Assembly (NCBI GenBank): GCA_021810565.1
Contig: JAJZIM010000001.1
Coordinates: forward strand, 1 to 64,000
From: Bacillota bacterium
GTDB lineage: Bacteria > Bacillota > Sulfobacillia > JAJZIM01
Length of the DNA: 64,000 bases
Direction of reading: 5' to 3'
In this document: positions 1 to 64,000 of the stretch, piece by piece
How the letters are laid out: every line of letters begins with the position of its first letter
Position numbering within the stretch: position 1 is the first letter of the stretch
Translations under genes and position numbers: made by a program
The notes under the pieces: model-generated
Told to the model about the DNA's origin: nothing
Databases searched by the model: none
The model's input: the letters and a program-made list of their open reading frames with translations, nothing else

Positions 1-76
1 TACCGTCTACCCACTTGCACTCGGCAATGTAGTAGTAGGTCTTGCCCCTGACCTTTTTCTTCACCAGGTAGGCCAC
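1..76 (-). CDS. IS1634/IS4-like transposase, N-terminal fragment (runs off left edge)
   Basis: Minus-strand translation from GTG at 76 reads V-AYLVKKKVRGKTYYYIAECKWVDG, typical of the N-terminus of IS1634-type transposases; AGGGGG ribosome binding site upstream. Confidence 0.6.
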   Translation of the reverse strand, partial: MAYLVKKKVRGKTYYYIAECKWVDG

Positions 77-452
77 AGGTATCACCCCCTGCGTTGTTAT
101 GCAGTAGGTATTCGCTGTGGCGGGGGGCAAATCCTGCTCGTACTCCGATAAATATGGGTATTATTTATCCCGTGACGCCCACTAAAATTAGGTAGTAGCA
201 AGGAACGGCTCAACCATGCGGCTCGGAGTACGCTCGAGAGGCTAACTCGGAAACTTCCGCTAGGCTACCTCGTCTGCTGCTGCTCCAAAAAAGCCGGCGG
301 TGACCGACAACTCGGGATCGGCCCGGCCCCGCCCAGACTTTGACCTTGTCCTGGAGCGACCCGGCCTCGTATGCGACAGGACGGGTCAGCTTGTGGTATA
401 ATTAGGCTGTGGTCCTCGGGCCAGCGGCGCACCGGGAGAGGGGGCGAGCGCG

Positions 453-911
453 GTGGACGAAAAGTATGCGAGCTACCTGGAAGGCTGGCGGGAACGCCAC
501 CACCGCGCCGAGGTGGCGGCGGCCCGCAGAAGACGCCGGGGAAGGCTTTTGGCCCGGCGGTGTGCCGCTGTGTTGGCGGCTGAATACGGGGCGCGACGGG
601 TGTGGCTGTTCGGCTCCCTGACCACGGGCCGGGTGGGGTCCCGCTCGGACATCGACTTGCTGGTGGAAGGAGCGCGGCCGGAGGACTTCTTGCGGGCCTT
701 GGCCCGTTGTGATCAGGTGACGGGGGGGGTCCCGTTGGATCTGGTGGATGCGGCGGAGTGCCGCGAGGACTTCTTGCGGTTGGTGCGGGACAAGGGGGTG
801 CTGCTGCTTGACGAAGGAAAACTACTGGGGTCTGGTCGCGGAACTGGCCAGCATCGACTCGGCTCTGGAAGAGATACAAGAAGAATTGGCGGCGGCGGCG
901 AACCGGATTGA
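453..911 (+). CDS. MNT-type nucleotidyltransferase domain protein (antitoxin-like)
   Basis: GTG start; GS-x(10)-DxD motif in 'LFGSLTTGRVGSRSDIDLLV'. The 3' end overlaps the following HEPN ORF by about 100 nt. Confidence 0.8.
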   Translation: MDEKYASYLEGWRERHHRAEVAAARRRRRGRLLARRCAAVLAAEYGARRVWLFGSLTTGRVGSRSDIDLLVEGARPEDFLRALARCDQVTGGVPLDLVDAAECREDFLRLVRDKGVLLLDEGKLLGSGRGTGQHRLGSGRDTRRIGGGGEPD

Positions 912-1329
912 TCCGCGGAACCCGGACATTGATCTGGTGAAATCCCTGGCCTTGACCCTGCATCACTTGTACACGGGGATCGAAGATGCCTTGCTTAGGA
1001 TCGCGGAGGTAGTGGATGGGGGCAAGCCGAGCGGTGAGAATTGGCCCTTCAGCCTGCCGCGCCAGATGGCCGGGGGGATCGAAGGCTTGCGCCCGCCGGT
1101 ATTGCGGCGGGAGACCCTGGAGTTTTTGGACCAGCTGCGCGGCTTCCGCCATCTGGTGCGCCACGCCTATCAACGGCACTACGAGTGGAGGAGGATAGCC
1201 GAGAATGTGCAGGCCGCCATGCAGGGCTGGCCACTGTTCCGGGAAGACCTGCGCGAATTTCAAGCCTTCCTGCAGCTGATGCTGCACGGCCTCAAGGGGG
1301 GACGGCGCAGAAGATCCCCTGAGGCTTGA
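808..1329 (+). CDS. HEPN/HepT-like protein (putative toxin partner)
   Basis: ORF 748..1329; likely TTG start at 808 ('LTKENYWGLVAELAS'). Contains RX4H-type motif 'FRHLVRHAY'; adjacent to MNT gene. Confidence 0.7.
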   Translation: MTKENYWGLVAELASIDSALEEIQEELAAAANRIDPRNPDIDLVKSLALTLHHLYTGIEDALLRIAEVVDGGKPSGENWPFSLPRQMAGGIEGLRPPVLRRETLEFLDQLRGFRHLVRHAYQRHYEWRRIAENVQAAMQGWPLFREDLREFQAFLQLMLHGLKGGRRRRSPEA

Positions 1330-1721
1330 AATGGGATGCCCCGTTACGGCGGGATGTTTCCGGGAGAAATCATGGGGCAACCGTCCGGGGCGTTGGGGAC
1401 CTGCCGCCCGAAGGAACCAGGGAACGGTGCAGCATCCGACTGACCAAGGGCACACCGGAGCAGGAGGCTCTGTCCGTCCGACTTGGTCTGTCGCCGTCCG
1501 AACCGGCTAGCCGATAGGTACTACATCGATGCAGACGCCCAAGCCGCATGGTGGGGGGCTTTTCTCGCTGTTGACCAGCCTATCTGCGAAATTCCCGTCA
1601 GGGTGGGGAACCGAGTAGCCGTCGCCGGCCGATCACCGCCTGATCATGCCGAGGGCCACCGCGTCGCACCGCCGGAGTGGGGCCGGGCGGGCGACGCCCA
1701 GTCGGCGTGGGTCAGACGGCT

Positions 1722-1751
1722 TTGCGGGATCGCCGCCTTTCAGGCTATAAT
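1722..1751 (+). promoter_or_regulatory. putative sigma-A promoter of murJ (TTGCGG-N18-TATAAT)
   Basis: TTGCGG 1722-1727 and TATAAT 1746-1751, about 35 bp upstream of TTG start at 1786. Confidence 0.55.
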
Positions 1752-1785
1752 AGGGCGGTATCGCAAGGCCGAGAGGGGGGGTCTT

Positions 1786-3330
1786 TTGTCCAGCATCCGC
1801 CTGGCCCAGGCCGCCGGCATCGTGGGCGTCACCATGCTGCTATCCCGGATCCTGGGTTTTTTGCGCAACTCCATCATCGCCGCCCAGTTCGGTCAGACCC
1901 GGCTGGTGGACATGTACAACGCCGCCTACTTCCTGCCGGACGCCCTCTACCTGATCCTCATCGGGGGGGCGGTGAGCTCCGCCTTCATCCCCGTGCTGGC
2001 CGGCTACCTGGCCCGCGGCCAGCGCGAGGAGGTGTGGGAAGTATCCAGCATCGCCTTCAACCTGGTGCTGGTGGTCATGAGCGCCGTGGTGCTGGTGGGG
2101 CTGGTGGCCGCCCCCCTTCTCGTGCATCTCCTCACCCCCGGCTTCGACCCCGACGAGGCCGCCTTCACCGCTTTTCTGGTGCGGGTGATGCTGGTGGCCA
2201 TGCTCTTCAACTCCCTGAACGGGGTGCTCTACGGCGTCGAATACGCCCACAACTACTTTTGGGCCACCGGCATCGGCCCCCTCTTCTACAACCTGGCCAT
2301 CATCGGTCTGGGCTTGGGACTGGCCGGCGTATGGGGTATCGTCGGCTTCGCCTACGGCGTGCTGGCCGGCTCCTTCCTCAACTTCCTGGTCCAGCTTTGG
2401 GGCATCCGGCACCTGCACCCCCGCTTCAAATGGAGCCTGAACTGGCGCCATCCCGGAGTGCGGCGGGTGGGCACGCTGATGATACCCATCGTGCTCAGCG
2501 CCGCCGTGTGGCAAGTAAACCTTCTGGTGAACCAGCCGCTTTTGGGATCGTTCCTGGCCCGAGGCAGCATCAACGCCCTGTCCATCTCCAGCCGGATCAT
2601 GCTGCTGCCCGTCAGCTTCGCCACCTCTTTGGCCATCCCCCTCCTGCCGGCCCTCTCCGGCCACCTGGCCCGGGATGACCGGCAGCGTTTCCGCGGCCAC
2701 ATCTCCAGCTCCCTGGGCGCGGTGATCTTCGTGACCCTGCCCGCCTCCGTGGGGCTGGTCGTCCTGGCGCGGCCCATCATCAGCCTTCTGTTCCAACACG
2801 GCCAATTCACCCCCCACGCCACCTACGTCACCTCCCAGGCGCTCTTGTTCTACGCCGTGGGGATCCTGGCCTACTCCTGCCTGGAGATCCTGTACCGCGC
2901 CTTCTACGCCCTCCAGGACACCGTGACCCCCCTCAAGATCGGCATCTGGTACGTGGCGGTGGGGATGGTCTTGAACCTGGTCCTGGTGCGCTACCTGAAC
3001 TACCGGGGGCTGGCTCTGGCCTACTCCCTGGCCGGCTTCTTCAACCTGGCCCTGGTGTGGATGGCCCTGCGCCGCCGGCTGGGACCGGTGGGCGGCCGCA
3101 ACCTTGCCTCCAACGCCGCCCGCACCCTGGTGGCCGCAGCGCTGATGGGCGTGGTGGTAGCCGGTTTCCGCACCTGGCTGGAGACCCTGCCCTGGCCGGC
3201 CGGCTTGGCGGGACAAGCCCTGGAGGTGGTCCTGGAGATCGGCCTGGGGGCGGCCAGCTTCACCCTCTACGCCTGGCTTTTGCGCACCCCGGAGCTCGTA
3301 CTGGTGTTCTCCCGCCTGCGCCGATCGTAA
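1786..3330 (+). CDS. murJ: MurJ/MviN lipid II flippase
   Basis: Multi-TM protein, 'GIVGVTMLLSRILGFLRNSIIAAQFG...DMYNAAYFLPDALYLILIGGAVSSAFIPVL'; TTG start at 1786 preceded by GAGAGGGGGG. Confidence 0.92.
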   Translation: MSSIRLAQAAGIVGVTMLLSRILGFLRNSIIAAQFGQTRLVDMYNAAYFLPDALYLILIGGAVSSAFIPVLAGYLARGQREEVWEVSSIAFNLVLVVMSAVVLVGLVAAPLLVHLLTPGFDPDEAAFTAFLVRVMLVAMLFNSLNGVLYGVEYAHNYFWATGIGPLFYNLAIIGLGLGLAGVWGIVGFAYGVLAGSFLNFLVQLWGIRHLHPRFKWSLNWRHPGVRRVGTLMIPIVLSAAVWQVNLLVNQPLLGSFLARGSINALSISSRIMLLPVSFATSLAIPLLPALSGHLARDDRQRFRGHISSSLGAVIFVTLPASVGLVVLARPIISLLFQHGQFTPHATYVTSQALLFYAVGILAYSCLEILYRAFYALQDTVTPLKIGIWYVAVGMVLNLVLVRYLNYRGLALAYSLAGFFNLALVWMALRRRLGPVGGRNLASNAARTLVAAALMGVVVAGFRTWLETLPWPAGLAGQALEVVLEIGLGAASFTLYAWLLRTPELVLVFSRLRRS

Positions 3331-3389
3331 TCAATCTGCAATGAAACGGTGTTATGCTGACGGGAAAGGTCGGAGAAAGGTTGAGGTCC

Positions 3390-4061
3390 ATGCGCATCCT
3401 GCTGGTGGAGGACGACCTCCGCATCGCCACCTTGGTGCAAAAAGGCCTGGAGGCGGAACACCTGGCGGTGGAGACGGCCAATAACGGTCCGGACGCCCTG
3501 CGGCTGTGTCGGGACACCCCTCCCGACCTGATGATCCTGGACGTGATGCTGCCCGGCATGAGCGGGCTGGAAGTCTGTCGCACCCTGCGGGAGGAGGGCA
3601 TCGGCGTGCCGGTGCTCATGCTCACCGCCCGCGACGCCTTGGAGGACAAGCTGGCCGGTTTCCGCTGCGGCGCGGACGACTACCTGACCAAACCCTTCGC
3701 CTTCGCCGAGCTTTTGGCCCGGGTCCGGGCCCTGTTGCGCCGCGGCAGCGCCGCGCCGGCGGCGGATCGGCTGCAGGTGGACGACCTGGTCCTGGACCGC
3801 AACACCCTGGAGGTAAGCCGGGCCGGGCGCCCCATCGAGTTGACCCACAAGGAGTTCGTACTCCTGGAGTTCCTCATGCGCCACGTCAACCAGGCCCTGA
3901 GCCGGGCGGTGATCCTCGAACACGTCTGGGACTACAACTTCGACTCCTTCACCAACGTGGTGGACGTGACCATCCGCCGCCTGCGCCAGAAGATAGACGA
4001 CCCCTTCCCCCACAAGTTGATCCAGACCATCCGAGGCATCGGCTACCGGATCCGGGCCTAG
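3390..4061 (+). CDS. OmpR/PhoB-family response regulator
   Basis: REC domain 'MRILLVEDDLRIATL...DLMILDVMLPGMSG...LTARDA...KPFAFAELLARVRALLRR' plus winged-helix C-terminus. Confidence 0.93.
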   Translation: MRILLVEDDLRIATLVQKGLEAEHLAVETANNGPDALRLCRDTPPDLMILDVMLPGMSGLEVCRTLREEGIGVPVLMLTARDALEDKLAGFRCGADDYLTKPFAFAELLARVRALLRRGSAAPAADRLQVDDLVLDRNTLEVSRAGRPIELTHKEFVLLEFLMRHVNQALSRAVILEHVWDYNFDSFTNVVDVTIRRLRQKIDDPFPHKLIQTIRGIGYRIRA

Positions 4062-4361
4062 CCGGGCCGGGGCAGCCGGGAGCGCCCCCGTTGCGGCAGC
4101 GTTCAGTCGGCAAGCAAAGCCCCGGGAGACGTCGAATACCCTCCGGGAAGCGCTGGCCGGCCCGCGACGCCCCGGCGTCCTCCCGTGCCGGCACAGGAAG
4201 GTGAGGCCGTTGCAACTGGCAGATCACGGATGGGGACCGGCTGGCGCCACCGCAGAACCCTATGGCTGGGCGGCGGTCGGAAGGCCTGGCTTGGCTTGCC
4301 ACGCAGCCCTCCTTCGTCGCGCCCCCGGGCAGGAGCTGCCGCCCGGCGGACGCCCCCGCGC

Positions 4362-5669
4362 ATGAGGCTCTTGCGGCGCCCTACCCCCGCCGAGCCGGAG
4401 CGCCCCCTGCTCAACCGCATCCGCTGGGGGCTGACGGCCTGGTATCTGGCCCTTTTGCTTTGCATCCTGGCGGTGCTGGGCGCCGCCACCTACTTCTCCT
4501 TGCAGCGGCGTCTGTTGGCGGACCTGTCGGAACGCCTGGAGGTCAAGGCCCGCCAGGAGGCCGTCTCCCCCGGCGTGCAGCGGATGCTCCTGGAGGGAAC
4601 CCACCAGCCGCCCCAGTACGAGCACGAGCTGCGGGAGAACCTGCTCACCTATGTGGTCAACCCCGCGGGCAAGACGGTGTCCAGCGATCTGCCGCTGCCC
4701 TACCTGCCCGTGCGCTCCGCCGTGCACGCGGCCCTGGCCGGGCGTAGCGATTTTCGCCTGATCACCCCGCCCGACGCCCAGGGTCACTATGCCGTCTTCA
4801 CCCAACCGGTGCGCCGCGACGGCCGCATCATCGGCGCCGTACAGGTGGCCGGCAGCACCAACTCCGACGAGCACGCCCTGGGCGACCTGTTGGAGATATT
4901 TCTTTTGGTGGGCGCCACCAGCGTGATCCTGGCCATGCCGGCGGGCATGTTCCTGGCCGGTCGCGCGCTGTCCCCCATCCGCCAATCCCTGGCCCGGCAG
5001 CGGGATTTCGTGGCCGACGCCTCCCATGAGCTGCGCACCCCCCTGACCATCCTGCAGGCCGGCACCGAATTGGCCTTGCAGTCGCAAGATCCGGCGGAGT
5101 ACCGCGAGACCCTGGAGCACAACCTGCGCCAGGCCCAGCACATGGCCCGCCTGGTGGCCGACCTGTCCACCCTGGCCCGCTCCGACTCGGGGCAGGTGAT
5201 CCTGGAAGAAGCCCAACTGGATCTGGTGCCCCTGTTGCAGGAAACCTTGAACCAGGTGCGTCCCCTGGCGGACACCAAAGAAATCATCCTCAGCCACCGC
5301 TGGAGCGCCTCCCTGCCCGTGCACGGCGACCGGCAGCGGCTGGGCCAGCTCTTCCTGATCCTTTTGGACAATGCCATCAAGTACACCCCGGCGGGGGGCA
5401 AGGTGACGGTGTCCGCCGCGGCACTCCGCAAGAGCATCGCCCGCGTCACCGTGTCGGACACCGGCATCGGCATCCCCGCCCAGGACCTGCCACTGATCTT
5501 CGAGCGCTTCTACCGGGTGGACAAGGCCCGCTCCCGGGAAGAGGGGGGCACGGGGCTGGGTCTGTCCATCGCGCGGTGGATCGCCCGCGCCCACGGCGGG
5601 GAGATAACGGCGGTCAGCACCGAGGGCCAAGGCTCCACTTTCACCGTGCAGTTGCCCTTGACCAAATGA
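4362..5669 (+). CDS. sensor histidine kinase
   Basis: Two TM segments, H-box 'FVADASHELRTPLTIL', N-box 'LDNAIKYTP', G-boxes 'DTGIGIP...GGTGLGLSIA'; follows the response regulator. Confidence 0.93.
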   Translation: MRLLRRPTPAEPERPLLNRIRWGLTAWYLALLLCILAVLGAATYFSLQRRLLADLSERLEVKARQEAVSPGVQRMLLEGTHQPPQYEHELRENLLTYVVNPAGKTVSSDLPLPYLPVRSAVHAALAGRSDFRLITPPDAQGHYAVFTQPVRRDGRIIGAVQVAGSTNSDEHALGDLLEIFLLVGATSVILAMPAGMFLAGRALSPIRQSLARQRDFVADASHELRTPLTILQAGTELALQSQDPAEYRETLEHNLRQAQHMARLVADLSTLARSDSGQVILEEAQLDLVPLLQETLNQVRPLADTKEIILSHRWSASLPVHGDRQRLGQLFLILLDNAIKYTPAGGKVTVSAAALRKSIARVTVSDTGIGIPAQDLPLIFERFYRVDKARSREEGGTGLGLSIARWIARAHGGEITAVSTEGQGSTFTVQLPLTK

Positions 5670-6083
5670 CGCCGACCAAGCTCCCGCTGCGCAGCGCGGC
5701 TGGGCGCCCGCGGAGGTTTCCTAAGCAGCGCCGGCCCAAGGCCGTGGAAACCCGTGCTTCCGGGGCTTCGCCGGCATCGGAGCCCGCTGCCCAATCTTCG
5801 TTTGCTTCTCCACTGCCTGGAGGTCTCCCCATCCCAACGCAGCCGGCGCATCCGTCGGCTAAAACCGTATAGGGGCAGGTGGGAGGCTCCCCGAGAACCT
5901 GGAAGCCCCCGGGGCACGTTCTTGAAAGCGCATGGGAGGCATGATATCCTCGTGCCATAGGATAGGAACAGCACGCCGACCGGAACACCGCAGGCAAGAG
6001 CCGGCGCAACATCCCCTGCCCGCAAGTGGATCGGTCCCCGTTGCCCCGGGGCCGAAGCACCCGCTCAAAGAGAGGTGAGCCCC

Positions 6084-6467
6084 GTGCCATCGGAAGATGC
6101 CGGCATCGAACGCCTGGTGGCCGCCTGGAAGAGCAGGCGAGGCTACCGTGCCCAAGAGTTACGGGAAGAGGCACGCAGACTGGCCCGCGGCTTCTATGCC
6201 GCAGGGGCCTTGCAGGTCATCTTGTTCGGGTCGGTGGCCAAGGGCAACGTCGGTAGCAGCAGCGACCTGGATCTGGTGGTGGTGGCCCCGCTGGCTCGCT
6301 CAGAGCCTTTCAGCCGGCGCTTCCAAGACGTCTTGGAACAGTTGCATCCCACGGTGCCGGTGGATCTTTGGGTCTATACCCCCGGAGAATGGGAGGAAGT
6401 CAAGGACTCGCGTTGGTTCCTGCGGGAAGAGGTGCGCAAGAAGGGGGTAATCTTGGATGCCCGATGA
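6084..6467 (+). CDS. MNT-type nucleotidyltransferase domain protein
   Basis: 'VILFGSVAKGNVGSSSDLDLVVV' GSx10DxD motif; likely GTG start at 6084 (ORF opens at 6075). Confidence 0.85.
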   Translation: MPSEDAGIERLVAAWKSRRGYRAQELREEARRLARGFYAAGALQVILFGSVAKGNVGSSSDLDLVVVAPLARSEPFSRRFQDVLEQLHPTVPVDLWVYTPGEWEEVKDSRWFLREEVRKKGVILDAR

Positions 6468-6906
6468 CCTGAACGACGGCTTGCGATGGGTGGAACAGGC
6501 TGCCTGCGACTTGGCTGAGGCCCAGGATCTACGGCACAAGTACCCGCGCACCGCCTGCTTCTACGCCCAGCAGGCCGCGGAAAAAGCCTCGCAAGGCGTC
6601 CTGTTGGGCCTGGGCTTGGCCGTGCCGAGAACTCATTCCGTGGAGGAGCTTTATGACCGCCTGCCCGAGCTGCACCAGGCTCTTGGTTCAAGAAACGAAG
6701 CCATGCGGCTAGACCGCTACTACGTGCAAACCAGGTATCCCGATTCGCTGCCCGGATCCGTACCCAGCAAGCACTTCACGTCCGAAGACGCCGCCCAGGC
6801 GTTGCCCATCGCCTCCCGCATCGTCGGCACCTGCGCCCGCACCCTGGATCGCCTGCAAAAGGCAAGCGACGAGGCAGGCGGGCCGGAGGGAGCATCTGGA
6901 CCGTGA
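6457..6906 (+). CDS. HEPN domain protein
   Basis: 'YPRTACFYAQQAAEKASQGVLLGLGLAVPRTHSVEELY...LDRYYVQTRYPDSLPG', classical HEPN; overlaps MNT gene. Confidence 0.88.
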   Translation: MPDDLNDGLRWVEQAACDLAEAQDLRHKYPRTACFYAQQAAEKASQGVLLGLGLAVPRTHSVEELYDRLPELHQALGSRNEAMRLDRYYVQTRYPDSLPGSVPSKHFTSEDAAQALPIASRIVGTCARTLDRLQKASDEAGGPEGASGP

Positions 6907-7121
6907 CTCGCCGCCTGACGGACTTTGGCCTGCACGCACGATTTGGCGGCGACGCCGGCGCTGGGGTGGGCGGCCGGTCCCGGGCCCCAAAGCGCAAGAC
7001 CCTGCGCAACTTGGTCCGGTCGGCCGCGGGCCATCCGTACGACTTTTCGACCCATCAAGATTGCGTGACTCTGGAGGCCATCGGCCACCACGATGAGGTG
7101 TTGCCATAAGACCCATTCCGC

Positions 7122-9371
7122 CTACAACAGCGCCTCCACCACGTCCCGGTCCATGCGCCGCTGAGCCTCGGCCAGCTTCTCCACCAGAGCCCGGTCCTCG
7201 GCCGCGGCTTTTTTCAATTGGCGGATCAGGTCCAGGGAGCGGCGGAAGGCGGAGACGATATCCCCCTCGTCCATGTTCGCGTGCCGGGTCAGCTCCTCGA
7301 AGGAGTCCCCCTGGCTCCACTTGCGGGCCAGCGGGGAGAGCAGGGGGTTGAAGATGACCCCCTCCACCTGCTCCAGTTCCCGGGCCACGGCCCTGGCCTC
7401 CTTCAGCTCCGGCAGGGCTTTCAGATGCACCAGGTCTCCCCGGCGCGGCTCGAAGTCCACGGCCACCAGCAGGCCGTTCAGGGTATCCGCGTCCAGGCGG
7501 TGCAGCACCCCCCGGAAGACGAACTCCGTCACCAGGATCTCCTGGATGTGGATCTGGGCCGCCACCTCCCCCCGGGGCAGCAGCCGCCCCTGGGCCACAT
7601 AGCCCAGCTCCTCCAGGAAGGCCTTCTTGCGCTCGAACTCCGCCAGGAACTGATCCTCCTCCGGCAGGCGGCGCAGGGAGGCCCTAAGGACGCCGATCTG
7701 GTTGTCCAGGCGGTTCAGATCCCGGCGCACGGCCCGACAGCGCTCCAGTTCCTGGGGAGTGCACTGGCGCTGCGGCTCGGCCAGAGCGGTCTTCAATTGG
7801 TCGATCTCCCCGCGCAGCCGCTGACCGAAGAGGCTGCGGCGGCGTTTTTGCCCCATGTAGCGGTAGCGGCGCTCCTTGTCCTTTAGCTCCCGGCGCTTGC
7901 CCTCCCGGCTCAGGGGACACTCCCAGGTGCCCCAGGCCGAGCACACCCCCTGGCGCAGCTCGGCCTGCTCGTCTTGCACCCGGTCCAAAAGCGCGGTGGT
8001 CTCCTGGTGCTCCCGCCCGTGCAGGAAGGTGGCGAAACTGGCGGTCAGCACCCGGCGGATGTCCTCCGGGCCGTGGCTCTTGATCAGGTTCAAAACGGTG
8101 TTGTAGGAGAGGAAGAACTGGCTGCTCAGGGCCTCGGGTTCGCGGTCCCGGTATTCGGTGAGCTCCTGGGGGTAGCGGGGGTCGGCCAGCACCACGGCGT
8201 AGCCCACGGTGTCGATGCCCCGCCTCCCCGCCCTACCGGACATCTGGGAGAACTCGTGCACTTTAAGGGGCCGGAAACTCTTGCCGTCGAACTTGCGCAG
8301 GGAGTCGAAGCACACGGCCTTCACCGGGAAGTTCAGCCCCACGCTGAAGGTCTCGGTGCAGTAGAGCACCTTCACCAGCTTGCGCCCGTACAGGTCCTCC
8401 ACCAGATCCTTGACCGCCGGCAAAAGGCCTGCGTGGTGCACCCCGATGCCCTTCTCCAAGAGGGAGGCCAGAAAGCGGAAGGAGCGGGTCTCGGCCAGAT
8501 CCTCCCGCTCGGCCAAAAGGCGGCGCACCTCCTCGCGCTCCGCCTTGGTCAGGAAGCTGTGGCGGCGGGCCAGCTCCCGCGCCTTCTCCTCGGTCATGCG
8601 CCGGCTGAAGACGAAGTACAGGCAGGGCAGGTAGCTGTCCTTGATGGCGTCGATGAGGTCCAGGTGGGTGGAGCGCAGCCGGGTGGGCAGCCACTCCCCC
8701 TCCGCGGCGTCCGCCCCCGCCGCCAGGTGGTCCCAGTGGCGGCGCAGGGTGGGCAGGTCGCAAAGGCCGGTCTCTCGGCTGAAGAACAGTTGGCGCAGCG
8801 GCACGGCCCGCCGGTCCTCCCGAATCACCAGCGGCGCCGCGCCGCGCACCGCCGCCATCCAGGCGGCCAGCTGGTCCACGTTGGGGATGGTGGCCGAAAG
8901 GCCCAAAAGCTGCACCCGGGGCGGCAGGAAGATGATGCTCTCCTCCCAGGCCGCCCCCCGCTCCGACCCGATGAAGTGGATCTCGTCGTAGATCACGGAG
9001 TGGATGTCCCGCAAGGACTCGTCCCGCATGATGGCCATGTTGCGCAGGATCTCGGTGGTCATGATGACCACCTCCGCCGTGGCGTTTTGGACCACGTCCC
9101 CGGTGACTATGCCGATGCGTTCCCGCCCGAAGCGCTCGGAGAACTCCCGGAACTTCTGGTTGGACAGGGCCTTGATGGGGGCGGTGTAGATGGCCTTCAT
9201 CCCCCGCTCCAAGGAACGCTCGATGAGGTAGTCGGCCACCACCGTCTTGCCGGTGCCCGTGGGGGCGGCCACCAAAACCGAACGCCCCGCATCCAGGGCG
9301 TCCAAGGCACGACACTGGAAAGGGTCCAGGACCAGGCCGTGAAAAACGCGCTCCGAGAGGGCCGTCTCCAC
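7122..9371 (-). CDS. Ski2-like DEAD/DEAH (DEIH) box RNA helicase
   Basis: Walker A 'APTGTGKTVVADYL', 'VIYDEIHFIG', 'LLGLSATIPN', 'QMSGRAGRRGID'; long C-terminal extension. Confidence 0.93.
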   Translation of the reverse strand: METALSERVFHGLVLDPFQCRALDALDAGRSVLVAAPTGTGKTVVADYLIERSLERGMKAIYTAPIKALSNQKFREFSERFGRERIGIVTGDVVQNATAEVVIMTTEILRNMAIMRDESLRDIHSVIYDEIHFIGSERGAAWEESIIFLPPRVQLLGLSATIPNVDQLAAWMAAVRGAAPLVIREDRRAVPLRQLFFSRETGLCDLPTLRRHWDHLAAGADAAEGEWLPTRLRSTHLDLIDAIKDSYLPCLYFVFSRRMTEEKARELARRHSFLTKAEREEVRRLLAEREDLAETRSFRFLASLLEKGIGVHHAGLLPAVKDLVEDLYGRKLVKVLYCTETFSVGLNFPVKAVCFDSLRKFDGKSFRPLKVHEFSQMSGRAGRRGIDTVGYAVVLADPRYPQELTEYRDREPEALSSQFFLSYNTVLNLIKSHGPEDIRRVLTASFATFLHGREHQETTALLDRVQDEQAELRQGVCSAWGTWECPLSREGKRRELKDKERRYRYMGQKRRRSLFGQRLRGEIDQLKTALAEPQRQCTPQELERCRAVRRDLNRLDNQIGVLRASLRRLPEEDQFLAEFERKKAFLEELGYVAQGRLLPRGEVAAQIHIQEILVTEFVFRGVLHRLDADTLNGLLVAVDFEPRRGDLVHLKALPELKEARAVARELEQVEGVIFNPLLSPLARKWSQGDSFEELTRHANMDEGDIVSAFRRSLDLIRQLKKAAAEDRALVEKLAEAQRRMDRDVVEALL

Positions 9372-9564
9372 CCGCTCACCTCCGTCTTTTCCCCAGGATA
9401 CCCCGCGGGTGGACGCGTGTCAAGCAAAGGGGCCGATGATCGGCTTCCGCGGCGTTTTTGGACCTTTAGGGCCGATTGGAGCAGGATATCGGCCGCGATC
9501 CCCATGCCCCGCCGCCGCACGGGATTTCACGTAGCCGTCCATGCCGCAGGAATCGGTAGCGGAT

Positions 9565-9584
9565 TCTCGATAAGGAATTCGAGA
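9565..9584 (+). promoter_or_regulatory. GGA-loop hairpin in flgK leader (putative CsrA site)
   Basis: TCTCGA-TAAGGAAT-TCGAGA, 6-bp stem and AAGGA loop, 19 bp upstream of flgK start. Confidence 0.5.
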
Positions 9585-9602
9585 GCATGCGCAGGAGGAG
9601 GC

Positions 9603-11384
9603 ATGGCCGTGCAGACCACCTTCGGAACGCTGCAAGTGGGCCTCAGCGGCTTGCAGGCCCAACAGACCGCCTTGAACGTCACCGGCGAGAACATCACCAA
9701 CGCCAACACCCCCGGCTACGCCCAAGAGCAGGCGGTCATGGCCGCCTCCCCGCCCCTGACCAACTACCCGGCGGGGGAGGCCGGCACCGGGGTCACGGTG
9801 CAGGAGATCCAACGCATCACCAGCGCCTTCCTGGATCAGCAGGTGCGCTCCCAGCAGGGGCTCTTGTCCCAATGGCAAAGCACCCAGAACTCCCTGCAGG
9901 AGGTGCAGGCTATCTTCAACGAGCCCTCCTCCACCGGGATCCAAAGCTCCTTGAATGCCTTCTGGAGCTCCCTGCAGCAGTTGGCCGACAACCCCGCGGA
10001 CCCCTCGGTGCGAACCGCCGTGGTGCAGCAGGGCAAGAGTCTGGCCACCTCCGTCAACACCGTATTTCAGCAACTGGTGTCGATGCAGCAGGACCTGAAC
10101 AAGCAGGTGGTCTCCACCGTGGGCCAGATCAACTCTTACGCCCAGCAGATCGCCACCTTGAACGGCCAGATCGTGGCCGTGCAGGCCACGGGGCAGCAGC
10201 CCGGCGCCCTGGCGGACAACCGGGCCCAGATCTTAAACCAGCTGTCCAGCCTCATAAACGTCACTGTGCGGCAGGAGTCCTCGGGGGCGGATCAGGTGTT
10301 CATCGGCGGGGTGCCCCTGGTGGACAACACCCACGTCAACCAGCTCAGTGCCCAGGTCGCGCAAAACGGCGGGCCGGCCAACTCGGTCACCGTAGCCTTC
10401 AGCTCCGCCGGCACCGCCGCCTCCATCAACGCGGGAGAACTCTCCGCCCAACTGCAGATGACCAACCAGACCATCCCAAGCTATGAGCAGCAACTGAACA
10501 CCTTCGCCGCCCAGTTGGCGGGACAGGTGAACGCCCTGCAGTTCACCGGCTACGACCTCACGGGGGCCCAGGCCAACTCCTACTCCCCGCCCCATCCCTT
10601 CTTCGACGCCGCGGGAGCGGAGGTGGACCAGGGCACCTCCACCAGCTACACCACCACGGCATCCGGCTCCTTCCAGATTGGCCTGGGGGCGGGAGCCGGA
10701 TCCACCACCCCCGTAGGCACCCCCTACACGGTGAGCATCGCCTCAGGGGCCCCCCTCAGCCAGATCGCCCTGGACATCAACCAGCAGGCGGGCGCGGCGG
10801 TCTACGCCTCGGTGGCTGGCGGAGTGCTCCAGATCCAGGGGGTGGTCCCGGGGCAAGACATTTTGTATAACCCCACGAACACGGGCGGGCAGGCCGTGCT
10901 CACCGGCACGGGGGTGGACACGGCGGCCACGGTAGGCACCTGGTCGGGCGGCACCAATGTGGTCACCCAGCCCAGCACCACCCAGTCGGCGTCCACCTTG
11001 GCCGTGGACGCCTCGGTGGCCAACGACCCCGCCTACATCGCCGCCGCCCAGACCCCCAACGCCCCCGGCGATGGCTCCAATGCCCAGGCCATGGCCGGGC
11101 TGTCCACCACCGCCCTGCCCGTGCTGAATAGCGCCTCTCTCGGAGGCTATTACGACGGCATCATCTCCACCCTGGGTCTCCAAGGACAGCAGTCCAACCA
11201 GATGGTGCAAAACTTCGGCAATCTGGTGACCCAGCTGACCAACCAGCAGCAAAGCGTCTCCGGGGTCTCCCTGGATCAGGAGGCGACGAACATGATCCGC
11301 TACCAGCAGGCCTACGGGGCCGCGGCGGACTTCATCAATACCCTGAACACCGTTTTGAACACCCTCATCCAACAGGTGGGATAG
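9603..11384 (+). CDS. flgK: flagellar hook-associated protein FlgK
   Basis: 'FGTLQVGLSGLQAQQTALNVTGENITNANTPGYAQEQAVM' N-term and conserved C-term 'VSLDQEATNMIRYQQAYGAAADFINTLNTVLNTLI'. ATG inside long ORF 7974..11384; RBS AGGAGG. Confidence 0.95.
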   Translation: MAVQTTFGTLQVGLSGLQAQQTALNVTGENITNANTPGYAQEQAVMAASPPLTNYPAGEAGTGVTVQEIQRITSAFLDQQVRSQQGLLSQWQSTQNSLQEVQAIFNEPSSTGIQSSLNAFWSSLQQLADNPADPSVRTAVVQQGKSLATSVNTVFQQLVSMQQDLNKQVVSTVGQINSYAQQIATLNGQIVAVQATGQQPGALADNRAQILNQLSSLINVTVRQESSGADQVFIGGVPLVDNTHVNQLSAQVAQNGGPANSVTVAFSSAGTAASINAGELSAQLQMTNQTIPSYEQQLNTFAAQLAGQVNALQFTGYDLTGAQANSYSPPHPFFDAAGAEVDQGTSTSYTTTASGSFQIGLGAGAGSTTPVGTPYTVSIASGAPLSQIALDINQQAGAAVYASVAGGVLQIQGVVPGQDILYNPTNTGGQAVLTGTGVDTAATVGTWSGGTNVVTQPSTTQSASTLAVDASVANDPAYIAAAQTPNAPGDGSNAQAMAGLSTTALPVLNSASLGGYYDGIISTLGLQGQQSNQMVQNFGNLVTQLTNQQQSVSGVSLDQEATNMIRYQQAYGAAADFINTLNTVLNTLIQQVG

Positions 11385-11395
11385 GAGGATCGGCC

Positions 11396-12370
11396 ATGCG
11401 CATCACCAACCAGACGCTCTCGGAGAACTTCCTGTACGGCTTGAACAACCTGCAGACCCAGATGAGCCAATACCTGCAGCAGTTGTCCACCGGCCAGCGC
11501 ATCAGCACGCCGTCGCAGCACCCTCTGGGAGCGCGGCAGGTGCTGAACTATCAGAGCATCCTGGCCCGCCTCAAGTCCTTTCAGGCCAACGCCACGGACG
11601 GCAACACCTGGCTTGACACCACCCAGTCCGCCCTGCAAAGCGCCTCCAGCGTGCTGCAGTCGGCCTATCAGCTGGCGGTGCAGGCCACCGGCGGCACCGT
11701 GAACAGCACCGACCTGACCGCCATCTCCCAGCAGGTGAACTCGCTCATAAATCAGCTGGTGCAGGTGGCCAACGCCAACAACGGCAACGCCTACGTCTTC
11801 GCGGGCTACCAGATCACCCAGGCCCCCTTCACCGCCACCAAGGCGGCCAACGGCATGATCACCGGGGTCGCCTACAACGGCGACACCGGCACCATCCAGC
11901 GGGACGTGGGTCCCGCGGCCATGCTCACGGTCAACCTGCCCGGCAGCCAGGTCTTCGGCTCCGGCGCCATCTCCACCACCAACCCGGTCACCGTCTCCGG
12001 CAGCGGCGTGTTCCACGACCTGTTGGCCTTCTCCCAGGATCTGCAAAACGCCGCCACGCCGCCCGGCAGCACCACCGCGAGCACCTGGCTGTCCGACATC
12101 TCGAACACGGACTTGGCCAATCTGAGCGGCGACGTCGCCCAGATCTCCGCCTTCACCTCCCAGACCGGCGCCCGCATGCAGCGCCTGCAGACCACCCAAA
12201 ACGGCCTGACCGCCTTCCAAAACAGCGTCACCGGTTTTTTGGGCCAGGTCCAGGACGTGAACATGGCCAAGGCCATGACCCAGTTCACCAGCATCCAGAC
12301 CGCCTACCAGGCTTCCCTGGAGGCCGGCGCCAAGCTTATCCCTCCCACCCTCTTCAATTTCCTGGGTTGA
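11396..12370 (+). CDS. flgL: flagellar hook-associated protein FlgL
   Basis: 'MRITNQTLSENFLYGLNNLQTQMSQYLQQLSTGQRISTPSQHPLGARQVLNY'; follows flgK. Confidence 0.94.
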   Translation: MRITNQTLSENFLYGLNNLQTQMSQYLQQLSTGQRISTPSQHPLGARQVLNYQSILARLKSFQANATDGNTWLDTTQSALQSASSVLQSAYQLAVQATGGTVNSTDLTAISQQVNSLINQLVQVANANNGNAYVFAGYQITQAPFTATKAANGMITGVAYNGDTGTIQRDVGPAAMLTVNLPGSQVFGSGAISTTNPVTVSGSGVFHDLLAFSQDLQNAATPPGSTTASTWLSDISNTDLANLSGDVAQISAFTSQTGARMQRLQTTQNGLTAFQNSVTGFLGQVQDVNMAKAMTQFTSIQTAYQASLEAGAKLIPPTLFNFLG

Positions 12371-12378
12371 GCTGCCCC

Positions 12379-12405
12379 TAAAGTTTCCTCGAATTTATCC
12401 GATAA
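12379..12405 (+). promoter_or_regulatory. sigma-28 (FliA/SigD) promoter TAAAGTTT-N11-TCCGATAA
   Basis: TAAAGTTT 12379-12386, 11-bp spacer, TCCGATAA 12398-12405; one mismatch to TAAAGTTT-N11-GCCGATAA. Confidence 0.85.
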
Positions 12406-12411
12406 TGATAA

Positions 12412-12431
12412 GGGATGCATGGATGCATCCC
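12412..12431 (+). promoter_or_regulatory. GGA-loop hairpin at predicted transcript 5' end
   Basis: GGGATGCA-TGGA-TGCATCCC perfect stem immediately after the sigma-28 -10. Confidence 0.5.
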
Positions 12432-12440
12432 GACCACGGG

Positions 12441-12461
12441 GGGACGCAAGAAGCGTCCCCG
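12441..12461 (+). other. strong leader hairpin GGGGACGC-AAGAA-GCGTCCCC
   Basis: 8-bp perfect inverted repeat between the sigma-28 promoter and the methyltransferase. Confidence 0.5.
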
Positions 12462-12567
12462 CAAACCCCCTCCCGGGGATCGGCGACAAGGAGGTGATGG
12501 ATGGCGCACAAGACGGCATGCGCCCCACGCGACGGCACCGGAAAACAGGCGGACGGAGGGATACGGT

Positions 12568-13449
12568 TTGCAGGAACTATCCGTGCAGGCATGGATGCAG
12601 GCCAACGAGCAGGCGGCGGCGGAACTCTTGCCCCGCCTGGGGGGGGAGCAGGAGTTGACGCTCCTGCAGGGAGTGCTCACCCACTACCCCCGCCTATTGA
12701 CCCTGTCCATGCTGCACCTCCAACCGGGCGACACGGTGCTGGACGTGGGCACGGGAACGGGAGCCCTGGCCCTGGACCTGGCTTGGGGGCTGGCCGGCGA
12801 AGGCCGGGTGATGGCGGTGGACATAGACGCCGCCGGACTGGAGGCGGCTCGCCTGATGGCCCAGCGCCTGCGGGTGCCGGTGGAGACGGTGCGCGGCGAC
12901 GTGCATGACCTGCCCTTCCAGGCAGGAACCTTCGACCGCACGGTGGCCCGCTTCCTGCTCCAGCACCTGAAGGACCCGGCCAAGGCCCTGGCCGAGATGG
13001 TCCGGGTGACCCGGCCGGGCGGCACGGTGGCCGTGATCGACGTGGACGACGGCAGCCTGCTGGAGGATCCGCCCCCCCCGCCCAAAGTCGCCGCCCTCTA
13101 CCGGGCGGTGGCGAAGCTGCAGGCGATGCGGGGCGGTGACCGGCACATCGGCCGCAAGCTGTACCGCCTGTTCCGCTCGGCGGGACTGGACAACGTGTCC
13201 GTGGTGGGCATCCCCCGCGTCCAGGCGGGAACCCCCGTCGACGTGCGGACCACGGCGGTCCAAGCCTACCACCGCCGGCGGCTGGAGTTGGAAAGGCAGG
13301 CCCTCGTGGAGGCCAAGCTGCTGACGGAGGCGACCTACCGGGCCGCGATGCGGGCGATGGACCGGCTGGCCTGCGAGGACCGGTTCGCCTACGAGGTGGA
13401 GTTCCTGACCACCGGCACCGTCCCGGACCCCGCGAAGGACGCAAACTGA
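12568..13449 (+). CDS. class I SAM-dependent methyltransferase
   Basis: 'LQPGDTVLDVGTGTGALALDLAWGL...VMAVDIDAAGLEAAR...VRGDVHDLPF...RVTRPGGTVAVIDVDD'; TTG at 12568 with GGACGGAGGG upstream. Confidence 0.85.
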   Translation: MQELSVQAWMQANEQAAAELLPRLGGEQELTLLQGVLTHYPRLLTLSMLHLQPGDTVLDVGTGTGALALDLAWGLAGEGRVMAVDIDAAGLEAARLMAQRLRVPVETVRGDVHDLPFQAGTFDRTVARFLLQHLKDPAKALAEMVRVTRPGGTVAVIDVDDGSLLEDPPPPPKVAALYRAVAKLQAMRGGDRHIGRKLYRLFRSAGLDNVSVVGIPRVQAGTPVDVRTTAVQAYHRRRLELERQALVEAKLLTEATYRAAMRAMDRLACEDRFAYEVEFLTTGTVPDPAKDAN

Positions 13450-13460
13450 GGGTCCCGAAA

Positions 13461-13505
13461 CTCGATAAGGATGTCGAGCAAATGAAAGGTGGGAAACAAG
13501 GATGT
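13461..13505 (+). promoter_or_regulatory. two putative CsrA binding sites in the flagellin leader
   Basis: Site 1: CTCGA-TAAGGATG-TCGAG hairpin 13461-13478. Site 2: AAACAAGGATGT 13494-13505, 11/12 match to RUACARGGAUGU, overlapping the ATG at 13502. Confidence 0.65.
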
Positions 13506-15085
13506 ATGTCAACAACAACGCGGCGGCCCTGAACGCCTGGTTCAACCTGAACAACACCACCACTTCCATGCAGAACACCCTGGCCCAGCTGTCCTCAGGC
13601 TACAAGATCAACACCGCCGCCGACAACCCGGCCGGATTGGCCATCGCCCAGAACATGCTGGCCCAGGCCAACGGCCTGTCCCAGGGCTCCCAGAACGCTC
13701 AGAACGGCGTGTCGCTTTTGCAAACGGGCGACGGTGCGCTGAACCAGATCCAGAACATCCTGCAGTCCATGTATCAGCTGGCTTCCCAAGGTGCCAGCGG
13801 CACCTTGAACGCCACCGACACGGCCGCCCTGCAGGCGGAGATGAACCAATACGCTCAGGAGATCACCCAGATCACCAACAACACCACTTTCAATAACGTG
13901 AACTTGCTCTCGGGCAAGGAGCTCAACAACACCCAGATCCAGATCGGGGCAAACTCCGGCCAGACCCTAGGCATTTCCATCAGCCCCGTCGACGCCGCCA
14001 CTCTGGGCGTGACGGGAAACAAGGGAACCGTTACCGGTCCTAACGTCCATACCGCCTTCACCAACGGGGCCACGGCGACAGTGGGCACCGCCAGCACAGC
14101 CTACACCATCGGCAACAGCCTGTCCGCCAGCAGCACCTACTCCGTCACCGCCAGCTATACCGGTTGGGGCGCCAAGGCGTTCACGTCGGGTGGAAACATC
14201 ACGGGAGCTTCCTTCGTTGCTACCTCCCAGTACACCGGCTCACTCTCCCACACCTATGCCGTCAAGATCCAAACCGGCACAGCCGGTGGGGGCCCCACCG
14301 GGAAGACCGTCACCAATGCCTCGGTGTCCGTGGACGGCGGCACCTACCAGAAGGTCAGCTTCGCCACCAGCGGCTCCACCAACGCCTCTATCACCTTGCC
14401 AAACACCGGGACCAAAGTGAAGCTTACCCTCACGGCCGCCTCCAACGCCACCGACTCCAACTCCATCACCCTGACCCCGGCCAACACCAAGTTCGCCCTT
14501 CGCAACGGTTCCGGTGCCAGCGGCGCCATCCAGGCGTCGACGACTTTGAACGGCGCTCAAAGCAGCGCCACGGTGAACTTGGCCAAAGGTTCAAACAGCT
14601 ACTTCAACGACACCGCAGCCAACGTCACGGCGGATACGCTGACTGCGGCTAAGGCCCTGGGCGCCAGTTCCATCAGTACCGCAACCGGTGTTAACTGGTA
14701 CAAGCTCGCAGTTAGCGCCGGCGGCACGGCGGCCACCACGGTCAACACCACGACCGGCGTAGCCAACGCTTCGGCCAGCAGAGGCTTGGATATCACCAAC
14801 CAAACGGACGCCGAGGCAGCCCTCACCAAGATCATCAACGCCATCAACCAGGTGTCCACCACCCGCGGCAACGTGGGGGCCCTGATGAACCGCCTGCAGT
14901 TCGCCTACAACGACAACCAGATCACCTCCCAGAACATGACCAACGCCCGGGCGGGGATCATGGACGCCGACATGGCCATGGAGATGGCCACCCTAAGCCA
15001 GCAGCAGGTGCTGCAGCAGTCCGGCGTGGCCATGCTGGCCCAGGCCAACGCCCTGCCCCAGGCCCTGCTGCGGTTGTTGACCTAG
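13502..15085 (+). CDS. hag: flagellin
   Basis: Conserved N-term 'NNNAAALNAWFNLNNTTTSMQNTLAQLSSGYKINTAADNPAGLAIAQNM' and C-term 'NVGALMNRLQFAYNDNQITSQNMTNARAGIMDADMAMEMATLSQQQVLQQSGVAMLAQANALPQALLRLL'. Confidence 0.97.
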   Translation: MYVNNNAAALNAWFNLNNTTTSMQNTLAQLSSGYKINTAADNPAGLAIAQNMLAQANGLSQGSQNAQNGVSLLQTGDGALNQIQNILQSMYQLASQGASGTLNATDTAALQAEMNQYAQEITQITNNTTFNNVNLLSGKELNNTQIQIGANSGQTLGISISPVDAATLGVTGNKGTVTGPNVHTAFTNGATATVGTASTAYTIGNSLSASSTYSVTASYTGWGAKAFTSGGNITGASFVATSQYTGSLSHTYAVKIQTGTAGGGPTGKTVTNASVSVDGGTYQKVSFATSGSTNASITLPNTGTKVKLTLTAASNATDSNSITLTPANTKFALRNGSGASGAIQASTTLNGAQSSATVNLAKGSNSYFNDTAANVTADTLTAAKALGASSISTATGVNWYKLAVSAGGTAATTVNTTTGVANASASRGLDITNQTDAEAALTKIINAINQVSTTRGNVGALMNRLQFAYNDNQITSQNMTNARAGIMDADMAMEMATLSQQQVLQQSGVAMLAQANALPQALLRLLT

Positions 15086-15102
15086 CCCTATCGGTCCCGG
15101 CA

Positions 15103-15130
15103 GCCTGCCCGGGGAAAACCCCGGGCAGGC
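15103..15130 (+). terminator. hairpin terminator/processing stem after flagellin
   Basis: GCCTGCCCGGGG-AAAA-CCCCGGGCAGGC, perfect 12-bp stem 18 bp after the flagellin stop; no T-run. Confidence 0.6.
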
Positions 15131-15160
15131 CCCTATGGGGCCTGAGAGGAGGGGAGAAAG

Positions 15161-16588
15161 ATGAGCGTCGGACCATTGAACGGCAACAGCCTCTTCAACA
15201 ACCCCACGCTTCTGGGCAGCATGCTGCAGGGGATAAACGTGCAGGGACTGCAGCAAGCGCTGCAGAGCGAACTGTATATGGCCGAGACCCCCTTGGCCCA
15301 GATCTCGGCCCAAATGCAAACCCTCACCTCGCAGGCCGGCGCCTGGTCCAAGGTCGCCTCCCAGGTGGGATCCGTCCTGAGCCAGGCCCAGGCCCTGCAG
15401 CTTGCCTCCACCTTCACCGACGCCACCACCGCCGCCGTGGCAGGCGGCACCACCGCCATCTCCGTCAGCGGCGGCACAGGGGCTCCGTTGGGCACGTACA
15501 ACGTCGTGGTGAACACGTTGGAGCAGAATCAGCAGACCAATTCCAACTGGTTCTCCTCCGAAACCAACGCCCTGAACCTCTCGGGCAGCCTGACCCTCAG
15601 CTTCGGCTCCCAAAGCGAAACCGTGAACGTGGTGAGCACCGAGTCCCTGCAGAACATCGCCACCGCCGTCAACCAGGCGGCCGCCAAGCTGACCGGCGTC
15701 AGCGTTTCGGCCACCGTGGTCCCCAGCACCTCCGGCGGAAGCAGCGGCTATCAGATGGCCATCTCCGCCAACGGTACGCTCGGCGTGACCTCCGGCGTCA
15801 GCGGCCTCACCTTCACCAGCCCCACCGCTTACCAGAACGCCGCCTACACCCTGAACGGGGTGGCCAACACCGCCGATTCCAACAGCATCCAGAACGCCAT
15901 TGCGGGCGTGACCTTGAACCTTGTGACCACCGGCTCGGGCAGCTTCAGCGTGGAGAACGACGTGAACGGCATGACCAGCAACATCCAGGGAGAGCTCAAC
16001 GGCGTCATCTCGCTCATCAACCTGATCCAGACGGACACCGGCAAGGGAGCGGCGCTGGAGGGCAACCCGACCCTGCTGGGCCTTCAGAACGAGCTCATGA
16101 GCATCCTGCAAAAAGCCGTGCCGGGTCTGCCGGCGAACATGAACTCTTTGACCGATCTTGGTCTGTCCGTCAGCACCACCGTCACGCCCGCCTCCTCCCC
16201 CAACACCGCCCCGAGCGTCCAGCTGAATCTCAGTCTGAACAGCACCACCCTCTCCAACGCCCTGACCACCGATTGGAACGGGGTGCAGTCGTTGATCCAG
16301 GGCACGGGCGGCATCGCCGACCAGGTGGCCAACCTGCTCCAGCAGTACAACGGCACCACGGGGATCATCGGCACCGTCCAGTCCTCCCTGACCACCGAGG
16401 AGCAAAGCCTAACCCAGCAGCAAGACGCCGTGCAGCAGATGGTGCAGCAACAGCAGCAACTGCTGCAGCAGGAGTTCAACAACATGCTGGCCATCATGGA
16501 GCAAAGCAGCAACGAGAGTTCCTACCTCTCGTCCATCGTCAACAACCTCAACAATGGCGGCAGCGGCGGCAAGGCCACGGGCGGTTAG
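15161..16588 (+). CDS. fliD: flagellar cap protein FliD
   Basis: FliD layout: 'LLGSMLQGINVQGLQQALQSELYMAETPLAQISAQMQTLTSQAGAWSKV', C-terminal glutamine-rich coiled coil; between flagellin and fliS. Confidence 0.9.
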   Translation: MSVGPLNGNSLFNNPTLLGSMLQGINVQGLQQALQSELYMAETPLAQISAQMQTLTSQAGAWSKVASQVGSVLSQAQALQLASTFTDATTAAVAGGTTAISVSGGTGAPLGTYNVVVNTLEQNQQTNSNWFSSETNALNLSGSLTLSFGSQSETVNVVSTESLQNIATAVNQAAAKLTGVSVSATVVPSTSGGSSGYQMAISANGTLGVTSGVSGLTFTSPTAYQNAAYTLNGVANTADSNSIQNAIAGVTLNLVTTGSGSFSVENDVNGMTSNIQGELNGVISLINLIQTDTGKGAALEGNPTLLGLQNELMSILQKAVPGLPANMNSLTDLGLSVSTTVTPASSPNTAPSVQLNLSLNSTTLSNALTTDWNGVQSLIQGTGGIADQVANLLQQYNGTTGIIGTVQSSLTTEEQSLTQQQDAVQQMVQQQQQLLQQEFNNMLAIMEQSSNESSYLSSIVNNLNNGGSGGKATGG

Positions 16589-16589
16589 G

Positions 16590-17108
16590 ATGATGCAGGC
16601 ACGGTTGCGGCTGGCTCAGCCCGCCGATGCGGCGGGGATAGCCGGCCTGGTGCAGGCCGTGGCGCGCGCGGAGCCGTATTGCGGCCTGCGGGCGGACGAC
16701 GTGGACGCAAAGGTCTTGGCCGACTTCCTGGCCGTCCGCCCCGAGGACAGCGGCAACGGCCTGTGCCTGGTGGCCGACGGTGCGGGATCCGTCATCGCCA
16801 ATCTTCTAGCCACCCACTCGCCGCGGCCGGAAGAGCGCCATGTGCTCACCCTCTCCCTATGTGTGGATCCAGGCGCGCGACGGCAAGGCATAGCCAGGCA
16901 GATGCTGGAGGAGGGGCTGCATTTCGCCCGAGCGCACGGGTACCGCAGGGTGGAGGTGGCCGTGCTGGCGGAGAACACTCCCGCCTTGGCCCTGTACCGG
17001 CAAGCCGGCTTTATCGAAGAGGGACGGCGCCGGGAACGCTACCGCATCGGCGGAAACTACGTGGACGAGGTCTTCCTGGCATTCTCCTTGGAGGAGGAAA
17101 AACATTGA
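16590..17108 (+). CDS. GNAT-family N-acetyltransferase
   Basis: 'LSLCVDPGARRQGIARQMLEEGLHFARAHGYRRVEVAVLAENTPALALYRQAGFIEEGRRRERY'; starts 2 bp after fliD stop. Confidence 0.88.
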   Translation: MMQARLRLAQPADAAGIAGLVQAVARAEPYCGLRADDVDAKVLADFLAVRPEDSGNGLCLVADGAGSVIANLLATHSPRPEERHVLTLSLCVDPGARRQGIARQMLEEGLHFARAHGYRRVEVAVLAENTPALALYRQAGFIEEGRRRERYRIGGNYVDEVFLAFSLEEEKH

Positions 17109-17497
17109 CCGGCGCAGTCAAGGCCTACTGGGACACCTTGAACGAAACCCTGCCGAAAGAAAAGGCGGTGGTGGAGTTGTTTCGCCGGCTCGTGTGCACC
17201 CTGGAGCAGGCCGGTGCGGCTATCGAACGCCGGGACGTGCCGGTCGCCCATCGCAACCTGGTGGCCGCCCAGGAAGTCGTGGCCGGCCTTGCCGCCAGCC
17301 TGGATCCGCGGGCGGGCGAGCTGGCGGACAACCTGGCTCAACTTTACGCCTATATCGGCGATCTATTGGTCCAGGCAAATTTGCGCAAGGAGCGGGCGCC
17401 GGTGGAGGAAGCCGTGAACCTCCTGCAGGTGCTCCTGTCCGGTTGGGAAGGCGCCGCTCAAAAGGACACCTCGCGCTTGAAGCGAAGCAGCGCGTGA
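17105..17497 (+). CDS. fliS: FliS-like flagellin export chaperone
   Basis: TTG at 17105 overlapping GNAT stop; 'ELFRRLVCTLEQAGAAIERRDVPVAHRNLVAAQEVVAGLAASLDPRAGELADNLAQLYAYIGDLLVQANLRKE...VNLLQVLLSGWEGA' matches FliS pattern. Confidence 0.8.
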   Translation: MTGAVKAYWDTLNETLPKEKAVVELFRRLVCTLEQAGAAIERRDVPVAHRNLVAAQEVVAGLAASLDPRAGELADNLAQLYAYIGDLLVQANLRKERAPVEEAVNLLQVLLSGWEGAAQKDTSRLKRSSA

Positions 17498-17513
17498 GCC
17501 GAAAGGGAAGGGT

Positions 17514-18785
17514 GTGGATGAGATGCACGATCTCCTGACGGTATGCGTCATCGCCCGCAACGAAGAAGCCTGGCTGAGCGATTGCCTCGCCTCCGTAGCG
17601 CCCTTAGGGGCATCTCTGGTGGTGGTGGACACCTCCTCTATGGACCGCACGGCCGAGATCGCCCGTGCGCATACCGACCGGGTGGTCACCGCGCCCTGGA
17701 CAGAGGATTTCGCTGCCGCCCGCAACCGAGTCTTGGAGGAGGTGGAGACCCCTTGGGTCTTGATGTTGGACGCCGACGAGCGGCTGTCCAGCGCCGATCC
17801 ACACCTCGTGGCGGAGGTTCTACGGGAGCTAGACCTGGACGGCGTGGCCTTACCGGTCCTCTTCTATGACGGCCCGGTACTGCTGCAACTCATGCGCCAG
17901 CCCCGGCTCTTCCGACGGGAGGGTGCCCGCTACGCCGGGCGGGTCGGTGAGAACTTGAAGCTACCCGGCTCCCGCTGGAGCTTCTTCCCTCGCCCGGAGC
18001 TTCTGGAGATCCACAATCACGGCCACTTCGGCCCCGGCCATGCCCAGCGCGGCAGCGCAAACCGCAACCTGTCCATGCTGGAGGATGAACTGAAGCGGGT
18101 GGAAGAACCGGAACATCGCACCCATATCCTCTGGCAGATAGCGGGAGAGTGGCTCCGAATAGATGACTATCCTCAAGCCGCTAACATATTCCACTTGATT
18201 GTGCGGAACCTGCCGGCTGACGCTGCTCTGCGCGCACCGTGTTTTCTGGGACTGCTGGATGCCTTGGTCGGCATGGCGCGATTTGCGGAACTGTTGGAAC
18301 AAGCAGACCGGCTTTTATCCGACTACCCGGAACTGAAAGTGGCCTGGGGCCGCAAGGCTTACGCCCTCAACAAGCTTGGGCGACCTGCAGAGGCTAAAGA
18401 GGCTATCCTCAAGGGCCTCGCAGCCACCAGTCACCTGACTTGGATGAAGGGCGAGGATGCCGGCATCATTCCGGCTATGTGGTACGATCTGGGCATGACG
18501 CTGCAGCAGTTGGGCGAGTTCCCTGGAGCCATGTACGCGTTCATGAAGCTGAAGGAGGAAGCTTCCGACTGGCAAGGACCCATTCCCGTCGATCGGCTGG
18601 TGCTGCGCCTCCTCGTGGAGGCGGGAGCCATGGGAGAGGCCGAACTCCTCTTCCGGGAGATGTCGGCCCGCAACCCCCAAGCCGAACCGGCTCTGCTGGA
18701 AGACTTCGGCGAACTCGGACATCCCGACTTCGCCTTGGACCTCATGTACCCGGACAAATCCGCAAAGGTTGAGGTGCTGCAATGA
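17514..18785 (+). CDS. family 2 glycosyltransferase with C-terminal TPR-like region
   Basis: 'LTVCVIARNEEAWLSDCLASVAPL...VVVDTSSMDRTAEIARAHTDRV...PWVLMLDADERLS', GT-A/DxD; inside flagellar locus. Confidence 0.88.
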   Translation: MDEMHDLLTVCVIARNEEAWLSDCLASVAPLGASLVVVDTSSMDRTAEIARAHTDRVVTAPWTEDFAAARNRVLEEVETPWVLMLDADERLSSADPHLVAEVLRELDLDGVALPVLFYDGPVLLQLMRQPRLFRREGARYAGRVGENLKLPGSRWSFFPRPELLEIHNHGHFGPGHAQRGSANRNLSMLEDELKRVEEPEHRTHILWQIAGEWLRIDDYPQAANIFHLIVRNLPADAALRAPCFLGLLDALVGMARFAELLEQADRLLSDYPELKVAWGRKAYALNKLGRPAEAKEAILKGLAATSHLTWMKGEDAGIIPAMWYDLGMTLQQLGEFPGAMYAFMKLKEEASDWQGPIPVDRLVLRLLVEAGAMGEAELLFREMSARNPQAEPALLEDFGELGHPDFALDLMYPDKSAKVEVLQ

Positions 18786-27623: not shown

Positions 27624-28049
27624 TCACCTTCGAGGTAGCTGCGCACCTCCCGAATGAAAGTCCTCCAAATGGTTGCGGGCGATCTCCATCACCATAGCCT
27701 CGTCCCGTCGCAGATATCCACGAACCGCCAAATTGCGAAAGCGCGACATCCGCCTGGTCTTTTGCAGCATCTCCTCGCTGAGCAACCCGTGCTGCTGCAG
27801 CAGTTCGAAGGCGTGAGCCGCACCGTCGGGCGCAGTGGAGAAAGCGTGCGCGCACAACTGATAGGCAACGTCGATCATGGCCTGGATGGCCGTCTGCAGC
27901 CGGTACACCACACCGTCCATGGCCAAGGGATCCCGGCGAAGTTCCTCCGCTTCGGCATCGCTTTGCACCCGCTCGGCAACGCTGTCGACCTGCTCCGCGA
28001 TGTACACCAGGTACTGTTCCAGCCGCTGATGATCAAGGGATGGCTGCAA
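27624..28049 (-). CDS. HepT-like HEPN protein with altered RX4H motif
   Basis: TTG at 28049 with AAAGGAGG; 'LEQYLVYIAEQVDSVAERV...LQTAIQAMIDVAYQLCAHAF...SRFRNLAVRGYLRRDEAMVMEIARNHLEDF'. Confidence 0.75.
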   Translation of the reverse strand: MQPSLDHQRLEQYLVYIAEQVDSVAERVQSDAEAEELRRDPLAMDGVVYRLQTAIQAMIDVAYQLCAHAFSTAPDGAAHAFELLQQHGLLSEEMLQKTRRMSRFRNLAVRGYLRRDEAMVMEIARNHLEDFHSGGAQLPRR

Positions 28050-28488
28050 GGCGGCGCCTCCTTTCGCGGTAGAAGGAGGCCAAGAAAGGAGCCAAGTCCT
28101 CGTGCTGCCGGGCCACCCGAAAAATGAAGTCCGCCACCCGGGCGTGATCCCGCTCATATATCAGCCAACCCGTCCGCAATACCCGGAAGGAAAACGGCAC
28201 CTGCTCGGAACGCAGGGTGACCACGTGATACGGATGGTTGCCGTAGCGCCCCAGGGCCGCCTCCACCACCACGTCGGTGGTGTCGTCCAAGGGCCTTGAC
28301 GGCTCTTGCTCCAAGATCAGCGCCACGTCGATGTCGGAGTCGGGGCGGCACACATCCAAAGCGGAGCCGTAGATGTAGGCACCCGCCACCTGAGGATGTC
28401 GCGGCAACACGCCTCGCAGCCGCTCCGCCACGTCCTCCAGGGCCAACCGCACCAGCCCGCCCGCGCCCGCAGGCGTCTCCCGCACCAT
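28033..28488 (-). CDS. MNT-type nucleotidyltransferase domain protein
   Basis: 'AYIYGSALDVCRPDSDIDVALILE'; upstream of and overlapping HepT-like gene. Confidence 0.82.
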   Translation of the reverse strand: MVRETPAGAGGLVRLALEDVAERLRGVLPRHPQVAGAYIYGSALDVCRPDSDIDVALILEQEPSRPLDDTTDVVVEAALGRYGNHPYHVVTLRSEQVPFSFRVLRTGWLIYERDHARVADFIFRVARQHEDLAPFLASFYRERRRRLAAIP

Positions 28489-28572
28489 TATGCCGCCGTC
28501 GCCTCCCTCGCGAGACTTGGTTCATTTTAACATGCCCGCACGCCCCGCACCATCGTTCGGTCTCCCCGCCTA

Positions 28573-29427
28573 TTGACGGCCCCGACCCCTCCCCGTAAAC
28601 TGCAGTTGAGAGGGGGGCGTCAGGTGGAGGTATTCGCCCTGGTGGGACCCAGCGGCACCGGCAAGAGCCACCGCGCCTATCTCTTGGCCACCCAGCTGCA
28701 GGTGGACCTGATCATCGACGACGGGCTGCTCATCCGGGACGGCAAGATCCTGGGCGGGCTTTCGGCCAAGCGGGAGGCCAGCAAGCTGGCCGCCATCCGG
28801 CGCGCCATCTTCACCTACCCCGAGCACGCCCACCAGGCCCGGGAGATCCTGCAACAGCTTTCTCCCCGGCGGGTGCTGATCCTGGGCACCTCCTCCGGCA
28901 TGGCCTGCAAAATCGCCGCCACCTTGGAGCTGCCCCCGCCGACCCGGGTCATCCCCATCCAGGAGGTGGCCAGCGAGGCGGAGATCGACCGGGCGCTGCG
29001 CGTGCGCCACGAGGAGGGCACCCATGTGATCCCCGCCCCCACCCTGGAGGTGCGCAAGAGTTTCTCCGGCTACCTGGTCAATCCCTTGCGCCTGATCCTG
29101 CGGGGCCAGCCGGTGGCGGTGGAGAAGTCCCTGGTGCGGCCCACTTGGAGCAGCCTGGGGCGCTTCTTCATCTCCGACCGGGTGGTGCGGGACATCGCCC
29201 AGCATGCCGCCGCCGCCGTGCCGGGGGTCAGCCGGGTCCGCCGCGTGACCATGCAAAGCTGGCCCAACGGGGTGGTCCTGCACCTGGGCTTGGTGCTGGT
29301 CTACGGCAACGGCCTGCGCTCGGTGCTGGAGGAGGTGCAGCACTCGGTCAAGGACCGGGTGGAATATATGACCGCCCTCAACGTGCTGCAGGTCAATCTG
29401 GTGGCCCATCGCGTGGCCGCCGGCTGA
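28573..29427 (+). CDS. P-loop ATPase/kinase domain fused to Asp23/Gls24-like C-terminal domain
   Basis: Walker A 'LVGPSGTGKSHRAYLLA'; C-term 'VVLHLGLVLVYGNGLRSVLEEVQHSVKDRVEYMTALNVLQVNLVAHRV' resembles Asp23. True start uncertain. Confidence 0.75.
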   Translation: MTAPTPPRKLQLRGGRQVEVFALVGPSGTGKSHRAYLLATQLQVDLIIDDGLLIRDGKILGGLSAKREASKLAAIRRAIFTYPEHAHQAREILQQLSPRRVLILGTSSGMACKIAATLELPPPTRVIPIQEVASEAEIDRALRVRHEEGTHVIPAPTLEVRKSFSGYLVNPLRLILRGQPVAVEKSLVRPTWSSLGRFFISDRVVRDIAQHAAAAVPGVSRVRRVTMQSWPNGVVLHLGLVLVYGNGLRSVLEEVQHSVKDRVEYMTALNVLQVNLVAHRVAAG

Positions 29428-29445
29428 AAGGATGGACAAAACGCC

Positions 29446-30357
29446 ATGGATCCCTGGTCTTCACTGACCACCGCGGCCCTAGCCAGCACCCGCCCCTTCG
29501 TGGTGCACGTCAATTGCCTGGACCTGGCCGAGAGCCGGGCCTCGGTGGGCTCCGGCGTGCTGTTGGACCATTATCACGTGGTTTCCAACTCCCAGATCAC
29601 GGGCAGCGGCGGGGAGATCACCGTGCACACCTGGGGCGACCGCAAGTACCGGGCCACGGTGGTGGGCGACGACCCCCTGTACTTTTTGAGCGTGCTGCGC
29701 CTGGAGACCAGGCTGGACCTGCCCCTGCCATCCCTGCAGGTCATCGAGCCCGGCATGCTGGCCTTGGCCGTGGGCAACCCCTTCGGCACGGAGTGGACCG
29801 CCACCCTGGGCATGATCAGCGCCGTGGAGCGCACCATCTACCGTCCGGAGCGTTTCCCCGTGGACGGGTTGATCATCACCGACACGGTCATCCACCCCGG
29901 CAACACCGGCGGCGCCCTGGTGGACCTGGAGGGGCACCTGACGGGGGTCAACGGCATCCCGTGGATCCACGGGCTCAGCCTGGCCGTGCAGGCGGACGTG
30001 GTGGGGCGCATCGCCAACCAGATCATCGAATACGGCTCGGCGACCCACGCCTGGCTGGGCTTCTCCGGCCAGCCGGAAGTGGTGGAGCCCACCCTGGCCA
30101 AGCTCCTGGGTCTGCCCGCCGACCGGGGGGTGTCCGTGGGCTACGTGGCCCCCGACGGTCCCGGCAGCCGCGCCGGGGTGCAGGTCATGGACCTGGTGGT
30201 GCAAGTGGACAATCAACAGGCCACCGCCCTGGGCGCCATCCGCAAGGCCCTCTCCCTGCACCGCCCGGGGGAGGAGGTGCCCCTGACCGTCCTGCGCAAG
30301 GGCGAGTTGGTGGAGCTATCCTTCCCGGTGGAGGAGATCCCCAACCTGCGGGAATGA
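29446..30357 (+). CDS. HtrA/DegP-like trypsin-fold protein with PDZ domain; catalytic triad substituted
   Basis: 'VVSNSQITGSGGEITVHTWGDRKYRATVVGDDPLYFLSVLRLE...GNPFGTEWTATLGMISAVERTIYRPERFPVDGLIITDTVIHPGNTGGALVDLEGHLTGVNGI' and C-terminal PDZ. Confidence 0.85.
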   Translation: MDPWSSLTTAALASTRPFVVHVNCLDLAESRASVGSGVLLDHYHVVSNSQITGSGGEITVHTWGDRKYRATVVGDDPLYFLSVLRLETRLDLPLPSLQVIEPGMLALAVGNPFGTEWTATLGMISAVERTIYRPERFPVDGLIITDTVIHPGNTGGALVDLEGHLTGVNGIPWIHGLSLAVQADVVGRIANQIIEYGSATHAWLGFSGQPEVVEPTLAKLLGLPADRGVSVGYVAPDGPGSRAGVQVMDLVVQVDNQQATALGAIRKALSLHRPGEEVPLTVLRKGELVELSFPVEEIPNLRE

Positions 30358-30388
30358 CCTCCACCGGTCGACACCCGGACCCGCCCCC

Positions 30389-32263
30389 TTAGACCTGGAA
30401 CCTGGCCACCAGCGCCTGGAGCTCCTGGCCCATCTGGGCCAGGCTCTGAGCCGACTGGGCCATCTGGCCGATGGATGAGTTCAGCTCCTGGGTGGCGGCG
30501 GACACCTCCTCGGTGCTGGCGGCGTTTTGCTGCGACAGGGCCGCCAAATTGTCCAGGGTGGTGGACACCTCCCCCGTGCTGGCGGCCATCTGCTGGGTGG
30601 CCGCGGTGTTCTCCTGGGTCACGCTGGCCACCCCCTCGATCAGCGGCACCAGCTCTCCCGCGCTGCGGCTCATCTCCTGGGTGGCCGTGGTGATCTGCTG
30701 CACCAGCCGGTCCGTGCGCTCCACCTCGGCGATGATGGCCTTGAGGGCCTCCCCCGCCGCCGCCGAGAGCTTCTGGCCCTCCTCCCCCTGCCGGGTGGCC
30801 TCCCGCATGGCCGCCACCGCTTGCCCGGTTCCCTGGCGGATGGTCTCCACCAGTTGGGTGATCTCGCCGGTGGCCTGGCCGGAGCGCTCCGCCAGTTTGC
30901 GGACCTCGTCGGCCACCACGGCGAAGCCCTTGCCGTGCTCCCCCGCCCGGGCGGCCTCGATGTTGGCGTTCAGGGCCAGGAGATTGGTCTGGTCCGCGAT
31001 CTCGCTGATGGTCTGCACGATGACCCCGATCTGCTGCGAGTGCTCCCCCAACTGCTCGATCTTCTCCGCCGTGGCCAAAAGGGTGTCCCGCAAGGACCGT
31101 ACCCCCTCCACGGTGCCGTCCATCTTCTCGCTGCCCTCGGCGGCCACCCGCCGCATCCGCTGGGATGCCTCCGCCACCTCCTGCACGGCGACGGTGGCTC
31201 CCGTCACCTCCCGGGTGGCCGAGTTCACCGCCGCCGCGGCTTGGCTGGCGCCCCCCGCCTGCTCCTGCGCCCCCTGGGCCACCTGGTTCACCGCCTCGCG
31301 CAACTGGTCCATGGCCTGGGAGATGCGGCTGACCCCCTCGGTGTGCTGCACCGTTCCCTGGGCCACCTGCTGCACCGTCTCCGCTACCTGACCCGTGGTC
31401 TGGGCCGCCTCCTCCGCCGTGGCGGACAGCTCCTCGGCGTTGGCCGCCACCCGCTCGGCCGCCTTATGCACCTCCTGCACCAGGTAGCGCAGGTTGACCG
31501 TCATGGCCGCGAAGCTGGCCGACAGCTCCTCGATCTCGTCCCCCGAGGCCGATATGGGCACCTCATGGGTCAGGTCACCCTCCCCCACCCGCTGCGCCAC
31601 CCTCGTCAGGCCGGTCACGGGCCGGGTAATGAGCCGCACCAGCACCGCCGCCAGCGTCGCCCCCAGCAGCACCGCCAGAGCCGACAGGACCAGCGTCTCC
31701 CAGAAGGACCAGGCGGCCGCCGCGGCGTTGGCCTTCTGGACGGCCATGGACCTGGCCTCGGCCGCGTCGCGCACGGTGCGCAGATACGCGTGCACCGCGT
31801 CCTTCTGGGTGGCCACGCGGTTGAAGGCCGAACGCACCGCCGCCGGGTTCCCCGACTGCACCGCCCGCAACGTCTGCCCCGCATCCGTCAGATAGACGGC
31901 GGTCGCCTGGCGCAGCGCCCCCCCGCTCTTGCCTGCCGCGGCGCTGGCCGCCAGAGGTTTGACTCCCGCCGCCAACTGCGCCTCCAACGCCTGGGTTTTC
32001 TTCAGGGTCTTCACGCTGGGCGCGATCTGGTAGTGGAAGACATGGGCCTGGATGTCGTTAAGCAGGGAGTTGTCCTCCGCCGCCGTGTAGGCCAGGTTCA
32101 TGGCCTGTCCCATGCCCCGGAAGGCCTGGGAGCTTTGCACCTCGCCCCGAATGCCCACGCCGGCCACCAGAGCCGTCAGGAACAGGATCCCCGCGAAGGC
32201 GCCCGCCAGCTTCGTCCCCAGGCGTAATCGTCGCCGCCGTTCTGTGTTGCCGTTGGTAGCCAT
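30389..32263 (-). CDS. methyl-accepting chemotaxis protein
   Basis: TM-sensor-TM, HAMP, MCP signalling tip '[45 protein letters not shown]'. Confidence 0.95.
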
Positions 32264-32401
32264 GTCCTTTCCCCCTTGCACCTTGTTTTCTGCCTTTGGT
32301 TCTTTGTCCCGGCATGGCCGTACGTCCCCTATATCGAAGATCTTTAATGATTAATTTGTTACATTTGTGTTACGCCTGCCCCATGGGAAAATCCCGGCTC
32401 C

Positions 32402-32680
32402 TCAGTCCACCGGGTTCGGCTTCGTGCGCCGCAGAAAGGTCTTCACCGCCCGCCCCCTCTTAAGGAAGCGCCCCGCCATTTCGGCGAGTTCCTCGCAGGG
32501 ATGGGGGGCGGCTTTTCCCCTTCGCAGACCTGGTTCGGGGTCATGACGTCGCAGCCGTGCGCCACCGCCTCCCCGAGGCCCCGGGGGACGGTTTGCGCCA
32601 GTTGGGTGATCTCGTCGGACACCGCGGCGAAGCCCTTGCGGTGCTCCCCCCGGAGGACCTTCCTCGGCTTGGCAACCGGA
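32402..32680 (-). pseudogene. chimeric decayed fragment of an HD-GYP gene and an MCP gene
   Basis: 32402-32555 resembles the 3' part of the HD-GYP gene at 41421 (e.g. 'GCGCCCCGCCAT..CGGCGAGTTCCTCGCAGG'); 32590-32660 resembles MCP tip DNA ('AGTTGGGTGATCTCG...CGGCGAAGCCCTTGC.GTGCTCCCCC'). Confidence 0.6.
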
Positions 32681-32733
32681 CGAGGTGGGGCCAAATGCGC
32701 CATGAAGGTCGGGCCGGGAACCGGGCCCTTCAA

Positions 32734-34137
32734 TTACGGCCCATTGGTGGCGGTCACCTTTCGGTACAGCTCGTGCCGGTTGATGCATCCCGTTTTGCGG
32801 AGGATGTTTTTCAAATGGGTTTTCACCGTATTTTCCGAGATGAACATCTGCCGGGCGATGTCTTGGTTGGCCACCCCTGCGACGGCCAGTTTGCCGATCT
32901 CGATCTCGCGGCTGGTCAGCATGGTTCCGTATGCCGCTTCGAAACGGCTTTGGATGTCGGATCCGGCGGAGGCTTCCCGGCTCCTGGCCGCCAGCCGGTG
33001 CAAGGTGGAGAGGGGATCGGCCGCCCCATACAGGAGGAGGATGGCCAGCAAGACAAAAACGGCAGCCAGCAGTCCCAACCGTGTCGAAGAGAGGTGCCCC
33101 AAGGGGGTGGCGATGACCGAACCAATCAGGATCGGTACGATGTTGAGATTCAAGCCCCAGCCGAACCACCGACCGGCCGTGTCCTGGGTGCAGCTCGTGG
33201 CCAGCAGCAGCCAGGGAGCCGACTCCAAGAAACCGAAGGCGAGCCCGTTCAAACTGAGGCCGATCACGGCCGGGATCAACTCGTTGCTCCATGCCCCGAT
33301 GAGGAAGGAAGCCGCCAACATGCCCGCCCCGGCCACCATGATCCAGGCCAAGCCTCTGCGGTCGGCGATTATCCCCGCCGCCACCACGGCGATGACATAG
33401 GGCATGAGCCGCAACGAGTCGTGAACGAAAGGCGAGATGGGAGTCAATACGAAAAACCGGTAGCTGAGGCCCGCCACCACGGAAAAGCAGCCGATGAACA
33501 ATCCAAAACGCACGGCTGAGCGGATCCTTTTCAGCAGCGGGGTCGCCGTCGGGTAGATCTTTCGCACCGGCACCGGCCAGTCGCCGGAACGGGCTACGGA
33601 AAGCCAAGCCATGGCCAAGGGGAGCAAAGTCAGCAGCAACGCCGTGTCCGCCGGAAGATGAGCGGTGAGGGTGGTCAAACCCCTTCCCAACAGTGCTACC
33701 CCGGCGGCGGTCACGCCGAAAACCCGTCCGAGCCAGCGGTTCTCCACGGTAGTGGCATACCATCGTCCCCAGGCGGCCACGCCGAAGGACGATACAACCC
33801 CCATGCCCAAAAAGTCGTAAGGCCACATTTTCCCCGGCAACCACAGCAGGAGCACGGACAGCAAGCCGCACCCCCAGGGTACCCAGCCGGCCCAGCGCGA
33901 CGCCTGCCGGGGATACCTATCGATCAGCATACCGCTGAAGACCATGGTGGTAGATGATAATAAATACCAATCAAAGAGGGTGGCAAGAGGAACCCCCCGG
34001 GCGGCCCCCAAGGAAGCAGTCACATATCCGTAGAGGGGAACCGAATCAATCCAACCAAAAAGACCAATAAGATACAACGCAAGACGCCAATGGCGCTGCA
34101 CGACAGTTCGCCAACTTGGGCTTTCTATCGCGATCAT
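32734..34137 (-). CDS. LuxR-family regulator with N-terminal MFS-like multi-TM domain
   Basis: About 12 hydrophobic segments, then 'LTSREIEIGKLAVAGVANQDIARQMFISENTVKTHLKNILRKTGCINRHELYRK' (LuxR HTH). Confidence 0.85.
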   Translation of the reverse strand: MIAIESPSWRTVVQRHWRLALYLIGLFGWIDSVPLYGYVTASLGAARGVPLATLFDWYLLSSTTMVFSGMLIDRYPRQASRWAGWVPWGCGLLSVLLLWLPGKMWPYDFLGMGVVSSFGVAAWGRWYATTVENRWLGRVFGVTAAGVALLGRGLTTLTAHLPADTALLLTLLPLAMAWLSVARSGDWPVPVRKIYPTATPLLKRIRSAVRFGLFIGCFSVVAGLSYRFFVLTPISPFVHDSLRLMPYVIAVVAAGIIADRRGLAWIMVAGAGMLAASFLIGAWSNELIPAVIGLSLNGLAFGFLESAPWLLLATSCTQDTAGRWFGWGLNLNIVPILIGSVIATPLGHLSSTRLGLLAAVFVLLAILLLYGAADPLSTLHRLAARSREASAGSDIQSRFEAAYGTMLTSREIEIGKLAVAGVANQDIARQMFISENTVKTHLKNILRKTGCINRHELYRKVTATNGP

Positions 34138-34274
34138 GGTTTCATTTTAGCTTCCTCAATCATGATTTTCAAGGTGCCCCCCGAGGGACCGCCGCCATCG
34201 CCCGATGCCTCCTTGTCTCTTATATGGCATCTAATCTCTTGGAACACCAATTCCTTTCGTCGCGGATCGTAGGG

Positions 34275-34292
34275 ATCACCCCCGGGGGTGAT
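34275..34292. promoter_or_regulatory. 18-bp perfect palindrome ATCACCCCCGGGGGTGAT between divergent genes
   Basis: Lies between the MFS-LuxR gene and the secreted repeat protein gene. Confidence 0.5.
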
Positions 34293-34681
34293 ATTCATGT
34301 ACCCTGGCCGCGGCTATATTATTAAGTAGTTCAGATCAGGATCAAGCCCTTTTGCCGTTTGGGATGCCTGCCTTTCGCCAGGGGTTCTTTTCCCGCTCAC
34401 TCCCCGAGCACCAAGTGAGCCAAGAGGAAGGAGGTAGCCGGAACCGTGGATGAGCCATCGGAGTCGGCGTGCGGCTGTGCCGTCCGTGGAAAGGCATGGC
34501 CCATGGCAGATCGGGAGTGGCGCCTGCCGGCCCCTCAGCACCACCCGTGGCTGCGGTCACTGAGGTCCCCGCAGGTTCGCGTGCCACCGGGAGGTCGATG
34601 TCGGTTCCCGCAGGGTCGTCGAACCCGTGGGGTATCGCCTGGCGGTTGCACACAAACATCTTGAGGAGTGACCAAATCGTG

Positions 34682-37096
34682 GTGAAGAAACATTGGCTGG
34701 CTGTGGCGTCCGTAGCCCTGAGTTGCCTCCTCGGTCCCTTGACCGCCCTGCCGGCCTGGGCTCAAACTCAGTCCGGCACCAACCTTAACCTTACCGTGGG
34801 CAATTTGGTCGTCACCTTTCAGAATCAGAACATAAAAAGCGGCAGCATCGCCTCCTCGGCCAACGGCTACGACTACATCAACCCCGGCTTCAACTTCGAG
34901 ACCGGCCAGGAAACCGGAGGCTTCAACGGCAGTGACCTGCAACTTTCCACCGACTCAAATGGACAGCCCACCCTGAGCGGTGACCTCGCCGTCTTGCCCT
35001 CGAGCGGCACGCTGTCCCCTCCGCCCGCGCAGGCCACCGTCCCGGCTGCGGTGAGCGAGAGTCTGCTGGTGCTGGACAGCGCCGGCAATTACGTGGTGGT
35101 GAGCTTAACCGCCGCCACTCCGAGCATGGTGTCCTTCCGGTACGCCATCGGCACGGTGGAGCCGCAACCATCTCAGCCGCAGGTGTCCCTGCCCACCAGC
35201 GTTACCGTGGGCAGTACCCAAGTCACCTTCTCGGGCAGCGCCCAGAGCGGCAGCATCGCCTCCGCGGCCAACGGGTACGACTACATCAACCCCGGCTTCA
35301 ACTTCGAGACCGGCCAGGAAACCTCAGGTGTGGGCAGCACCAGCGACCTGCAGCTTTCCACCGACTCCAGCGGCCAGCCCACCCTGAGCGGCTACGTGGC
35401 CACCCTGACTTCCGGCGCTCTATCCGCACCGCCCGCCCAGAACACCGTTTCGGCCGGCGTAGGCGACATCCTGCTGGTGCTGGACAACGCCGGCCATTAC
35501 GTGGCGGTGGAGATAACCGCAGCCACTCCGAGCATGGTGTCTTTCCAGTACAGCATCGGCGCGGCACAGGTGCAGGTATCCCTGCCCACCAGCGTGACCG
35601 TGGGCAACCTGCAAGTCACCTTCTCGGGCAGCGCCCAGAGCGGCAGCATCGCCTCCGCGGCCAACGGCTACGACTACATCAACCCCGGCTTCAACTTCGA
35701 GACCGGCCAGGAAACCTCAGGTGTGGGCAGCACCAGCGACCTGCAGCTTTCCACCGACTCCAGCGGCCAGCCCACCTTGAGCGGCTACGTGGCCACCCTG
35801 ACTTCCGGTGCTCTATCCGCACCGCCCGCCCAGAACACCGTCTCGGCCGGCGTGGGCGACGTGTTGCTGGTCCTGGACAACACCGGCCATTACGTGGCGG
35901 TGGAGATAACCGCAGCCAGTCCGAACCTGGTGTCCTTCCAGTATGGCATCGGCACCGCGCAGTTGTTGCGGGTTTCCCTGCCCACCAGCGTCACCGTGGG
36001 CAACTCGAACCTCTCCTTCCAGGGCAGCCCACAGAGCGGCAGCGTCAGCGCATCCTCCGGTTTCGACTTCGAGGGCGGTCAGTCCTCCGGCAGCGACCTG
36101 CAGTTCTCCGTCGTCAACGGGCAACCCACGCTGAGCGGCGACTTGGCCGTGGTAACCTCGGCGGGCGCCCAGTTCGCCACGCCCAGCGAGAGCAGCGTGC
36201 CGGTCGCCGTGGGCGACCTGTTACTGGTGTTGGACGGCGCCGGCCATTACGTGGTGGGACAGATAACCGCGGTGACTTCGAACACGGCGTCTTTCCAATA
36301 CAGCATCGCCAGCTCGGTGCAGCAGCCGCAGCAGCCGCAAGGATCGGTCACCATCGTCATGTACATCGGAAACCCGGATGTGTCGGTGAACGGACAGACA
36401 AATACCATCGACGTGCCGCCGCAGATCATCGGCAGCCGCACCATGGTGCCCCTGCGGTTCATGGGTGATGCGCTGGGGGCGACGGTCACCTGGAACGGCA
36501 GCACCCAGACCGTCACCTACACCTTGGGTTCCACCAACCTGGTGCTGCAGATCGGGCAGACTCAGGCTCAGCTGAACGGCCAGACGGTGGCCATGGACGT
36601 GCCGCCCACCATCGTGGACTCCCGCACCCTGGTTCCGGCGAGCTTCATCAGCCAGGAACTGGGCTATTCCGTCCAATGGGACGCCCAGGATCGCAAGGTG
36701 ACCATCACCAACAATTCCGGGCAGTCCCCATCCAACCAAAGCCAGACCGGGCAGGGCGGCGTTGCGGGCTACTATTACTGCAAGGACGGCAGCCTGACGC
36801 TGTCTGACGGCACCCGGGAGGTAACAGACTGCCTCGACTTCCTGAAACTATTGCCGGACGGCACTTTCACCGAGTACGGTTCTACGACGGTCAACGGTAC
36901 CGTCGAGGTGGGCGCGGTGGAAGACCAGGGAACCTGGACCTACAGCAATGGGCAGGTGAGCTTCTCCGACAACGGCGGGCAGTTGGGCGGCTGGGGTTCC
37001 GCCACCTTCTATCCGCAGTACAACCAAATCGAGTTCAAGTTCAACGCCAACGGGGGCCAGCAAACCTACCTCTACGCCCCTACCCACCCGTTCTAA
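34682..37096 (+). CDS. secreted repeat protein with copper-amine-oxidase-N-like domain
   Basis: GTG start, signal peptide 'WLAVASVALSCLLGPLTALPAWAQ'; repeats of about 131 aa ('SLPTSVTVG...GSIASAANGYDYINPGFNFETGQETSGVGSTSDLQLSTDSSGQPTLSGY'); C-term 'VNGQTNTIDVPPQIIGSRTMVPLRFMGDALGATVTWNGSTQTVTYTLG'. Confidence 0.85.
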   Translation: MKKHWLAVASVALSCLLGPLTALPAWAQTQSGTNLNLTVGNLVVTFQNQNIKSGSIASSANGYDYINPGFNFETGQETGGFNGSDLQLSTDSNGQPTLSGDLAVLPSSGTLSPPPAQATVPAAVSESLLVLDSAGNYVVVSLTAATPSMVSFRYAIGTVEPQPSQPQVSLPTSVTVGSTQVTFSGSAQSGSIASAANGYDYINPGFNFETGQETSGVGSTSDLQLSTDSSGQPTLSGYVATLTSGALSAPPAQNTVSAGVGDILLVLDNAGHYVAVEITAATPSMVSFQYSIGAAQVQVSLPTSVTVGNLQVTFSGSAQSGSIASAANGYDYINPGFNFETGQETSGVGSTSDLQLSTDSSGQPTLSGYVATLTSGALSAPPAQNTVSAGVGDVLLVLDNTGHYVAVEITAASPNLVSFQYGIGTAQLLRVSLPTSVTVGNSNLSFQGSPQSGSVSASSGFDFEGGQSSGSDLQFSVVNGQPTLSGDLAVVTSAGAQFATPSESSVPVAVGDLLLVLDGAGHYVVGQITAVTSNTASFQYSIASSVQQPQQPQGSVTIVMYIGNPDVSVNGQTNTIDVPPQIIGSRTMVPLRFMGDALGATVTWNGSTQTVTYTLGSTNLVLQIGQTQAQLNGQTVAMDVPPTIVDSRTLVPASFISQELGYSVQWDAQDRKVTITNNSGQSPSNQSQTGQGGVAGYYYCKDGSLTLSDGTREVTDCLDFLKLLPDGTFTEYGSTTVNGTVEVGAVEDQGTWTYSNGQVSFSDNGGQLGGWGSATFYPQYNQIEFKFNANGGQQTYLYAPTHPF
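35186..36300 (+). repeat. in-frame tandem repeats, period about 393-396 bp
   Basis: 'TCCCTGCCCACCAGCGT.ACCGTGGGCA' recurs at 35186, 35579 and 35975; first two units nearly identical in DNA, third divergent. Confidence 0.85.
36695..37096 (+). repeat. 402-bp module, copy 1 (3' end of repeat-protein gene)
   Basis: Near-identical to 37713-38114. Confidence 0.9.
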
Positions 37097-37275
37097 GCGG
37101 TCTGCCTCCCGCCGCCAGGAGCCCAGTTGCACGGCGAGCGGCCCCAAACTCGGTGCGAGATCATCCGTCCAGCCGCGGCCGATGCACCGCGGACCAGGAA
37201 CACCGATACCGCCCGAGACTTCGAACCTTTCCGGCTTCCGGAGGCCAATCGCAATGCGGCGAAGGGGTGGTGCAG

Positions 37276-37461
37276 ATGTGGCCATTGCTCTCCTGGATCC
37301 TGCGATTGGTGGCTGTAGGGTCGTTCCTCATAGCGGTGGTGATGCTCACAAACAGAGATTGGTTCAATGGATTCTTCGCCTTCGGGTACGGCGCGATCAT
37401 GTGGAGCGTGGCTTCCTCGGCCCTGAGAAAAGGGCAAAGCCGAAGGGCCGGATCCGGATGA
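37276..37461 (+). CDS. small two-TM membrane protein
   Basis: 'MWPLLSWILRLVAVGSFLIAVVMLTNRDWFNGFFAFGYGAIMWSVASSALRKG'; related to the protein at 38761. Confidence 0.55.
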   Translation: MWPLLSWILRLVAVGSFLIAVVMLTNRDWFNGFFAFGYGAIMWSVASSALRKGQSRRAGSG

Positions 37462-37601
37462 GCCGCAGGCTGCCTTCGGGCACGGGTAGTTCACGGATGG
37501 GCGCAAGTCGTTCTGGGTGACTTTCGGCACGCCGGTGGACGCACGGGTGGAACAGCTGCCGTTCGGTACAGATGGGTAATGGGACCAAGGAGGAGCAACA
37601 T

Positions 37602-38114
37602 ATGAAGATTGCTCGTCGTGCCGTGAGGCGAATCGGGGGGCTCTTTCTGATCGGAGTCCTGTCCGCGAGCGCCGGCTGCGGGCTCGGCGCGCAGACGCCG
37701 CCGCTCAGTCAGAAGGTGACCATCACCAACAATTCCGGGCAGTCCCCATCCAGCCAAAACCAGACCGGGCAGGGCGGCGTCGCGGGCTACTATTACTGCA
37801 AGGACGGCAGCCTGACGCTGTCTGACGGCACCCGGGAGGTAACAGACTGCCTCGACTTCCTGAAACTATTGCCGGACGGCACTTTCACCGAGTACGGTTC
37901 TACGACGGTCAACGGCACCGTCGAGGTGGGTGCGGTGGAAGACCACGGAACCTGGACCTACAGCAATGGGCAGGTGAGTTTCTCCGACAACGGCGGGCAG
38001 TTGAGCGGCTGGGGCCCCGCCACCTTCTATCCGCAGTACAACCAAATCGAGTTCAAGTTCAACGCCAACGGGGGCCAGCAAACCTACCTCTACGCCCCTA
38101 CCCACCCGTTCTAA
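37602..38114 (+). CDS. lipoprotein carrying the duplicated C-terminal module
   Basis: Lipobox 'LSASAGC'; C-term equals the end of the 34682 protein ('GYYYCKDGSLTLSDGTREVTDCLDFLKLLPDGTFTEYGSTTV...'). Confidence 0.8.
   Translation: MKIARRAVRRIGGLFLIGVLSASAGCGLGAQTPPLSQKVTITNNSGQSPSSQNQTGQGGVAGYYYCKDGSLTLSDGTREVTDCLDFLKLLPDGTFTEYGSTTVNGTVEVGAVEDHGTWTYSNGQVSFSDNGGQLSGWGPATFYPQYNQIEFKFNANGGQQTYLYAPTHPF
37713..38114 (+). repeat. 402-bp module, copy 2
   Basis: See 36695-37096; both copies end at the stop codon. Confidence 0.9.
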
Positions 38115-38326
38115 GTCGGTGCCCCAATGACGCCTCGGCCTCCCGGGCCCCGATGGAGGGCGGATCGGAACAGGCCCGCCGCCGGGAAACCGATGGCGAG
38201 GCCCTGTCCGGGGCGGGGCAGGCGCCCTTGCCCGGTGGGTGGCCCTGGCTCGCCCGGAGGGGCTCACCGGGAGGGTCCGCCGATGGGTGCCCGGGTCCGG
38301 GGGAGCCGTGCATGAGGGGATGATGA

Positions 38327-38506
38327 GTGCTGGCTGAAGATGCCTTGGCGACCTTGGTGGAGCGGGTGCTGCCGGATCCGCAGTTCCTGTCCCGGGCCGT
38401 GGCGGATCCGGAGAGGGTCCTGGCGGAGGCGGGGGTGGAGGTGAGCCCTGCGGAGCGGGAGGCCACTCGGGAGTTCGCGGCGCGCTTCGCGGGGAAGAGG
38501 GCGTAG
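38327..38506 (+). CDS. 59-aa NHLP-leader/Os1348-like small protein
   Basis: Not in supplied track. GTG start after GAGGGGATGAT; 'MLAEDALATLVERVLPDPQFLSRAVADPERVLAEAGVEVSPAEREATREFAARFAGKRA', with DPxF...ADPExxLxxxGVxxSPxE pattern. Confidence 0.5.
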   Translation: MLAEDALATLVERVLPDPQFLSRAVADPERVLAEAGVEVSPAEREATREFAARFAGKRA

Positions 38507-38760
38507 GAGATAGGCGAAGCTCTGGAGGGGACGACGGACTATCGCGCAGCGGGGGGGTTCCGATGAGCCGGCCCGCCGATTTCGCTACGGCCACAGGCCC
38601 TCAGCCGGTGAGGCGACGCTCACCCGGACGGCCCGCTGTCGGCAGCCGGGGCAGGTTCCGACCCCGGTCGGTCCGTCCGCTCAACGGCGGTGGGGAAGTC
38701 ATGGCCCCTGAGGGGCGGCTTGCGGGGAGCGGCATTCAAGGATGCAAGGGGGGGGGGGTG

Positions 38761-39033
38761 ATGATGCGCATTCTGGGTTGGATCCTGCGGCTGATGGCGG
38801 TAGCGGCGATGCTGATGGCGTTGCTGCTGGCCTTCGGCGGTGATTGGGGCGCAGTGGCGGTACTGGGTATCGGCGGCCTGGCCCTATGGGGCTGGAGCAC
38901 GTCCCTGGTGAAGTCTGGCTCGCCCGGAAGCACGGGTCAGGCGGCCTCCTCCGAAAACGACTACTCACCGACGGACTTCACCCCGCCTGATTTCAGCACG
39001 GATGCACCCGACTCGGGCGGCCCCGATTTCTAG
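38761..39033 (+). CDS. small membrane protein
   Basis: 'MMRILGWILRLMAVAAMLMALLLAFGGDWGAVAVLGIGGLALWGWSTSLVKSG'; paralog-like to 37276. Confidence 0.55.
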   Translation: MMRILGWILRLMAVAAMLMALLLAFGGDWGAVAVLGIGGLALWGWSTSLVKSGSPGSTGQAASSENDYSPTDFTPPDFSTDAPDSGGPDF

Positions 39034-39583
39034 AACGGCGCGGGGCTACGGGTCCGGTCGGGTTCCCGGCGGCGGTTCCCGGAATCGTCCGGGCCGACAT
39101 GACGAACCCGGTGCGGCCGGGCAGCCCCCCGGGGGAGGCCTGCGGTCCCCCGGCCCAGGGAGCGCCTGCGGTGGTGCATGCGGCTTGTACCGTCCGCCAC
39201 GACGGGAGGCGGCGACGGCTGGAGCTCATCTTCGTGGCCGCCTCCCTGGTCCCTCAGACGGTCCAGGTATGGATGGACGCGGCGGCCTTGCCCACGGCTC
39301 CGGCCCCCGGCCCGTTGCCCGGCGTCTGGCCCGCTCGGACGATGTCCGGGCCGGATCCTGCTCCGGCATCCCGGCCGAGGACCTGGCTTGGACCCTCCAT
39401 GCCCCGCCTGCCGCAGCCGAAAAGGGGCGTGGCTTTGGATCGGCGCCGCCGCCGGGAGCCTGCTCCCGGGCCTTGCCGCGGGGGCGTTCCCGGCGGGGAT
39501 GCGGGTGCCGCCGCGGCTGAAAGTTCCCGCCCGGGAGCGATGAGACAAACAGCGAAGGCGATGGCAAAGAGGAGGACAAGCGT

Positions 39584-41257
39584 ATGATGGGATCGTGGCG
39601 ATCGGCGAGGAAGCTTTATGGGCTGCTCTTGACCGTGGTTTTGACCCTGGCCGCCGGCTGCGGTCTGAGCGCCCAGGGACCGGCCCTGGACCAGCACCAG
39701 ATCTTCGAGGTGGCGAAGCTCGGCACGGTGATGGTGGTCTCGGACTTCAAGTCCCAGGTGAGCATCGCGAAGCCCACCATCCCGCAGGACAAGCTGAGCA
39801 GCCTGGAGCAGCAGGTCGTGAGCATGGTGCAGCAGGGTCAGGTCCAAGACAATCAGACGGCCATAGCGCAGGCGATGATGCAGCTGATCCTGGCCAACCC
39901 CCTGGAATATATTCAGCCGAGCAACACCGTGGACACGAAAAGCGTGGAGATGATGGCGGTGGGATCCGGGTTCTACGTGACCCCGGACGGGTATCTGGTG
40001 ACCAACGCCCACGTGGTGGATCCAGGCCAAAAGGAACTTAAGCAGGGTCTGGCCCAGACGGCCCTGAAATCCTTCGTGGAGCACGCCATGGCCAGCTCCG
40101 GTGCGGCCTTCGGTCAGTTCTACGGGGGGCAGATCCCGCCGGACGTGCAAAAGCAGCTGGAAAACGCCATGGTGCAATATGCCGTGCAATACATGCAGCT
40201 TGGCAAGATCCACCAGAGTTACACCGTGGAGATGGGAGCGGCCGTTCCCGGCGTAGCCACGGGGCAGCATGGGATCACCGCCGACGTGGTCACCGCCGGA
40301 CAGCCCACCCCCGGCAAGGACGTGGCGATCCTAAAGGTGGAGGGGCAACAGCATCTGCCCACCCTGGCCCTGGGGAACGACGCGCAGATGCGCACGACGG
40401 ATCCCGTCCTGGTGGTGGGCTACCCGGGGGACGCCACCTTCCTGTCGATCCTGGCTAAGTCCAGCCGGGTCGAGCCCTCGGCCACCAAGGGGGTCATCAG
40501 CCGGCGGGCCCAGATGTCCGGTGGCTGGACGGCCCTGCAGACCGACGCGGCCATCAACCCGGGGAACTCGGGCGGGCCGGCCCTCAACAGCGCCGGACAG
40601 GTGATCGGTCTCGCCACCTTCACCGTCGTGAACACCCAGACCGGGGTGGCCGAGACGGGCACCAACTTCCTGGTGCCGGCCAGCTTGGTGCGGGAGTTCC
40701 TGCAGCAGGCCAACGTCAAACCGCGGGAGGGTCAGGTGACGAAGCTGTACCAGCAGGCCCTGGGGGAGTACGGGCAGGATCAGTATCGGTACGCGCTGCG
40801 GGACTTCACCGAAGTCAACTCGCTGTTCCCCGGCAATCCTTTTGTGCAGAAATACATGACCGATTCCCAGGCGGCAATCCTGGCGGGCAAGGACCGCTCG
40901 GGTCCGGGACCGGTGGTGTACGCCCTGGCGGTCGTTGTGCTCCTGGCCCTGGCGGCGGGCCTGTACTTCGGCGTCCTGCGGCGGCGGGGGGCGAAACCGA
41001 CTCCCCCGGCGCAGGTGCGCACGGCACCCCCGGTGCCCGCGGAGCCCGGGGTGGTGGAGGCGGCAGCCACTCGGGAGGCGGCGGCCGGGGCCGGCGGGTT
41101 CTGCGCCGGTTGCGGAGCGGCTTTGGCCGAGGGACAGAAGTTCTGCCCGGGATGCGGGACCGCGGTGGGGGTGGGGGACAAGAAGTTCTGCGCCCACTGC
41201 GGGGCGCCCCTGGGCGAAGGCCAGAAGTTCTGCGGGCAATGCGGCGTCGAGGAGTGA
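39584..41257 (+). CDS. HtrA-like serine protease, lipoprotein-type N-terminus, TM, C-terminal zinc ribbons
   Basis: Lipobox 'TLAAGC'; intact triad 'VTNAHVV', 'GKDVAILKV', 'NPGNSGGPAL'; TM; C-terminal 'FCAGCGAALAEGQKFCPGCGTAV...KFCAHCGAPLGEGQKFCGQCG'. Confidence 0.88.
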   Translation: MMGSWRSARKLYGLLLTVVLTLAAGCGLSAQGPALDQHQIFEVAKLGTVMVVSDFKSQVSIAKPTIPQDKLSSLEQQVVSMVQQGQVQDNQTAIAQAMMQLILANPLEYIQPSNTVDTKSVEMMAVGSGFYVTPDGYLVTNAHVVDPGQKELKQGLAQTALKSFVEHAMASSGAAFGQFYGGQIPPDVQKQLENAMVQYAVQYMQLGKIHQSYTVEMGAAVPGVATGQHGITADVVTAGQPTPGKDVAILKVEGQQHLPTLALGNDAQMRTTDPVLVVGYPGDATFLSILAKSSRVEPSATKGVISRRAQMSGGWTALQTDAAINPGNSGGPALNSAGQVIGLATFTVVNTQTGVAETGTNFLVPASLVREFLQQANVKPREGQVTKLYQQALGEYGQDQYRYALRDFTEVNSLFPGNPFVQKYMTDSQAAILAGKDRSGPGPVVYALAVVVLLALAAGLYFGVLRRRGAKPTPPAQVRTAPPVPAEPGVVEAAATREAAAGAGGFCAGCGAALAEGQKFCPGCGTAVGVGDKKFCAHCGAPLGEGQKFCGQCGVEE

Positions 41258-41420
41258 CGATCCCGGATCTCCCCTGAGGTTCACGGCTGGCAACCTTTGC
41301 GGCGCCTTTTTCCCCTCTGCGTAATCCGCCTCCACGCGTCCGCCGAGGACACCCGCAGCCCTCGCAAAAACATCCCGGCCTCGGGGCCCCAAATCCCCCC
41401 GGGTGTTGCGGGCGCTTGGC

Positions 41421-42539
41421 TCAGTCCACCGGGTTCAGCTCCAGGCGGCGCAGGAAGACGGCTACCTCTTCCTCCTCCAGGATCCCCACCACCACCGTGG
41501 CGGGAGCGGCGTTGGCCATGACCTCCGGCCACGCCCCCGCCGGCAGGGCCTCCCCCGCCGGATCCGCCAGCACCCGCACCAGGGGATAAAGGGGCCCCTG
41601 CTCCGTCTGGCGCAGCACCAGGCCGGTGCCGCCGTCGGCCAGGCGCAGGAAGGTGCCCTCAGGATACACCGCCACGTGGGCCAAAAAGGTCTCCACCACC
41701 CGCCCTTCATAGGAGCGCCCCGCCATCCCGGCGAGTTCCTCGCAGGCCTGGTGGGGCAGCTTTTTCCCTTGGTACACCCGATCCGAGGTCATGGCGTCGT
41801 AGCTGTCCGCCACCGCCACGATGCGTCCGATCTCGGCGATCTCCTCCCCGCGCAGGCCCCGGGGGTAGCCGGACCCGTCCATGCGCTCGTGGTGCTGATA
41901 GGCGGCCTGGGCCGCCTCCTCCCCCAGGCTGGATACCTCCCGCAGGGCCTCGTAGCCCCAGTCGGGATGCAGCCTGGCCTGCAACAGCTCCGCCTCGGTG
42001 AGTCCGCCTGGCTTGCGCAGGATCTCGGCCGGCACGGACACCTTGCCCAGGTCGTGGAGCAACGCCCCCACCCCCACCTCCCGCAGCCGGCGACCGCGGA
42101 TGCCCAGACCCATGGAGATGAGCAGGGAGAGGGCGCACACGTTGACCGAGTGGATGAAGGTGTACCCGTCCAGGTCCTTTAGCATGGTCAGCCCGGCCAC
42201 GATGTCCCGGTTCAGTTCCACCTCGCGCAAGACCGCCTCCACCGCCCGGCTCACCTCCTCCACGGGGAAGCGGCTGCCGCGGGTGCGGCTCTTCATCGCC
42301 GCCTCGATGGCCAGCACTGCCTCCCGCCGGGTGGCCTCGTGCAGCAGGGAGCGTTCCGCCACGTCCTCGGCCGGGGCATACTCCACATACACCTCGTGGA
42401 AGCCCAGCTCCGACAGGCGTAGGATGAAATTTCGGGTCAGACGGACGCCGGCTGCCAGCAGTATCCTTCCCTGGATATCGCTTACTGGTTTGGCCAAAAA
42501 CATGTTCTCCAAGGAGGGACCCAGCGGCAGCCTGAGCAT
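41421..42539 (-). CDS. HD-GYP domain phosphodiesterase
   Basis: 'ALLHDLGKVSVPAEIL', 'HHERMDGSGYPRGLRGEEI', 'VADSYDAMTSDR'. Confidence 0.93.
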   Translation of the reverse strand: MLRLPLGPSLENMFLAKPVSDIQGRILLAAGVRLTRNFILRLSELGFHEVYVEYAPAEDVAERSLLHEATRREAVLAIEAAMKSRTRGSRFPVEEVSRAVEAVLREVELNRDIVAGLTMLKDLDGYTFIHSVNVCALSLLISMGLGIRGRRLREVGVGALLHDLGKVSVPAEILRKPGGLTEAELLQARLHPDWGYEALREVSSLGEEAAQAAYQHHERMDGSGYPRGLRGEEIAEIGRIVAVADSYDAMTSDRVYQGKKLPHQACEELAGMAGRSYEGRVVETFLAHVAVYPEGTFLRLADGGTGLVLRQTEQGPLYPLVRVLADPAGEALPAGAWPEVMANAAPATVVVGILEEEEVAVFLRRLELNPVD

Positions 42540-42650
42540 GATCCGCCCCCCCGCGCCCTGCTGCGGAAACTGTCGAAATCAGTATAGGGCAAGGCGGTGG
42601 CAGGTGCAAGTCAATATGTGGATTTTCCCAGCGCCAGCACATCTTCTCTA

Positions 42651-42683
42651 AAAAGTTGCGGGGGGGCCGTCGATGGCCCCCCC
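42651..42683 (-). terminator. rho-independent terminator of the phosphate-permease-like gene
   Basis: Minus strand GGGGGGGCC-ATCGAC-GGCCCCCCC-GCAACTTTTTA. Confidence 0.75.
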
Positions 42684-42709
42684 GGGATTAGAAAGTGCAG
42701 CGATTGGAT

Positions 42710-44167
42710 TCAGTCGGCGTGAACCGGTTTGCCCAGCGGCGCCTCGCCCTGCTCCAACAGGTGCTCGGAGGAGGCGTCCCGCAGGCTCTTGCCCTTGGGC
42801 TCCCCCAGCACGGCCCAGGTCAGAAGCAGCCCCAGCAGGGAGATCACCGCCAGGATGCCCATGGTGCCGGGCAGTTTAAGGGAAACGAGCATCAGGGGGA
42901 ACAGGAAGGCGGCCACGGCGGCCCCCGCCTTGCCCGTGGAGGCGGAGATGCCGAAACCCCAGCCGCGCACCGTCACCGGGAAGACCTCCGCCGGGAAGAC
43001 GAAGGTGGTGCTGTTGGGGCCGAATTCAATGAAGAAGTAGCTGACGGCATAGACCAGCAGGAAGGCCACCGGTATGGCCGTGAGTCCCGGGAAGAGGAAG
43101 ATGGCCGCATAGGCCAGGGCCATCACCGCGAACCCCAGCATCTGGATGAAACGGCGCCCCAGCCGGTCGATGGTGAGGGCGGATACCCAGTAGCCCGGCA
43201 CCGCCGCCACCAAGAAGATCAGGCCGGCGACCAGGATGCCGGAGAGCATGGTGGCGTGGGGCAGCAGGGCCTTCATCACCAGCCCCGAGGAGACGCCGTT
43301 GCCGTAGAAGGCCATGTCCAGGAACATCCAACTGAAGGCCGTGCCCACCAGGGTCAGCAGGTACTTGGGGTTGGTGAACAGCACGGTCCAGGAGCCGTTC
43401 AGCTTGGCCACCCGGCCCTCGGCCGGCACGCTGGTGCCGGTGAGCTTGCCCACCAGCCGCGCGGTGCCCGCCACGTCGCCCCGCACGCCCAGGGAGAAAT
43501 GCGGGGTCTCGGCGATCTTGCGCCGCAGGTAGATCACCGCCGCCGCCGGGATCGCGCCCAGGCCCAGCATCAGCCGCCAAGCCAGGTCGTGGGACACGCC
43601 GAAGCCCAGCAGGATGGCCGCCACCGCCGGACCGGCTAAAAGACCGAAGCCCTGCATGGCGAAGACCGAGTTGACCAGAAAACCGCGCTTTTTCCGGTTG
43701 GAGTATTCGCTCATGATGACGCCGCTCATGGGGTAGTCGCCGCCCACCCCCAGACCCACGATGAACCGGAAGACGATCAGCATCCAGATGCTGGTGGAGA
43801 AGGCCGAGAGCACGGCCCCGACGGTGAGCAGCACCGCCTCCACGCCGTAGATGGCCTTGCGGCCGAAACGATCCATGAGCCGCCCGAAGAAGAGCGCCCC
43901 CAAGACGGCGGCCGCCAGCGCCGTGCTGTTCACCAACATCAGGTCCAAGGTGGTCAGGTGCCAAATCGGCACCAGCAGGGTGGTCACCACACCGATGATG
44001 AACAGATCATAGGCGTCGGTGAAGAAGCCCATGCCCGCCGTGAGCCAGGTGCGGAAATGGAAACCCTTGAGACCCGTTTCCTCCAGAGGCTGCAGCACGC
44101 GGTCACGCAGATCGCCCGAAGCAGCTTCTGCGCCCAACCCGATCCCTCCTTCCGAATGTCGCGTCAC
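42710..44167 (-). CDS. MFS transporter, PHS-type phosphate:H+ symporter-like
   Basis: 'TAGMGFFTDAYDLFIIGVVTTLL' and 'GVGGDYPMSGVIMSEYSNRKKRG' match PHS-family signature segments; GTG start. Confidence 0.8.
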   Translation of the reverse strand: MTRHSEGGIGLGAEAASGDLRDRVLQPLEETGLKGFHFRTWLTAGMGFFTDAYDLFIIGVVTTLLVPIWHLTTLDLMLVNSTALAAAVLGALFFGRLMDRFGRKAIYGVEAVLLTVGAVLSAFSTSIWMLIVFRFIVGLGVGGDYPMSGVIMSEYSNRKKRGFLVNSVFAMQGFGLLAGPAVAAILLGFGVSHDLAWRLMLGLGAIPAAAVIYLRRKIAETPHFSLGVRGDVAGTARLVGKLTGTSVPAEGRVAKLNGSWTVLFTNPKYLLTLVGTAFSWMFLDMAFYGNGVSSGLVMKALLPHATMLSGILVAGLIFLVAAVPGYWVSALTIDRLGRRFIQMLGFAVMALAYAAIFLFPGLTAIPVAFLLVYAVSYFFIEFGPNSTTFVFPAEVFPVTVRGWGFGISASTGKAGAAVAAFLFPLMLVSLKLPGTMGILAVISLLGLLLTWAVLGEPKGKSLRDASSEHLLEQGEAPLGKPVHAD

Positions 44168-44188
44168 GATCCGAGGCCCTCCAGCCGC

Positions 44189-44242
44189 AGCGTAGCACCC
44201 CCCCGTTAAGGCCCGGTTAAGAGGAGTTTAAGCTGCGGTTAA
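44189..44242 (-). promoter_or_regulatory. Pho-box-like array (4 x TTAA, 11-bp period) plus -10-like TACGCT
   Basis: TTAA starts (plus coords) 44206, 44217, 44228, 44239; N11 then TACGCT at 44194..44189 (minus). Confidence 0.85.
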
Positions 44243-44534
44243 GCTCCGCCGGCATCACCTCCCCCTTCAGCAGCAGGGCACCCCCATCCTCGCCCAAAGC
44301 CAGCTCCAAGGCCCAACTGCCCTCGCCGCCGGCCACGGAGCGGATCCGGTGCCCGTCCAGGTGGGCCACCACCTCGCCGCCCCGGGCGAAGAGGATCCGG
44401 CTGCCCTCCAGCCAGAACTCGCTGAAGAACACCTTGCCGGCAAATCCCGAGCGGGGGTCTCCCAGGTGAAACTCCATGCATCCCCGGCCCATGCCGGCGC
44501 GGGACAGCCAGCACCGCAGCTGTCGGGAGTCCAC
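44217..44534 (-). CDS. hypothetical protein
   Basis: GTG 44534 with GGAAGGAGGG; 'CMEFHLGDPRSGFAGKVFFSEFWLEGSRILFARGGEVVAHLDGHRIRSVAGGEGSWALELALG'. Confidence 0.6.
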   Translation of the reverse strand: MDSRQLRCWLSRAGMGRGCMEFHLGDPRSGFAGKVFFSEFWLEGSRILFARGGEVVAHLDGHRIRSVAGGEGSWALELALGEDGGALLLKGEVMPAELNRSLNSS

Positions 44535-44560
44535 CGCCCGCCCTCCTTCCCCGCGCCCCG

Positions 44561-44962
44561 TCACAGGACGGGCGCAGCCAAGAGCTCCAGAGCCGCCGCA
44601 CCCAGCAGGGCCAGGCTCAGCGGTCGCCAGCCGGTCCATCGCGCGGGAAGCAGGATCCAGACGAACGCAGCCGCCAAGCTCCCCGCCGCCCCCCACTCCC
44701 AGGGCCGCCCGGCCAGGCAGGCCATGGTCACCACCGCACCTACCTCCCAGGGGCTGCCCGAGGGAGCAAGCCGGTCCAGCAACCCCAAGACGGCCACCAG
44801 CACCAGGAAGCCGGCGGCCAGGACCTGGGCGAACTGCCGCAGTTCCGAAGTGAAAAGCCAGGACAAAAGCCAGGCCGTCGCGATGCCCGCCGGCACCCCC
44901 AAGCTCCCCCGCCCGAGCCTCGGTTCGGACCACACCGCCAGGAAACCCGCCGCTGCGCCCAA
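44561..44962 (-). CDS. multi-TM membrane protein
   Basis: Several hydrophobic segments; downstream of a TTAA array. Confidence 0.6.
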   Translation of the reverse strand: MGAAAGFLAVWSEPRLGRGSLGVPAGIATAWLLSWLFTSELRQFAQVLAAGFLVLVAVLGLLDRLAPSGSPWEVGAVVTMACLAGRPWEWGAAGSLAAAFVWILLPARWTGWRPLSLALLGAAALELLAAPVL

Positions 44963-44986
44963 GGCCCTCCCCCTCCTTCCCGATCC

Positions 44987-45051
44987 AGGCTAGCACCCTT
45001 TTGTTGCGCTGGCGTTATGGACGTCTTAAGGCCGCTTTAATTCTCGGTTAA
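44987..45051 (-). promoter_or_regulatory. Pho-box-like array plus -10-like TAGCCT
   Basis: TTAA at 45026, 45037, 45048, degenerate units at 45015 and 45004, then N11-TAGCCT (44992..44987, minus). Confidence 0.75.
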
Positions 45052-45099
45052 TGACCCCCCGGCTCCGTCCAGGCGCCCCGCAAGCCAGGAGAGCGGCGG

Positions 45100-46008
45100 T
45101 CAGGCCGGCCCGAAGACGGGATGGGTAAAGGCCAGGAGGCGCTCGCCGACGGCCACCTCACCCCGGCACCACTCCCCGGGAGCAGCGCACCAGCGGTGCT
45201 CCAACAGTCCCCGCCCGCGCACCCGGCGGCCGGCCCACGGCCCCTGCGGCCCCACCAGGCGCAACTCCACCGTGCCCGGCCAGCCGCCCAGGTAGGCCAG
45301 GCGCAGCGCCACCTCCCCCGCCGCCTCGTCTCCCGGCAGCAGGTCGCCCTCCCCGGTCAACACCAGCCGCGGCCCCACGGAGACGAACACCCGTCCCCGG
45401 CGCAGGGCCTCCACCACGTCGCTCAGCGCCGCGCCCGCCGCGTATACCCAGGTGCTGGCCCACTCCTCCCCCGCCTCGCCGCCGCCGTGCCAGTCGCGCA
45501 CCCCCAGGGGCACCGGGCGCTCCCCCGCCGTCAAAAGCTCCTCCCAGCGGCGCAAGGCCGCCCGGTTGTGGGGACGTTCCTGGGGATCGGGCCCGTGCCA
45601 GACCTCCACGGCGTCCGCCCCCTCCCAGTCGGCAAAGTCCCAGGCGCAGCCGGCGCAGACGCTCCCTCCCACGAAAAAGGGATGGGCCACCGCGGCCAAG
45701 CCACCCGCCGCGCGGATACGCCCGAATAGGCGGGGGGCGTCCCCCCGCCCCAGATCCCGCCACTCCACCGGACCCCAGGTTCCCAAGGCCAGGGCATGGC
45801 CGTGGAAGGTGGTCACCTCCACTCCCGGCATCAAGGTCAGGCCCGACACCTGGGCCGCCTCCCGCCAAGCCGCTCCCGTGTCGTGGTCGGTCACCGCCAG
45901 GAAATCGTAGCCTTGGGCGCGGCAGCGCCGGGCCGCCTCCGCCACCGACTCCGCCCCGTCGGAGTGGTGGGTGTGGTGATGCAGGTCACCCCGCAAAAGC
46001 CGCATCAT
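45100..46008 (-). CDS. PHP-domain metallohydrolase (CehA/McbA-like)
   Basis: 'LLRGDLHHHTHHSDGAESVAEAARRCRAQGYDFLAVTDHDTGAAW...PGVEVTTFHGHALALG...AVAHPF'. Confidence 0.87.
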   Translation of the reverse strand: MMRLLRGDLHHHTHHSDGAESVAEAARRCRAQGYDFLAVTDHDTGAAWREAAQVSGLTLMPGVEVTTFHGHALALGTWGPVEWRDLGRGDAPRLFGRIRAAGGLAAVAHPFFVGGSVCAGCAWDFADWEGADAVEVWHGPDPQERPHNRAALRRWEELLTAGERPVPLGVRDWHGGGEAGEEWASTWVYAAGAALSDVVEALRRGRVFVSVGPRLVLTGEGDLLPGDEAAGEVALRLAYLGGWPGTVELRLVGPQGPWAGRRVRGRGLLEHRWCAAPGEWCRGEVAVGERLLAFTHPVFGPA

Positions 46009-46496
46009 CGCTCCCCCCAGACGGCCAGTTCGAAGCAGCATCCCCGGCTGACCATGCTGCGCACCGCCACCGCCACCCGCCAGCGGCCGGGCACCAGCGG
46101 CCGCACCTCGTAGCCCGGCGTGGCCGCCTCGGAATCCAACTCCACCACCTGACGTCCCTCCAGCCGGTGCCGGGTACCCCGGTAGCCCAAGGGATCGTAG
46201 ACCGCCAGGCTGAGGAAGTTCTTGGGCCGGTGCAGGCCCGGGTAGTCGCTCGCCTCCACCGGCCGTCCCACCCGCCGGGCATTGTCCGCCAAAGCGTCGC
46301 GCAAAGCCGCCGCCTCCTCCCACTCCTTGGCCCACGGTTCCCAGTGCAGGACCAGTCCCAGGCGCGCCACCCCCGGCGGCACCCGGAAGGGGAAGCTGCG
46401 GCAGCCGGGCGCATCCGAACGCACCAGCCGGCCCGCCACCCGCAAGAGCTCCCGACGGGCGAGGGTCGGGGCCGCCGAACCCCATGTGGTGTTCAT
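46005..46496 (-). CDS. hypothetical protein, paralog family A/B (copy A)
   Basis: 'GCRSFPFRVPPGVARLGLVLHW...NFLSLAVYDPLGYRGTRHRLEGRQVVELDSEAATPGYEVRPLVPGRWRVAVAVRSMVSRGCCFELAVWGE'; homologous to 51132..51623. Confidence 0.75.
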   Translation of the reverse strand: MNTTWGSAAPTLARRELLRVAGRLVRSDAPGCRSFPFRVPPGVARLGLVLHWEPWAKEWEEAAALRDALADNARRVGRPVEASDYPGLHRPKNFLSLAVYDPLGYRGTRHRLEGRQVVELDSEAATPGYEVRPLVPGRWRVAVAVRSMVSRGCCFELAVWGER

Positions 46497-46999
46497 GCCT
46501 CGACCTCTGCCGCCGCCCCGGCAGGAAGGGGCCGCGTCGTCATCTGCTCCAGGGAGTGCGCCTTGCCCTGCACCCCGTAGAGCGACCAAAGGGTCATGCC
46601 CGCCAGGCCGACCCCGGCCAAGGCGGCCATCCCGGCGAAAACGCCTGCCGTACCGTAAACGGCGTAGAGTCCGGCGAAGGCGGTGGCGAAGGTACTCAGG
46701 CCGTAGAGCAGAATGGTGGTCAGGAAGAGGCGTTTGCGCCCCAGCCGGTCCACCAGGGTCGAGAAGATCAGCGCCCCACCCAGGGCTCCCAGGAGGAAGA
46801 TGCTGCCCACCCAGGCTCCCTGCACCACGTTCAGATGAAAGACGCGGGAGAGATAGGCCAGCATGGGGCCCACCACCGTGACCTCGAAACCGTCCAGGGC
46901 CCAGCCGGCTCCCAGGGTCAGGAGCACCGTGGTGTGGAAGCGGTTCCAGCCCAGCCGGTCCAGCCGCCCCGGCAGGTCGCTATACAGGTACCCCGCCAT
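46493..46999 (-). CDS. shortened MFS-like protein (about 4 TM), probably internally deleted
   Basis: 'RFHTTVLLTLGAGWALDGFEVTVVG...VDRLGRKRLFLTTILLYGLSTFA' joined to C-terminal-like 'LYGVQGKAHSLEQMT'; 168 aa, ATGA-type overlap with next gene. Confidence 0.65.
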   Translation of the reverse strand: MAGYLYSDLPGRLDRLGWNRFHTTVLLTLGAGWALDGFEVTVVGPMLAYLSRVFHLNVVQGAWVGSIFLLGALGGALIFSTLVDRLGRKRLFLTTILLYGLSTFATAFAGLYAVYGTAGVFAGMAALAGVGLAGMTLWSLYGVQGKAHSLEQMTTRPLPAGAAAEVEA

Positions 47000-47102
47000 G
47001 CGCCGCCACCCCTTTCGCGCAGGTTTTCCGCCCCAAAAGCCGGGACATCCCCGACCACCCATCGGCCCCTCCCGCGGCAAGCGCCGCTCCCGACCGGCGG
47101 TC

Positions 47103-47453
47103 CTATCCCGACACTTGGTCGGCGGCGCCCTCCCCCTGAGCGTCGTCCGGCGTTTCGACCCAGGGCCGCAGCACTCGCCACGCCCGTTCCGCCATCGGAT
47201 ACCCCGGCTCGTGGGCCGGGAGCAGGCGAACCGGGAAGAGGTCGGGGATGCTCCCCGCCAGCCGCTCGCGGATCACCGGGTCGTCCGTCAGGATCTCCAG
47301 CACCTGACCCCCTGGCAGGTGCTCCACCGCCCGGCGCACGGCCTTCAGGTTGCGCGCCACCCCCGGTTCGCCGCGAAGATCCAACCGCAAGGGCCGCTCC
47401 GCCTGGCCGTCCGTCCTCCCGAGGGTGCGGACCGGGGCCACCTCTACCGTCAC
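47103..47453 (-). CDS. TusA/SirA-like protein lacking the CPxP cysteine
   Basis: 'LRLDLRGEPGVARNLKAVRRAVEHLPGGQVLEILTDDPVIRERLAGSI'; GTG 47453 with GGGGGAGGG upstream. Confidence 0.55.
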   Translation of the reverse strand: MTVEVAPVRTLGRTDGQAERPLRLDLRGEPGVARNLKAVRRAVEHLPGGQVLEILTDDPVIRERLAGSIPDLFPVRLLPAHEPGYPMAERAWRVLRPWVETPDDAQGEGAADQVSG

Positions 47454-47493
47454 TGGGCCATCCCTCCCCCGCCGTTCTTCGGGCACCAAATAA

Positions 47494-47558
47494 AGGATAG
47501 GGGATGAGCTTTAAGGGGCGCTTAAGTCTGCCTTAAACCCAGGTTAACCAACGGTTAA
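47494..47558 (-). promoter_or_regulatory. Pho-box-like array (5 x TTAA, 11-bp period) plus -10-like TATCCT
   Basis: TTAA at 47511, 47522, 47533, 47544, 47555; N11 then TATCCT (47499..47494, minus). Confidence 0.88.
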
Positions 47559-47641
47559 GCCGCCCCGCCAAGGCGCGATAGGCTTCCCGGAACACCGAGC
47601 CGCCGACGCTTCCCGCCCTGCCGCTGGGCCAGGCGGCGCCT

Positions 47642-49150
47642 TCAGTCGCTGGGGGTTTCCGTGATCAGGGTCGCTTGGAAGGCCCGGCGGAAGGCGACCT
47701 CCCAACCGGCCGCCTCCCGGCGCTCCCATACCCCGTCCTCCGGAGCCGCCACCGTGAGGTGCCACGCCGCCGGGCTGCCGCGTCCCCCCAGCACCCGCAC
47801 GGCGGCAGGCGCATAGCGGCCCAGGCTCCAGGCCAGGCTCGCCATCACCCCCAGGCGGCGGATGCGTCTTCGATCCCCGTCCGCCAACAGCCGGGCGTAC
47901 GGCGCCAGCAGGGCCTTCAGCTCCGCCGGGTCCCCCCGGTAGGCCGCGGCGGCGGCCATGAGCAGGGTCTCCCGTTGGGAAAGCCCCCGCACCGTCCCAT
48001 CGACCAGCAGTTGGAAGGTGTGCCGCCCCTCTTTGTACGGCCCGACCGCCATGCCGGCCTCCCGCAGGGCGGCGGCGGCCGTCAAAACGCGCCGCCATTC
48101 GTCCTCCAGGCCATGCAGCGGCTTCAAGGCGTCCCACAGCTCCCCCGCCAGGCGGACCGCCTGCTGCGAGCGCCTCCGGTCCAGGCCATGGAGGATCAGG
48201 AAGCTCTCCACCCCGGCCTCCAGCACGTCGCCCAGCACCGGCGGGCGCCGTCCGGCCAACAGCCGCTGGTAGATCAACCCCTCGCGCAGCCCCGCCCCGC
48301 TGACCCAAAGTTCCGACGCCCCCGCCCGCCGGAAGGCGGCGCGGACCAGGGCGCCTCCCGCAGCGATGAGGCCGGCCCGCTGGGGGATGAGCCCCGGCAA
48401 ACCTTCCCTCTCCCCCGTGGTCAGCCTCCCGACCACCTCTTCCAACGCCCCGGCGGACATGCGGTAGTTGTGCAAAGGCAACAGTTCCAGCCGCCTGACC
48501 TTGCGGTCGATCTTGGCCAGGGTGCGCACCGTGCCCCCCACCCCGACCAGGGGCAGTCCGAAAGGAACGCCCCGCAGCGCGGGCAAGGCGTCGAAGGCCT
48601 CCGCCAGGCAGCCTTCCAGGTCCGCGGCCGGGATGGCGCCGTCCGCCAGGCGCTCGGTGAGGTTCAGCGCCCCGAGCGGCAAGCTGCCCGACCCGGTCAA
48701 GCGCCGTCCCGCGAAGCGCACCACCTCGGTGCTCGCGCCCCCCACGTCCAGCAGCACGCCCTCCGTGGCGGGCAGGGTGTTCAGGGCGCCCAGAAGGCTC
48801 AGCTCCGCCTCCTCCGCCGCCGAGATGACCCGCAGGGGCACGCCGGCGGCGGCCCGGGCCGCCGCGCAAAACTCCTCGCCGTCGGACGCCTGCCGCACCG
48901 CGGCGGTGGCCACGGCCATCAGATGCTCCACCCCGCGCTCCTCGCAGATGCGCGCGAAGCCGCGCAGGGCCTCCAAGCCCCGCCGCCGGGCCGTCGGAAC
49001 CAAGGCGCCGTCCGGAACCAACCCCTCCGCCAAACGCACCCACGCCTTGGCCTGGTCCACCACCCGCCAAGCCGGCGCGGGTCCCAGGCGGACCACGCAC
49101 AGCCGAAAGGAGTTGGACCCGGCGTCGATGATCCCCAGGACCTCACCCAT
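47642..49150 (-). CDS. ppx: Ppx/GppA family exopolyphosphatase
   Basis: 'GIIDAGSNSFRLCVVRLG', 'GVLLDVGGASTEVVRF', 'LVGVGGTVRTLAKIDR'; ATG 49150. Confidence 0.9.
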   Translation of the reverse strand: MGEVLGIIDAGSNSFRLCVVRLGPAPAWRVVDQAKAWVRLAEGLVPDGALVPTARRRGLEALRGFARICEERGVEHLMAVATAAVRQASDGEEFCAAARAAAGVPLRVISAAEEAELSLLGALNTLPATEGVLLDVGGASTEVVRFAGRRLTGSGSLPLGALNLTERLADGAIPAADLEGCLAEAFDALPALRGVPFGLPLVGVGGTVRTLAKIDRKVRRLELLPLHNYRMSAGALEEVVGRLTTGEREGLPGLIPQRAGLIAAGGALVRAAFRRAGASELWVSGAGLREGLIYQRLLAGRRPPVLGDVLEAGVESFLILHGLDRRRSQQAVRLAGELWDALKPLHGLEDEWRRVLTAAAALREAGMAVGPYKEGRHTFQLLVDGTVRGLSQRETLLMAAAAAYRGDPAELKALLAPYARLLADGDRRRIRRLGVMASLAWSLGRYAPAAVRVLGGRGSPAAWHLTVAAPEDGVWERREAAGWEVAFRRAFQATLITETPSD

Positions 49151-49757
49151 GCCGGATCTCCCCCCGCGCCGCCCCAGCCCCCGTCCCCACCACCTGCAGG
49201 ACGCAGCCGAAGGCCGGCTGCACCAGGCAGGCCTTGCGCCGCACCCAATCCCCCGGAATCCTTTCCAGACCGTATATGAACAACCATGCCGCACGCCCCC
49301 CCGCATGGAAGTCCACCAGACGCACCGCGGGATCCCGGCTCCCGTCCAACCCGTCGGCCAGGCGCAACAGGGCGCACAGCTGCAGCACCCGCCGCGCCAG
49401 GTCGGTTCCCCACGCTGCCGGTGCGAGCCGGGGGGACTTGCGGTGGTTGCGCACCAGCAATCCCAAGGCGCTGCGCGCCGGCTCCGGATAGCCGGCCAGC
49501 AGTTCGTCGTGGCGGATCAGATATTGCCCATGGCGCTGGTGGCGGCCCTCGGCCACATAGCGGCCCAAGTCATGCACCCGGGCGGCGTGACGCAACAACG
49601 CCGCCTCGCCGCCGCCCAGCCGGTGGAAAGGCCGCAGCAACGCCCAAAGCTCGAGCGCGAAGGACTCCACCCGGCGATGGTGCGTCTCCTCGCAGCGATA
49701 TTTGACCGCCAGCGCGGCCACGGCGGGATCGTAGCGGGTCAGGAGCCTCTCCTGCAT
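49143..49757 (-). CDS. HD-domain protein resembling a Ppx C-terminal HD domain
   Basis: 'LLRHAARVHDLGRYVAEGRHQRHGQYLIRHDELLAGYPEPARSALGLLVRNHRKSP'; overlaps ppx start. Confidence 0.82.
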   Translation of the reverse strand: MQERLLTRYDPAVAALAVKYRCEETHHRRVESFALELWALLRPFHRLGGGEAALLRHAARVHDLGRYVAEGRHQRHGQYLIRHDELLAGYPEPARSALGLLVRNHRKSPRLAPAAWGTDLARRVLQLCALLRLADGLDGSRDPAVRLVDFHAGGRAAWLFIYGLERIPGDWVRRKACLVQPAFGCVLQVVGTGAGAARGEIRHG

Positions 49758-49761
49758 GACC

Positions 49762-50400
49762 TCACCCCTTCACCAGCAGCTCTTCCGCCCACCGACGCAG
49801 CTGCTCTTGGACCACCTGCCCCGGCTCCCCGGCGTCCACGGTACGAAAGCCGTGCTTGCCGGCGGCCTCGTCCAATACCCGCTGCAGGCGCTCCCAACGG
49901 TGCAGGAACTGGGCCGCGCCGCCCGGTCCGGGACGGTCCAGCTTCCCGTCCCGGGCCAGCACCCGCCGCAGCCCTTCCGCCGGAGCCGTCCTCAAGTACG
50001 CCGTGTGGGCCGCCGGGGCGAAGCGGAAAACCCGTTCCACCCAGGACCGGCGCGCCCCCGCCGTTCGGCAGACCGCCGCCAGGGTATGCACGTAGGGATG
50101 GACCAGCACCACGAAACCCGCCTCAAGCGCCGGGCGGATCCGGTGCTCCACCGCCTCGGCCAGACCGGCCGCCCGCCAGAGGCTGCCGGCCAACGGGTAG
50201 CCGTCCTCCCCCGCCGCGGCCCACCCCGGCTCTTCCCCGGTCGGGACCGTTTCCAGCACCGGCCAGCCTTGGACTTCCAGCCAGTCCCGCAGCATCGCCG
50301 CCTGGGCGGCACCGCCGGCCCCGGGGCACCCCTCCAAGGCCAGCAGCCGACCCGAAACCGACTCTTCAGTCGCCAGCCTCAAAGCGACGCGTCCAGGCAC
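49762..50400 (-). CDS. TMK-like protein with degenerate P-loop
   Basis: 'RLLALEGCPGAGGAAQAAMLRDWLEVQGWPVLETVPTGEE' aligned to TMK start; Walker A residues lost. Confidence 0.65.
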   Translation of the reverse strand: MPGRVALRLATEESVSGRLLALEGCPGAGGAAQAAMLRDWLEVQGWPVLETVPTGEEPGWAAAGEDGYPLAGSLWRAAGLAEAVEHRIRPALEAGFVVLVHPYVHTLAAVCRTAGARRSWVERVFRFAPAAHTAYLRTAPAEGLRRVLARDGKLDRPGPGGAAQFLHRWERLQRVLDEAAGKHGFRTVDAGEPGQVVQEQLRRWAEELLVKG

Positions 50401-51095
50401 GCCGCCGCCCGGCCCTCCCCCGCCCCGGGCAAACCCAAAAGCTCCCCCACCACCGCGCGGACCCGCTCCTGCTGACGCACCGCCGCGGTATCGGCGTCGA
50501 TCACCACCGTGCGCTCTCCCCGCAGCAGGCGGTCGTAGCGCTCCCGCACCCGTCCCTGATAGAGGCGGAAGCTCTCCGAGGGGTCCTCCGACAGGCCCAG
50601 ATCCATCCCCGCCTCATAGAAGCGGGGAGCGCTTCGGCGCGCCAGCACCCGTTGCAATCCGGTTTCGGGCGACGCCCTAAAGTACAGGACCAGATCGGGC
50701 CTGGCCGCAAAGCCGTACAGGCCGCGCACCCAGGCCGCCTTGCAGCTCCGCGCCCCGTCCCGGGCGTAGGCGGTGAACACGTAGCGGTCGGCCAGCACCA
50801 CCCAGCCGGCCTGGAGGTGCGGCAATATGCCCTCCTCGTAGCGCGCCGCGAAATCGCAGGCGTGCAAAAGGCTGTAGGTGAGGGGCGTCAGGCGCCGCCG
50901 CCGCTTGGCCTCCCGGATCCGCGGGTGCACCGCTTCCGAGGAGTTCCACGCCGTCCAATAGACCGCGGCTCCCTGCTCGATCAGCCACCGGCGCAGCAGC
51001 TGCAACTGGGTCGTCTTTCCGGAACCGTCGCAGCCCTCCCCCACGATCAGCCGTCCCGGGATCAGCCCCCACACCCCGCCGCGGCGTCCCGTCAC
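50379..51095 (-). CDS. thymidylate-kinase-like P-loop kinase
   Basis: 'LIVGEGCDGSGKTTQLQLLRRWL...WVVLADRYVFTAYARDGAR...PDLVLYFRASPETGLQRVLAR'. Confidence 0.82.
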   Translation of the reverse strand: MTGRRGGVWGLIPGRLIVGEGCDGSGKTTQLQLLRRWLIEQGAAVYWTAWNSSEAVHPRIREAKRRRRLTPLTYSLLHACDFAARYEEGILPHLQAGWVVLADRYVFTAYARDGARSCKAAWVRGLYGFAARPDLVLYFRASPETGLQRVLARRSAPRFYEAGMDLGLSEDPSESFRLYQGRVRERYDRLLRGERTVVIDADTAAVRQQERVRAVVGELLGLPGAGEGRAAACLDASL

Positions 51096-51131
51096 CCGCG
51101 TCCCCTCCCCCTCTTTCCAGCCGCCGGCCCC

Positions 51132-51623
51132 CTATGACCCGGACCACCCTCCGACCTCGCCTCCCGCGCTCTCCTCAGCCCACGCCGCCAGCTCGTAGCG
51201 GCACTGCGGGCTGGCCATCGCCCACACCGTGACGGTGGCCCGCCACAGGCCGCCGGCCAGCGCTCGCAGCTCGTAGCCGGGCGTGGCCTGGACGTCGTCC
51301 AGCACCACCCGATGGCAGCCCGCGAGGCGATAGCGGGTTCCCCGGTACCCCAGCGGATCCTCCAGGGACAAGGTGGCGAAATTCCCGGGCAGCCTCTCGC
51401 CGGGAAAATCCGCCGCGGACACCGGCCGCCCCAGGCGGCGGGAGGCCAGGGCCATGGCCCGCTGCCGCTGGATCCGCTCCTCCGGCCGCTCCGCCGTCAA
51501 CGGCTCGTACCAGAAGACCACCCGCAGCCGCCGCGCGCGCTCGCTCACCTCGAAGGGAAAGCTGCGGCAGTTGCCCGCGTCGTCCGGGGTCCACCGCCCG
51601 GTGACGGCCAGCAGCTCCCTCAC
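51132..51623 (-). CDS. hypothetical protein, paralog family A/B (copy B)
   Basis: 'NCRSFPFEVSERARRLRVVFWYEPL...NFATLSLEDPLGYRGTRYRLAGCHRVVLDDVQATPGYELRALAGGLWRATVTVWAMASPQCRYELAAWAE'. Confidence 0.75.
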   Translation of the reverse strand: MRELLAVTGRWTPDDAGNCRSFPFEVSERARRLRVVFWYEPLTAERPEERIQRQRAMALASRRLGRPVSAADFPGERLPGNFATLSLEDPLGYRGTRYRLAGCHRVVLDDVQATPGYELRALAGGLWRATVTVWAMASPQCRYELAAWAEESAGGEVGGWSGS

Positions 51624-52486
51624 GCCACATACTTCTCCAGGATCAGGGCCACGCCGTCCTCGTCGTTGCTGGCGGTGACCTCCCGGGCCAGGGCCTTCAG
51701 CTCGGGCACGGCGTTGCCCACGGCCACGCCCCAGCCCGCGTAGCGCAGCAGTTCCCGGTCATTGTGGTCGTTGCCCACCGCCAGCACCTGCCGGGGGTCC
51801 AATTCCAAGAGCCCCAGGAGGAAGGACAGCCCCCGGGCCTTGGAGACGCCCGGCGCGGTCAGCTCCAGGCCGGCCACGCCCCGGAAGGCCGCTCCCGCCG
51901 CGGCGCTGCCCAAGACCGAGGCCATGTCGGCCTCCACCCGGGAAAGCACCCGCACCGCCAGGGGCAGCTTTGCCAGCCGCCGGGCCGCCTCCCGCAGCCG
52001 CTCCGGCGAACCCCAGGTGAACAGCCGCAGCGGCGCGGGCACCTCGGCGGCCAGATCCGCCACCCGCACCCAGCCGGAGCAGCCCCGCTGGAGGACCCCC
52101 GTCCAGACCCGTTCCGGCAGCAATTCCTCGCAGTACACGTCCGCCGCCGCGTCGGCCCCGCTCAAGGCCAGGCGCGGCAGTCCCAGGCGGCGCAGCAGTG
52201 CCACCGCCCGGCCAAAGGGTCCCTCGGGCACCTCCTGCCGATGCAGAACCTCCCCCGCCGGGCGCAGCACCAGGGCCCCGCCGCACAACACCAAGGGCGT
52301 ATCGAGGGCCAACTCCCGCGCCAGGGGCAAACTCAGGCTGGGCCAGCGACCCGTGGTCAAGGTCACCCGCACCCCCGCCGCCGTGGCCCGTCCCACGGCC
52401 TGGCGCACCCGGGCGGAGAGCCGCCCCCGGCTGTCCAGGAGGGTGCCGTCCACATCCAGGGCCACCAAGCGCACCTCGCCTCGCAT
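51620..52486 (-). CDS. Cof-type HAD-superfamily phosphatase
   Basis: 'VRLVALDVDGTLLDSRGRLSARV...LTTGRWP...VLAVGNDHNDRELLRYAGWGVAVGNAVPELKALA'. Confidence 0.9.
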   Translation of the reverse strand: MRGEVRLVALDVDGTLLDSRGRLSARVRQAVGRATAAGVRVTLTTGRWPSLSLPLARELALDTPLVLCGGALVLRPAGEVLHRQEVPEGPFGRAVALLRRLGLPRLALSGADAAADVYCEELLPERVWTGVLQRGCSGWVRVADLAAEVPAPLRLFTWGSPERLREAARRLAKLPLAVRVLSRVEADMASVLGSAAAGAAFRGVAGLELTAPGVSKARGLSFLLGLLELDPRQVLAVGNDHNDRELLRYAGWGVAVGNAVPELKALAREVTASNDEDGVALILEKYVA

Positions 52487-52511
52487 CCGGACCGCCTCCT
52501 CTCCTGAGGAT

Positions 52512-52565
52512 ACCTTAGCGGCCCGGGTTTAAGCCGGTGTTAACCGGCGGTTAAGGTCCCGTTAA
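52512..52565 (-). promoter_or_regulatory. Pho-box-like array (4 x TTAA, 11-bp period) plus -10-like TAAGGT
   Basis: TTAA at 52529, 52540, 52551, 52562; N11 then TAAGGT (52517..52512, minus). Confidence 0.87.
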
Positions 52566-52586
52566 AGCCCACGGCGACCACGAGAC

Positions 52587-52640
52587 TTAAACGAGGCTTA
52601 AACCCATCCCAACCCCGTCTTCGCACCGGAAGGTTAGACT
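52587..52640 (+). promoter_or_regulatory. divergent short TTAA array plus -10-like TAGACT
   Basis: TTAA at 52587 and 52598, degenerate in-register units 52609 and 52620, then TAGACT at 52635. Confidence 0.5.
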
Positions 52641-52649
52641 GTCCCCCAG

Positions 52650-52856
52650 GTGACGGGAAAGGGGGTGAAGAGCTTGCCGTACCTGCCGGCCGCCGCGCTG
52701 GCCGCGGCGATTCTGGCCTGGTTCGGCGCCTGGGTGGCCTTCCACACGCCGCTCCTGGCGGTCTGGCGCCTGCCCCTGGTGACCGCCGGGACCGTCGCGC
52801 TCCTGGTGCTGGCCGGTGTGCATCCCGACGGCGGCGACCCGCCCCTGGGGGAATGA
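52650..52856 (+). CDS. small membrane protein
   Basis: '[46 protein letters not shown]', two hydrophobic segments. Confidence 0.6.
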   Translation: MTGKGVKSLPYLPAAALAAAILAWFGAWVAFHTPLLAVWRLPLVTAGTVALLVLAGVHPDGGDPPLGE

Positions 52857-52876
52857 CCCGGCGTCTTCCCGGGAAC

Positions 52877-52930
52877 TTAATCGCGGCCTAAAGGCTTCTT
52901 AACTCCCCTTTAAACCGCATCGGACAGGCT
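52877..52930 (+). promoter_or_regulatory. Pho-box-like array plus -10-like CAGGCT
   Basis: TTAA at 52877, CTAA 52888, TTAA 52899, 52910; N11 then CAGGCT 52925-52930. Confidence 0.82.
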
Positions 52931-52953
52931 GGAGGCAACTCGCGAGAGGAGGA

Positions 52954-54549
52954 GTGATCGTGGTGAAGCTCCCGCTGCGTCCCGTCCTGCCCCTGGCCCT
53001 CGGTCTGGCGCTTTTGACCCCGGCGGCCCTCTCGGCCCTCGCCCAGGCCCCGCCCCCGCTCCACGCGCCCGTCACCCACGTCATCGAGGTCATGCTGGAG
53101 AACCACACCTTCGACAACCTCTTCGGCAACTTCCCCGGGGCCGACGGCGTCCCCGCGAACGCCGCGCTGCCCAATCCGGACACCAACTACACCGCCGCGC
53201 CCGTCACCCCCGCCGGGGCGCCGCCCAACGAGGGGGACACGGTGGACATCAACCACAACCGGTCGGCGGAGGTCATGATGATGGACTACCGGCCCGCGCC
53301 GCTCGGGGGAGGCGCCGGCTACTACACCGGGCCCAACTTGAGCAACGCCTTCGATCCCGGCCCGCCCGGCTGGAAGATGAACTACTACACCACGGACCCG
53401 CAGAACAGCCTGGCCAGCATCACCCTCTTCGGCCAGGACAACCTCCCCAACGAGTGGTTCCTGGCCCGCCACTTCGTCCTGGCGGACCACAACTTCCAGC
53501 CCGCCATCGGCCCCACCCAGCCCAACCGGATCTACGCCGTGGCGGCCACGACCGACGGGTGGATCTCCGACAGCCCGCCCCCCAATACCCTGCCGATAAA
53601 GACGATCTTCGACGAGCTCGGCCAAAAGGGCCTTTCCTGGCGCATCTACCAGGGAGACTACAACGGCCCGCCTCCGACCCAGGAGGGCACCGGCTTCGTC
53701 ACCCATTGGAACCCCGCCTGGTACACCCCCATCCTGCAAAACAAGCACCTGTGGAACGACGTCGCCAACACGTCCCAGTTCTTCACCGACGTCCAGCACG
53801 GCAACCTGCCCAACTTCTCCTTCGTGGTGCCCACCTGGCTGTACAGCGAGCACCCGCCCACGGACATCCAGCAGGGTGACGCCTGGCTGGGCCAACTGGT
53901 CCAGGCGGTGATGGACAGCCCCTACTGGAACTCCACCGCCATCTTCGTCACCTACGACGAGGGCGGCGGCTATTGGGACCATGTCTCGCCGCCGGTGGCC
54001 TTCCGCTTCGGCTACGGCACCCGCACCCCCATGGTGATCGTCTCCCCCTACGTGCGTCCCGGGGTCTTCACCCAAACCACCAGCAACATCTCCGTCCTGT
54101 CCTTCATGCAGCAGCTGTGGGGGATGCCTCCTCTCAACAGCCTCAACGCCCGATCCAATGACCTCTTGGCGGCCTTCGACTTCCAACAAAAGCCCCTGCC
54201 GCCCCTGAACCTGCCCGACGTTCCAGCGGACAGCCTGCAGCTGGCCGACCCGCCGGAGAACCTCGCCGCGACGCCCAGTGTCCCCCTGACCGTGTACGTG
54301 CAGGCCAAGACGCCGGGGCTGACCCTGGACACCGGCCTGTCCGGCCCCGTGACGCTGCAGGCGGTGGAGCCGACAGGAGTGAGCGCCCCGGTGGGGATGC
54401 CCTCCACGGTGCAGTTGTCTGGGGGAACCGCCGCCTTCCAGGTAACCTTCCCCGCCATCGGCTACTATCGGCTGCTGGCCCAGGGTCCCGACGGATCCCA
54501 AGGTTGGGTCACCTTCGACGTCGGGGTGAGCGCCGCCACGGCACCCTGA
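52954..54549 (+). CDS. secreted phosphoesterase (acid phosphatase/phospholipase C-type family)
   Basis: Signal peptide; 'VTHVIEVMLENHTFDNLFGNFPGADGV...NEWFLARHFVLADHNFQPAIGPTQPNRIYAVAATTDG...IFVTYDEGGGYWDHVSPP'. Confidence 0.9.
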   Translation: MIVVKLPLRPVLPLALGLALLTPAALSALAQAPPPLHAPVTHVIEVMLENHTFDNLFGNFPGADGVPANAALPNPDTNYTAAPVTPAGAPPNEGDTVDINHNRSAEVMMMDYRPAPLGGGAGYYTGPNLSNAFDPGPPGWKMNYYTTDPQNSLASITLFGQDNLPNEWFLARHFVLADHNFQPAIGPTQPNRIYAVAATTDGWISDSPPPNTLPIKTIFDELGQKGLSWRIYQGDYNGPPPTQEGTGFVTHWNPAWYTPILQNKHLWNDVANTSQFFTDVQHGNLPNFSFVVPTWLYSEHPPTDIQQGDAWLGQLVQAVMDSPYWNSTAIFVTYDEGGGYWDHVSPPVAFRFGYGTRTPMVIVSPYVRPGVFTQTTSNISVLSFMQQLWGMPPLNSLNARSNDLLAAFDFQQKPLPPLNLPDVPADSLQLADPPENLAATPSVPLTVYVQAKTPGLTLDTGLSGPVTLQAVEPTGVSAPVGMPSTVQLSGGTAAFQVTFPAIGYYRLLAQGPDGSQGWVTFDVGVSAATAP

Positions 54550-54582
54550 TCCCATCGGGATCCGCGGCGATCGTCCCCTGCA

Positions 54583-54612
54583 GGGTAGCGGCACCGGCCG
54601 CTACCCTTTTTT
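54583..54612 (+). terminator. rho-independent terminator
   Basis: GGGTAGCGGC-ACCG-GCCGCTACCC-TTTTTT. Confidence 0.92.
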
Positions 54613-54789
54613 CGCCTGGCTTCCAGGCCCATAGCCCAAGCCGAGGAAGGCCCGGACCACCCCCGACGCTGAGGATGCGCAGGCGGACGGTTGCTGCCTC
54701 CGAAGGCTGGCGGCCCATTGGCGGCCGCCCGGCAAAGTCCGGACGCGGGACGCAGTCTTTCTTGATGCAAGCCTTGCTGATCTTCCACC

Positions 54790-54875
54790 CGCCTACATGC
54801 ATCCCTGGCTCTTCACCCAAACCGCCAGTAACATCTCCGTCCGGTCCTTCACGCAGCATCTGTGGGGGATGCCAT
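54790..54875 (+). pseudogene. fragment duplicated from the phosphoesterase gene
   Basis: 'TCTTCACCCAAACCGCCAGTAACATCTCCGTCCGGTCCTTCACGCAGCATCTGTGGGGGATGCC' parallels 54064-54127. Confidence 0.75.
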
Positions 54876-55092
54876 CTCTGCGCCGACGCCTTTCGGACCC
54901 TCAAACGGAATACCCGCCTACCTTCCCGGACAGCTCGGCCCGAGTCCCCGCGCAGAGGTGCTCCTCGGCGGCATGCAAAAGACCAAAGGCGCCACCGGCC
55001 GCTCCACTCCATTCGTCGGGACAGCAGGAACCGCCTTTGTGCCTTGACGGGACATAGGTGACTGACTATATTGGTCATGGAGGTGAAGGAGT

Positions 55093-64000: not shown

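Follow-up and report, generated by a model that had tools for sequence, protein, structure and literature searches.

We propose that the core of a six-gene operon in the window (the whole 64,000-nucleotide stretch of DNA analyzed here) is a polyphosphate (polyP)-cycling module induced by Pi limitation, in which two adjacent thymidylate kinase (TMK)-like proteins, TMKa and TMKb, form a hetero-oligomeric TMK-fold polyP kinase related to PPK3. We put the probability of this reading at roughly two in three. How would such a module work? TMKa would bind ATP through its intact P-loop and would add phosphate to, or remove it from, a polyP chain held at a cationic acceptor site (K64, R85, R112 and R116) that stands in place of the dTMP pocket. 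The most likely reaction, carried out on TMKa, would be ATP + polyP(n) = ADP + polyP(n+1). TMKb would lack catalytic activity or have it impaired, and would probably serve as a structural or polyP-binding partner. The exopolyphosphatase Ppx would provide the hydrolytic side by hydrolyzing polyP, while the HD protein would supply the phosphohydrolase activity lost from domain III of Ppx. We infer the polyP kinase activity of the pair and its direction from observed gene content, motifs, co-occurrence and a Pho box. The operon and the array upstream of it are laid out as follows.

52529..52601, no strand assigned: Pho-box-like TTAA array with 11-bp spacing, 43 bp upstream of the HAD start (TTAA at 52529, 52540, 52551 and 52562, with an additional pair at 52587/52598)
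51620..52486, minus strand: HAD, the first gene, a Cof-type HAD-IIB hydrolase (PF08282 2e-40, TIGR00099 2.2e-37)
51132..51623, minus strand: family B, an orphan of 163 aa without a Pfam or NCBIfam match
50379..51095, minus strand: TMKa, probable catalytic subunit (P-loop EGCDGSGKTTQ, WNSS, DRY, ARDxxR)
49762..50400, minus strand: TMKb, predicted pseudokinase partner (P-loop EGCPGAGGAAQ; HPY in place of DRY)
49143..49757, minus strand: stand-alone HD protein with an intact HD motif, paralogue of Ppx domain III (PF21447 4.7e-21)
47642..49150, minus strand: Ppx/GppA-type exopolyphosphatase of 502 aa (PF02541 9.8e-43; TIGR03706 9.3e-69, under its cut-off)

From HAD to Ppx, the six ORFs follow one another with junctions of -4, +36, -22, +4 and -8 nt, and GC3 is coding-like in all of them (0.85-0.92). 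These values bear out the earlier note, which had read the region as a six-gene minus-strand operon with overlapping or short junctions, and the two adjacent TMK-fold genes that it had contrasted do differ in having an intact (TMKa) and a decayed (TMKb) P-loop. The likely start of Ppx is the ATG at 49150, and its core matches PF02541 at 147 bits against a cut-off of 27. HAD lies outside the conserved core, as it is not among the recurring neighbors of the TMK pair.

To place the pair in a wider context, we assembled 118 TMKa loci: 80 broad loci from a profile search of named genomes, 12 from Sulfolobales and Nitrososphaeria, and 26 from the class of the window genome (six genomes of the class sample with TMKa, TMKb, HD and Ppx, and 20 further loci). 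The broad loci span Nitrososphaeria, Thermoplasmata, Acidobacteriota, Verrucomicrobiota, Chloroflexota, Planctomycetota, Nitrospirota and others. Gene order, on which the earlier note had staked its reading, is conserved as TMKa-TMKb-HD-Ppx or Ppx-TMKa-TMKb-HD in 24 of the 26 class loci. The exceptions are L205, where the contig stops inside HD, and L214, which has TMKa-TMKb-Ppx and no separate HD gene. A second TMK paralogue adjoins or lies near TMKa in every one of the 118 loci. TMKs are homodimers, and this constant pairing suggests a TMKa/TMKb heterodimer. In a phylogenetic tree, TMKa forms one well-supported clade separate from housekeeping TMKs; TMKb falls mostly beside the TMKa clade, although its placement is unsafe because of long branches. 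Judged by sequence comparison, TMKa/TMKb is an ancient gene pair tied to polyP metabolism in many bacteria and archaea, and it probably makes polyP in organisms lacking a textbook PPK1-type enzyme.

Which genes accompany the pair? Recurring neighbors are Ppx, SixA-type histidine phosphatase, CHAD, PhoU, PstB-like ABC ATPases, PhoB-type regulators and PPK2; CHAD is a polyP-binding domain (PMC6537752). Ppx is present in 46, CHAD in 34 and SixA in 28 of the 80 broad loci, and Ppx is counted in 26/26 class loci, including L205, which has only an HD fragment at the contig end. Taking Ppx, CHAD, SixA, PPK2 or a separate HD gene within 6 kb as polyP-linked, we found at least one such gene at 57/80 broad, 12/12 archaeal and 26/26 class loci versus 0/8 housekeeping-tmk loci. 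Counting against the association, no polyP-linked gene lay within 6 kb in 23 of the 80 broad loci, or in 13 of the 40 with full flanks, though half of the broad loci have truncated flanks. None of the 61 class genomes sampled contains PPK1 (PF02503). PPK2 (PF03976) occurs in five of the 61, all five among the six genomes with the pair (P = 1e-6 by genome, 5.5e-5 by family), and adjoins the operon in three of these five. In the window genome, a draft of 115 contigs with an estimated completeness of 99.4%, neither PPK1 (PF02503) nor PPK2 (PF03976) was matched, making the TMK pair its best candidate polyP kinase. PPK2 resembles the pair in being a P-loop kinase that acts on polyP, and co-occurs with it, but represents a separate family: the window operon proteins have no match to PF03976.

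Might the pair mainly spend polyP rather than make it? A polyP-dependent nucleotide kinase that uses polyP for NDP/NTP, with the polymer made by something else, would be expected among the same neighbors, the TMK fold accepts nucleotides, and the pair does occur beside PPK2. However, where the pair occurs PPK2 is already there to do this job, and we see no other candidate polyP synthase, PPK1 being found in 0/61 class genomes and PPK2 being absent from the window genome. We therefore regard a polyP-spending role as unlikely, and polyP synthesis by the pair remains our preferred reading.

TMKa shares the fold, P-loop and DRY motif of thymidylate kinases (PF02223/TIGR00041). It exceeds the TIGR00041 dTMP-kinase equivalog cut-off (93.4 versus 83.25 bits; TMKb, at 20 bits, does not), so annotation as thymidylate kinase is to be expected for genes of this kind. 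Its closest structure, ST1543 (2PLR, 4NZY, 4RZX, 5H70; profile E 3.2e-73), carries the name dTMP kinase in its PDB deposition, which includes a complex with ADP. The score and the deposition would both suit a scheme in which TMKa is a true second kinase for dTMP or another NMP, TMKb is a regulatory relic, and the link to Ppx reflects only Pho co-regulation. Three observations make this still less probable than a polyP-spending enzyme. First, in all six pair genomes tested a single additional TMK is encoded at another locus, and the separate housekeeping tmk sought in the window genome is present at G000:C24:19124-19666. Second, the housekeeping EPGG, the Arg of FAAxR, Ser-Ser and Tyr, which we take to be the dTMP-site positions of TMK structures, are replaced across the 118 TMKa sequences by WNSS, F/L, T-A and Arg (window positions 50-53, 82, 108-109 and 112), and TMKa has gained invariant cations at K64, R85, R112 and R116. 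Third, the cross-phylum association with polyP genes is absent at housekeeping tmk loci. Moreover, ST1543 is itself encoded in a SixA-Ppx-TMKa-TMKb operon (L161), whose TMKa agrees with 2PLR/ST1543 at every position of the printed alignment; the solved "dTMP kinase" thus belongs to the TMKa family. With the gene order conserved and a separate tmk present, neither condition that the earlier note had named as refuting its reading holds. Together with the replaced dTMP-pocket residues and the array sites, this favors the dedicated polyP or nucleotide phosphotransfer module under Pho control that the note had suggested in place of dTMP synthesis, its catalytic activity being a prediction. The other tmk of the window genome has a long branch and PDYET for EPGGT, and resembles eukaryotic or archaeal-type TMKs.

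The two members of the pair have very different residue patterns. TMKa keeps the Walker-A Lys in 118/118 sequences and WNSS in 117/118, while in the 118 TMKb partners the Walker-A Lys position is occupied by Arg (104), Lys (9), Cys (3) or Gly (2). TMKb sequences with Lys include those of Gastranaerophilales and of several Sulfolobales, the latter with a changed DRY. In Gastranaerophilales (L101, L104, L107, L114, L120), both TMK copies have the Walker-A Lys and DRY, possibly the ancestral state, and the second copy may be active. In the S. acidocaldarius-type TMKb (L156:4963-5595), decay has taken another course: the P-loop Lys is still there, and the Arg of DRY is gone (DG). In relatives, TMKb dN/dS values of 0.06-0.42 indicate purifying selection. 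The window TMKb alone matches TMK profiles weakly (PF02223 0.012; TIGR00041 4.3e-4, 20 bits), and a direct search of the genome contigs with the TMKb sequence alone returned no matches; profile searches were thus needed. It is nevertheless a member of the conserved family of second copies, and structure prediction gives it a TMK-like fold with good confidence (pLDDT 89), with ST1543 as the best PDB match (E 2.2e-13). A PPK2-like identity for TMKb was considered and rejected, since its nearest relatives are TMKs, ST1543 first. That TMKb is a decaying pseudogene in the window lineage, leaving TMKa to act alone, would fit its long branch and its loss of the P-loop Lys, Ser/Thr and DRY, but is very improbable given the intact ORF with coding-like GC3, the 22-nt overlap with TMKa, the confident fold, an equally decayed TMKb with an intact ORF in a second lineage (GGPGSGGAE; L217:2524-3255 in G342), and the presence of a second copy alongside TMKa in 118/118 loci. 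More broadly, a two-subunit TMK-fold polyP synthase, built from a catalytic subunit and an Arg-P-loop pseudokinase, could be widespread in Bacteria and Archaea and the main maker of polyP where PPK1 is missing, and the window TMKb, devoid of nucleotide-binding hallmarks, could serve as a scaffold or polyP clamp; for this broader picture we see the chances as evenly balanced.

What controls the operon? The 11-bp TTAA triple pattern has 11 overlapping matches in the window, in five arrays, versus 0.00 expected from shuffling. Genome-wide it has 15 positions, corresponding to seven sites, five of them in the window. Of the two others, one lies ~70 bp upstream of a gene for a PstS-like binding protein and the second ~15 bp ahead of a response regulator ORF of the PhoB type, which is followed further on by pst-like genes. 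An 11-bp direct-repeat box is common to the operon and to pst/phoB genes, the mark of a Pho regulon, and since the genome has no array sites beyond these two and the five of the window, the Pho-like promoter proposed earlier is strengthened. The five window arrays lie ahead of or next to an MFS transporter, a CehA/McbA metallohydrolase unit, a small ORF with an MFS fragment, the TMK operon and an ABC transporter. The region forms a Pho island (42710-60321) containing the five TTAA arrays, MFS transporter, CehA/McbA unit, operon, a PF04185 phosphoesterase near the operon array (52954-54549) and the ABC transporter (56500-60321). The operon array is a genuine Pho box, and given this island, control of the operon by Pi starvation is well supported. 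Of 22 class relatives checked, none has a TTAA array ahead of the operon, which indicates a Pho box restricted to the window lineage.

Is the window pair related to an archaeal system already described? Archaeal PPK3 is reportedly related to thymidylate kinases. Sulfolobales loci carry SixA-Ppx-TMKa-TMKb-CHAD; in L156, which we take to be the S. acidocaldarius locus, the CHAD match is weak (22.1 bits versus a cut-off of 25.6). The window TMK pair is homologous to the pair beside the L156 ppx. In S. acidocaldarius, ppx is Saci_2018 (PMC7831078); Sulfolobales lack PPK1 and PPK2 (PMC6864096), and the polyP synthase of S. acidocaldarius has been reported as a distinct "family 3" PPK (cited in PMC11677633 and PMC13318637). 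We consider it very probable that the window module is a bacterial relative of the archaeal PPK3 system of Sulfolobus (Hofmann et al. 2026, J Biol Chem 302:111283; preprint 10.1101/2024.08.28.610084). In Sulfolobales, the group in which PPK3 was described, the same TMKa-TMKb pair lies directly beside ppx and a CHAD-like gene. The window system differs in being bacterial and Pho-box regulated, in its far more decayed TMKb, and in having a separate HD gene and neither CHAD nor SixA in the operon. The same gene set has been presented as CHAD context in the form of a SixA-Ppx-dTMP kinase-CHAD cluster from biomining archaea (PMC10892726, Figure 2); in the passages on this cluster, the dTMP kinase gene appears by name in a legend and nowhere else, and there is no mention of a pair, a pseudokinase or a role in polyP synthesis. 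As a general kind, PPK3 is already announced for Crenarchaeota. In the literature searched, we found no description of how widely the pair occurs in bacteria, of the Lys-to-Arg change as a rule for the pseudokinase, of the association with PPK2 in genomes without PPK1, of the separately encoded HD or of the extreme decay seen here in the second subunit; the primary PPK3 papers may cover some of these points.

If the pair makes polyP, it would explain polyP synthesis in PPK1-less bacteria and in ammonia-oxidizing archaea, of which Nitrosopumilus maritimus has polyP granules and no known polyP genes (PMC11082331). The pair would also be a clean catalytic/pseudokinase system for study, in which decay of the second subunit is naturally graded.

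A second instance of paralogue divergence is found in the HD protein. The earlier note held that the HD domain of Ppx is encoded separately; a stand-alone HD gene does exist, but Ppx still has its own domain III (PF21447, residues 311-405, 6.5e-5, under the curated cut-off), in which the motif is degenerate (HD to RE, LREAG), and the separate protein, with VHDLG, is an intact paralogue. Since Ppx keeps domain III, we rejected a split of Ppx as the origin of the HD gene. Across loci, the HD motif is intact in 29/29 separate HD proteins and lost in 22/22 Ppx proteins having a separate HD gene; it is kept in 22/54 Ppx proteins without one, many of the remainder lacking the domain. As paralogues, Ppx domain III and the stand-alone HD protein have divided the labor between them after duplication, in parallel with TMKa and TMKb.

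Family B has a paralogue (51% identical) at 46005-46496, next to a CehA/McbA metallohydrolase. This paralogue lies directly upstream of the CehA/McbA ORF (NF038032, 177 bits), the two together covering 45100-46496, with a TTAA array (45026-45051) nearby. A search of 154 class genomes yielded no convincing relative of family B; one weak candidate, in L219, was rejected as spurious, as it sits among thiamine genes. The AlphaFold model of family B is poor (pLDDT 50). Family B presumably resembles the N-terminal domain of CehA/McbA proteins and may be a split N-terminal domain of a protein of this type. Beside the paralogue, a truncated MFS fragment (46493-47080; ~95/347 positions of MFS_1), possibly a remnant, lies behind a strong TTAA array at 47511-47558.
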